A DNA stretch of 64,000 bases from Antennarius striatus (lineage: Eukaryota > Chordata > Actinopteri > Lophiiformes > Antennariidae): NCBI RefSeq assembly GCF_040054535.1, contig NC_090780.1:16711501-16775500 (forward strand), given 5' to 3'. A model generated the notes under the pieces. The model searched no databases, was not told the origin of the DNA, and worked only from the letters and a program-made list of their open reading frames with translations. This document shows, in pieces, positions 1 to 64,000 of this stretch (the first letter of the stretch is position 1; every line of letters begins with the position of its first letter). The translations under genes and the position numbers were made by a program.

Positions 1-94
1 ACTTCAATTTTACAGATCTATTTAGGCTTTGATGTTACTTTATGACTCCCTCGCAGGGAAATTCTTTTTTTCACTCAATATATCAAACACAGAG

Positions 95-219
<125 letters not shown>

Positions 220-435
220 GTCACACACACAACTCTCCAAACACATTTGTGAATAATTTATAGGAGCAAGTGGTGTTACCAATTAAGTAATGATTTAATC
301 TGGGTTTCACTTTTTTTCCCTCTGCATATAGCAGCAGAACCACGTTGTTAAATTATAATGGTACTTATTGTTGCAGTAAATGGCCATTACAAATAATTGA
401 TGAGTTCCTTAAGTGATTTGTGCTCTTCTCTACAG

Positions 436-3400
436 TATGAGGAAAAAAAATGTAGAGACTCCATCAGTCACACTCGTGTCTGTACTAGAAGGTCACGTTA
501 CACCCAGTGAGGGTCATGGGAATGAACTGACTGCCATAACTATTGAACGCTGGTACATGGCACCAGGTGTCCGGCGAATCAAAGTTTGCCAAAATGGGAT
601 TAAAGCAACCTTGTTTTTGCCACCGGGTGAGCAGATGTAAAACAGTAGTTTAGTTCAGAAGGAATTGGACTGATGTGGGAACCTAATGCACTGAACCACG
701 TGTATTTTGTTGATATCCTGCAGGCCCAGGCCCATTTCCAGCCATGTTGGACCTGTGGGGATTAGGCAGACAGCTGGTAGAGACCCGCTCTGCCCTGTTA
801 GCATCCCGAGGCTATGCGAGCCTGTCTCTCGCCTATTTAGGGCGCAATAACTCCCATGGACTCGAAAACAGAATGTGTGTTGATCATTCATATTTCCAGG
901 TAAGGTGTGACGCGAGTTCTATTTCATCCGAGACCACATTCATTTCTTCCCACATGTTGTTTCTGTGTCACCATGTTATCATTGCAATCAAAATTACATT
1001 TTTTTGCAACAGTCGGCCTTCCAGCTACTTCAGAATCATCATCAGGTCTGTGCAGACAGAGTCGGGATCATTGGCCTGTCCTTTGGAGGCTACCTGAGTC
1101 TTCGAACTGCCATTCAGACTGCTGTCAAAGTAGATTTATCTCTGTCTTTCAATCAAAATCTATTGTTTGGTCAATACAATAGCTAGCTCCATTCACATCC
1201 AAAAACTCACTATCTTCTAAGAATGAGATGTCAACATTGTCTTTCAGTAATTATGTTCTCCTCTCTAGCCATCCTGTTTGATTTGTGTAAGTGGTCCTAC
1301 AGGATGTATGATGAAAGTCATAGATGCAGATGGGAGGACTGAGCTGTTTGAGAGGTAAATGGTAATTGAAGATAAAACAAGACATTTTTACTAACAGGTT
1401 ATGTCTGATATGATCTTGCCTGATTTCAAATGGCATATTTAAATGGGCTTTAAATGCTCATTATTGGCTTAGTATATTGATTTTAGGCTTTCACTCTATA
1501 GATTTACACGCGTAAAACTTAAATCACATTATTTTCTCCACACTAATTCTTGTTACTGTGTCTTTTGTCTAAAGTATTCTGTTTTAGCCTTGCTCCCTCA
1601 AACCTCCTCCCTCTTGAAAGGTGCACAGACTTTTCACCTAAACAGGCCTGAGCAGGCCTCAAGATACAACCAACTCAGAAATTATACAGAGGCAGGACAC
1701 TACACACTGTTAACAACATGTTAGCAATGATAAAAATAAAAACAATATAGCAGTTTAAATAAATAATGATAGGAATTTATTCCAAATATGAATGAACTAT
1801 TTGTAGGTAAAACAGTTTTACCAAAAACAAACATTTTCTTAACAAAAATACGAAGAAAGTGGTCAGGATTTTTAGTTTTACAGAATTAATCTGCAGAATC
1901 TACAGAATGGGCTTTTACTTTACACTCGGTATGTTGGTATTATATTATTTTTTTCGATCTTTTCTTCTTTAGCCGAACTCATTTTAGAAGAATTGTTGAT
2001 ACAGCATTGACTGTTTTCAATTATTTCACTCTGACTTGATAATGATAATCTGACTTGTGTGTTTTCTCTGTAAACTTGTCCTTTTAGTGACCAGAGGCAT
2101 TGGTCATATGATGATCAAGGCTGTGTCAGGTTTAGAGAATCCACATTGCCTGTAAACCTTTGCCCTGAGGGCAGAGTGAAGGTAATGTGAAATATGTACC
2201 ATGCAATCTGCTCTGCTGACGACAATACACAACCTGTACTCACACATACTTAAAGAGTATACATTATGGTATTTTAATGATTATCTCTGTGGCCATATAC
2301 TACGAGTGTTTTTTTACTGTGTGTCTGAAATGCTTCATTAAAAGCAGACGTTGCCAGGTGACCTTTAAATCAACTGGTTTGGAGCTAATATGCAAAGAGT
2401 AGCTGTGCCTGAAAGTCTTTGCTGCACATGGCTATAATCCTGTAAATAGGTTGTTGGAAGAGATTGCTGCAGGTCACATGACCAGCTGATAGAGAGCCCT
2501 CCTTGAAATCAGACAGTTGATTTAGCTACTTGGTTGTTTTGTGTGTTTATTAAGCATTTCATTATATATTTATCTTAACCATTAAGATATTGATCTAATA
2601 TGAAGATACAGTATTCTTAAATATTTGAATAGTGCATCCATTTAGTAATTTAATTGTTAAATAATTTCTTCAGGACAATACGAGAATGCAATTTTTGTTT
2701 ATTTTGACTTGTACAACAGGAAACCACTCAACTTCACGAAGGCAGAAAGAAAACAGTGAACTCTTTTGAGTTTTTTTGAGTGCAATTGCTAGTCCTGCTC
2801 TGCTCATATCAATTAAATCAGTCCTGTGGATTCCTGCACAGGACTGATGATGCTAAAGTTCTGACCCAGACACAAAAAAATGCATCCATCCATCCATTTT
2901 CTTATAGAAGAGATGATTGCAATCACCTAGGCTACAGCTGCTTCGTGTCTGCTGGGGCCTATCTCAACTGGCTACAGGCAAGAGGCAGGATATGCCCCAG
3001 ACAAGATGCCAGCTCATCACTGGGCCAAAGACAAAGCCATTTTTGCAAAGAAATCTAGAAGGACAAATAGCAACATGTCATCTACAAGAGAATCCTAAAC
3101 CTGATTCAACTGTTAGCTTTGACCTTAAATGAAAATGAAGAGAAAAAGCTCACATAATCGCAAATGAATAACATGAATAAAAAAAGCTGTGGCACCATTA
3201 CTGCGAACTGAAACAATTGCCACTTCAAGAGCAAAATCAATTTTTACCAAAGAGAACAACAATGTACAGAGAAAATATATTCTGCAGTAACTTCAGTCAT
3301 GAATACATGTATAAGCTTATTTTGCATACATGTCCAGTGGTTGATGCATCAATCAGTTATATCTTTTGGCACTACAGATAGTCTATTTGTACAGATCATG

Positions 3401-5043
3401 TCGGCCAGATCGCAATGCAAGTAATTTTGTATGGATTTCCGTTTGTAAGGTGATGTATCATCTCACCCACCAGCAGAAATGATATTTTGGGCTTTAATAC
3501 ATGAAAAGCAGCAACATAATTTCATTGATTAATTAAATATTCCCTGGTGCTTTGATATCATAAATGCTTCATGAGACAGAACATTATACAGTATGTGATT
3601 GGGGGTGTGGGGGCGTCATTTCCTTCCATTTCTATTACTGTGATCTTGATCCATCTTCTTGAAAGAATGTGAAAGGAAATGACCATGTTTGTTCACAAAT
3701 ATGCATGTACTACAAAGGATGCGGATAAACCAAACTTCAAGTATCAACATAGGAAATATTGGTAAAATGTTAGTTACAGCTGTACTTCTCTGACAGCACT
3801 ACAACACTAAATAGTGTAGCCTTTACTGCCATCTTCAGGCAAATCTGTGCTTTGTTATATCCCGCGAAGCGGTGATGTATTGTAAAGTAATTGTCAGTGT
3901 TTGTCTGTTGATCCTTCAGTCAGTCCGTCCACCCAGTATCTTCACAACCGTTGAAGACAGAAAGATGAAATAAAAAGTGCATTACTCGGGCGGCAAAGGG
4001 GATGAAAATGAGACGATGACCTTGACCTTGAGAAAACTAGGTTAAGGTCAAATTTAAACTTTTGTACATTTTTTGCACATATCTCAGGAACCGGATAAGA
4101 TAGAAAGACAAAACAAAAGGCATTATATTCAGGGAGCCAAGGGGATGAAAAATAGATCACAACCGTGACCTTGAAGAACTAGGTCAATGTCAAATTTTCA
4201 CATATATACTTTTTAGGTGCACATCTCTGAAACCTGATGAGATATAAGCACAAAACAAAAAGCAACATTTTCAGGAAGCCAGAGGCACAAAAATGTGATG
4301 ATGTCATGGGTTTCTACAGTCTCTGACTGCCTTGTTTAGTCTTTGTTTGTACCACATATTTCGTGTTTGCTCCATCATTATTCTTTCTATTTCAGATAGA
4401 GCACCTTGCCTGTCCATTGCTGTACATAACTGGCGAAGATGACCAGATCATAGCAAGCAAAGAGGGTGCAAACCTGGTAGTTTGTCCACTTCTAAAAATC
4501 CTTGCCCTCAGGCATCAAGAGTTTCAGAAATACATAAAGGGATTTGTACTGCAAATTACAATTTGCAAAATGAGTTGTACATTAAATAATTCTAAATGAT
4601 TTGGCAATTTAATGCTCTTGTATGGCTTTCATAATGGCTCACCAAACTAGTCATAATACTGTGCACTCTGTTAACATTCATCAGTTCAAGGAGACCCTGA
4701 AGGCTGCAGGCAAATCCCATTTATTCACCCACTGGTCATACCCGGGTGCTGGTCACGTCATTGAACCGCCTTACACACCACATTCAAGAGTGTCCTTGTG
4801 GAGCCGGAACCCAGTCAAAAGTGAGCCCCATCCTGTTTTTTGTTCAGATGTTCCATTTTTCATACAGTATATGTGGTCATCATTTTCTTATTCTGAGACT
4901 TTTCATTTTCATATTTTTGGATTGTTATTGTTTCTTCTACAGTTGTTGCTCTCTATGGAGGTTATTTTGCACCTCATGCAGTTGCCCAGGAAGATGCATG
5001 GAAAAAGATTCTTGAATTTATGGAGATAAATTTGCGACAATGA
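436..5043 (+). CDS. acyl-CoA thioesterase / BAAT family protein (3' exons)
   Basis: Eight exons splice in frame: 436-626, 724-899, 1013-1129, 1269-1354, 2088-2181, 4396-4476, 4685-4820 and 4943-5043, ending in TGA. All have AG/GT borders and compatible phases. The first exon opens after an acceptor (tctctacag) within a codon, so the 5' part (mature N-terminus and any targeting signal) is upstream or outside the window. Family landmarks: ERWYMAPGVRRI, TLFLPPGPGPFPAMLDLWG (joined across the first intron), nucleophile elbow GLSFGGY, acid loop ITGEDDQ and histidine loop YPGAGHVIEPPY. The elbow carries Ser, as in ACOT1/2/4-type thioesterases, not the Cys of bile-acid:amino-acid N-acyltransferase. 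Predicted activity is hydrolysis of acyl-CoA to free acid and CoA in peroxisome, mitochondrion or cytosol. The C-terminus (EINLRQ) is not a PTS1 peroxisomal signal. The body is cut into many more exons than the three coding exons of mammalian ACOT genes. The exact paralogue cannot be named. Confidence 0.88.
2882..3060 (+). repeat. dispersed fish repeat, CATCCATCC-type
   Basis: Starts with ccatccatccattttctt and continues through a degenerate block ending in ctgctggggcctatctcaactggc and a 'gccagctcatcactgggcc' segment. This layout is common in interspersed repeats of teleost genomes. It sits in the 2.2-kb intron between the fifth and sixth visible thioesterase exons. The exact family is not assigned. 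Confidence 0.5.
3860..4310. repeat. intronic imperfect tandem repeat, about 125-bp unit, ~2.7 copies
   Basis: Blocks near 3945-4080, 4081-4200 and 4201-4305 share an ordered series of words: a 'cacatatctcaggaacc'-like start, 'acaaaacaaaaggca', 'cagggagccaaggggatg', and 'gtgaccttgaagaactagg' followed by 'gtcaaattt'. The units have clearly diverged. The first holds TGACCTTGACCTTGA and AAGGTCA. It lies in a thioesterase intron and is preceded by tatcccgcgaagcggtgatg, which may be the edge of the same element. Confidence 0.65.
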
Positions 5044-5440
5044 AACGTCTGACGATCCTGAGATTGAACAGACAGATCACAGATTTGACTGAGATGCTGC
5101 ATTAATCAAAAATTTACATGTGTGTCACCAAAAGTTATAAAACCAATGAAAAAACTGATGATGAACTCATTCACATTTGGCAGACTGCAGACTGCTTCTA
5201 GATTTATTTTAAATGGTATAGTGACAAAAAAAATTCAAAGTCTTTCTAAAATGTCATTTTAGGCTGGAATGGTTTTAGAAATATGTTCTTCGTGTTATGA
5301 TTTAAACATTATTTTAGGCAACAAATGTTTAATACCAAATACAAGATGTAACAAAGATTCCAATCAAAATTCCAATCAAACACTCACTCATTTCTGTCAT
5401 GCTCAAATTTTTAATGACATATCATGTATGTACATGTTAA
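5044..5440. other. convergent 3' UTR interval between thioesterase and S100B-like gene
   Basis: Only 397 bases separate the two convergent stop codons. The only recognisable poly(A)-type hexamer is TTTATT on the plus strand near 5202 (AATAAA on the minus strand), which would serve the minus-strand gene. No plus-strand AATAAA was seen before 5440, so the two 3' UTRs probably overlap. Confidence 0.6.
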
Positions 5441-6195
5441 CTAATCATTATGGTAATCTGGAGTGAAGAGTTCTTCGCATGCTGATGTCACCATGGCAAT
5501 CAGTGCTATAAACTCTTTGAAGTCAATCTCCAAGTCTCCATTTTGGTCAAGATCGGCGAAGAGCTCATCCAGAGTTTCATTTTCATGGATTTTCTGCACA
5601 ACAAAAAAAGTGAATGTAAGTGAAACATTTCCAACACTGAATGCTACAGCACTCCTTCTTACACTGTAAGGATGAAAAAAGAACTGCGTTGATGGATAGA
5701 ACAAAACTTGTTTGAGGGTGATGATAGAGGACACTGTTGTTAGTTCTCTGCCCTAAGCTTTTCTCAAATGTCTGAGCTCTGCAGCATAACACAATAAAAG
5801 AACACGGTTAATGTGATGCTTTAGTAAGTATCTGAGGTTGAAGCAACTGCAATCATGTTGATGTACATGCACTCATCATCATCACATGTAAAATAGTCTG
5901 ACAATCCAAAAAATGGATGACAGACTATTTCTGTGTAGTTCAATGTTGAATTAAAGACTGATGAATGGATCCACCAACATCTGTATCTATTGAATACTTG
6001 CATGGTTTCTGTCGGCATTTCAAACATAAACATCCCAATATTCAAAGAATATCTTACCTTTATGAAGTTATTCATCTCATTGTTGATAAGTGCTTTAAGC
6101 TCTGCCTTCTTCAGCTTGCACTTCTGACCTGAATATTTATGAAAAACTCGAATAACGGTGAGCATGCCCTGTTCCAAGTCTGACATACTGTCCAT
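5441..6195 (-). CDS. s100b: S100B-like EF-hand calcium-binding protein
   Basis: Two coding exons on the minus strand: 6195(or 6186)-6058 and 5593-5441, joined after ...NNFIK with donor gtaaga and acceptor ttgttgtgcag. From the second Met (MSDLEQGM, the usual S100 start) the product is 93 residues, near the 92 of human S100B. Order: helix I; N-terminal pseudo-EF hand (YSGQKCKLKKAELKAL); hinge; canonical EF loop D-Q-N-G-D-L-E-I-D-F-K-E; helix IV with AMVTSACEELF, which closely resembles S100B. S100B is a dimeric calcium sensor that binds target peptides, best known in glia. The pseudo-EF loop is three residues shorter than in human S100B (SG-QKC-KLKK versus SG-REGDKH-KLKK). A GT donor at about 6329 (cttacc on the plus strand) marks a probable non-coding first exon just upstream, as is usual for S100 genes. 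The TTT CAT-proximal Met at 6195 is an alternative start. Confidence 0.82.
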
Positions 6196-6329
6196 CGAAG
6201 CCTGCAATGAGTGTTTACATTTATGCATTATATTTAAAATTGATGTATCCCCTAATTCATTATCATTCAAGAATATATTTTAAATGCATAGAAATGCATC
6301 AGTTATGTCAATCCTTTAGTATATCTTAC

Positions 6330-6460
6330 CTTCATCTAAATTCCTCTGTCTTCTAAGGACGTCCAATGCAAAGTAGGGCTTATTTAGCTGTGTGACAGTT
6401 GCCTCGCCCAGTTTACAGTGGACACTAAGCTGTATTGATCAACCAGAGGAAGGCTTCTCA
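6330..6460 (-). other. probable 5' non-coding exon of the S100B-like gene
   Basis: On the minus strand a good donor (ggtaag, read from cttacc at 6325-6330) lies 135 bases upstream of the first coding exon's acceptor (tcattgcag). S100 genes generally have a non-coding first exon. The upstream limit and transcription start cannot be fixed. Confidence 0.4.
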
Positions 6461-7260
6461 TCTATGAAGTACAACGTAATGGGCAACTAATGGATATTAG
6501 TGGTCAGAGCCTTTACCAAAAACCATTTGCGTACAAAACTTGTCATTTGAGAGTGATCAAGTTTCTCCTTTTACAGGCTACATGTGAAAGAAGGAAAAAG
6601 CCAACTAATTGGTTTGTCAGGCATACTTGTATCTATATCTAGAGGGAGAGAGGGAATTAAGCTGCCGTAGTACTTGAAATGCATGTGTGTATTTCTATTT
6701 CTGTGTGTATTAATGACTACGGTTTATCTGATTTAAAAACTGGTTTTTGTTTGTATTAGACCAAATTAGAGTCCAATTTGATGACGAACCTGAACCTGAC
6801 TGGCTTGATTTTTTTGTATTTGTTAATAAACTTTTTTTTAAAAAACAAGATATGAACAGATGGGCAGTGGTGAGCGGCATGTGGCCGCGTTGAAGAAAAA
6901 TAACAAGAACAAGAACAAGAAATGTACTTAATTAATGTTTGGGAAAATAATTTTTTCCACTCATGTTTCTCATACATTTTTAACATGCATATATGTGTGT
7001 GAACTGTCCCCTGAAACCATCACAAACTCATACCAGGGGCCTGTAAGCATGCAATGGAAGCTGATTTTATACTTAATATGTTATCCGCCGTAATTATGGG
7101 CATTTTAAATACATTGTTAATATTTTATTATTGATGTGTTTAAAATGAGGCTACAGAAGACGCCTGCATAACTTCCTGCAGCGGGTTTTTTCTCATTTCC
7201 GGTTGTCTACACCTTTTCCTACAGTCTTCTCGGTCTATCAGTTGCGTAACAGTCCGAACC
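6461..7260. other. intergenic interval between s100b-like and inpp1
   Basis: AT-rich sequence between two divergent genes, with no gene, RNA gene or recognisable mobile element. An A/C/G-rich run (aacaagaacaagaacaag, near 6900) is the only low-complexity segment noted. Confidence 0.6.
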
Positions 7261-7660
7261 TTTGAGCGGCGGTCTAAACTTCTACTCTGATTGGTTTACA
7301 CGATACTCGAGCTCTAACATTGACCAATCATCACGCCTCCTACATCAACCTAGCCAGCGAAGGCACCCTCAGTTAGCCAATCAGGTGTGGCGTGGGGTGT
7401 GTGTTGCGTTTCCTATAGCCTTCCCTGCGGTAGGAAACTGCCGTGAAAACGCCAGAGGAGATAGAACTCTGTTTACTGCTGTGTTACCCAAACTTTACAT
7501 CCTTTTACACCGAATTGTCTGCGCTCGGTTACCGCAGGTTGTCGCGATAACAAAACTAGCAGGAGCGAGAGGAGAACACGCAGCGTGTCACAGGAAACTT
7601 GGCTTTTGAGTCATTTCTCAGTCTGTTTTGCCTCTTCTGAGGTGTAAATTCCTGCTAAAG
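7261..7660 (+). promoter_or_regulatory. inpp1: inpp1 promoter and 5' non-coding exon
   Basis: GC- and CpG-richer than its surroundings. It holds three CCAAT boxes: 7290-7294 inverted (attgg), 7324-7328 and 7377-7381. A strong donor (ctgctaaag|gtaagc) at 7660/7661 ends a non-coding exon, which would splice to the acceptor at 8080-8081 three bases before the ATG. No TATA box was seen, so this is a housekeeping-type CCAAT promoter. The start site was not mapped. Confidence 0.6.
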
Positions 7661-8083
7661 GTAAGCCCTTAAAAACCCGTTCCTCGGAATGCTGAGCATT
7701 ACATAACGTCATACGTACCTACACATCAATGTGTGTTATTTTTTTTTCTGTTTTGTGTTCTCTCCCATTTGATCTCACTGAAGCACAGAGCGGTTTAGTT
7801 ATCCAGTTTTGCATACTTGAATCGTAATCAAAACGACGAGTCAGTGATGATGGCGAGGCTTCTGTCTGTTTAATGTAAGAACCCCTGAACTGGTTCATGA
7901 GGCCGTGTTCCACCCTCACATGTCTTTTTTCACAAATGCCCTGTTTTCTTTTTGAGGCTATAATTAGCCCAGTATGTCAAAGCCTTACCTGCCTCGCCTC
8001 TTCTTTCTCACCCACTCTCTCACATTCACTTGAAGTTTCCATCTCTATGTTGACAAAATCCCCTTGTTTCCTTTTGTTCAGGC

Positions 8084-11000
8084 ATGGCTGATCTGCTGAG
8101 ACTGCTGCTCAGGGTAGCAGAGAAGGCTGCTAACGTGGCCCGGGTCTGCAGGCAGGAGGCTCCCCTCTTTCAGCTCCTTGTGCAAGAGAAAACTGGAGAT
8201 GACAAGAACAAGAAGTTTGTCCAAGACTTCAAAACACTTGCCGATGTGGTGATTCAGGAGATGATCCAGCATGATGTTGGTGCTCAGGTAGGATGTGTTG
8301 CTGAAATTTGGACTGTCAGAATGAACTGGAAGGTCTGTGTTTTTGATCCTAATCTGGTTCTGTCTTTTCCTTTGGTCAGTTCCCTGAGATGTGTGGCTTC
8401 ATTCATGGAGAGGAGTCCAATAAATTTGAAAATGGGCTAGGTAACATTTTACACTACGATTCTAAAGTTCCAGGTTCATTGTATATTAGTACGAAAGAAC
8501 TCTATGACCAAAAACAAGGCAAACATTGTTGACTAGCTAGTTGTCAGCTATATATGGTGGGCCCTATCTAAAAACACGTCATTTTTGCACTGTTATCAAT
8601 ATTCTTCCTCCTACTTGCCGCAAGTGAAATGAGGGGAGTATAAATGAGTGGGTTCCTCTCCATCTGTTACAAATAGTTTTTGAACCATAACTTTCTTTAA
8701 AAGTATTTTCTGGCTAACCTTTTTTTTTAAAAAACAACAACAACAACAACAGTGAAGTACTGAATTGTTCCATTTTGCTGTTTAGTGATAATGGTCGTTG
8801 AAAAGTTTTCCAGTTCCATAGTTACAATTTGGACCGATGCCAATGGTTGTTTTCATGGCCAGTGGTCAAGGATTCTGAGTATCTTGTATTTGTCAAAGCT
8901 TGGTATAAATTTGTTGGTTTTATAAAAACAGGAAAAACTGAAACCCTACAATTAATCATTTCCTGAATTCTTACCTGACCTCATCACATCAGGTTTTAGG
9001 AAAGTGTGAGTAATTCTTTTGTTACGTACTTTGTGTATCAAATATTTGAAGATACATTTTTCCTTTATTTAAACACCTGCCGATCACAGGGAGCACTTTT
9101 CTATGCCTAAGTCTTCTTTACATTTAAATACTTGTGTTCTTACCTAGGTTGCTGTCCACTATGATCACAGTTTGATCTGTGGGTCTCTGCCGCATTTGGA
9201 ATGACGTGTTTTTTTAATACAGCTTTTGTCCACTTACGTTATCATAGATAGTCTTATTGGTCCTTAAAGGGTAAATTACCAAAGCAAGTGCATGTCCTAC
9301 ATGTGGAGAATAGTTATTACTGTTATACAGAATTTTAAACATACTTTGATGCAAGTCTTCAAACTAGAAGTGTCCTGTATGTAATTTTGCACAGAGGATC
9401 TGTTTCCTGCCTGTGCATTATCATTACAAAGTGGATATCTTTATTACAGCAGAGGTGAAGGAGCCTCCTTTAGTAAACACTGCGGTCCCTCCAGTAGGTC
9501 ATGCAGGGAATGTGAAGTGTTGAGCAGTTTATGCAACATTCTTCCCTCAGTAACCAACTCTGAGGGCTCTAAAGTAATCCGCTACACAAAGCCAATCGTC
9601 TTTGACTTCATTTTTCAGGTTGTTGGGTTTTTTTTACTGGCTTTGAGTCCACTGTTCTTCACAAACCTCAGAATGCATAATATCTAAAGTTCTAATGCTT
9701 CACTCGCTCTGTGCCCAGGAGAGAGCGTGATCGTCACGGTGTGCAGCACAGAGGAGGAGACGGCAAAACTCCTGGCTTCTGTGCTGGATGATAACCACAC
9801 GGCAGCGTCTCTGCTAGCTCAAGCAATCCACCAGGACCCAGCAACCATAGACGCACACATGGACGACGTGGCAGTGCCCCTCAGCCCCTCTGAGCTCGGC
9901 ATCTGGATTGACCCCATAGGTGAAGGGCTGAGTGTTTTCAAGAATCCCGCATTGACCCAACAATTTGTTGAATCATAGAGCTGTCTGTAAAGCCTCAGCT
10001 GATTTTTGTCTTTGTTTTATGTCAAGATGCCACCAGTCAGTATATAGAGGGCCGGGAGGAGGTGCTCGAGGAAGGCCATCTGTTCCCTTCAGGTCTTCAC
10101 TGTGCTTTGGTCCTGATCGGGGTTTATCTCCTGAAAACAGGGGAACCCGTCATGGGCGTCATCAACCAGCCATTCAACTACAAAGATCCTGCTGGTGGCG
10201 GGTGAGTTAAAAAGAGGGAACATTTCTTTTTCTATTGTTTCTGACAGGGTTTCCCTTCAAACAACAGCCACTGCGTGTCAAACTTCACAGATTTATAATT
10301 TTATATGTATTTAAAAAAAATTAAACTTATATGAAACTTATGAAGTGAGATTAATTATATTTAATGATCTACATTTTTTCTTGAGCATAAACAAAAATCA
10401 TTGCAGTAAAAATGTTTTACTGTAATTTTTATCACAGTAAATTTTGAATATGATGGTCAATCATCATAAATGTAGTTATATTTTGAAGCAGCATCAACTA
10501 CAACAGCTCTGCCATAATATTTTGTTTATGGTGGAAATGAGTTGATTCTTTAATACTGTATGTTTGTTACCAAGATAACTGAACTAGATTGAGAAATGTA
10601 TTTAATACCTCCGAACATAGTCTTGTGTACTCCACAATCTATGACATCAATGATTAAAAAAATGTGCATCTATCAAACTAATCATAATAATCATACATCT
10701 CATGCTAGACTTCTATTTTAAGCTGTCCAACCTAAAATGCTTACAGGCTTTATCTCTTCCACTGATACCTGAAAAATGAAAAACTCAATTCCCAACCAAT
10801 TGTGTGCTTTCACAGCTGGAGGGGTAAACATTTCTGGGGTGTGTCTTGCGGTGGTGTCAATGTCTGCTCGGAGACCTGTCCCAAAGAGGGCCCTGGGGCG
10901 GGGCTGTCTGTGGTTCTGAGCTCCAGCGAGAAGCAGGTGGTGAAGGAAGCCTTGACCGCGCTGTGTGGCCCTGGCAAGCTGATGTACGCTTCTGGAGCTG

Positions 11001-11308
11001 GCTTCAAGATCTTGTGTGTCATTCAGGGCCTGGCTGATGTTTATGTCGTCTCAGAGGGAAGCACCTTCAAGTGGGACTCCTGTGCTCCTCACGCCTTGCT
11101 TCGAGCCCTCGGAGGGGGGGTGGTGGACCTAGCTAACTGTCTGCAGTCCAGCTCTGCAGTACAGGATAACCAGGCAGAACTGACCTACCACCAGCCTCGC
11201 CCTGAGAGTAAGAGAGCGGACTGCTGGGCTAACTATGGTGGTCTGGTGGCTTACAGAGACCCTTCTCAGCTCCGAAGGGTCGTAGGAACTTTGAAAGGAA
11301 AGGTGTGA
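8084..11308 (+). CDS. inpp1: inositol polyphosphate 1-phosphatase
   Basis: Five coding exons, all in phase: 8084-8287, 8380-8440, 9719-9919, 10027-10201 and 10816-11308, giving 377 residues (human about 399). The enzyme removes the 1-phosphate from inositol 1,4-bisphosphate and 1,3,4-trisphosphate. It is Mg2+-dependent and lithium-inhibited, and works in cytosolic phosphoinositide recycling. The metal-site motifs of the lithium-sensitive phosphatase superfamily are intact: Asp54 in DFKTLAD, Glu79-Glu80 in HGEESNKF, Asp153/Asp156 in IWIDPID, and the distal Asp in KWDSCAPHALLRALGGG. Numbering of the first three equals that of the human enzyme as I recall it. The WIDPI|D motif is split by an intron. 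The start MADLLRLLLRVAEKAANVAR matches the family N-terminus, and the ATG lies two bases after a splice acceptor. Nothing suggests damage. Confidence 0.97.
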
Positions 11309-13409
11309 TCGACAGAACGGCGATCAGTCGAAGCTGCAACCTTTATTCTTGCACATATGATCATTTGAGTTTTTCTGTGTTAGTATAGAGGGATGCGAGA
11401 GCAGGATTAATAATGCAGTCATTTTTTCAATTCAATATGCAAGTTTATGTTGTACATGAAGAACATCTGGTGTCATATATTTAAATACAGTACTATTTAG
11501 TGGTTCTTTACTGCATTTGTAAAACATGGAGTTAAACAAGCAAGAGTACCATGATCCTCATGATGTCTAAATGAAAGGTTAGAAAGTACAGGAAACAGTT
11601 TTTAAAAATTACATTGGGGAGTTGAGTGAAGGATTGACAGAAAGTTCATAAAATACTATTCTTTATCTTACCACCGGGTGGGGGGGGGTCACCACATGGG
11701 TCCTTTAACGGTCAGATTGTATCTTCTTTACTCATACCAATGATGGCTGAGGGAAAACCTGTGGTAAAATGTGACCCTCACCCCCACCCCTTTACAGATG
11801 CAACAAATTAAGTACCAGATTTATTTTGCATCACTCACAGTAGATAATCATTTATTTAACGTTGGAAGCTTTGTAATCGTTTGTCTACGTATCGCAAAAG
11901 GAAAACTGCAGTACATTGTTGGACAGCTGAGGAGTGCTTCACTGACAAGCACTTCAGTGGCTTAAGAACTATTTACAACTGGATTTTTCCTGGAGTCTAA
12001 ATTGTATTTGTGTTAAGTAATATTTCAAATCCTCCACCTTATCTGACCTGACAAATGCTTCAAGGCGAGTAAGGGGAAAAAGACTCCAAACAGAACAGGA
12101 ATCTGCAACTCTGAAGCAAGTCCTTTTAAGGAGCAGGGGGGAAGACATGTCCATCCCTCCTTCCACGGCTGACGTGCTGTTGGAGATCAGAATGGAGAAG
12201 CCACATGAGGTAGAACCGTAAGCACCACGTTCAGTGTGACTTGACAGAATTAAAATATTAATGCAGTCTCAAGGATCCCATGTGATCCAATGGTCTCCTG
12301 AAAGATGGAAAGATTCTCAAAATGTTTGAAGTAATGGCACATCAACTATTTTTCATTGTTTAAATGATTGTGATATGCATCATCTGCAAGATGAGATATT
12401 GTTTGCTGTGTGTACCAAGCACGAAGCAGAACAACAATGTGCATGTAGGAAATCATCTTTATTTGAAAACCAGAGAAAAGCAGGGGAAAGAAACCCAACA
12501 GTGAGATTTTAAAATGCCAGTCAGGGCGCTCGCATCATAATTCCCTACAAAAACCCTGATGATTGTCAGATTTTTTTGTTGTTTTTTTTGCAATGTTTCT
12601 GCATACAGTATTCTGTTAAAAGTTTGAAAAGAAACAAAAATGTGTCTGCTCTTTTCTTTGATCACTTAGATTTCAAACTGCTACCCTTAACACAGAACAC
12701 TGTACATTCTCAAGTCACGGTAGATGTGTGGAAAATAATGTGCTGTACTATACTATACATGGTAACAGCGGTGGATCGAGGATCTTGGACACAGAATTCA
12801 ATGATATAATCATGAAAACATGGATACTTTGATGGCCAAACCCTTTGAGCGAAATGAAAATGTGTTCTAAAAAACAAATCCTGAAGAAATGGGTGACATT
12901 TTTGTAGAGCTATCACAATGTAAACCTAAGAAAAAAACTTGACACCTCATTACAGCTCACCTGTGACCCTTCAGGTCATTATATCGTTAAATTGTGTAGA
13001 TTTTATTGTCAATCCCATTTTTAAGTTTCAAATCGGTTTGAGAGGAAACAACTCCACAGGTGAGAAAAAGTCTGACACATGGAAAGAAACATGGCAAACC
13101 TGTCATTTTTGATCGCAGACAATATCTAGAACATTTCATCATTTCAAACAAACCGAAGAAACCTGCAATGTGCAGAATGTGTTTTTTATGGCTGTGTGAA
13201 TCAAATGTTGCTTTTAAAAAATTTCACTAATTTGACATTTATACCCCCTCAAAATAACAAAACTACAGATTAGCTGTTAACACATTTACATCCTCTGGTG
13301 TGTGAATGGAGGAGTCCTTTTCTGCTACATCACCGTTCAAGATCCTCCTGCTAGCTTTACCATGGCAGATGTACAAATTAACGCGAAAAAAAAGCCCTTT
13401 TCACCATCA

Positions 13410-13464
<55 letters not shown>

Positions 13465-14939
13465 ATATATAGAGCCACTTCAAATTCCATTTAAAGTGTA
13501 AACAAATCTGCTTTCTTCTTTTGCATTAAAACATAAAAATTAAATTTGTATTCAAAGACTACACTCATAGTGCAACCAATCTCTTCATGTTGACACAGCA
13601 ATACTGCAGAGAGTATATGTAGATTAGATTTTGTCTTAATGTGACCTTGGTATTTGGAAAGCTGAACCACATTCAGGTGGAACGCAACATGAGTTAATAT
13701 GCGACTGTTAAACTTGAGCCAGAATATGGTAATTATACGCTATCATAAAACACTGAGATGACAAAGCAGATCTTAACATGAAGTTGTAGTTGTTTGAAAT
13801 AATAACCAGAAAGTCAAATCTATGACAGACTCCATACAAATGGACTGATGTTATGAATGAGTTATTACAGCTCACTAATGCAGATGATTGATGATTTACA
13901 TAAGCAGCAAACGGGCAAAAAAAAAGAAAAGAAAATGTTATCATGTAGATGATAACATTTTTTTTCAGTATCAGTCTGGATATGTACATAAACTGTAAAA
14001 ACACATGTTGCAGACTTATCATGCTTTTATGTTCTTATTTAAGGCTTACTGTGAGAAAAACAAATTTGACAGCATTTTAAGTAAACATACTGTTCAGGCT
14101 CATTTTGTGATTTCTTAAATTCGAGACTATCCTTATGCAGCTCTGTCAAACTGAGCTCTTGTTTCATGTGTTTACAAGACAGTTACAATGAATCAACAGG
14201 GGGCAGTGTGGATCCACTCATTTATATCAGCCATCAAACTGCAGCTCCCCAGCAGAAAAAAAATAATTTCAAAATGTCAGGGTGTCACTTCTTAAGTCTT
14301 TTTCATGAGACCTTCTCAACCTCGCTCATTTGCAAGAATACACCTGACTCTGTCATGTAGTCACAATACTAATCTGGAGTTTAAACAACAAACAGGCAGA
14401 TTTAAGCATATTTGAATCTGTATATCTGACATCAAAAAGACAGATGTAATTATTTTCACTAATTCCGGTCCAGACTTTGATCTTGGTTGTGCTGCGGGTT
14501 CACTGTCTGCTGTCTAGCTCAGTGGCTCTTGAAGAGAGAGGGCAGCTTTAGTGAGTGATCTTAAGATTATTCAGTATTGACAGTGTTGTCATTCGAGTTT
14601 CTGTAAATCACAACTGTTTAAACTGAGTCTAGATGGCTCAGTGGATCCTAATGCCGGTTACTGGCTGGATGTGATCCACAATGACCTCTTCATCTCTCTT
14701 CAAGTGTCATTCAGTCTGAAACCAATGTTCTCAGAACCCTAAGCAGAACTTAAACAGCAAAGTGAGAGAATGCAGCTGTTGAAATGCAGGTGAATAAACC
14801 ATGCATTTAAGATATGGCAGAAAATTGTGAAAAGCTGGTTATTCATAGCATCCCAATGAGAATTTCAATACCAAGGCTACAGTTATCTTAAGACCATCAA
14901 AAAACTAAGGAGAAATGAGAGGTAAAGCACCATCACTAG
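11309..14939. other. inpp1 3' UTR and gene-free interval to dnajc14
   Basis: No spliced coding pattern on either strand. Contents: inpp1 3' UTR of unknown length, a C-rich/G-rich patch near 11682-11790, a (GT)n array at 13414-13459 and a short hairpin at 13932-13961. Frames up to about 100 codons occur here, but none shows family motifs or splice support. Confidence 0.6.
13414..13459. repeat. (GT)n microsatellite
   Basis: About 23 uninterrupted GT units followed by tatatgtatatata. Simple repeat in the inpp1-dnajc14 interval. Confidence 0.97.
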
Positions 14940-14958
14940 CAGGTCCTCCTTCAATACT

Positions 14959-14964
14959 TTTATT
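14959..14964 (-). terminator. dnajc14: poly(A) signal, dnajc14
   Basis: TTTATT on the plus strand (AATAAA on the minus strand), about 155 bases below the dnajc14 stop codon. It is the first canonical hexamer in the gene's direction, giving a short 3' UTR. Confidence 0.5.
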
Positions 14965-15119
14965 CCGTCAACAGGATCCGTTTCATGATTCAGTCTCTCC
15001 ACCAGCTGATCTCACTGTAGTCTTAACCACATGAATCGTATCCACTTCAGAGCAAGAAACAAATATGGCCGTTTTCTAATGTCTTCTTGTTGATTCACTG
15101 AGAGGTCTGTCTGTAGATT

Positions 15120-18100
15120 TTACCTCTGGAAGGGTTTACGGACTTTCTTTCTTCTTCTGGGAGGTCTGCCACTTTCAGCCCACGTATCACTGGACTCTGG
15201 CCGGTGACCCCCAGGCATATAGAAACCTGTCTGGTCAGGAGGAGGGGAAAATGGGGGCACCCCTGAACCAGGTGGCTGGTGATGAGGCGGACCAGAAGGG
15301 AAAAAGCCCCCATTGGCAGCCATGTCGTTTGGAGGTCCCCCCTTGAAGATGCGATTGAAGAAGTCCTGCAGGTCTGCAGGGTTGGTTGGACCTGTGTGTT
15401 CTGAGGGGGTCCTGAATGGGAATTTAGGGAATTAAATTGGTCAGTTGGTTGCAATTTGAGCCATGAATGTTCTGTTAACATTATAATTACACAAGCTATC
15501 ATTAACAAAAGACTACTTGGAAAACGATCAGTAACACTAGAATGAGTTGTTTTGTCAGCAGAAAACAAAAAAACATTCAAAATTGATGTTATTTTTACAG
15601 GTCTAGGTTTACAGGTATTAAAATTGTAGACCTTTAAATAAACATTCTATTCAAATAATATTTTTAAAGCATGTCCTCATCTCTTTAAGTAATTGAGAGA
15701 GCATTATTTAAATTTATACAATCGTTTTCATGTTATGTCTGGAAGGCCAGACATAACATTTTAAAATCAGCATTAGCTGTTCCAAATACAGTGTGAATGT
15801 AATGTTCACCAAAACTAGTTGTCAGGCTCATGAAGGCAACACACCAAACCGAATATGAATAATACGAACTTACCTGTGTCGTGTGGGGTTGCTGTTGTTC
15901 TTTGAGCCAAAAGAGATGTGATAGGGTACACGATGGGTGTCGGGAGAAATTCTTATTCTCTGGCACCCTGCCCACTCTGAAACATGAGTTTTAATTTTTT
16001 ATTTTAATTTAAAATACTGTTTTTGATCCCCGAAGGGAAATTAAGAAAGTACTCTCTAGCTAATGATTCAAATGCATGCATACATATATATATTAGAGAG
16101 TACAGGCCCCTGTATCACAAACATACACAAGGGGGACTATAGGTATGCACGGGAGGTAGAGTGGCAGGCAGCTCCTTCTTGGTGCGCCTCAAATGAGCAA
16201 TTTGTAAAGGGGACGGCACCTTGCTCAAGGGCACCTCGGCAGTGCTCCAGAGGTGAGCTGACACCTCCCACTGTCAGCTACGGGTATTTTTTTGGGTGGG
16301 AGCGGGAATCGAACCACCGATCTTGAAATCATAGGACGACCTGCTCTACTGCCCGCTTTACCACTGAGCCACTGCCGCCCCACCAGTTGCATGACTAAGA
16401 ACAACACTGCTGTAGAAAGTACTTCTAATGCATGCACATGTTTCTCTGACCTGGAAAAACAGATGTCATGTGCGATGGGTAGTTTCATTAACTCGGTCAA
16501 ACTAAAGCTACTTGTGAATGAAATTAATCTTAGAAAGAGACCATGTTCACCTGTAATATCAAAAACTTTTCCATCCATACAGGCAAAGTATGTGATTCGT
16601 AGGCCCAACATGCTGGATTCAGCCCACAGGTCCCCCTCCTCAGCACTATGGCAACTATTACATTCTGCACAGAACCGGGCTTCAGCAGGTTCACGATCCA
16701 TCTCGAACCGCCTGCACATCCACGAGTCACAAAGGAAACAGCTGCTGTGAAAATCTACTACACAAGCAATGATTCAGCTGTGTGTGAACATCTAAGGTGT
16801 GTGCTAACATACTTGTGTTTGCCTTCGCACTTGGTGCACATCATAGTGTTCATGGCTTCCTTCAGGTCATCCTGCAGTTTGGTGAGAAACTCATTCATAG
16901 ATTTTGAGAGCTCTGTTGCTGCCATACGCTTCCTATTTAACAATGTGATAAACAAAAACAAACAACTGTCAATATTGAAATACAGACATTGAATAGTTTC
17001 AGAAAATGTATGTTATATTTATCAATACTATTTGCACATAATGAAATAGATTACACTTTATGAAAATAATGGAAGAACAATGTCCACTGAGGGGCTTATT
17101 CAGCACTAAAGAAAAAGAGGATGAGTAAAATGTTTAAAACGACACAATGATAGTCAATAAAAAATTTTCAAGACACTAGATTTCTTTAGTTTTCATTTTA
17201 TAATCAATATGCTCTGTAATAACCACGTTTTCTGAGTACTCACAACTCATATTCTCGCCGTGTCTCTGGGTTACTGACAATATCCCATGCAGCCCGCAGT
17301 ACTTTGAATGCCTCTCCAGCTCGTGGGTGTTTATTCTTATCTGGATGAACCTAAAAAATGAGATTAGAAGGAAAGCTTCTATTTGTAAAGGAGTAATTCT
17401 AATTCTTATCATTTTAGGTTTTCCACAAATGTATTTCATACAAACCTGGACAGCCAGCTGTCTGTAGGCCTTTTTCAGCTCAGTATCAGTGGCCTGCAGC
17501 TCCACACCAAGCACTGTGAAGGGGTCAAGTTCATCTTCTGGTACTTCAGCCAAAGCCAACAGTCTCTCAAGCTCTTGAACTGGTTGGGCTCGACCTGTAC
17601 GTCCAGGTGACTCAGAGCCAAACCGGGGTAAATGGCCATCTCTTCTGAACCTATTTTGGACTCTTTCAACAAGAGACACCACTCTTTTCCAAAACTTTGA
17701 CTCCTGAAAACTTGTCCAATAGCGTTGTCCCCTCTCCCCACCAAGGCGACCCAAGAAACCCTTTGCCCAATGGGTACTGAGAACAACCAATGCACAGAGA
17801 AGTCTAAAACAAGATAAGGCAGCTGTCTTAACCCACTTCACTGTCCGAACAATTTTAGACCTTAAGACCGTTCCAGTGCATTTTGTCCATCTTAGAATCC
17901 GGCTAGCATCGGCCTTCATCCCTGCTATGTCTGTGATCTTCAAAAGGAGATGCTGCCCTACGTTGTAGAGTTTCACAACTCCAGTCTCAACACATACGCC
18001 ACAATTGTGAGTTAAGGTGACAATAATCTCAATCATCATGTGGATGCAGGAGATGCACCAGAAGCTCAGTGACTCTGACAGCATCTCCTTGAAAGCCAAC

Positions 18101-18669
18101 AGAAGCTGATTGCCTGCCCGCCTGCGACCTCTGTTCTGCTGATAATGGTGATGGTGGTTACGCCTGCGGGCCTGTTTGTGTCGACTGCCACTTGACATGA
18201 CATTGCCTTTCTGCATTGCGGGAAAAGCACCTTGACTGTTCTGCTCTGAAAATAACCCACTGCTTCTGAGTCTGAATCGCCTTCCAGTTCCCTCATTCTT
18301 CCAGTCAGACTCGTCGTTCATGTGGTGCTCCTTTGCAGCATCATCCTCTTCTTGGTTAATAACATGTAAATTGTCAAGATCTACAGCGATGCCATTCTCA
18401 GACCCATCAGAAGCCTCCTCACAATCTTCTTTAGCCTCTGGAGATGTACCATACTTTGTATCACCAATTTCAGAGTCTTCAGGAGTTTCTGGATTTAGGG
18501 TGTCCTGAGATTTGAGATTGGCTCTTTTGTTCTCTTGCTCACAGTCGCCGTGCTTGTATCCACCCCCCCACTGACTAGAACAGGTGACTGAGTTAGACTC
18601 GCCCTCAGTCACCTCCTCATCAGTCTCTGTAAACCCATCTGTCTCCTTCTCAGCAGTTTCTTGCTCCAT
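15120..18669 (-). CDS. dnajc14: DnaJ homolog subfamily C member 14
   Basis: Six coding exons: 18669-17446, 17350-17244, 16932-16813, 16711-16551, 15976-15874 and 15411-15120, giving 668 residues (human 702). It is an ER-membrane J-domain co-chaperone (DRIP78) that helps membrane proteins leave the ER. Order: acidic Glu/Asp/Ser-rich N-terminus (about 1-160); a His/Arg-rich patch ([14 protein letters not shown]); hydrophobic membrane segments near 203-222 and 283-300; J domain about 378-445 with the HPD motif in [30 protein letters not shown] falling just after an intron; a four-Cys zinc-binding region (CTKCEG...CAECNSCH); and a basic tail ending [12 protein letters not shown], nearly identical to the mammalian C-terminus. 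The ATG follows an in-frame TTG-led stretch with no earlier ATG in frame. The intron between exons 4 and 5 holds a SINE. Confidence 0.96.
15995..16381 (-). mobile_element. tRNA-derived SINE (copy 1) in a dnajc14 intron
   Basis: Read on the minus strand it begins ggcggcagtggctcagtgg (pol III A box TGGCTCAGTGG) and has a perfect B box GGTTCGATTCC about 50 bases on. A conserved body follows (ctcccaccc, gctgacagtgggaggtgtcagctcacc, gcccttgagcaaggtgccgtcccc, caccaagaaggagctgcc). The 3' tail aatttcccttcggggatcaa resembles the 3' end of the LINE found elsewhere in the window. The tRNA-like head is not a working tRNA gene: no acceptor-stem pairing, and it continues into a SINE body. Confidence 0.8.
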
Positions 18670-18714
18670 GTTCTTTACAAGTGTTCGAATGAAGAACTGT
18701 GAAATTGGAATTTC

Positions 18715-18873
18715 CTGCAAGATGATATCCTAGATCCATACGATGTGGCAATGTTTTCCCCAGACTCTCTTTTTAAAGCGAGACTGGGGAATCCTGAAGG
18801 TCGGTCTCAGGTCCACCATATCTGCGACTCTTCCAGGTTTCACATCATCTCACATCATGTTCCAATTTGTTAT
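18715..18873 (-). other. dnajc14 5' UTR segment with upstream ORF
   Basis: An acceptor (ttttcag on the minus strand, just above 18873) opens a segment running to the dnajc14 ATG. It contains an ATG at 18819 opening a 29-codon frame that ends at 18730, 60 bases before the main start. A second acceptor-like site (catcttgcag, ending at 18715) would remove this frame from the message. Which form is used cannot be decided from sequence. Confidence 0.45.
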
Positions 18874-21550
18874 CTGAAAAGAAGCAGTGTTTAAAAAGCA
18901 TCGTTACTCAGTAAAAATTTAGCCAGCAATATGCTTCAATCAAGGACAAGGAAAGTTTTCATTCTAAAGAGTAAGAAACAAAGTGGAAGGTAAGAGCTTT
19001 ATCATAATATACATCTTTACTAACTTTAAAATTAACACCATAGGCACAATTCTTGTAATATCTCTGGGTGGTACTTTCTGCATCATCATGATAATTTAAG
19101 AAAATAAATCTGACATCTGGAGATTTACCGCAGACAGTATTTCATATAAAAGCTACACTGTACTCAGTACTAATGTAGTGGTATAAAATTATAAACATAT
19201 AAAGCTAATACGTAAAAATATCCTGTACTTGTATATTTGAGCTTATTGACAGTCAAACAACATGAGACAAGCAGAGATGTGGAGATCTGGAGCTTTAAAA
19301 CGATGTGTTGGCCATCTGACGCTGCTTTCTTTGCAGACTGGGTAACAAAAAAAATCAATTATAAACATCCTCTTTGGACAATACTGTCAGCAACTGTGAG
19401 TCTTCTTCTCCTTTGGGCTTTTCCCTTCAGGGGTCGCCACAGTGAAATAATTGCCTCCATCTAACCCTGTCTTCTGCATCCTCTTCTCTCACACCAGCTA
19501 CCTTCATGTCCTCTTTCACCACATCCATAAATCTCCTCTTTGGTCTTCCTCTAGGCCTCCTGCCTATCTATCTGAAAACGGTGTGGGTGAACAAAGGTTA
19601 ACACACAAGAAAGACCGACAAAAGTGATCATTACTAAGCGACGAGCCTTAAAGTCACTGATTAATTTTAGTCTGGCAACATCACGTTTAAAGACGGCTAA
19701 TATTAGTTCACAGCCAGGGTTAGCATGAGAAAGCTTATAGGCAACTGCAAGAGACAGAAATCACGGGAGCTAAAATTAGTTTACGTCTGTCTGGCTAACT
19801 TGACAATAATCTGATTTAATAAGGTTTCAAACGAGGTTTAAACAACAGCAGGACCGTCAACAGCTGAGCGTCTTAAGCAAGCACAAAAAACTACCACACA
19901 AACAGGCTAAGTGCTAGCTTATGACAGTAGCAACTAGCACAAGCTAATATTAACGACTGTTTCTCCTTCCTGGGGTGAACGAGCACGCTCAGTTATGTTT
20001 TAGTCACCAGACGTGTCCAGGAAATAGGAAAATTACTTTGCATTTTGCATTCAAACAAATTAGATGTCATATATACCTCGCAGACAATTGTGTAACCTTG
20101 TTTGTTAACAGACAGCCAAGTGCCCGTGTTATTTCTTTAGATAGTTCTTCTTCGACTATTTTCTTCTTCTCTGGTGGGACACACTGGAGGACACAGTTGT
20201 GTGTAGCGCCCCCTGCTGTCAGTCAGGAGTGGTGCTTTTGACAGATCCCTTCGCCGAAGAGGTCACGTTGTCGTCTGTTTATTTGCGTTTTATTTGTTTA
20301 TTCGATTGTTCGTTTGTCTGTTGGAATTATAAAAGAAAACTTGACAGATTTTTATGGAACTTGGTAGAAGGCTTAAGCATTTCTAAAGTGAATATCATGG
20401 TCCATGGGTATTCCGGCCTAAGTTCATCTGTCAACCTATCCATTACTGTGATTGTATTTGTATAAGTGTACCAAATGAACGTGTTTTCAATATATTATGT
20501 TTTTTAAATAAATTTTTAATTGAACATTTCCAGTATGTCTATGATTCTTCTTTTTGTTTATATCCTAATTTTGATTGCATCATTGAAAATATATTTTGTT
20601 TTGCATCAATTTTTTATTTAAATTAGCTCATATTTATGTTACAGAACCAATACAGAGTGACTTTGTTTTTCTATTAAGACAAGGGTAGCTTTATTCTGTC
20701 AGTAATACCAGTAATATTAAAAACAACATTGACAAAGGTGTCCGTCCATATTGTCAGTGTTATGTACAATCAAATGTAGTTTTACAGACAAAAAACGAGT
20801 TCTTGCTGATACCCACACTAAATACGCATAGGTTTAGTGCTGGGGCCTATTATTTAGAATATCACAACCTACTATTCTCCAGTTCATCACTTCCCACTTG
20901 CTTGTCCGGAAATCCTGACAAATAAATACGATGGCTTGTGTCTAATCCCAAATATTGTGTGGACAGTGTGTAGTATGTTAAAGGTTGTGCTGTGTTCACA
21001 GGATAATGATTTTTATTTTGATGTGTTACTTTTGAAACTGGAAATTTGCCAAACTTGAGACTTGATATGCTTGCGCAGTAAATGTCAAATGTAGACGTTC
21101 TGTATGAAAAAGCAAGAGTAAACATAAAACAGACGCGCAATGAGTCGTGGTCCGTCGCTCAAGACCGTCTGTTGAAGAAAACGTGAATAAATGTGTTGTG
21201 TGTTGAGGTACGTGTGACTAATGTAGTATGGCATTTATAGAGCAAAATAATGTGAAACAAACTACATGTGTAAACACAGTAATGTGTGGAAACGCTGATC
21301 CCCTGGGTGCACGGGTAGAATTTAATAAGCGTTAAAGGATTTAACACAGTGATATTTTGGGAAGATTTAATTAACCTATTTTGTCGATTGTCCCTTTAAA
21401 TTTGCATGTAAATATTAGCATTAAAACAACAGCCTGGGAAATTCTAAATTTAAGATAATTAACCAGTCTGTGAACACAACGGTCTTTCATCACTTGAGCC
21501 AACAAGACAAACATTGTGGGAACCCCCAGCAGCTTTTGCATAAAAGATTG
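18874..21550. other. gene-free interval between dnajc14 and nab2 (divergent genes)
   Basis: Holds the upstream region of dnajc14 (start site probably within about 19.6-20.2 kb) and an RTE-like LINE fragment at 19401-19572. Otherwise AT-rich DNA without a supported gene. Confidence 0.5.
19401..19572 (-). mobile_element. 3' fragment of an RTE-like non-LTR retrotransposon
   Basis: On the minus strand it reads as a degenerate frame with the order GRP(K/R)xRFMDVVKED...VREEDAEDRVRWRQ, then a stop-rich tail ending in cctgaagggaaaagcc and aaggagaagaag. The same sequence recurs in the opposite orientation at 32301-32492, so it is a dispersed element and not a gene. Confidence 0.65.
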
Positions 21551-21589
21551 CTCTCGAAGACGCAGAGGGTTAACCCCCCCCCTCCCTCC

Positions 21590-22118
21590 CTCCCCACGAC
21601 CACCCACATCTCCAGTTTGAATGCCGCCTCTCTACCGGGAGAGGAAGGCTCATTTTCGGTCAGATGGCGTGCTGCAGTCCACCCCCGTCATTCTCCAGCC
21701 CACACAGACAGGGCAGCCAGCAGCCAATACGGTGCGCCGGAGGAGGAGGATTTCTGCTAGTGATCTCAGACGAGGTAAAATACGCAAAGGGGATTTACTA
21801 CGCCAATCTGAGCCGGGGACGCTTTCGGCGATAGGCAGCAGGGTAAGGAACGAACAGTCTACAACTGTGTTTTGTATTTTGACCGGGTTCTCCTCTGACC
21901 AAGGAGCGTTTGCCTCCAGTCGATGGTTCTATCTGACCTGGAAACGCAGCATCCCTAATTTATTGTAGCCTAACGCGCTTTTGTCTCCACGATCCACTGT
22001 AATTGGTAGAGAACATATTTTTCAGTGTGAGGAGGACCGACCTGTGACGTCAGGTGACTGGAGAGACACTTCACCGAGATTCCCCTCCGTGCGCAACAGA
22101 CCATCTGTCCTGAAGAAG
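21590..22118 (+). promoter_or_regulatory. nab2: nab2 promoter and 5' non-coding exon
   Basis: A pyrimidine-rich tract (ccccccccctccctccctcc, near 21574) is followed by CpG-rich sequence and ends at a good donor (ctgaagaag|gtgaga, 22118/22119). The next acceptor is at 22360-22361, 20 bases before the nab2 ATG. No TATA box was identified and the start site was not mapped. Confidence 0.55.
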
Positions 22119-22381
22119 GTGAGAGAGGTTGACTGTCACTCAGCAAAGATAATTTAAATGAAAAACGTGTGAAATAAGTTCGTTTATTGTAGGAAAAAGC
22201 ACCAAAAACACACACAAACTTCCACTATCGATTTGTTACCAATCGCTCCTCAATTTAGAAAGAATTAATTTACTGCTAATATGCCAAGTAAAGTCCATGT
22301 CTCAAACTATCTACCTAAATTAGTTCACAGGAAGTTTATGTCTTTCCTTTCTCCTTTTTAGATTTTCCAGTACAGTGTGCC

Positions 22382-25300
22382 ATGTCTCTGCCACGCACAC
22401 TCGGGGAGTTGCAGCTCTATCGGGTCCTTCAGAGGGCCAACCTGCTGGCCTATTATGAAACCTTCATCCAGCAAGGTGGTGATGATGTGCAGCAGCTATG
22501 TGAGGCAGCTGAGGAGGAGTTTCTGGAGATCATGGCACTAGTTGGAATGGCCACCAAGCCACTGCATGTGCGTAGGCTGCAAAAGGCCCTCCGAGACTGG
22601 GTGGCAAACCCTGCCCTTTTCAGCCAGCCCGTCCCTCTTGGAGGTATCCCACTCTTTAAAGTAGACGGAACGGGCGCTGGTGGAACGACAGGCGGTGCGA
22701 AGAAGTCCGTGAGTAATGGGCAGCCAGGTTCACCTTGTGAAAGGGAAGATCGGGCGTGTCTTACTCCAATGCACAGTGGGAGTCCCAGAAGCCCTTGCTC
22801 CCAGGCCTCCCCACAGCCACCAGACCCACACTACAGAGAAAAGCTGTCACCCATGGAGCCACATTGGCTCAGCCCAGAGCCTGATAGAAACTGTCCTTTA
22901 GTGTCTGCATCTGGAATAGAGGAGGACCCACCCAGCCCACCGCTGCTGTCCACATGCCCCCCAGGTCCTTCCACATCTCCAAGCCCCTCTGCTTCTTTCG
23001 GCCCTACAGCCCTGTCTGCCTGGCCTGGAGGACAGCTAGACGGGGAGACAGCGCGGGCGGTGGTGGAGAGCGTAGAGAGACTCCTGCGGACCCTTCCCCT
23101 GTCAGATCCCGCAGAGGTGAAGACACTCCTTAGGATGAACAAGAAGATGGCAAAGACTGTGGGACACATCTTCAAAATGGGGCCCCAGGATGAGAACAAA
23201 GAAGAAGAGATCAGGAAGTATAGCCTCATATATGGGCGCTTTGACTCTAAAAGGAGAGAAGGGAAGCAGCTGACACATCATGAGGTAAAAGCACAAAGAA
23301 CAATGGAGTTATGTCTGATTTAATCTGGCACAAATATGAATCTCAAAACTATGAGATGAGATTACTTGATGTCTGCAATGTCCATATTTACATCCCTCCT
23401 TCATTCGGTGCTTTTCCTTTTCAGCTGATTATCAATGAAGCTGCAGCCCAGTTCTGCATACGTGACAATGCACTTCTGCTGAGACGGGTGGAACTCTTCT
23501 CTTTGGCACGGCAGGTTGCGAGAAAATGTGCCTACACCTCCACACTGAAGCATGCAAGGTAAGGTCGCTGCCCATAGGGAAGAATATCAACCACTGACCA
23601 GCACACATCAACGCCACGGCAACAACACTAACTCTTGACTGCTGGATTGGAGATAAAATTTTAAATATAAAAATTTATTCCTGAACCCTGCACAGCAAAA
23701 TGTAGCTTGTTATGACAAACCACATGTGAAATAAAAATTGATTAAATCATTTCATAGCAGGAATAAATATTGTATACTGTGCATTCTACATAAACCACAT
23801 GGTTCATGTGAGTCATCCTCCTTACAATTCCATCATTTTCAAATGAACCGGGATCAAATCACTGTGGGAATTGAACTCCCACCTCTGCAGTATTAGTATA
23901 ATGAGTTAAACGGAGCCACACAGGAATACACAACAACTCTGTGTGTTAACACAGCAACACATTCTACTGAAAGTATATACAGTATCACATTACTTAAAGA
24001 AAAAACCTGAAGAAGTTACTGAGTAGCTGACCATACACAGCGAGATAACCAGAAACTATCTAAATATATTACAGTAAATTTAGTAGTGTTAAAGTTTCGT
24101 ATGTAAGACAGGGCCTTCATTTCAAATATTAATATTTTAAAGGTAGAGCTCTTAAAGTTGACGTCGGTTAATTCAAACAACAAACATTTCCCCTGTTGCT
24201 CGTCACCAAATGGCATTCAAAATATTTACAACACAGACCTTTTTCCAAAATTTACATTTGTAAACCAATAATTGTAATAAATATATTGTAGGAAAATTAG
24301 TGTTAAATATTTAGAAACAGTTTTTAAATATTTTGGGCAAAAACACTGACTCTGTTTGACAAAGGAAGATCCCAACTCAGGATCCATTTCTAGGTGGAGA
24401 TCAACCTTTATCGACTGACTTGCAATTGAAAGCTTTGCAAAAACATGGAGTCAGAAATTTCCATTACCAGATTACTTTTTTCCAAGAGAAAGAAAGAACT
24501 TTGACTTGACTCTTTTTCACTCACAGGGCAAATACAGACGAGAACAGTATTCTGTCCCAGAAGAGAGTAAGGCACGAGGTAAGTTTTCAGAGCAGTGCTG
24601 CAAACACTTAACAAGATGCAGTGTGATCTCATACAGATGAATGTGGGATTCCAAGACAAAATGCTGTGTGTGCACGTAGCCCAATTTAAAGCCTCTTCCC
24701 GTAATTTGAAGTGTTTCTTTAGCTTTAAACTGACGGTGATGCGTTACAGGTGATCGTGCCTGATAGCGTGTCATCACTTCTTGGAGTGGAGGCATCAGAG
24801 GGTTTGACCCAGAGGGCAGATGATGACAACGCATCTACAGAAAGCTTGGATAGCGCATCACATGGTGAAGACCTCATGCCCATGTAATAAAACCAATGTG
24901 CTCTGGTTATCTCTGAGCTCATCAGTATTAACACCCAAATCTGTTTGTCCATTTAGACATTGGCTCACAGTGCAACCAGTCTCCCTCCCCCCGTCCCCAC
25001 ATCGACACCTCCAACTCTGCCAGCTGGAGCCGCCATCTCATACAGCAAACGCTAATGGACGAAGGATTGCGATTGGCTCGAATGGTGTCACATGATCGTG
25101 CTGGCAAAATTAGCCTTGGTCCAGAAGGAACTCAGTCTTCAGGTGACTTTTCATAAAGGACACGGAGTATAATTCTTTTTTTCTTTTTTTTTGTTAGTGT
25201 GTTTTATGAATTTGTTGTGTTTTAATTTTTGGGAAAGTGCCTATTTACTTTTTGTCAGACTTATATGAAAACACAGCTGTATGATAAATGCAAGGCACAG

Positions 25301-27206
25301 TTGGAAGCCAGTTACCTTGGCATAGCACAAAATCCCAGCTCTTAAGCCTTCAAACAGAGTTAGGTTAAATGTTTTCCTGGTTTCCAATTTTCTCACTGAG
25401 CTAAGGTAATTAATACTCATTTCAGCCTTACTTTAAAGCAGGTGAGCACATTTCTGAAAGTATCAAAATTATTCTTAAAGTCAGAAGTGGTGGCAGAATT
25501 GAAAGCGAGCGAGTTGGGATTGGGGTTGGATCAAAAATGACAGACCGAGATTGACTTGCTTCTCCTAACAATGAATATTTTATAGCTCTAGAGCTTGAAC
25601 TCTAGTGAGTCACACTAGGCGACGCCTCCCACCATGCACAGCTGAACTCCACCAGACTGTAAATTAGAGAGGATGGAAGTTAGAGATGGAAACAGGAGGC
25701 AGAGAGATATATAGAGAGTGAGAGATGGGGGTGTTGCACTGTTACAGCACTTCCTTAATACCCTGTTAATATAGCATTTTTCCGATGCTTTGCAGCTTTT
25801 CGCAAGAAAGAAAAAAAAGATCTGAGCAAGTTAGACATTCTGGGCTGTGATAGCCAGTCAAAGAGATGAAGCAAGGAGAAGGAAGCCAGCAAAGAATATG
25901 AGGGGGTGGGCAGAGAGCGCGAGAGAGAAGGGGGGGGGGGGGGTAGGAAGTACTCTGTGGGTGGAAGAATCGAACCCCCCTTCTCAGCAGCGACTGACGT
26001 CAGAGTGTGTTAGGTGCATGGGCTGAAGGGCGGGATGGATGGGGCGTGGGGGCGATGGAGTGGGAGGTAATTGGAGGGGCGTTGCATTGACTCACCAAGC
26101 GACAGTACACAAAAATAAAACCTGTGGGCAGGGAAATGGCACAGTCTTTTTTATACATCTTCTCCATCTACCAAGAGGACTGCGGAGACAACAACAACAA
26201 GACATGACATATGTTTCATCTCTGACGTAGATCTTCCTCTCGTTTTTTCTTTCTCACCCATCCAATTTTCCTTTGTCTGTTATCAGTCAGACATTTTTCT
26301 CATTTTCTTCATTGTTCATTTTTTCTGTCATATGTTAAGGTTCACTGATGGTTCATGTAGACAGGACATTGCTTCTGCAACACTAAGGAATCTCCATCTT
26401 ATAAATCTTACCACTTTAAGTCACTTTACTATCAAATGATACATTGATACGTATTGATTACGTATTTACTTTAATACATGTTGTTAAGCCCCACTGGAAA
26501 AAGCATAATCAAACACACATGGACTCTTCAACAGGGAAAAACTTTGTGATATTTCCACTTGCAGCCTCCTATCACACCTAACATCATAGTTTCAGGACAC
26601 ATTTTTAATTTTTTCATAGCTTCTCCCTTCTAAATTAATTTTACAAACACATACAAAACACTTGTTTTGTTGACTGCATCTTTCCAGTATCACCATCCCA
26701 TGAACAAATTACACTTGTTAAATGCATTTTGTTTCACAACAGCTTGGATTGGACATAGAAACTGCGATGACTTCATTCCATGTGGGAGAGGTTCTTACTG
26801 AATTCCCCAAACTATTATTCAAAGGTCTTAAAATATCGGTTGCATTTTGATGACTTTGAATCAAATATTTATCTTTTGTGTCTGTACTATAAAATGATGT
26901 AAAGCTCATCTCAGATCAAGTAATAGCAAGAAATGTATAAATTGAAATCTGTTTTACAAATGTTGACTTGAAATTTATAACACAGCTAACAGGAGAGATT
27001 ATCCAAAAAGCATGTTTCATTGCTCTTCTAACTGACATGTGTTCTTTTCCTGACTCTGAAGTTCATTTTGCTATGAGTACTCATTTTGAACTGTACCTTT
27101 CTTCACAGACTTTGACAGTAAAATGGAGAGACGGAGTTTGATAACGGCATGTAGGAGCAGTAGCCCCTGCATTAACAAAGACGACTCAAATCACTGCAGA
27201 AAATGA
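22382..27206 (+). CDS. nab2: NGFI-A (EGR1) binding protein 2, transcriptional co-repressor
   Basis: Six coding exons: 22382-23284, 23425-23558, 24527-24578, 24750-24864, 24957-25142 and 27109-27206, all in phase, giving 495 residues. NAB2 is a nuclear co-factor that binds the R1 inhibitory domain of EGR1/EGR2/EGR3 and represses their targets. NCD1 (about residues 4-82) is almost invariant: LPRTLGELQLYRVLQRANLL, then FIQQGGDDVQQLCEAAEEEF and MATKPLHVRRLQKALRDW. A Pro/Ser-rich linker follows. NCD2 begins about residue 221 (GETARAVVESVERLLRTLP) and continues through KKMAKTVGHIFKM, EEEIRKYSLIYGRFDSKRREG and INEAAAQFCIRDNALLLRRV into exon 2. The C-terminal WSRHLIQQTLMDEGLRLARM separates NAB2 from NAB1. 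The last exon is short, after a 1.97-kb intron. The first exon carries 301 codons. Confidence 0.96.
25600..26060 (+). promoter_or_regulatory. candidate regulatory block in the last nab2 intron
   Basis: A purine-rich stretch ends in a 14-base G run (25930-25943). A full palindromic cAMP-response element, TGACGTCA, follows at 25995-26002, then a G-rich GCGTGGGGGCG (26044-26054) resembling an EGR site with two extra bases. This could be an intronic enhancer or an internal promoter; no exon or open frame supports the second. Confidence 0.35.
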
Positions 27207-27504
27207 AACCGCCCGCCTGTCGTCAGGGAGCTTTTTCTGAAGCCTGCCGCCAGACTCGACTCAGAGTCTACCGTACAGGCTGTGGCTGAGCAGGTTTCTC
27301 GTCTCGTACCCCATCCCTGACATTTGATGAGGAAGAGTCTCTAATCACCATCAAAATCAATGTGAAGAATTTACCAGCGACATCCATCAACCTGCAGTAC
27401 TTCTAAACACTGAAATCCAGAAGGACTGAATGATTTTGACTGTACTGTATATTCAGAAAATATGAAGGGGAGGCACTTTTTTTGTTGTTTTTTTATTTAA
27501 CCGA

Positions 27505-27571
27505 CTGTATGTCCTGCAGGTGTAACTAACAATAAGGAAAATATTGTTAGTTACACCTGCAGGACATACAG
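27505..27571. repeat. perfect 30-bp inverted repeat (hairpin), 7-base loop
   Basis: The arm 27505-27534 is the exact reverse complement of 27542-27571, with loop AGGAAAA at 27535-27541. Beyond the arms the left flank is T-rich and the right flank A-rich, so the stem could extend imperfectly. It lies about 300 bases past the nab2 stop, probably in the 3' UTR. Confidence 0.95.
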
Positions 27572-27905
27572 AAGAAAAAAAAACATTATTTTACAAATTA
27601 GCCAATTTTTTAAGAGTGTCAACTGTTTCACAGTCGAGCTCAACACAGCAGGGGGCACTGCAACTTTGGAGCTTGTCTCTCCTAACTCCTGCCAGCAACA
27701 CGCAGCACTCGTGGAAAGGAAATGTGTCACTTACAGAATTTGATCTACATTCCCAGAAAGTTATAAAACTAAAACAAACTAAGAAACAGTCTATAAAACG
27801 TTCTCAGCAGCTCTTCACCCTCAGAGAACTAAAGGATTTAGAAGTCAGTTATTCATATTCTAAGGATTCAAATATGAGCTAAGACTAGGAGGAGCATTTG
27901 TGACG

Positions 27906-28533
27906 TGTTTATCTGGATTTCTCAAAGCAAGTCTGTTATTATGTTCAGAGGCCATGTGCTGATGTTTATGAGATAAAAAGAGATTGGTCTTCATCATCCA
28001 CTGTCTCATGTGTCTGTCATGGTATTTGGTTCAGGAGAGATAATACGCCAGGCTTGTTGTTCCCTTTGATTGTGTGAAAATGAACTCCAAATAATATTTC
28101 TAGACTCAGCGGCATTTAATCAAACAAGAATCTTAACTCTATTCCAGATGAAATTTCAGTGTCTTTACAGTAAAATCTGGTTTATTGTCTTCTTGCAGGA
28201 ACTCTTAGTCATCAGCTGCCCTTCTTTTAGAAGAAAAACAGAGGTTTACAGAGATAAATCCCATGGTGCTTGACTTCATACAGCAGCTCCTACATGTTAT
28301 GTCGGCCTGTTCAGCCCAGTTCGAGTGATTAAAATGTGGACCTCATATAAAGATGATGCTCATGTTGAAAGATTTAAAAGGGTTTTTTTTTTTTTGTCCA
28401 CATAATTTACAGAATATGTCAGGAAGGTAGCTTGCCGTGCATCAGTTACACCTGCCTGTCTGGATCATTTGTGACTATTATGTTGCCAAACAGATTATTT
28501 ATTTTGTTATCTCAATAAATGTTATTTTATTGC
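27906..28533. repeat. local duplication, copy A
   Basis: 27906-28069 matches 30046-30208 and 28256-28533 matches 30208-30484, with only scattered substitutions. Copy A alone has the 186 bases at 28070-28255. It contains an AATAAA (28513-28518) that may be a nab2 poly(A) signal. Confidence 0.9.
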
Positions 28534-29374
28534 TTAAAGCAGTGGAGTGTTTAATAGTGTTCCAACAATCTTTTTTTAAATTTTTTCTCAGCATTTCTTA
28601 TCTAGGAAAAGGGCTACCAGAGTTGTGTCACACAACCAGCAACACCCCTGGTCAGCTGTCATCTTGTTGTTGCGCTGATGCTCTTTACCAAGCATGACTC
28701 ACCTGTGCCAGCAATGTCATCAGCGCTCATCCACACACAACCTTCCCTCGCCAGATTGTCAAACAATAGATAGCAGAAAAGGGAAAGACACACAATCTTA
28801 ACCTCAGAGGAACTAAAACAATTCAGTTGTAGGATTCAACAATTCAAATTAATTTTATTTAATTTTATTTGTTTCATTTTAGCACAGAATTAAGTTTTGC
28901 ACCCATTGTTTTTCAAGATAGTCGGTCTAACATCATACATACTACATTATACTCACAATTAAAAATGTTGTATATGACCCTGAAGTCCCCAGAATGTGTC
29001 TTCCAAGTTTTTTGTTTAAACGCCACTCTGATCATGTATTATAGGATGTCTGTGTACCCTTCTGGTCATATACAGTCTGTGCCTGTCTGTAGTTTAAAAC
29101 GCAGATAGTTTGAGGCTGGAAATGTCCCCACAGTAGATGCAAAGTCTCTGACATCATAGTTGGTTTCAAATCTGAATGCTGCTTAACAGAAAAGAGTTTC
29201 TAATGGGTGAAGCAAGGAAAAGAAAGGGTCTGGAGCATCTGGAGACAAACCAGGGACAGGGGTGACAGGTATGTGAATAACATAGAACCTTTAAAATTAA
29301 ACAACTTGTGTTGTTCAGTTGAGCAATCCACAACTTTGGCCTGAGATGAAAATTTCAATGACTAACAACTGACA

Positions 29375-29600
29375 CAATGATAGTGGCACAGTGGGTGGCA
29401 CTGTTACCTCACAGCAAGAAATTCCTGGGTTCAAATCCACATGTGGCCTTCCTCTCACAAGCCTATGAAAAGCATATAGTTGACCCAAGCTTGAAGCTGA
29501 GGATATAAGTGGAAGTCATTATTGGTCTGTGTGAGACCTTTGATGAACTGGTGACCAAATCTCATGGGGACAGGCTCTAGTCTCCAGCCATTAATTTTCA
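29375..29600 (+). repeat. degenerate tRNA-like dispersed repeat
   Basis: Contains 'gtgggtggcactgttacctc', then a 'cctgggttcaaatccacatg' segment resembling a pol III B box, and a later 'ggacaggctctagtctcc' block. This is the usual order of an interspersed repeat common in fish. Too diverged to define ends or family. Confidence 0.45.
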
Positions 29601-30045
29601 GATGGAAGACTGGAAACTGGACTGATCTCAACAATCATTAGTTTTTTTGGGGGGGTTTTGGATCTTTTTTAAAACACATTGTGTCATGTAATTCTAATAT
29701 ACACCAAATATGCTTGCTTACATTGAATACAGGGAAATATTAATATTCAAGTTCTCCTACTTTGCTGTGGTTATGGACACAGCAGATGGAGGTAATTGAC
29801 CATCAATCAGCTGTGTACTCCATTGTTCAGGAAGTGGAATCTGAGATTTGCTGTTTCCTAACACTGGAATGTTTTTAGGGCTTTCCTAACGGGTTTTGAA
29901 ATGTAAGCAACACTTCCCGCTGGGCTGATGATCGCTGTCTTTGGACTGTTAGTCCATCCCCAATCACATGGGTGATGTGCTGGGTGATGAGAATGCAGGC
30001 CAGGCAAGAAATGATGTTTCCAGATTCTAAAAACTGTTTACAGAC

Positions 30046-30484
30046 GTTTATCTGGATTTCTCAAAGCAAGTCTGTTATTATGTTCAGAGGCCATGTGTTG
30101 ATTTTTATGAGATAAAAAGAGATTGGTCTTCATCATCCACTGCCTCATGTGTCTGTCATGGTATTTGGTTCAGGAGAGATAATACGCCAGGCTTGTTGTT
30201 CCCTTTGAAATCCTATGGTGCTTGACTTCATACAGCAGCTCCTACATGTTATGTCGGCCTGTTTGGCCCAGTTCAAGTGATTAAAATGTGGACCTCATAT
30301 AAAGAGGATGCTCATGTTGAAAGATTTAATAGGGTTTGTTTTTTTTGTCCACATAATTTACAGAATATGTCAGGAAGGTAGCTTGCCGTGCATCAGTTAC
30401 ACCTGCCTGTCTGGATCATTTGTGACTATTATGTTGCCAAACAGATTATTTATTTTGTTATCTCAATAAATGTTATTTTATTGC
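30046..30484. repeat. local duplication, copy B
   Basis: Direct repeat of copy A about 2.1 kb downstream, lacking copy A's 186-base middle part. The last shared word is ctcaataaatgttattttat, after which the two diverge (copy B gains a short tandem ttaaccatg repeat). Confidence 0.9.
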
Positions 30485-31861
30485 ATGGTGTGTTAACCAT
30501 GTTAACCATGGTGTGTTCAATAGTGTTCCAACAGACATTTGCAATATGAAACGATTGTGAGAGATGAATGGAATAATAATAGAACTCAGGAGCTCATAGT
30601 GTTACCTCTGTTCTATTCAAATTGCACCTTTATTCTTCGTCTGAAGCTTCCTGAAATGATTTCTGACAGTTTGTGCTGAGATTCTTTACTATGCAAAACA
30701 ACTGCTGTCTCTGAGGCTGGACCCAGAAGATTTTACAGGTGGAAAAGCAGATGTGACGTTCCTGGGTTCAGCAGGAGCGTCATCATTCTTTATACACCCA
30801 TTAATTTCATTATAACATACAAATTCTAAAATCACATGAAACCCAATACAAGCATTGTCACAGTTAAAAAGAATGCCAAAAATAAAACATCTATTAGTCA
30901 GTACTACTAAACCCAACTCAACTATAACAACTTGATTATCCAACGCCATATGCTGTTCTAGTTTCATTACAGCTTGAGGGTGTAACAAATAGTTCGTTGA
31001 CATCTTAAACACAGCATAAAAAGCACAAAATGGTGTTGTGAAAATTATAGTTATCAAAATAATATTTCACTTCATGTTCAGTGTATGTAAAGTATGATGA
31101 GCAGAGTATTAGTTATCTAAGAATATATAGCTGTTGCTAGTTTGAACAAAGACTAGACTTGTGATGTGGACAGTAATAAATGTTACCAAGGTTCTCTCAG
31201 TGATGCATGTGCTTTAAAATAGTTGGGAAACAATTTTAAGAAAAACCCAACTCCTCGAGCTTTTTGTTGTTTGTAATTTGCATAGATCTAGATTTATAAT
31301 CTATAATTATGCTGATTTTACATTCTGGGAAGGTGGTGTGGATTCTCCGGAGGAAAACAAATCTACTACCTAGTTTAGGTAGGATTCTCAAAGTATCCTA
31401 CCAAAGCTGTGGACACCACTATGCAACTTAAATCACATCCTAGGGCTGTGACGTAACGCTCACAAATCTGAATCTCCAAGCATGAATAAACAAATGTCTC
31501 TATAAACCAATACTATAAATGCATGTCAAAAATTTTATAATTTGTATGAATTGAGCTTTCAGAAAATACTACAATCACTACTTCTACTACTACTGCATAA
31601 AATTTAAAGTGTATCTTCAATTTTTTAAACTTCAGCAAAACGCTGCCAGCTTTAGCACAGTTGATACGCTGTAAAAAAAAAACCGAAGTAAACCATTAAC
31701 TGGTTTATACCATTACAGGAGGTTTTCTTTGGGAGTGACCAGGATAGATAGGATCAGGAATGAGTACATCAGAGGGACAGCACATGATAGAGGTTTTGGA
31801 GATAAAGTCACAGGCCAGACTGAGATAGTTTGGACATGTCCAGAGGAGAGATAGTAAATAT

Positions 31862-32239
31862 ATGGGCGGCAGTGGCTCAGTGGTAGAACGGGCGGTAGAG
31901 CAGGTCGATCAATGATCTGAGATTGGCGGTTCGATTCCCGCTCCCACCCGAAAAAAACACCCGGAGGTGAGCTGACAGTGGGAGATGTCAGCTCACCTCC
32001 GGAGCACTGGTAGTGGGACCACTGCCGAGACGCCCTTGAAGGCGCCGTCCCCCTTGCAAGTTACTCATTTGGGGTGCACCAAGAAGGAGCTGCCCACCAT
32101 TCTAATTCCCACTGCATGGGTAAAGGCCTCCTGTGTGTGTTTGTGTGTTCATGGTTTGTACAAACTAACGTGTGTGTGATTTGATTTGAACTAGAGTGTG
32201 CCACTAATGTCCCTTTGGGAATTAATCGAGCATATAAAA

Positions 32240-32242
<3 letters not shown>
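31862..32242 (+). mobile_element. tRNA-derived SINE (copy 2), nested in a LINE
   Basis: Head gggcggcagtggctcagtgg (A box) and B box GGTTCGATTCC at about 31928-31938. The body matches copy 1, and the tail is tgtccctttgggaattaat. It carries a perfect 17-bp inverted repeat (31961-31977 with 31986-32002). An (AT)n array follows the tail. Confidence 0.82.

Positions 32243-32300
<58 letters not shown>
32243..32300. repeat. (AT)n microsatellite at a SINE 3' end
   Basis: 58 bases of AT directly after the SINE tail and before the resumed LINE. Likely grown from the SINE's A/T-rich tail or the target site. Confidence 0.95.
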
Positions 32301-32304
<4 letters not shown>

Positions 32305-32545
32305 AGAAGGATGCTGAGTTTTGAACTGCCAGGCAGGAGACCTAGAGGAAGACCAAAGAGCAGGTTTATGGATGTAGTGAAAGATATGGAGATAGTTGTT
32401 GTGAGAGAAGAGGATGCAGAAGACAGGGTTAGATGGAGGCAACTGATTCGCTGTGGTGACCCCTGAAGGGAAAAACTGAAAGGAGAAGAAGAAAATACCA
32501 TTACAGGATATCATTCTAATGCATCATTCTAATGCGGGATTCAGT

Positions 32546-33394
32546 CTAGGTGACGTGGGTGTAAAGGTGTCGTAGGAACTCCCCTCTGGTGGTTGTGTCT
32601 CCAGGGAAAGTTGCCTGGCAGAACTCACAAACATGTGACTGCAGCGCCACGTCCGACAGCAGCAATCCATCAGACTGGCTTGGAAAATGGCCAGTGAGTG
32701 ATGTGTTGCCTTCTGTAGGCATCTGACAACCAGAGACAACAATACATGGAGCATTTCAGGTTAAATCCAACACGGATTGGTAAACACCTGTCCACAGGTG
32801 GATGTATCTGTCAAGTCAAGAACCTACCCTCATTACTTGCATCGTCATATCTTCACTAAGATGATCTGTTTGCCACAGGTTTTTTGAAACTTTGGAAGAG
32901 AATCCTTGTGACACACAAGGGTCACAATGTAGTGATGGCACCGCATTTTGAGCTCCCCCCTGATTCTCTTTTTTCTGAAAAGGCCCGTCCACACTAAGCT
33001 GGGATATATCTTCAGCAAGGATATCTGAAAAAGTCCACATGTTTCTGGAGAGATGATCAACGCCCGAAGGTTCTGCAGGGTTCTGTACAGTGGCTGTTTG
33101 TAGACAAGGCTGTTCTTTGAGGTATGCAGGGATGTCTTGAACACATTTCACATGGGTGGACATCATATCGCTGAGCTCGCCATTAGGAACAGTGGATCCT
33201 GCAGGTAGGGTTTAACATGTGTTGAGAAAAGCAATCCAAACATGTTGATGTGCACTAGATTTCCAGCATCTTTCATACGGACCTTGATGTTTCTGCAGAG
33301 CTGTTGAGAGTTCATGCAACAAAGCTGCTTGCTTCAGGCAAAGTGACTTCAGATGAAGAAACTGTTCATACAGTTTATTGTAAGCGTCCTCCAT
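32546..33394 (-). CDS. TANK-like adaptor: N-terminal TBK1-binding-type helix and C-terminal zinc finger
   Basis: Three exons splice in phase: 33394-33283, 33198-32828 and 32722-32546, giving 219 residues. Residues about 3-32 (YNKLYEQFLHL, KSLCLKQAALLHEL) form an amphipathic helix resembling the TBD segment with which TANK, AZI2/NAP1 and TBKBP1/SINTBAD bind TBK1 and IKK-epsilon. The C-terminus, HVCEFCQATFPGD then GEFLRHLYTH, matches the last residues of mammalian TANK (a C2-H2, UBZ1-type zinc finger: Cys-x2-Cys ... His-x3-His). The middle is low in recognisable motifs; GPFQKKE loosely fits a TRAF-binding PxQxx(D/E) pattern. Human TANK is about 425 residues with the helix further in, so this protein is about half length. 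Role inferred: scaffold for TBK1/IKK-epsilon or TRAF in interferon/NF-kB signalling. The donor after exon 1 (gtccgt) is the weakest junction. Confidence 0.8.
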
Positions 33395-35640
33395 TGCAGT
33401 GGTTCAAAGGACTAGAGCTGGTAAACAGAGACAAATAAATGTATGGATGACAGGTGGGTGACATATGAAGAATATGGCTAGAGTCTATAGTCGTGCTATC
33501 AGCCCCAACAGAGTGTAACTTTCTCCAAGTAGGAAAGCATTTCTCCCTCTTAATACACATTTGAACCTCCTAGATTTATATTATGATCTGGATCTTGATC
33601 CAATTGTGAGTAGCAAAAGAACATGTGGCATTATCCATGTCAAGGTACTTCATTTTATCTCACAATCTGAAGACATTGGGAAAAGTGATTTAGAATAAAC
33701 ATCTGTACCAGGAACTGCCATAAGAAAACAACTTCCTTGGTCCAAAATCCACCAGAAACACCACTACACAGTAATTATCAAAATCCACAGCAAAAACAGA
33801 TGCATTTATTTGGATGAGATTTGCTCCTGAAATAGGATTTACATATTTTTTTCTGGTGTTCAACAACTGTATTTAGCATTTTTCTCCACTCACTCAGGTT
33901 ATAAATTTAATTTCTTTTCCATTATCATACAATATATTATGTTATGTAGTATATCCAACTTACACACAGGGAGATAGCAAACAGCTGCTCTGGCAGTTTG
34001 GGATACCTTGTATTTCCTTGCTGTGCTCAGGGCTTCTATCTATCGAACCTCACAAATAAAGAAGCTTAATGGAGAAGCGTCAGACATTGCCTCAGAATAA
34101 ATTAATCCAGACTCACAATCTTTCCACGACACACCTTAACGAGTTTGTGATGGAGAAATCGATTCTTCAGATGACTCTTTTCCAAACACGATGGCTTGTA
34201 ATAAGAGTCTGCGTCCTCCCAGCTGAGCTAATAGGACTGCAGCTCTATTCATGTAACGACACAGATGCTTCTTTGGAAAGTGTTCAAAATGAAGAACCAG
34301 CTCTTGAAAATAGGGAAGTGAAACTTTTGTAGTATTAAAAGGAACTTTGTGGTCACCTGAAACTGTTTCATGAGTCAAACACAGCATTTTTTTAAAGTAG
34401 ACAGCACATTTAATTTTGGGTTTATACTTTGTATGTAATGCTTCACAGCTTTCCATCATGCTGAAAGATTTTAAAATTACCTAACTGATTTTGCACTGAA
34501 AGTGTCAGCCTCTACATCTTTGTTCTGACCTGGCTTGTGTTGATATTGTGATTTTCTTGATCAGATTCCACTGATCTCAGATATGTTGTGAAAAAATTAG
34601 AATACCCTACTACTGTACTTCTGAATGACTAAATTATTTTTTCAATTGGGATAAAAACCGATCATGATATCAAAACCCCACGCAGAAAGGATTTGAACCC
34701 AAAACCTTGTGCATCACTGCTGCCCTGTCCTTATCAGCATTACTGTTATTATAAATGTTATAACAACATAAATGGAGCTTATTCGACTCATTATCCATAC
34801 TGTTAGGTTAGATAAATGCATAAACCAAATCATTTAACAGTTCATCTCACATTTAGCACACATTGTGAAGTGTGTTGTACTTTCACTCTGATCATTTTAC
34901 ACGTCAGGTGTGAGGGAACCTCGTGGTTTTAAATGCCCGTGTTTAACCTCAGCTTCCAAACTTTTTTTCATTTCCGACTTTACATGAATCACGATTGTGT
35001 AATTTTCTCAGTTAGTGGAAACTTAGAGTCACGCCTGAGTTTCTTAACTTGAGCTCTGTGTCACTGAGAAACGCTGAACTCTCCCCTGAGGACGTTTTCA
35101 TTTTTTAAAAAATATTTAAAAGAAATCAGACTTATGTCTGTTGAACATGTCTTTGACTCACGTTAAATAAAAAAGTCTTACATTTCAAGTGATCGCAGCG
35201 ACTCGTGATACGAATATCAATCCTTTCCGTGGACGAACGAGTCGAGATCCGCGTTTTACTTTGATGACGTCACAACACCCACCTGAACACGACACACCTG
35301 CAAAATAAAACTTCCTGTCGAACAAGGATCCCTTCAAAAATAAGACGCCTGTATTTTGAGAGGTGAATAGGAATTTTTAAAGGAGATTTTCAAACTGAAA
35401 CTGGTTTAAGCTCAAAATGATTTTAGTATCGAGTTAATCAGCATCGTATGGACAATTAAATTAATCACCAAAATAATCCACTAATAACAGGATGTAAAAC
35501 TGGGGGTTGTTTTTAAACAAGCTGTAAGACTGGAATTTCACTTCTATTTTCTCTTTAATTTATTTCATATCATTGTAATCTAATTTAAAATCTATGTGGT
35601 AATTTGAAATGTAGAATATGAACTCCCCTCAGATCCAAAA
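33395..35640. other. upstream region of the TANK-like gene
   Basis: An acceptor-like ctctag lies 17 bases before the TANK-like ATG, so at least one non-coding exon probably lies upstream. A perfect CRE, TGACGTCA, occurs at 35265-35272 in a CpG-containing patch (35200-35300) followed by E-box/T-box-like cacacacctg words. This is the best promoter candidate. No other gene seen. Confidence 0.35.
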
Positions 35641-35696
35641 GTTAAAAAATCCCCCTCGAATTCATTGAAAGGAGAAGGGCTCGGTGTCTTCAATGA

Positions 35697-36800
<1,104 letters not shown>

Positions 36801-38214
36801 CAGGCCAAACGGCCATAGTTTTATTTTAGCCTAAACAAACACTTGCCTCTAGTTTCATGGAGATACAACACAGCATATACAGTAATTTTTCAGTGCATTG
36901 CACATTTTGCCAACAAAATATGCAATGCACAGAAAACACATGGTCATGGTTGTGTAATGTTGGTCAGAGTCAGCTTACTTTAAAGGAAGGAGCTGCCCCA
37001 GAGGCTCAAGTGAGGTTGGATGTAGCTTAGTGCAAGGGTGGACTCAGCCTGTCCATATTTGCCCATGCAGTCAAAAGTGAAGACAACTTTATTTTATTTG
37101 TTCACCTAATGGAGAAATAATGTAGAAGTTCGAGTGCTATTCCTGGCTTTTGATTGGGCAATAACATAACAGTGACACCTAAACATCTGCAACCACCCAC
37201 TGCACAACAGGCAACACTGGTGAACATTCAGAACATATCTGAACACAAGAGTCATGGCCTTAAACACAATACTTCAGGGCATGCTAGACACCTCAGGGCA
37301 AACCAAAAAATGTTCAGTTCCACTGATTTTTGACTACAATCTTAATTGTAATCGATATTCTTTGTCCGCTTCAGTTGAGTTGGAAGAGTGAAAAGTAACT
37401 ACTTTCTTTTTCTGTATACTGGCCGTGGTGAAAAGTGACACCCAACAAATGCTAAAGCTCATCCAAATCAAAATAAATTTTATGGCATTGAATATTAAAT
37501 TATGACTGTTGTGAAGAGCAGGTTTGGAGAAGGAGCTGAAGGATCAGGAAGTGGGAGGAGCTAGAGGCTGGACAATTTATAAATTGGTTAGAGACCAGGT
37601 GTGTGTCCTTTCCATTTACCAAGCAGATTGCCATACCACACCTGACAGAAATGTTTGTCTGCGTTATCATATAAAAATCAGCCTTCATTTATGTCATCCC
37701 TATTGATTCATCGGCTGCCCCAAAAGCCGTAATAACTTACAACAGAAGAAATCTTGAGTGTTTCCATTTGCCTGACCGCACGGCCATAGTGTTCGTCAAA
37801 GTTCCCGCAATCAGCCCACCTACATCATCTCCGTACCCGACAAGTATTTTATAATGACTGAAGATTTTATTTTTGACAGTATTGGCTACTAGCCCATTCT
37901 CTAACCTCTGGGCTACCTATCATCCAACTTTCATAGAGTTGGCATCAAACAGACAATCCGTCCTCTGCAGCCAGGAGCCGAGCCAGCGGCGCTGCAGGCA
38001 CAGGAGCGGAGACAGGCGTAACACCAATTATACAAGAAAATGTTTGTAATGTGAGAGGCCACAAGAGAACCTACTGTTCCTTTCCTTGTCGAAAAACAAG
38101 TATATAGAACATCCTGGATAAGTAGGCGGCTTATCACAGATAGACAAACATTCACTTTCGGAGTCACACCTACAGAGAATTCGGCGTGTCCAGTTCACCT
38201 CAGTTACGTGTTTT

Positions 38215-38330
38215 TAGATGTGGACGGAAGAAGAACCCAGAGAACACACACAAACACGGGGAGAACAAGTTAACTCTGAACAAAAAGGAATCGAACCAAA
38301 TCAAAATTCTGAACTTGTGGCTTCATTGAA
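38215..38330 (-). repeat. degenerate tRNA-like dispersed repeat (reverse)
   Basis: Reads 'tggacggaagaagaacccag' and 'acacggggagaac', ending in 'aaggaatcgaaccaaatc', the usual order of the fish interspersed repeat in reverse. Low conservation; ends not defined. Confidence 0.4.
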
Positions 38331-38985
38331 TGACATTAAGGCATTATTCTATTATAAATAATTAATGATAATTCATCCTAATTCATGGCAATCTCTCAAT
38401 AGTGAGTTTATACTGGACCAAAGTGGTGAATCAACAGATGGCAAATTGTATCTTCATTCGTAATGGGTGGGGGTTATTGTTGTTGGAGTTAGAGTTATGG
38501 CTGCACCATTTTATCCTCTATAAAAGGAGAAAGTCGGGGAGCAAGTACAACAGGATTCTGGGCATAAAATTTTAATAGCAAATTATCAGTGTTGCCCACA
38601 ATTAAAAGAAGTCAAAAGCACCCATGGGCAGTTTGCCGCCAAGATATAAAAAAAATATAACAATATTAAAAAAATCTGACAGCTCATCACCCAATGAACT
38701 GAGGAGAAGCTGAATAGGGCAAATAAATTATTGTTGTTGACATGTTGTTGTGTAGTTAAAATGTGTGACAGGGTGCATAAAATTTCACACAATAGATGCA
38801 AACATGCATTGTGGAGCAGAGTCTTAAAGCAGTGCTCTATGGTCTTCCACAGAGGTGCTTTGGTAAAATAGGTGAAACTGTGAGAATTTTATGACATTTG
38901 TAACCAGTAGCAGTAGGGGGACTGAATACACAAAGAGACCCATTCATGAAAGTGTGTATTCAAGTTTTTATTCAGTCCTGTTTCC

Positions 38986-39130
<145 letters not shown>

Positions 39131-41185
39131 TGCCAGTCATGTATTATCTGTGGTTGACATGGATTTTAAAATAGACCAACTTCAAGGATCATTGTGTGGG
39201 TGGCAGACCACCTTCTGTACATCCATTTATAAAGGAGGAGCAGTAGTTTTTGTCCTCAATGTCATCCCTGACAGCTGACTTTACTGCAACAACAACCAGC
39301 TCTCTGTGACCTCTGATGGGTGCCAGCTCTTTCTACTTCCAACTGGTTAGGTAACCAAGTGTGAGGGATGGGCAACCTGATACTTTGAGATGTCTGATCA
39401 TGTCTTTATCATGTCGATCTAAGAAGAGACGTTTGTGTTGTTGCTATGGTTTAGTTAATATTCATTGTAGGTCAACTGGTTGAGCGTAAACCATTAAGGT
39501 GGGCTTCTGATCTGATGTGACTTCACAATCCCAAGTCAGAGCTGCAATCATTTAAGATTTGCAATAAAGGCAAAACTTTCTATTGCAGCACAGTGAAATC
39601 TGAATGACTTGCAGTGTAAGCTTGTTAGAGCTGACTTTTCTCCTTTATTTTATCTAAAACGTTCCAGTTTGAACTGGGCCATCATGAGTGGAAATTGTCA
39701 ATGTCAATATCATATAGTTACTTTTTCTTAACTTTAGAAGATCATCACAGTGCTCTCACACAACTACAGTATATCGTGGTCAGATGGACACCAGATTTTC
39801 TGTTGGGGAAACCTTACTTTATGGCTGCCATTTTAAAAAAATACATTTTTAATGTACTTTATTCATTTTAGAAGAGATTAGCTGGTTCATTGTAAAGACA
39901 CTAAACTCTATCTCTAACTCTTTTCACAGCTGCGGAAAGTCATTACTAAACTGTCTGTAAATGTGAATTTGCAAAGGGTGACACAAACAACTGGAAGGGT
40001 GCAAAGATGAGAAATTCGTACATGTTTCGTGTGACGCAATTCTCTCAGTTGTCTGGGATGCATAGTAACGCTGTTGTTTGGGGGGGGGGGGTTTACATAC
40101 CTGTGACATCCACAGCAAAGGAAGCAGTGATGTCTGTCTTGTTTAAAGTTGATGATGGAAATCATAGAGTTTTATGTGCTATTGTGAACTTGTACCACTC
40201 CCATTAGTGATTTTATTAATCTCATATGATCCTGCTGTGACATCCACTCAAGTACTTTGCATTCATTGGGAACACAACATTTTGCTAAATGACCTACCCT
40301 AACAGTGAGGAAACTTTCATCTCACTTTCTTCTGGTCTTTTGTCAAAATGGGTTTGTCATTGGGATCAGGATCTCACTTTCAGGAGAGACCCAAAATATA
40401 CTAAAGTGCTAACCCATTACATCCTATGTGTTACGCAAATGTCAGTTTATGTCAACTAATTGACAAATTTACAACCTCAACTGGTGGCGTAGTTGCGTCA
40501 ATTCCTGGTTTCCAGGTGTTCTGGAAATTATAAAGGTTCAAGTTAGAAAAAAAAGCTTCTGGGCATACTTCAGGGACACAAACTTTGAGTCAAGCCTCCA
40601 GTCGAAGAAAACCTTTGGTGATTGAGGAACTTGAAAAAAATATGCTAAATTAATTGACTATTTAGGGCCATATTACGGTTTGTAACATCACTTATTTAAA
40701 ATACCAGTAAGGTCTCGAAAAGTAAGAAAACAATTATTGTCACGATTTAATCCGAAAACAGCCGAACTATAAAAAAAAAAGATGTGAAGATTAAAGCAAT
40801 ATCAGTGAAAAACCAATTCTTGTTTTTTTTTCCAAGTACAGTATTAGACACTGATCAATTCATGTACAAAGCTTTTGAGATAGAACATATTTACACTGAG
40901 TGAAAACTTGTATATTAACTCCTACTTTTACTCAGATACCCATGTATGTTTGTGCTAAAGCACATCGGAGTTAAAGAGGCTTCATCTACATCCTCTACTG
41001 GCTGTGAATTACAGCTGTTGTCCCTTATACTGTACCACCCAGCTACAATATATGTTTGCTGGTTTGCACCATGTGTTTGCTCTGACCTTGAACCCTTTTC
41101 TCCTCACAAGCACATACAACACCCTGTCCACCGGCCCCCTCCGCCATCCATCCTTTGCACTTGATCCCTGTCTTGGGGCTCTGAA

Positions 41186-41309
<124 letters not shown>

Positions 41310-42651
41310 CGGGGTTTTGCTGTGAATAACTTCTGGGCATGTAGTCAGGAACTGTCATCTGCTGTGCAACACTATCCATCCTGTCAGTCTTGTTTTATAA
41401 TTGTAACATCTCATATTCTCTGGCTAAGCGGAGAGAACTTTCCACACACATGCACCGTGCTCCTCCAGCCGCATCTTCACATTTTATGATCCAGTTTTTG
41501 ATGCCGTACAGTTTAGAGCGTTTAACATAAAACTATCAGGGATCAATCTGCATTGTCAGGCTTTTCCTGTTACTTGTGTCACTTCAGACATGTTTTCCCT
41601 AACATTGTTTCCAGAGATGACATTCGTGTTGGCAATAAGCAGTTACAATGTGAATTCATCAATCTGATCAAAGTATTTTAATTTTAATTGCTGTCAAGCA
41701 CACATGTAAGCACAAGAATGCTGCACCTGTTATTTCTAAATGACTTAGAGGCTGTAAACAATATAAAAGTAACCTTGGAGTCACCAAACAAAGTATTAAA
41801 GTGAGAATTTAAACTAGTTTGGTAGTTAATTTTTTTTCCTCTGTTAAAATAAAAACCGCATAATTTAAACCAGTGGGATATTTGCTTTGAACCGTGACAT
41901 CTGGTTTTACTGTTCGTAACTGTTGGACCACATTGTAAACTCTGTAATATCCAAGGTCACAACGGAGCAACCAGGTTTTTCACCATTCCTGCCTTTCAAA
42001 CAGTGCAGAACGTTAATTCAGTCGTTTTAACATTGACTCGTGAATTTAATCCCATGGGGAATAAGATCTTAAGATGGTGATGTGCGGTGTACAGTCATCT
42101 CAAGGATGGCATGAACAATGACGTCTGCCAACTCATTTAACACTGGAATCTCTTGTGAGGGAGACCAGATCCAATTACAGAGGTTTCTTTGGGCTCAACA
42201 ATGGCCCGCTATAAATACACTTACAGAGGGTTTTCCACTCAACAACACACCCACACACATAATAACACTGTTGGACAAATATGCAGTGGAGAAAGAATAT
42301 GTGTTCTGATGAATATAGGAAACTGAATGGTCATCATCTGAGTTTTATTTGTACTAACATCACATTTTAAAGTTTTGTCTTTTCTCTGAAATACAGAGAA
42401 AGATTTTGCAAGGTACAGAGATTCTCTGGACCATAAGTAACACAAGTAAACATCTCTGCATTGATATCTGTGTGTTGGAGTCTGCGCAAAGAAGGATTTC
42501 AGTAAAAAAGGAAGACTGGAGAAAGTAACACAGTAACTCCCCAATGGGTACTAAACAGATTTACGTAGTTATTTACAGCTCTACCCATTAATAAATGACA
42601 GGTGCAGCATCCTCACAAACAAACCCATTAACTTCCCTCTTCAGTAATCAG

Positions 42652-42770
<119 letters not shown>

Positions 42771-45700
42771 CTCTGTCACACAAACAACCTCTTTGTGACA
42801 GGCCCGTACAAGTATTCATGACAAACAAAATATAATAACTAATTCTTTAGACCAGTCAAAGATAAAAGAATGGCTGTCAGCAGCATTTTCATCCCCCAAA
42901 CGAGCTCCAATTATTTAATTACTGTTTATGCTGGTGGCACAAACAGACACTGGGAAATGGAAGCAGTGTTTAGACACTCAAAGCAAGGAAGCATTTACCG
43001 AAAAATACACTGGAAGTGTGAGCCCGTTACTAGTTAATCTACATTCACATTTGCATAGTGAATCAGGATTCAGTTGGGATGCAGGTGTCCCCTCTACAAC
43101 AAAAATGTCATGATAACATTTCTTGAATAAAGAGAAATGCTGCACATTTGCACAAGGTACAAAACTTTATCGGTTATTTATATCAACAATGTGTTGGAAT
43201 CAATCAAGATTCAATCTTTATTAACATTAGTGTCTTCTGCGGCACATCTTAAAGGTCACACACACTGTTTCTGCTCGCACATCTTGTGAAAATATTTGGA
43301 GTTGGCAGCTCTCCACACACTTTCACACAAAACTGAACAAACAATTTTGGATGCAGTGACATTACAGTAGGCACAAAAAAAAAGACTACATGCCTTGTGA
43401 ACCCACATATCTGAATCATCAGAATAAAGCATCTTATAAATAGGAGGAAAAATTTCAGATCACTTTTTCACTGGCTCAGCAATGCAACAACAATGTACTT
43501 GACCACATTGGATTGTAAGACCATGCCCTGAGAGCAGGAGCAAGTACATTTGCTACCTAAAAGACAAAATGAAAGTTTGAGCTAGGTGTATAACGGGGCA
43601 CTTGGAATTTCTGCTGATGCATGTAAAATTTTAGCAGAATTCAAGAGAAACAGTTGATGTTCAATGACTTTGAGGTATTGACATTGGTGCTGACTTGGAT
43701 TTCTTGCCAGGGAAGTATGGATGGCAAACATCTGACTAATTTTTTGGTGACATCATCACATCTCACTGCATACTACATCTGAGTTTCACTGTTCTTGGTA
43801 GGTATTGCCATGATTGCCTGCAGGGCAGGGGCCTTTTGGTTGCTTTTCGTATCAACACACTTTCTCTGGTGCTCTGCGTTTATTTTAGTGATAGTCACAC
43901 CAAACAAAAAAAAAGTGTTGTAATATTTATGGTGCAATCACTATTGTGAGAATGCTTCCAGCTGAAATCTACATGCAGGTACTGCCAGAAAAGAAAACCC
44001 AGTGTAGATATGGTACTGAATGAAAAGCAAACAGAACAATATCTGCTATCACATGCAGATGAATAAATATGTTTTTAACTGCAATATTCCATAGTTTATG
44101 ATAAAGAAAGGAGTTTTTCAAATGATATTTACACTATTGTTAACCAATCAAGCAGATTCTACAACAAAAATGTGTGTGTGTCCTCATCTGCTAAGAAAAT
44201 ACGTAGATCTTCAAATGCCATTGGAATTTATATCAGTCTTCTATTCAGTGATCCACAAACCCTTATGAGCTCATTGTGTTTTCTTTGCAGATGAATTGCC
44301 ATTCAAATCGGACTTGGTGTGAAATGAAAAAAGTAGAAATATGAAGTGATGAAATGTACTAATGTTCCAGCATTGAGCAAAAAAAACAACAAATGTCATG
44401 AAAATAAAGCATACAAGAAAATCCTGCAGACTTTGATATTGTTCTGTGATACTGCTCTCATTTCAGATGTCCCAAGCATGTTCTCAAAGCTTTTTTGGGT
44501 AGCCAGAGAAGACGGACAGCAAAGGCTAATACTCAGCATGTTTGTGCAACAAATCATGACACATAGCTGTTCAAAACATGTCCTGTGTGCAGGGTGTAAG
44601 GCTACAGTCTGCTCCTGAATACAGCCTCGCGTGTCAGTGAACTGGTTCAAGGTTTACAGGCCAATGGCTGCTCCAGATGGCCATACGCACATTTGGAAAG
44701 ACAGTGTCAAGAAACACCACAAGTTATTACAAATATTGATAGCAGAATGTACTTTGAGTTTGGTTTTAGCCATTAGATAATAGAAAAAATGAAAGTCTGA
44801 TAACTTTAATAATATTAGTTAACACTATTGGGAGTTTCTGAGCTGCTGTGTTCATTAGAATGCTTTTCATGCAGCTGTGCTCAACTGCAGTTCATATTAC
44901 ATCTGACTGTGGCAACAGTCTTGCAATTTTTGACCATACAACTTTGAGCAAGCTAGCTTTCGTATTGCCTCCTTCTCTTTTCTCCCAGTGTTCAGCTTTT
45001 TCCATTCTGTCTGCCAAAATCCAAATGACCAGTGCGTAGGGTACAGTAGGATTGGGTGTCGGGCAACTGAATGCAGTCAGCCCCGCAGTCTGCTGTGGTT
45101 GAGAGCAGCATGGTGTCGTCTTCCATTTAGGCAGGGAAGTTGCCAACATTAGCACCATTTGTGACAACGCCACACAGGCTCGGTGAAAAGGAGATGAAGG
45201 ACTACTTTTGGTCACTTTTCATCACATCATTAGTATGTAACATACTGCAACATGGTGTCTCATATAGCCAGGACTATCTCTACACTACATTGTAGTGCAA
45301 GGGCAGGACATGTTTGAAATAAAGCAAAATATTTCCTTTTTGCTGTGATACGTTATTGAATGGGGAAATGTTTTCCATAAACTTCTTAAAACAAAAGAAC
45401 TAGTGATGCTTTACAGTTGTCAGTCAAAGATCCCACAAAAAGACAAAAACTGCCTAAGAGGTCTATCTAATCAATTAATCCAACAAGTTTGTTCAGGGCC
45501 AAAGCCTGATAGGGACTCAACTTCAGACTCTATGGGGTGATAATAAATGAATTTGTCTCAAATTATACGATTGAGTCAAAATTGTTTAACCAATTATGGT
45601 TAATTATTCAGATTTTTTCCAGCTAATTGTAAGAAGCCTTGAGAAGCGGTAAAATACTGTAAATCCTCTTTGGTGTCGACTCTTGTGGTGGTGGTGGTAG

Positions 45701-47640
45701 TGGCCGATGACTCTGCTAAAGCTGATGAGGCAGATTAAATGCGAATACTTGTGAATCTGCCTAGACTGGGCAGTAATGGTTAGCTATGTCTTTACAAGTA
45801 ACAATGTTAGTAAATTAAAAACCCAGAGACCATCAACTTTAAAAAGATTGCATAAATGATAGGCTAATAATAAATGTGTGTCACTATGCTCGGATAGATC
45901 AAGAACGTTAATCAAGATGAGAACATATACAGTATTATTGAGATGCAGATTTCCTTAAATTAAACCCAGAATATGATCACCTGATCAATTCTAGTGTTAC
46001 TGGAATTGAAACAAAGGCAAAGACTTGTGCATTTTCAAAAACATTTAATATCAAATAGTTTTTAGTTTCAGACCTAGTAGTATTATGGACACACGTCTGA
46101 AAAACACGCAGGAGGAAAAACAAATATTTGTCATACGTACTCTTTGAATGCATTTTGAAGTGCTCTTAGCTGCTCATCTCCTGATTCCTTTTTTTCTGTG
46201 ATTCTTTAAGATATTTTTCAGACAAAATAAAAAATAAATCCAGACTAAAACAAAGTAAATATATAAAACAACACAATGCAATAGAATCTGGAAGACAGTG
46301 GGATAATTTTACAGAGGTCAAAGTAAATGTAGGTTGACGTATTTGCTGCCAAAGACAAGAAAAGAGTTGATGTTAAATAGAAAACATGAACTTATGCAGG
46401 TGAATTTTTCGGCATTATTCGGAGGAAAAAAATATCTCGAAAGTTTATCTGAAGTTTATCTTAAGTTTTTCTAAATGTGGATATTGGAAACTCTGAAAGG
46501 ATCTTTGACTTATTTTGATTTCAAACTGGACGGCCCCTCTGTAGTTATGAATTTCACTGCCTCAGCAATATATGAACAGGGTTGACTTCTTGTTTATCCT
46601 GAACCACCTGTCATCACTTGATGCCCTTCCAGTTCAGTAGTGTGAAGTATTGTATACTCTTTGTCGCAGTGTACTGACAGCCATATCCTTCAGACACTCA
46701 TCATCAAACTGTCACAGACATTAAATCACATCCATTATTCACAAGTATCAACTACATGTTAATGTTGGCACCGGAATAGATCACTTTATTTGTGTAATAC
46801 ATGGGACTCATTGCTTTTGATATTTGGAATGAAAATTCATTTATTAAGGTTTGAGGACTGAGGCTTTATTAAGGCACTTTGCAAGTTTATTCAGCAAACC
46901 CATTTTAGGTAAGTCCCAAAAATATGTTGTTACAGTTCAACTAGAACTCTGCAGGTATCAGTCTTCACTTGGTGTTACTAAATGTCAGAGTTACAGTAGA
47001 ATATGTTGTTTAGTTTAAGGCAATAAGGTTTGTAACTGGTAGTATCAAAATAAGAGAAAACTTTGGTCCTTCCACAGTAGCATGATTAGGACTAAAACTA
47101 TTTTGTGTGACAAAAAAATATGTATGAAATATTTACCTTTTTAAAAACAGGACTTCAAAATTCTTTAAAGAGACAGGATCCATGTTTCTGTCTGCTCGAT
47201 TATCTCTAATATCAGCTTCTTAGTGGCATCCAAAAATTGCTTTAAAACTTTGACAGAGTCTTAAGTAAAGCTGGGTCTGTAACAATGCACTGCATCTATC
47301 CTAACTACATAGTAGGACAACATTAACACATCCAGCACAGCAGTAAAGTCACTTTTCATAACACACAAAAATATAAGTATTAAAACCATTTCAAGTCAGT
47401 TACTTTCATTGAAATGAAAGAAATGTATATGTAGTTGTCTCACAGGTACCATGTTCAATTTTATGTTAGAAAAATAACAATGATCTCTCTAACAGTGTCA
47501 GACATCGTCAGCAAACCGGTCAGTGTGATAGAAGGGGATCACCGGTAGAAAGTATTAGTAAAACTTCACTTGAAGAGAAATATGGGGATCAGTCATGTTT
47601 TTGTCTGCTTTTGTTTTGGTTTAGTTCTTGTTTTGGTTTT

Positions 47641-50600
47641 TTAGAAAGGCAGAGTATCCATAAAGATTTTTTCCACTATTGGTGGAGGGGGGACCAGGTC
47701 CTCTAGCTTCAGGTAGAAGATGCGCTGTAAGCCCTGTGTGCATAGAGTCCTCAGCTCAGGGAGTTTGCCTAGAAGACGAGAAAGATAGTTGGGCTGAGTC
47801 CGGCATGCTTCTGATCCATTTCCATTCACATGTTCTCTCAAACAAGTGATGAGATGATTCTGAAAGTCCTCGACCCGTTTGGGCTCTTTAAGGCCATGGC
47901 GATCTAGAAACAAAACACATCCTAATGAGAGACAGTTCTGAAAATACATAACATCCATATGAGTCACATTTGCTGCAACGGAAAACAAACAGAAGATCTT
48001 ACCAGTGACAATAACTAAAGCCGAGAGACAAGCAAACAAGGAGATATCTAAGTTCATGCGGTGCAGGCTCTGTGAGAAGTCCATGATGGAGTCAATCCAG
48101 TCACCAAAACTGTTAACGCACTGCAGCCGGTGGAGAACAATGCCATTACAGAAGATCAGCTTGTTCTTCCCAGGATTTGATCTAAAGAATTTTAAAGAGT
48201 TCAATTAGCACATTATAAAGTGAACACAACTGTAGTGAAATGGTAGTAAACATAAAGTTTTCAAAGAAGCCAACCTGTAAGCTAGTCTCAGAATGAAGAG
48301 CTCGACAAAGGAAGACTCAAGGAGGAGCTCTTGGTCCTCTGTGCAGAAATCCATGAATCCTGGGATGGTCTCAGCCCACTTTCTGATTACATCCAAAGAA
48401 TCAGTTAGAAGGTCATAAAACTGCTGGATGTCAGCAGCATCCTCCTTTTCTTTCAGGCTGCCCGTCTCCTGATACTGAGGTGGAAGAAGTCAGAAGTGGA
48501 AGAGAATTAAAAGAAAGGTAAACACCATAAATGAGTTGTTTGCTATCTCTGATTCATTCTAGAGTTCAGGACATACTGCAAAACCTGAGGTTTACCTTGG
48601 AGTAGTCCAGCTTTGCAAGGGTTGGATTTGAGTCTAAGTGAGCCCTAACTAGAGAAGCGACAATGTTGACACTGGGGGTCGTGGATGAAGCCTCTGTCTG
48701 AGTCTTGGGTTTGGAGGGCAGACGACCCCGTCGACCTTTGAGGCTGTCAGTACGAACAACTAAGAAAGATACAGAAAACATGAGAAGAACACATTTATGA
48801 CTGTCATATGGCTGCCTCTTCACACACACTTTAAAAATCAGCAGCTGCATTAGTTTGTTGACCATTTTTGCAGCTGGCACTGTAAATCAATAGTTACATA
48901 TGTCGGTCATTCCTCTTTGGTTTCACAAGACTGTCATTTCAAACCCCAAGATTCACACCACCATACATCAGTCAGTGAAAGCTTTAAGAGGCAGCAACAT
49001 TGTATTACCTTCTTTGACCATTCCCACTGCAAGACATTTCTGGAAACGGCAGAACTGGCAGCGGTTTCTCCTCCTTTTATCCACCGGGCAGTCTTTATTG
49101 GCAAGGCAGACATACTTTGCATTTTTTTGTACAGTTCGCTGTTGGAAAGGGAAGAAATGTTTACGACATGGTACGCAATGCAATAGTATCATGATTTTTG
49201 TGTGTTTTCCTGTGTTTTTGTATCTGTATTGGAGATGTCCAGAGCAAAATATTACGTATGCAAAATGCAGAGTCACTAAATCAATGGTTGGTGTAGACTA
49301 TACGACTGTTACTTCTGCAAGGTAGGTTTTTTTTGTCCAATATCAGCTTATTTTTTTCAGATTTTCCTGACATTTGCTGGGAGAGCTGAACATGTGGCAG
49401 TTTTGGAGTGGAGCGCCCAGATATGTTTTGCTATTTTTTGAGTAACTTGGTGATTAAAGGGAGCTATCAGGGTTAGTTTTTGTAAATTAAACATTAACTA
49501 CCTGACATACTAAATTGGAACTGAGTGTAAGGGTGTGGCAGATCCAGGATTAACATGAACTGGAAGTAGAGTTTTATTTAATCAAAGGCTTGGCAGATGT
49601 ATTTGTTCTACTAACTGCACATCATTTGCCAATAATGAAGTCAATGAAGCCCTGAGGAAGAGAAGATAGAGCAAGAGTGAACTATTGTTATTATGGGTAC
49701 TGGCCTTAAAAAAAAGCTAGTTGTTGGTTATTGGTATCACCTAAAATAAATCTGTGTAATGCACCTCTAAAAAGCACATAATGCTATCAGTATCAGCAAA
49801 CATTATATGCTATTGGTTTGGGATGAACGAGTACTCCACTATCTGTATGTGTATCTGTATCTGTTCAACCAACTAGATTATCTGTATCCTTATATGTACT
49901 CGGAACGGGCGTGGCTTAAACCAGAAGCGTTTGTGGTTTGACCGGAAATTAATGGGGTTTAAATCGCTACGTTAAGTCTAAAATTGATATGGATTGATCA
50001 CAAGTTGCTATATTCATTGTTTATTTTAAAACTTTACTGAACAGCCTCGAAATTGATATTCAAATCAATGTTTTTGATCACAAAAGTAAGAGAACTATTT
50101 ACATAACAAGTTTTTTATGGAACTGAGTCAGAACATGAATATTCTTAAGTCTATGAATGAATATTTATCGAAGAGCCTCAGAATTGAGATTCAACGCTTC
50201 TGATCACAATAGTAAAGGAACTATATATAGAACGAGTAAACACAAAGTGCATTAATGAAGTGCATGCAATAAATTAACATCTGCCGAATTTCTGCAGTGA
50301 CGAAGCTGTGTTCTTAGTGTTTTTAGAATATCTGGATAGAATAAAGCTGTTACCATTTTCTGTTGGATTTGTGTATTTCTAGCTACCTCAACATGCAATT
50401 TGCAATTTCTGTACATTAGATTCCAATGACCCGCTATGACATCCAAGTCAATTCTTTAGTTCGCTATATCTAGTAGGAATAAAAGCTGTTCTGCTATTTA
50501 CCTTGAAAAAGCCTTTACATCCCTCACAGGTGCGAACTCCATAGTGCTGGCAGGATGCATTGTCGCCACAAACTCCACAGCGACTCTCACTGGATCCTGG

Positions 50601-51338
50601 GTTGTGGATTTTAGGGGATGTTACGGCCCCTTCCACTATCCTTTGGCTTCCTAAAGGTCCCTGCTCCAAGGAAATGGGGGAACAATGAAGTGGGGAGACG
50701 TGCTGCTGAGCAGAAAGGAAAAATGGATCCTCATGGCCCGGATGGACATCCTGATGTTGTCCCAGGGGAGAGTGTTGCTCCGGTATGGGGCTGAAGGTGA
50801 AAAAGGGGAGCTGCTGGGCCATACAGGCCTTATCGGCCACAGACGATGGGGTGGTAGAGGCATATGGGCTGAATGGGGAATCCCAAACAGATGCAGATGG
50901 AGTCTGCAAGCCTGGCGTTGGAGGAGAGGCAGTAGTGTAAACTGGGCTGCTATAGTAGTCAGAATCACATGATGACAGTGTTTCATCAAGGCAGCTGAAT
51001 GCAAAGGATCCTGGGTAACAGCCATATACCTGGAGATCATCCAGTTTGAAGGTTTGGCTCTGAATCTGAGGGCAAGAGTTCTCAGCTACTGTGGCATGGC
51101 TGAATGAAACTGTAGAGGCGGGAGGAGAGGTGGTAATCTTACAGGAATAAGCATCAAACTCCCCCATGTAGCCATTTCCCACCAAGGTATTGATGCTGGG
51201 CAGCGAAGATGTAGACAGCTGGTCCGTTTGGCCACTGATGTCCATCATCAGTTTGGCACTGAAGTCAGAATTCAAGAACTCAGAGTTGAAGTTGGTATCA
51301 TGGGGCAGGGATGCATACTGGGTTTGTACACAGGGCAT
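47641..51338 (-). CDS. nr4a1: nuclear receptor subfamily 4 group A member 1 (Nur77)
   Basis: Six coding exons: 51338-50502, 49138-49009, 48759-48596, 48474-48275, 48181-48003 and 47903-47641, giving 590 residues. It is a ligand-independent orphan nuclear receptor and immediate-early transcription factor. The long N-terminal AF-1 exon starts [14 protein letters not shown] and includes [11 protein letters not shown]. The DNA-binding domain begins near residue 254 ([20 protein letters not shown]) and continues across the first coding intron ([20 protein letters not shown], then [19 protein letters not shown]). The A-box [17 protein letters not shown] contacts DNA 5' of the NGFI-B element. The ligand-binding domain runs to the C-terminus ([20 protein letters not shown]; final residues FMDTLPF, as in mammals). 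The LAYR|SNPGKN junction is split by an intron. NR4A1 is preferred over NR4A2/NR4A3 from the MPCVQTQY start and the FDAYSCKI region. Confidence 0.96.
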
Positions 51339-52474
51339 CTCTAGAAGAGAAGACAGCAACAATTGCTACTGATGGAAATCACATTATTTGTTTATATAAG
51401 ACAAAATTGGTAAAAAATTATGGTAAAACTACACATTTTAATCTAAAGAGAGGTCTAACAATTTTAAAAAAAGGTCTGTATATGCAAATATAATGTAAGT
51501 AATTGTCATACTGTCATGCCTCCTTCTACTTTAAAAGCTTCTGTGCCTATGCCTGTAGTAATTCATGCAATTCATGCAATGACATACAGTAATTCAAGTA
51601 AATTGAGTAATGCTTAAACCACTTGAAAAAGCATACATTGGCCATCCTTGTTTAACCATCTACACAGGAGCCTACGAGCACCTTGAAGGCTTGAGTCCTG
51701 TGGAATAGAATGCCGAGGCTGTTCGAGTGCAATGATGACATATTGTCAGATCCTGTGTTTCTGAATGTTAATACCCCAAAAACCTCTTTCAGTAGAGGAC
51801 AAACCTCTTCTATGGGGACTGTGGGGAGTGTTGCGGATTACATTTCAGGATGGGATGAGTGCCAGCTGAAATTGAAATAGTGCGTGTAAGTAGGGGTGTG
51901 AGTTTGTGTGTCCGCATAGTTGGGTGAATGGGCGTGTATCCACAAGTGTGAACTTCCTTACGCTACACCTGATAATTCTCCATGAAATGTCCGGACTTAA
52001 ATCAAACTTAAAATTAAGCTTGACTTATGGCACTCAGCACTGCTCAAGTGTCCAACATGTGTCTTGTGTCCTAAAAATACTCTCTACAGTCTTTTTTCTT
52101 GTGCTGTATAGCAACAGTAATAAAATACACATCACATTAAATCATGAAAAAGATTTTGTTATGGCAAGCTAATGTTACAATTGTACTAGTAATATCAGTT
52201 CTACTAATGACGGCCTGGTATTATTTAGAAAATGTGTCAACCCCATTTAAATCAGAGTAATTACATTTTATTAATGCTCTATAAAACAGCCCTAACTTGA
52301 CCGGGCATTAACACACGTGTTATTGCAGGTCTGTTTTGTATTAGATTGCATTAACTTTTGCAAAGTATACCTGATTTGCAACTGAGAGTGCAGCTCTTTC
52401 TGTCCGTCAGACAGGAGATGCAGCACATAAGACATCAAGCATCAACTGAACATCAGAATGAGGCTGTATCTCAG

Positions 52475-52619
<145 letters not shown>

Positions 52620-52728
52620 CAATAGGCACTGTAGCATCATCCACCATTTGAATAATAAAAATAAAATCAATTGTAAAAAAATGTATCAATGCTTTCCCCC
52701 ATTCACAGAAAGTCCAACTTCCACTCAC

Positions 52729-52900
52729 CTGGTTCATGTAAATATCCAGATTTGGAGGATTTTCATTTATTCCAAAATGAGTGAATCTCAAGAATATAAC
52801 CTGCTGTCAGAATACACACTCATTCAAACCCAGCAACACACACACACACACACGCACACACACACACTGAGTCAGACATAAGCAGGCTGCTCCACACACT
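52729..52900 (-). other. nr4a1: nr4a1 5' non-coding exon
   Basis: A strong donor (gaaccag|gtgagtgg on the minus strand) lies at 52729/52728. It would join the acceptor ctcttctag at 51341-51342, two bases before the nr4a1 ATG. The 5' limit is estimated from the promoter elements above 52940. It includes a (CA)n tract at 52836-52867. Confidence 0.55.
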
Positions 52901-52939
52901 CTTGTTTTATTTTGGCTTCATCGACAAAAAGGCGGGTCT

Positions 52940-53145
52940 TTGCCCAAAAAAGGTGAACAGGGCGGTTGAAGGTTCCGTGTCAGCAGCCAATCAGCGCGGG
53001 GATCGTCGCGGACGTTCTACCGTGTGACGCACGCAAGGGATTCCATTGACGCAAGAGTTGGTGAAGCGTGCGTTCTAAATATAACCCAGAAACAGCGGCG
53101 CTCACACGGAGCTATTACCAGATGAAAAAATGCTAAAAATAGCTC
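52940..53145 (-). promoter_or_regulatory. nr4a1: nr4a1 promoter with CArG, CCAAT, TGCGTCA and MEF2 sites
   Basis: Sites read directly: perfect CArG/SRE CCAAAAAAGG at 52944-52953; CCAAT at 52987-52991; TGACGCA (TGCGTCA on the minus strand, a CRE/AP-1-like site) at 53025-53031 and 53047-53053; MEF2 consensus YTAWWWWTAR at 53075-53084 (ctaaatataa) and 53133-53142 (ctaaaaatag). Mammalian NR4A1 promoters are known to carry TGCGTCA elements and paired MEF2 sites that drive calcium- and stimulus-dependent induction. The order here fits a conserved activity-dependent promoter. Confidence 0.7.
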
Positions 53146-53149
53146 CAGT

Positions 53150-56100
53150 TTGGAAGAATAGACACGTTACTTCTGGAAATAAAAATATTACACAAGTTTA
53201 CAACAGGAACGCCATTCCAGGAAACACTTGGTGTTTCTTTTATCAATAAACACTGATGTTTTTAAATGAGGTTATAGTTGGTCATACTTACTGCAAGCTG
53301 GCGTTCAGTGCGCTTTTCTTAAACGTAGTTCAAATCTGTCAAAGTAAAGGTTGTTATTTAAAAGTAGATTTTGAAATAAAAATTGGAAGAGCAGTTTGAA
53401 CAGCAAACAAAATAAATCGGTCAGCAGGTCATTCAGCTGCAGGATGTGACCACCATCACCACACATCCAGCCTGTCTACTGAGCTGGTGTCCAGTAGAGG
53501 TGCTGCAAACATATCTTTTTTTTACCAATTGTTAAACTTTATATCTACTAGAAGATTGTGAAAAATGCTCATCACAATTTCCAAAAGTCAAAGATAATAT
53601 CTCCACTTCAAATCGACTGTCAGAAATGTAAAGACTTCTCTTTTACTATCATAAATGTCAAATAACAACGAGGGTCTTTTCCCCTACATTAAGAGCTTTT
53701 ACTGTTTTCCCAACTCTTTTGCTACTCCGGTGGAGTTTTTTTTCTCATATCAGGTGAAAATACAGAACCATCATATTACATGATGACAAATAAATACCTA
53801 CAGATTGTTGTGTCAATAAAAAATCTGTTGTCACCAACATTGGTTTTGTTTGTTTGTCCGGCAGAAAGAAACTAAAACTTGATTGGTCATCATGTGGTGG
53901 ATCTAGATTAATAGGCAGACCCAGGATTTGTTTTTCAATTTTTTTCAATTACACTTCAAAAAATTCAAAGAGGTTTAAGTAACAAGTAACTCTGGACACA
54001 ATAACAAAAAGCGACATCTTCTATCTTCTACTGCACTTATAGGCTTCCGAAAGATTGGGACGTTGTATTATGTTCTGTCAACAAAACGTTGTGCTAATAT
54101 TTTTTTATAGAGGCTGACAGTTATCTGTCACTTCAGTCGGTAAGATTCCTAGGCCGACTGCTAACCAACCTACATCATACTGTATATCAAGTCAAAAAAG
54201 GACGGACAAAGATTCTTTTAACAGTAATGATAGGAGGGAAGTCGTGGATCAAACATCAAATCATGCTGAACCAGTAAAACAAGGTATGTAAACAGATGTT
54301 TGTGGGTTCCAGTTTATGTGATGGTGTGAGAAAAGTGTAAATTAGGCCTATGGAAGATACATATCACATAGCCCACAATGTAGGCTGTTTCCTAGCCTGC
54401 TTTCTGTGTGATTGCACTGAAAGCACAGTTGAAAGCACTTCCTGCCTGCAGAAGTATGGGCTTAACCCAAAATGTACCCAAACCCCAGACAAACCCTTGT
54501 CGACACCCAGGGATATCCATTCCAGTAACGTTGTGGGCCTTCCTCACATGAGTGCCCTGTATATGCTATCCCTCTTACCCACATAACTATGACAACTGTT
54601 CACACTTTGAATTCAAAAGATGTGAAATCACAAACCATGTCACGTTGTAATGTCATCATCAGTCAATTTGAACTATCAATGTCACAACCACAGCTGCAGG
54701 TGTCCATTTGTCAGCAACAATTTAAGCATCATCCAATACCCCTAATGGCATAACCTTTCCATAACAACCAGAAAAACCCTGACACACCAACACTTGAACC
54801 CTCTCTGGGGACATTTTGGGTGTGATCTATTACCTTTTTGCGTAAGAAAGTGAGAAGGATCAGTTCAGGTGACAAACAATTGAGATTTTCCCTGAAGAGG
54901 GAAGAAACTGTTGCTAATATGTCTCCCCTGACGGACTAGGAATTAATTAAGTTAATTACAGGGATTAGAGGATGATTCTGTGTCATGTATAGCATGAATA
55001 CAGTCTGAAATAGCAGACTAGATGGGACATGCTCTTTCTCGTCTCTTTCACTTACACACAAGAATACTAAACGCATACTATCATGATGTTTTTCATGTTA
55101 ACTAACATCACACAAGTAAAATAATTATGAATGATTATGAATCAAATATTTCATTTGAATTATAACATTCATTAATTATTATTTGAAGTATAGTAATGCA
55201 TATAATTAATAAGTGGACCACTATGTATGTTATATTTCACTATACTGTATACATGTTATAATAGGTGATTTTATTTTTAATATTTAAAGTGTATCATATT
55301 GATAATAATTACTTTCTTCGTTCAAATTCAATGCTACAGTATTAAAATGACTTTTACACGTTTTACTCGTTTTACTTGATCGCTCTCGTTCACAAGCAAC
55401 ATGAAAGGTGAAAAACTCAATAGCACTGTTTTGTGGTTCTGTCCATGTATACAATGGAATACAGTGATTATCTTTGAGAACAGAAATCCAACATGTTCCG
55501 TCTTGTTTAACCTACTGGCCTAACACAAATATGTCTGGATTTTAAAGTGGAGCATAAACAGTAAGTTAATATTAAAAATCCTGATACGTTTATACCTGAC
55601 AGTTCTGGCCAGTTCAAAGTGCTCACAGATGTATCGTGACAGACATGTCTGAATCCGTCTTTTAGTAAATAACAGAAGACAAACTCTTTTGATCCAAACA
55701 AGTAGATAACAATAAGGTTGAGGTTTACTACCACTGAAATAGTTTAGCATTGAGAAGAAGAACATAGATAGGCCCATATAAAAAGGTCAGAAATAAGGTC
55801 AGTTCAAGAAATGTTTATATTATGCCTCTTTAACATACTGTACATTAGCATCAAAACACAAGTCAAGCACAACTACATGATGCAATAGGTGATGACATTA
55901 AGACCAACTGATAATAAACATATCAGATGTTACATGTATAACAATGACACTTTCAATCAAATGTTTCTTAACCTGTTTCTTCAACTTACTCCTCAAACAG
56001 TAAAAAAAAATACAACAACAGCAACAACAATAACAATACTGGAATAAATTAATGCTTTAAGCCAAACAATCAGTGAAAAAGGATGAAACAGACAGGGATG

Positions 56101-56567
56101 AATGTTATGAACACGGGACTTGTTGTGAGTTTATGATGGCTGAAAGAAGCCATTTCATTGAAGCGTGTCCTGCTTAGAGAACAAGGAAGCAACACAAATC
56201 TCAACATGACGCCACTGAAAATATGATTAACCATGAAAAACCATCACAACATAAAAAGAACATAATTGTCATTGATATATTGTAGATGTACAAGCTCTAC
56301 TCTCACATTAAAAAATTGCATGCATGATAAATGAGATTGACACAGAATTATAGTCATCAGAGTAAGCAGTGAAGCCACTATTTGTCCTTTTTTGTGTTTA
56401 GTTTGCATTTAGTGTCTGTCTATAATTTATTCAATATTTTATGGGGGTTTTATATAAAATAATAGCAGTGCATATATTCTCTTTTAATACTCATCCAGCA
56501 TTAGTTTGAGGGAATACAGATGGTGTGTTAGGACCCACAACAGCAGGAAGGAAGCAGAGCAGCCAAT
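53150..56567. other. gene-free interval between nr4a1 and dgka
   Basis: AT-rich DNA with no spliced coding pattern on either strand. It contains upstream flank of nr4a1 and, near 56426-56431, a TTTATT (minus-strand AATAAA) that may be the dgka poly(A) signal about 140 bases below its stop. Confidence 0.55.
56426..56431 (-). terminator. dgka: candidate poly(A) signal, dgka
   Basis: First AATAAA on the minus strand below the dgka stop codon (56568-56570). Not confirmed by a downstream GU-rich element. Confidence 0.4.
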
Positions 56568-57288
56568 CTATTTCAGATGAAAGAAGCCGGTTGGTTTTGC
56601 TTGTGGAGCCATCAACATGTTCGCTTGGTTCTTGTGAGTTATGTGGATCTATGATGAATAAAATACACATCCAAGGTCAATATCAATGTTCTTACAACAT
56701 AAATTCAAACATTCCTACTGAAACAAGTATTCTGTTCATATTTCGATTACATCAAATGAATTCATTGTCTTTAAACTAATATGTGTGCTTTTTTTTTGAA
56801 GGAGCATCACTACCTGTGCTGCCTCAGCACTATCTGGCCCATATCTAGTACCTCTCCACATCCATGATTATTGCATCCTGTCTGATTTTAAATTATGACA
56901 GTGAAGGGGCAATGCTTCCAAACAAACACTGGGCCAGACTTATTAGATGCACCTACTTCATAAAAATAACGCAGTCTTGTAAAATAAATCTAAAACAAAT
57001 CATCCAATAAAATCCCCTTTGTGGAAACAGATTTGTACTGATGTTGACTCAACTGTAAGATCCATTTGAGGGCTGACGTTTGTGATGACTTTCACTGCAT
57101 AATAATGAAAGACGTGTTTAATATTGTTCTGTGGTAGCAGCAGCAGCTCAGTCTATTACGTCTTCGGCTGGGGACCAGAGTGTGAACTGGCAGTAGAGGG
57201 GTGCCAGTTCGCCTCCTGAGCATTATCGAGGTGCCCTTGAGCAAAGCAACATCCCCTTACAAGCTGCACGCCACTCTACCTCCCATCA

Positions 57289-57341
<53 letters not shown>

Positions 57342-60300
57342 GTGTGTGTGTCACGAGTCCGTACACATATACAGTATATACGCATGTGATTAACAACAAC
57401 AAACTAACACCAGAGTGGACAAATAATTTCCCCCACAGGGTATTAATAAAGTGATTTCTTCTTATTCTTCTGTCTCTGCCACAATAATTAAAATAAATAT
57501 ATGAATCACTGTCAGTCCCAAGGTGTATCCACTTAGATTTAAGGGACAGAACTTGACCATTTTTACTGAATGAGTTTGGCTGATAATACTTACAGTGCAT
57601 GGAGGTTGCATCCAGGGCTCCCCATCGATCTGCATGGGCAGGGCTTTTGTTGTTCTGTACACACAGGAAAGAGAAAGTGAGGCGGTGCTTTACTGCATGT
57701 GAGCTCTATGTGAAAATGCAATCCAAAACAACCACCACACGCAGCCTTGAATACTTTATTAATTATAGTAATTAGAAACCATTTCAGACTGTCACATTAT
57801 TCAAAACCTAACGTCCTGAGATTTTCTTTGTACTGTATTTCCTTTTTTTTTCTTTTTGTCATTAAAGGTTTTCAACCTGATGGTAATTTGGGGAGTCTGC
57901 GCCAGTCTGTGCCCAGCGCTCTTCAATCCAGTGTAGATCTGTCCCATCTCAATGGCTCCCTCCAGCCCCACCACCTCCAAACGTTTATCACTTATGTCTG
58001 CCGAGCAACAGCACGCACAGATCATGTTCAAACAGGTTGTTGGCATCAAGAAGGCAGATTTACTGGCAGATAGAGCCGAGGTGCATCAATTAAATGTCTT
58101 GCAACAAGCCAAGTCTGACCTTGTGAGATTGATTTAAGAAGTTCAGGGTCCGTGATGATGGCACTTTGATCAAGCTGAGGCACACTGTCAGGCTTCTTGG
58201 ACTCACCCCAGAGGTTTGAACCTCCATGCATGCTGGGTATGTTAAGGACAGCAATGCCCTCCAGAGACATGCTCAAGTCCAGAGGTTTCCCACAACACTG
58301 GTGGAAGCAAATAGTAAGGGCTTTTTTTTACAGCTTCAAGATTTAAAACATATGAGTAACAAAAGGTTAGTTTTGCTGTCAGAAATACAAACTTCGATTT
58401 TGAGACAGTCCTCCAGCCTCTTACAAGAAGAGGAGAGCGTCTCAGAAGTGGCAAACTCAAAATACCAAAGTTTGTTCTTCATCCTTCGAAAAAAAAACCC
58501 GACACTGATCAAAATTTTTATGATTGAGAAAGCGCTTTTTATTAAGTTAAATTTGTGTGCCTCCTCACCTGCTGTTGAACCTCTGGGGATATTTCTCTCT
58601 CATGGAATGGAAACGATGAGCGATTGAGGCATCCTGCATTAATGTAACCATATTAAGTTGTACTAGCAATGCAGTCAATAATCACGTGTTATTTTACTCT
58701 TTATCACTGCTGAGTAACTCACCACCCCAACAGAGAAGTAGTTGTTAATGAGCTCATAGGGCACAGGGTCTCCTGCCTCTTGGGTGTCGTTTGGAATCAC
58801 CTGGATGCTCCAGCGGTCCATTTGAACCAACTCACTTGCTTCAATGTCCTTCAGGATGTCTTTCAAGTCTGCCCCCTCGTAGCCTTGCATGGTTTGACAA
58901 CAAAAGCAAGAGAGATAAATAAATTCAGGCTCCACTGCTGGTGATAGTACCTCAGTAAGGCCTGCTCAGCTGAAAGTTACAATTACCTCCGCCCCAGCGC
59001 AGACAACGGGCCAGGTCATTCCCAGTGCCCAAGGGCAGGATAGCAATCGGAGGACGCACCTTCAGGCTTTCTCTGTCTGAAATCACGCAAGAATTATTTC
59101 TCTTTAGGGATAGTTATTCTTTATTTCCTCTGTGAAATACAAAAGGACCTACAGTACCTATAGCATCCAGGAGCCACCCAACAGTGCCGTCTCCTCCACA
59201 TGCCAAGATTCTGTATTCTTGCAGATTACGGAAGAAGTGCAGTCTGAAGGCACAAAAACAGCATTAATATGAAGTGGACAGTTCAAATGTAGTTACTGCT
59301 CATAGGGGTGTAAATGTAAGTACCCTGGTGCAGGACCTCCAGTGGACAAGTTGTAGACTTGACGAGGGTTAAGCATGTACTGAAACTTCCTAAGTACTCT
59401 GTGGAAAACACATGTATGATTTAGAGAGTGAACACACTATATCATATTTAAGAATGACATAATCTGTCTGTCTGTCTGTCTGTCTATAACGGGGGGGGGG
59501 GGCATTTATACAGATATATGACCCTATTTACTTTTCACCCTGCTTTCCTCCACTTTTTGGGTTGACAAACACCAGCAAAGGGTGGGTGCCTGGCACTGGA
59601 ACAATCTAAAGAAAAAAAGCATGCCACAATAATAAATTTCTCTCTTTCTGCTCTTTACCCAAATGGAATGATATTCAGATGGTGGTTTGAGCAGACAAGT
59701 TGAATAAGACCTGACAGAGAAAGCACATTTGGCATGTCATTGTGTGTGTTTTTGTGTGTGGGGGGTGGGGTCGTTTTCAACAGCAGACCTGCAGGATGTG
59801 ACCATCGGGAGTGACATTTAACAAGCTGGTGTCCTCGTCCTGCAGGAAACAACATACAGCATTTACAAACATGCTTCAACCCGATTCATGGTGTTAATAT
59901 TTTTTTGGCAGAGCTGTCTATTTTACCCTTGAGATGGCATATATAGCCCATGGAGGTAGTATATGATCTTTCAGAAGCCCACAATCACATGTTGTTAAGC
60001 CAGAGTAAATACACTCATCATGCCGCTTCAAAAGAGATAAGAGTCAGCTGAGCATCGTCTCTAACACATTCATCGATGTTCACAGAAACAAACTCAGTCC
60101 TCACCATCTCCTGGCACCACACGCATTGCCTCCCAGATAAGTGTTTGACCTTCTTGTGGCAGCTCTGACATTTGGTGGAGTTACAGTCAGTTCTGATCCA
60201 ATCATGAGCAGCTACCTGAGACACAGATGAAAGAAACAGATTGAGGAAAGCGTGCCATTTACTTAAGTAAGTTATTGTGTCCTGATTCTTACTGCCTCAT

Positions 60301-62955
60301 CCATTTCTAATCATTTCCACATGCATGTCTAGACAGGCCTAAAAACATTGTCCTGCATTCAGCTACAGGAAGCATGTTGATGTTCGCCACAGCAATGCCA
60401 AACAACAGGACAGCCCTGAATTACAAGGAATATAGTATTAAAAGGGCATGTTCCAGATGACTTGAGAAGAAAGGACACAGACCACACCTTCTGCAGAGAG
60501 CTGTTTTACAGGCAGTCTCAGATTTATGAGCTTTTGGATAAACATGAACAAGTATCAGAAGAGATCGCACCAGCAACTCCAACCGTTACTATGGGAATCT
60601 CTCCACTCTCATGCTGTCTATTAAACATAATGTGAATCAGTGCGTTGTATAACAGCATCCATACAAAACCAGGACATCTAACAGATGTACAGAGAAAACT
60701 GTGCAGCTTGTAATCCGCTCTTAAAAAATACTGATGGATTTTACTTATTACTGACTAATGCACTGCAATGTTCTCTGTTGATAATGTGCTTAGTTTTGCA
60801 GCCATTTGGATTTTGGCTGATAAAAAAGACAACTCAAATTAATTCATGTCTAATCAGTTCATTCTCCACCTGGGCAGTGGATTGACATCAACAGAAATAA
60901 ATCTGAATTCGTTCACTCCTTAATGTCCAGAGATTTGGTCTAAAAATGTCAAATTGACTTAAAAGATCAAGTCATCTAATCTTTATTGAAATTCTGAATA
61001 GTGTTGTTTATTATAAGTCGATGAAACCTACTGCATTAAGCATTCTGTGGTGCCCCACATCATTTCAGTCCAGAGCACCCAGAAATTTTTCATTCAAATA
61101 CTTGCACAAAATGTAAATGTAAATTTGATAAGACAAAAATAAAAATAACACAACTGTAAAAAAAAACTGAAATGGAATGTTATGTCATGATACTTACACC
61201 TATCTCATGTTTGGATTTCACAAAGGTAGGAGCACAGGGTTCAGGGTTCTTGTTGGCACACTGATTGTGGACAGTATACTTGCAACCTGGGAAAAAAAAA
61301 AGGTTTAAGACAAAACTTTCTTCACGAATTTGTATCAAGAATACATTTATTCATATTGATAGAAAACTACAGGGGGAGAAATTGAACTGGTTCTTTAGTG
61401 TGGTTTGTTAGGTGCGTAACTGCCCCCTAGTGGCGGCAGTAAGCTCTCACAGGTGCAGCAGAGTCCCTGCTTCCCCAGGCCAAGCAGCATGTTCTCACAC
61501 ACGCCACAATAGGTTGGCTTGTTAAAATGCTTCATCCTCCAAATATGCTGCCCATCCCTTTCAGTCACCTAGTTTAAAAAGAATGCCAAAAAGTGCAGCT
61601 GATCACAATGATGAGGTTGTACTACTAGAACAGTTCAATGTTGCATGGGCAGTTAAGTATTTAATTACCTTCAGTCCAAGTAGAACAAGTAAGGGCACAT
61701 TGTTCATGCCTCCCTTCACCCACTCATCCAGAGTGACAGTCCCACTGTCATCCACATCGATTGCTGTCATCATGTCTTTGAGAACCTATCCGATTATAAA
61801 AAAAATAACGTGTTATATTCATTTAGTCTCATGAAGCTTGTTTAAGTTCTCTAGCTGTTCATGCTAAAAAATGAAATAGACATCAAAAGAGACTCATACT
61901 GGTTTGAGTTCAGTAATGTCCCATCCCAGGTAATTAGCAGCTCTCATCATCTGGATGATGATGCGATCCACCTCCTGATGGAGAAACATTTACATTCCTG
62001 TGAATTTGGTTTTAACCATATCCATCTGATAGATAGATAGATAGATAGATACTTTATTAATCCCGGAGGAAATTGCATATATCCACTGTATATCCACTGT
62101 ATATCTATATCCATCTGATATATATATATATATATATCCATCTATATCCATCCACTGTATATCTATATCCATCTGAAACAACATTTGAAGTATTTGAACC
62201 TATGATAGATTCATGTGCTGCACATTCAAAACCAAACAGGTTAAGTAGGTCTACAGCAGTGACTGTGAGTAACTTACTGAGCTGTCCAGGAGTCCATTGC
62301 CATCTTTATCGTAAAGTTTGAAAGTAACTACAAAAAAAATTCAATCAGGTAATGATACAAACGTTTTTCTCCTCCTCAGAGCATCCCCTTCATTATAATC
62401 CTTCATCAGAGATGTGTAAAGATTAAGTGCAGTTATACAATCATAAATACTTCAGATAATGTTGGAAGAAGAAACCAACATTCAAGCTTCTCGCGTGGCT
62501 GTCCTTCCTCCAGCACCGAAAAGTAACAAGACACATCACGAAGAAAGACACCACCTGGAAACAGAAAAAAACCCAAAACCTATTGACCAAAGATGCAGTT
62601 ACAAATAGGAAGAAGGGATGAGTTTTTAAATATTATTTACCGTCTTTGGGCAAATTGCTCTTTGCGATCGCATCCTGATCTTGAAAATAGTAAAAAAGTC
62701 GTTTGCATAAATCTGGAGGGAAGTCATTCACTTCTAGATAGGCCTTGAGAAAGAGATAGAGGCCCACTGCATCGATGCTCTATGGAAAGAAATTGTATGA
62801 TTGTCAAGAGTCTAGTGTAGAAAAACATGCCGAAAGAAGTGAGCAGTTATGTTGTGTTGAAAGATTGACATAATTTACCCCTCCAGTGTTGTACTGAGCC
62901 AGACGACCTCCAGGCAGAAACTCCTTAATCACATCTTTCACACTCAAACTGCTGT
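56568..62955 (-). CDS. dgka: diacylglycerol kinase alpha (5'-incomplete)
   Basis: Twenty-two exons in phase: 62955-62879, 62779-62641, 62554-62480, 62327-62278, 61974-61900, 61785-61669, 61568-61451, 61286-61198, 60215-60105, 60025-59927, 59839-59789, 59605-59532, 59398-59324, 59243-59158, 59076-58987, 58883-58723, 58633-58569, 58483-58393, 58297-58120, 57997-57877, 57654-57594 and 56648-56568. They give 693 residues plus stop. The enzyme phosphorylates diacylglycerol to phosphatidic acid, ending DAG signals at the membrane. Order: recoverin-homology helices ([20 protein letters not shown]); EF hands [12 protein letters not shown] and [12 protein letters not shown] with intact ligands; two C1 zinc domains; catalytic domain with [26 protein letters not shown] and [18 protein letters not shown]; accessory domain with [27 protein letters not shown] and [12 protein letters not shown]; tail [12 protein letters not shown]. 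The first visible exon begins inside a codon, so the N-terminal coding exon(s) lie beyond 64000. Confidence 0.96.
57129..57455 (+). mobile_element. tRNA-derived SINE (copy 3, diverged) in a dgka intron
   Basis: The head is badly decayed (gcagcagctcagtctattac). The body is clear: gtgccagttcgcctcctgag, gaggtgcccttgagcaaagc, ccactctacctccc. A (GT)n array at 57292-57351 lies inside, and the tail aatttcccccacagggtatt, then aataaagt, matches the other SINE copies and the LINE 3' end. It lies in the last dgka intron, antisense to the gene. Confidence 0.65.
57292..57351. repeat. (GT)n microsatellite within a SINE
   Basis: About 30 GT units with one GC interruption, inside SINE copy 3. Confidence 0.96.
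62028..62160 (-). mobile_element. LINE 3' tail remnant plus short tandem repeats in a dgka intron
   Basis: GATA units (62028-62050) followed by actttattaatcccggagga and 'ttgcatatatccactg' reproduce the 3' end of the LINE at 36025. The insertion is truncated to about 50 bases of element and is followed by tandem 'tatatccatc'/'ccactgtatatc' words and an AT run. Sense with the gene, intronic between the fourth and fifth visible dgka exons. Confidence 0.65.
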
Positions 62956-64000
62956 CTGCAAAGTGGGTATTGATGAGGTGAACAGTGAATATACAACTCA
63001 AAAGGTTTACAAGAAAAGGATCAAATCTAACTATCTGTGTGTCTGTCTGTTCCGAATACAACTCACACAAAACCTCCAAAATAAATCCTACAGGAGAAAC
63101 GGAGAAGCTGAGCAACCAGGTCACACCTGTCCCTATGTGACACGTCTCACAGTGGGCTAGTGAGATCCTCATAAATTGTGGACACAACGTACGGAGTGCA
63201 TCATGAATTTAATCTAGTTCCTGCTGTCAGAGGCATCTCACGTTGTTGCTTTTTTCAGGACCAGAGAGGATCGGGTGTGATTATCCATTCATCCATTATC
63301 CAACGGTACAACCCCCCCCCCAAACTCCCCCACTAAAAGCCTACACACCCATTTCATTTCAGTGAAAGCCTTAGCACTGTACCACTTTTAGCTTCCTGTC
63401 CACAGGTCTATCTGAGTTCAATCCTCTGTGCAAACACACGCATTTACGACCCAGACTGGTTGGTTCTGTTTTTGAGTTGATGCTCAAAAATATCCTCTAG
63501 AGAAATATTATGGACTGTTGTGTTGGTGTTGCATGAAAATAAGAAGAACTTCCTCCGGCATTTACTGTACAATATTAAAGTCCGATGCTACAGCCTCTTT
63601 CAGCATTTGTTAAGCTTTTATCAGCTCCCAGTGGGGAAGTTCTGAAGTTTAAAAGAAACTGCAAGCATCAAAAACTGTGATCCAACAAGTTTGCACAATC
63701 AAATCAGTTCCGTTACTCTCCAATGGATTACAGCTGCCTCAAATCCTGCTGTTCTTGTTTTTGACTGTATTTACATGAGAAACTTTACCAACTAACTAGC
63801 TGAGGACAAATTTAATTGAAAGTGGATGAGTACGGATACGAACAAAGTAAAACCATAAATAACAAGATGAAACTGGTTTGTAGTAGAAATAGTGTTACAA
63901 ATCAGATAATGGCACAAACCTGGAGTGTATGTTGCTCAGGTTTATCGGCTACAGAAGGGAGTGTGATTGTGATAGTTGTTTAGCTTCATGCACATTGTGA
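62956..64000. other. upstream intron of dgka (no coding exon found)
   Basis: No exon matching the recoverin-homology N-terminus was found between 62956 and the window end. A poly-C tract lies at 63311-63320. An acceptor-like ctcctgtag and donor-like gtgagt bracket about 20 bases near 63070, but the content matches nothing in the family. Confidence 0.5.

What the first reader, a model, noticed from the sequence alone, without database searches (positions are those of the whole stretch)
32546..33394. Compact TANK-like gene beside nr4a1: probable ohnologue of TANK with a reduced architecture
Three in-phase exons encode 219 residues: a TBK1-binding-type helix at the very N-terminus and a C-terminal zinc finger (HVCEFCQATFPGD...GEFLRHLYTH) that matches the end of mammalian TANK. 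Human TANK is about twice as long, with its coiled coil ahead of the TBD. In human, TANK lies on 2q not far from NR4A2, and further along 2q are INPP1 and NAB1. Here the gene lies between nab2 and nr4a1, the 12q13 paralogues. That places it as a genome-duplication partner of TANK on the NR4A1/NAB2 side, apparently without a mammalian counterpart. It keeps only the kinase-binding and zinc-finger ends, so it could be a minimal or competing TBK1/IKK-epsilon adaptor in fish innate immunity.
Basis: partly seen in the sequence, partly recalled or inferred. Interest (0 to 1): 0.75.

Follow-up and report, generated by a model that had tools for sequence, protein, structure and literature searches.

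The report
A stripped-down fourth TANK-family gene
A small fish gene next to nr4a1 carries only the kinase-binding and zinc-finger end of the immune adaptor TANK, and its exon structure and chromosomal setting suggest a fourth, coil-less member of the TANK/NAP1/SINTBAD family, separate from the fish's ordinary tank gene.

Summary
On the minus strand, exons 33394-33283, 33198-32828 and 32722-32546 encode 219 residues. The N-terminal helix resembles the TBK1-binding helices of this genome's own tank, tbkbp1 and azi2: it ranks first of 32,231 stop-free 27-mers in the window. It has Leu at the four NAP1 contact positions named in the TBK1 co-crystal paper. The C-terminal finger shares 18 of 27 residues with recalled human TANK. 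Intron phases equal those of the last three tank exons. An in-frame TGA just upstream of the ATG argues that the coiled coil is truly absent. The ordinary tank gene, with all its parts, is on contig C12, between rbms and T-box genes. azi2 and tbkbp1 also sit near T-box genes, and an rbms gene lies 0.53 Mb from the window gene. Best reading: a fourth genome-duplication paralogue of this adaptor family, reduced to TBD plus finger, probably a non-scaffolding TBK1/IKK-epsilon binder. Only one genome was reachable. Transcription, orthologues, a tree, absence in mammals and binding are untested.

The parts
33283..33394 (-). Exon 1 (coding part): ATG and TBK1-binding-type helix; phase-1 donor AAG|GTCCGT
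33305..33385 (-). 27-residue TBD core, residues 4-30; Leu at the positions of NAP1 L226, L233, L244, L247
   Evidence: paper PMC5027247 passages
33404..33406 (-). In-frame TGA upstream of the ATG; no AG between it and the ATG
33395..33417 (-). Probable end of the 5' untranslated region, following an acceptor-like CAG at percentile 0.953 (suggests an upstream non-coding exon; not shown)
33199..33282 (-). Intron 1, 84 bp, phase 1
32828..33198 (-). Exon 2: divergent middle region, phase 1 to phase 0, counterpart of tank's PIQCTD exon by position and phases
32723..32827 (-). Intron 2, 105 bp, phase 0
32546..32722 (-). Exon 3: TANK-like zinc-finger exon with stop codon TGA
32555..32629 (-). Zinc finger C-x2-C-x16-H-x3-H, residues 193-217

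Best explanation
A real, compact protein-coding gene of the TANK / AZI2 (NAP1) / TBKBP1 (SINTBAD) family of TBK1 and IKK-epsilon adaptors, most likely the fourth paralogue of that family from early vertebrate genome duplication, kept on the rbms/nab/nr4a side. It has the counterparts of the last three tank exons: TBK1-binding helix, divergent middle, zinc finger. The coiled-coil exons are gone and translation starts at the TBD exon. Inferred mechanism: the helix docks on the C-terminal helix of TBK1/IKK-epsilon as the NAP1 helix does and so competes with TANK, NAP1, SINTBAD and optineurin; the finger takes the bound kinase to a ubiquitin-type or other partner. Without coiled coil and recognisable TRAF motif it would hold or redirect kinase rather than scaffold it, so a tuner or inhibitor is more likely than an activator. 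Shown here: gene model, homology, intron phases, chromosomal setting. Inferred: expression, binding, competition, finger ligand, immune role. Odds given below are for the whole statement; I would put family membership alone near 0.9 and the tuner/inhibitor mechanism near 0.5.
For: Helix score 85 against 34 for the next of 32,231 27-mers and 0 of 100,000 shuffles; Leu at four of four NAP1 contact positions, with the NAP1 helix confirmed by PDB 5ep6. Finger 18 of 27 to recalled human TANK. Phase 1 after the TBD exon and phase 0 before the finger exon as in tank; the phase-1 donor falls at the 16th residue after the conserved Gln in both (my count), at the 15th in tbkbp1 and the 12th in azi2. Exon lengths 112/371/177 nt against 119/398/171 in tank. 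In-frame TGA upstream of ATG. tank, azi2 and tbkbp1 lie near T-box genes, tank and azi2 also near rbms genes, the window gene 0.53 Mb from one. Papers, passages only: adaptors compete for TBK1 (PMC3169550; PMC11564117); NAP1 215-254 alone binds the TBK1 C-terminal domain (PMC5027247).
Against: No transcript, orthologue, tree, selection test or structure model. Pfam does not recognise either domain. Five other 27-mers of the window fit a looser version of the contact pattern. Helix (nearest tbkbp1, 10 of 27) and finger (nearest human TANK) point to different sisters. No T-box match on C5 among 28 listed. The C5 rbms is not cleanly RBMS2: C-terminal pieces favour it, the chained total slightly favours RBMS1. 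PMC11576971 (passage) argues that TANK and AZI2 are not simply products of gene duplication.
Confidence: 0.68

Rival explanations
1. A teleost-specific (third-round) or later duplicate of tank that lost its first exons and lies in the nab/nr4a region by rearrangement.
For: The finger is TANK-like (18 of 27 to recalled human TANK, 9 to tank C12) and the last three exons share tank's phases.
Against: The helix is no closer to tank (6 of 27) than to azi2 (6) and less close than to tbkbp1 (10). The gene has its own rbms gene at 0.53 Mb and the setting fits the paralogous chromosome. These columns are few, so this is not excluded.
Confidence: 0.2
2. A decaying relic or pseudogene of the family that is still open by chance.
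For: No expression evidence; loss of the N-terminal exons; middle exon hardly alignable; uninformative codon usage.
Against: Three exons open in matching phases with acceptable splice sites, metal ligands and four contact leucines intact, in a paralogue that must be old given its divergence.
Confidence: 0.08
3. The ordinary tank orthologue of this fish with a misread N-terminus.
For: TANK-like finger.
Against: A complete tank with coil, TBD, PIQCTD and finger exons lies on C12 beside rbms and T-box genes; a TGA blocks in-frame extension upstream of the ATG.
Confidence: 0.02
4. An unrelated C2H2 gene with a chance amphipathic helix.
For: Only weak generic C2H2 matches in Pfam: zf-WIZ E 0.043, zf-C2H2_4 E 0.15.
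Against: Two family-specific domains in the right order plus two matching intron phases.
Confidence: 0.02

Closest known systems
TANK (here the genome's own tank on C12 and recalled human TANK)
   Same: TBD exon, middle exon and finger exon in the same order and phases; finger spacing and 18 of 27 finger residues of recalled human TANK
   Different: TANK has N-terminal coiled-coil exons and a PIQCTD TRAF motif; here both are missing, the aligned place reading HVKCVQ in a gap-dependent alignment. The helix is only 6-7 of 27 identical
TBKBP1 / SINTBAD (C21 here)
   Same: TBD followed by a phase-1 donor and a C-terminal finger exon starting in phase 0; closest helix, 10 of 27
   Different: An N-terminal coil match ahead of the TBD; finger reported by Pfam as autophagy-receptor type Zn-C2H2_12 and only 8 of 27 identical
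AZI2 / NAP1 (C9 here; human helix in PDB 5ep6)
   Same: TBD with the same four leucines in the human protein; phase-1 donor after the TBD
   Different: Coiled-coil exons ahead of the TBD; no finger found by pattern in the 8 kb read at the locus
Optineurin
   Same: Binds the same TBK1 C-terminal domain and competes with NAP1 (PMC5027247, passages)
   Different: Dimeric coiled-coil protein with its own ubiquitin-binding parts; not compared by sequence here

Membership tests
TANK / AZI2 / TBKBP1 TBK1-adaptor family | TBK1-binding helix (TBD) by sequence | tested here: met
   First of 32,231 27-mers, 0 of 100,000 shuffles; four of four contact leucines. Pfam's TBD model reports tank and tbkbp1 but not this helix or azi2's
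TANK / AZI2 / TBKBP1 TBK1-adaptor family | Phase-1 intron directly after the TBD exon | tested here: met
   Found in all four genes of this genome
TANK / AZI2 / TBKBP1 TBK1-adaptor family | Coiled coil ahead of the TBD | tested here: not met
   No credible coil exon in the window; in-frame TGA upstream of the ATG. Present in tank and azi2; an N-terminal piece also in tbkbp1. So a reduced relative, not a full member by architecture
TANK / AZI2 / TBKBP1 TBK1-adaptor family | Physical binding to TBK1 or IKK-epsilon | not testable with these tools
   Needs a bench assay
TANK orthologue | rbms1 and tbr1 neighbours | tested here: not met
   These flank tank on C12; the window gene has nab and NR4A neighbours
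TANK orthologue | TRAF-binding PIQCTD motif | tested here: not met
   Aligned place reads HVKCVQ (gap-dependent); the one other candidate, PFQKKE at residue 110, is of a kind that 18% of shuffles contain
TANK orthologue | TANK-type C-terminal zinc finger | tested here: met
   18 of 27 to recalled human TANK, same ligand spacing
Autophagy-receptor type finger (Pfam Zn-C2H2_12) | Score above Pfam cut-off | tested here: not met
   tbkbp1's finger passes (31.2 against 23.2 bits); this finger and tank's are not reported for that model
Early-vertebrate (2R) ohnologue set | Shared neighbouring gene families | tested here: met
   rbms near tank, azi2 and the window gene; T-box near tank, azi2 and tbkbp1, none listed on C5
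Early-vertebrate (2R) ohnologue set | Orthologue outside teleosts and a supporting tree | not testable with these tools
   No other vertebrate genome reachable

The most novel reading that the evidence does not exclude
Vertebrates began with four TBK1/IKK-epsilon adaptors, not three; this fish keeps the fourth as a coil-less natural competitor that sets how much kinase TANK, NAP1, SINTBAD and optineurin can scaffold, and mammals have lost it.
Probability: 0.38. Interest if true: 0.65.

Novelty: new variant of a known kind. Interest (0 to 1): 0.52.

Why it matters
TBK1 adaptors decide whether the kinase serves interferon induction, control of cell death or autophagy, and they compete for one docking site (PMC3169550, PMC11576971, PMC11564117; passages). 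A fourth member with only docking helix and finger would be a natural experiment on what the coiled coil adds, and a candidate regulator in fish antiviral immunity, where black carp TANK activates IKK-epsilon (PMC13353983, abstract and section 17). The shared rbms and T-box neighbours also suggest that TANK, AZI2 and TBKBP1 are one duplicated family, a point on which PMC11576971 leans the other way for TANK and AZI2 (passage).

Tried and rejected
Ordinary tank: rejected, tank is on C12. Chance helix: rejected by ranking and shuffles. Retrocopy: rejected, introns stand at family positions. N-terminal coil exons in the window: none credible; the best tblastn match, E 0.055, lies at 5.5 kb on the other strand. 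TRAF motif: chance-level only. Codon-usage scoring: uninformative. PSMD14, a recalled human neighbour of TANK, was not found at E 1e-3 in 220 kb around tank on C12. PDB search with the recalled TANK TRAF peptide: nothing. A family tree was not built: no other species is reachable and only about 54 columns are shared. Structure prediction of the finger exon never started. The inpp1 copy search did not complete. Paper searches for a description of such a gene: 'TANK, AZI2, TBKBP1, whole genome duplication' 0 papers; 'tank-like, zebrafish, TBK1' 0; 'TBKBP1, TBX21, AZI2, EOMES' 0. Searches listed 20 of 30, 20 of 120, 15 of 1,580, 8 of 9, 10 of 23 and 10 of 153 papers; none of the listed titles or abstract starts describes it. 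Public annotation of fish genes could not be checked, so the gene may already bear an automatic 'TANK-like' name.

Full report
What is there. The gene is on the minus strand of the window, which is bases 16,711,501-16,775,500 of contig C5 of a 548 Mb genome. Of two second donors in the same phase, AGG|GTAGGT scores better than CAA|GTAATG. A finger-exon query finds no second copy in the genome; the one other match is a C2H2 protein on C10 at E 0.44 (only the best candidates are scored there, and tank's own finger was not among them).

The N-terminal helix. Laid without gaps on the helices of this genome's tank (C12), tbkbp1 (C21) and azi2 (C9), it scores 85; the next of 32,231 stop-free 27-mers of the window scores 34, and 0 of 100,000 shuffles reach 85. 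An earlier version with recalled human TANK in place of azi2 gave 82 against 37. Identities of 27: tbkbp1 10, human NAP1 9, recalled human TBKBP1 9, recalled human TANK 7, tank 6, azi2 6. PMC5027247 (passages) reports that L226Q, L233Q and L244Q of NAP1 weaken or abolish TBK1 binding and that L247 forms a further layer. The NAP1 helix I had recalled was confirmed over 39 residues by PDB 5ep6, and the window protein has Leu at all four places (numbering by my count from the paper's construct 215-254). Five other 27-mers of the window fit a looser pattern, so the pattern alone is no proof. Pfam's TBD model reports tank and tbkbp1 but neither this helix nor azi2's.

The zinc finger. The last exon matches recalled human TANK at 54% over 48 columns, E 4.4e-8 in a small local database. 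The finger shares 18 of 27 residues with recalled human TANK, 9 with tank C12 and 8 with tbkbp1; tank C12 shares 10 with recalled human TANK and has a shorter loop. So this gene keeps the more TANK-like finger of the two.

Gene plan. The last three exons of tank C12 are 119, 398 and 171 nt, with phase 1 after the TBD exon and phase 0 before the finger exon. The window gene has 112 (from the ATG), 371 and 177 nt and the same phases. The phase-1 donor falls at the 16th residue after the conserved Gln in both, at the 15th in tbkbp1 and the 12th in azi2 (my counts). tbkbp1's finger exon also starts in phase 0. The middle exons hardly align; the place of tank's PIQCTD reads HVKCVQ in a gap-dependent alignment.

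Missing N-terminus. The codons before the ATG are TGA ACC ACT GCA, with no AG between TGA and ATG. An acceptor-like CAG lies upstream of that TGA (percentile 0.953), so any exon joined there is cut off in frame. A coding exon could join only inside the TBD exon, for instance at the weak ATGGAG|GAC (percentile 0.33). Coil exons of tank and recalled AZI2 find nothing credible in the window. The protein therefore very likely starts at the TBD, though RNA is needed to prove it.

Which gene it is not. tank is on C12 at about 12.652-12.655 Mb with coil, TBD, PIQCTD and finger exons, between an rbms gene (12.625-12.635 Mb) and a T-box gene (12.671-12.672 Mb); I recall the human order RBMS1-TANK-TBR1.

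Chromosomal setting. azi2 is on C9 around 8.735-8.743 Mb, about 24 kb or more from a T-box gene (8.710-8.712) and 0.1 Mb from an rbms gene (8.843-8.923). tbkbp1 is on C21 around 12.987-13.003 Mb, about 36 kb from a T-box gene (12.946-12.951). C14 has a further rbms (1.43-1.50 Mb) and T-box gene (1.62 Mb). The window gene is 0.53 Mb from an rbms gene on C5. With six strong rbms sites in 548 Mb, such nearness by chance is of the order of 1% (my arithmetic; rbms was chosen beforehand from recalled human synteny). None of the 28 T-box matches listed is on C5. Typing the C5 rbms is not clean: its C-terminal pieces favour recalled RBMS2 (205 against 150 bits, my sums), the chained total slightly favours RBMS1 (297.5 against 286.9); C2 favours RBMS2, C12 RBMS1, C1 slightly RBMS1. 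The nab gene is one of two found in the genome, the other on C24. I read it as nab2 and the nuclear receptor as nr4a1 from recalled human sequences; the ligand-binding exon alone scores 215 bits to NR4A2 and 211 to NR4A1. Together the three known adaptors and this gene look like one duplicated set with this gene as the fourth. PMC11576971 (passage) holds that TANK and AZI2 differ too much to be simple duplicates; the shared neighbours argue for common descent.

How it most likely works. In print, TANK, SINTBAD and NAP1 compete for coiled-coil 2 of TBK1 (PMC3169550, passages). NAP1 215-254 alone binds the TBK1 C-terminal domain at about 0.72 uM in a two-plus-two bundle without a NAP1 dimer site (PMC5027247, passages). 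NAP1 restrains optineurin by taking its TBK1 (PMC11564117, passages). A coil-less protein can thus be expected to bind the kinase without clustering it. I favour a competitor or tuner that carries TBK1/IKK-epsilon to whatever the finger binds. An activating adaptor remains possible: black carp TANK enhances IKK-epsilon (PMC13353983, abstract and section 17). None of this was tested for the present protein.

Limits. One genome was reachable. No transcript, orthologue, tree, selection test or structure model was obtained. Absence in mammals is recalled, not tested. The gene may already carry an automatic name in public annotation.

Noticed in passing
G000 C12:12654796-12654966 (tank's last exon, in L004): The ordinary tank of this fish has a shortened finger (11 residues between the second Cys and first His, against 16 in recalled human TANK), while the window gene keeps the human-like spacing. 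Finger duty may have shifted between the two genes.
   Followed up: partly
window 8054-9975, + strand: Exons that I read as inpp1 (recalled) lie upstream of the nab gene; human INPP1 lies near NAB1, not NAB2, as recalled. A search for further inpp1 copies did not complete.
   Followed up: no
window 16231-18729, - strand: A Jiv90 domain and a weak, below cut-off DnaJ match suggest dnajc14, in recalled human 12q13 company.
   Followed up: partly
window 5447-6276, - strand: S100-type EF-hand gene in two exons.
   Followed up: no
window 31500-32545, downstream of the gene: Repeat-like sequence with an AT dinucleotide array; no AATAAA or ATTAAA on the gene strand in this stretch, so the 3' end of the transcript is unclear.
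   Followed up: partly
window 35700-36025: Long tetranucleotide array (GATG/GATA units) between the gene and nr4a1.
   Followed up: no
G000 C14:1.43-1.62 Mb: A second rbms plus T-box pair without a detected TBK1 adaptor, probably the teleost duplicate of the azi2 region.
   Followed up: no
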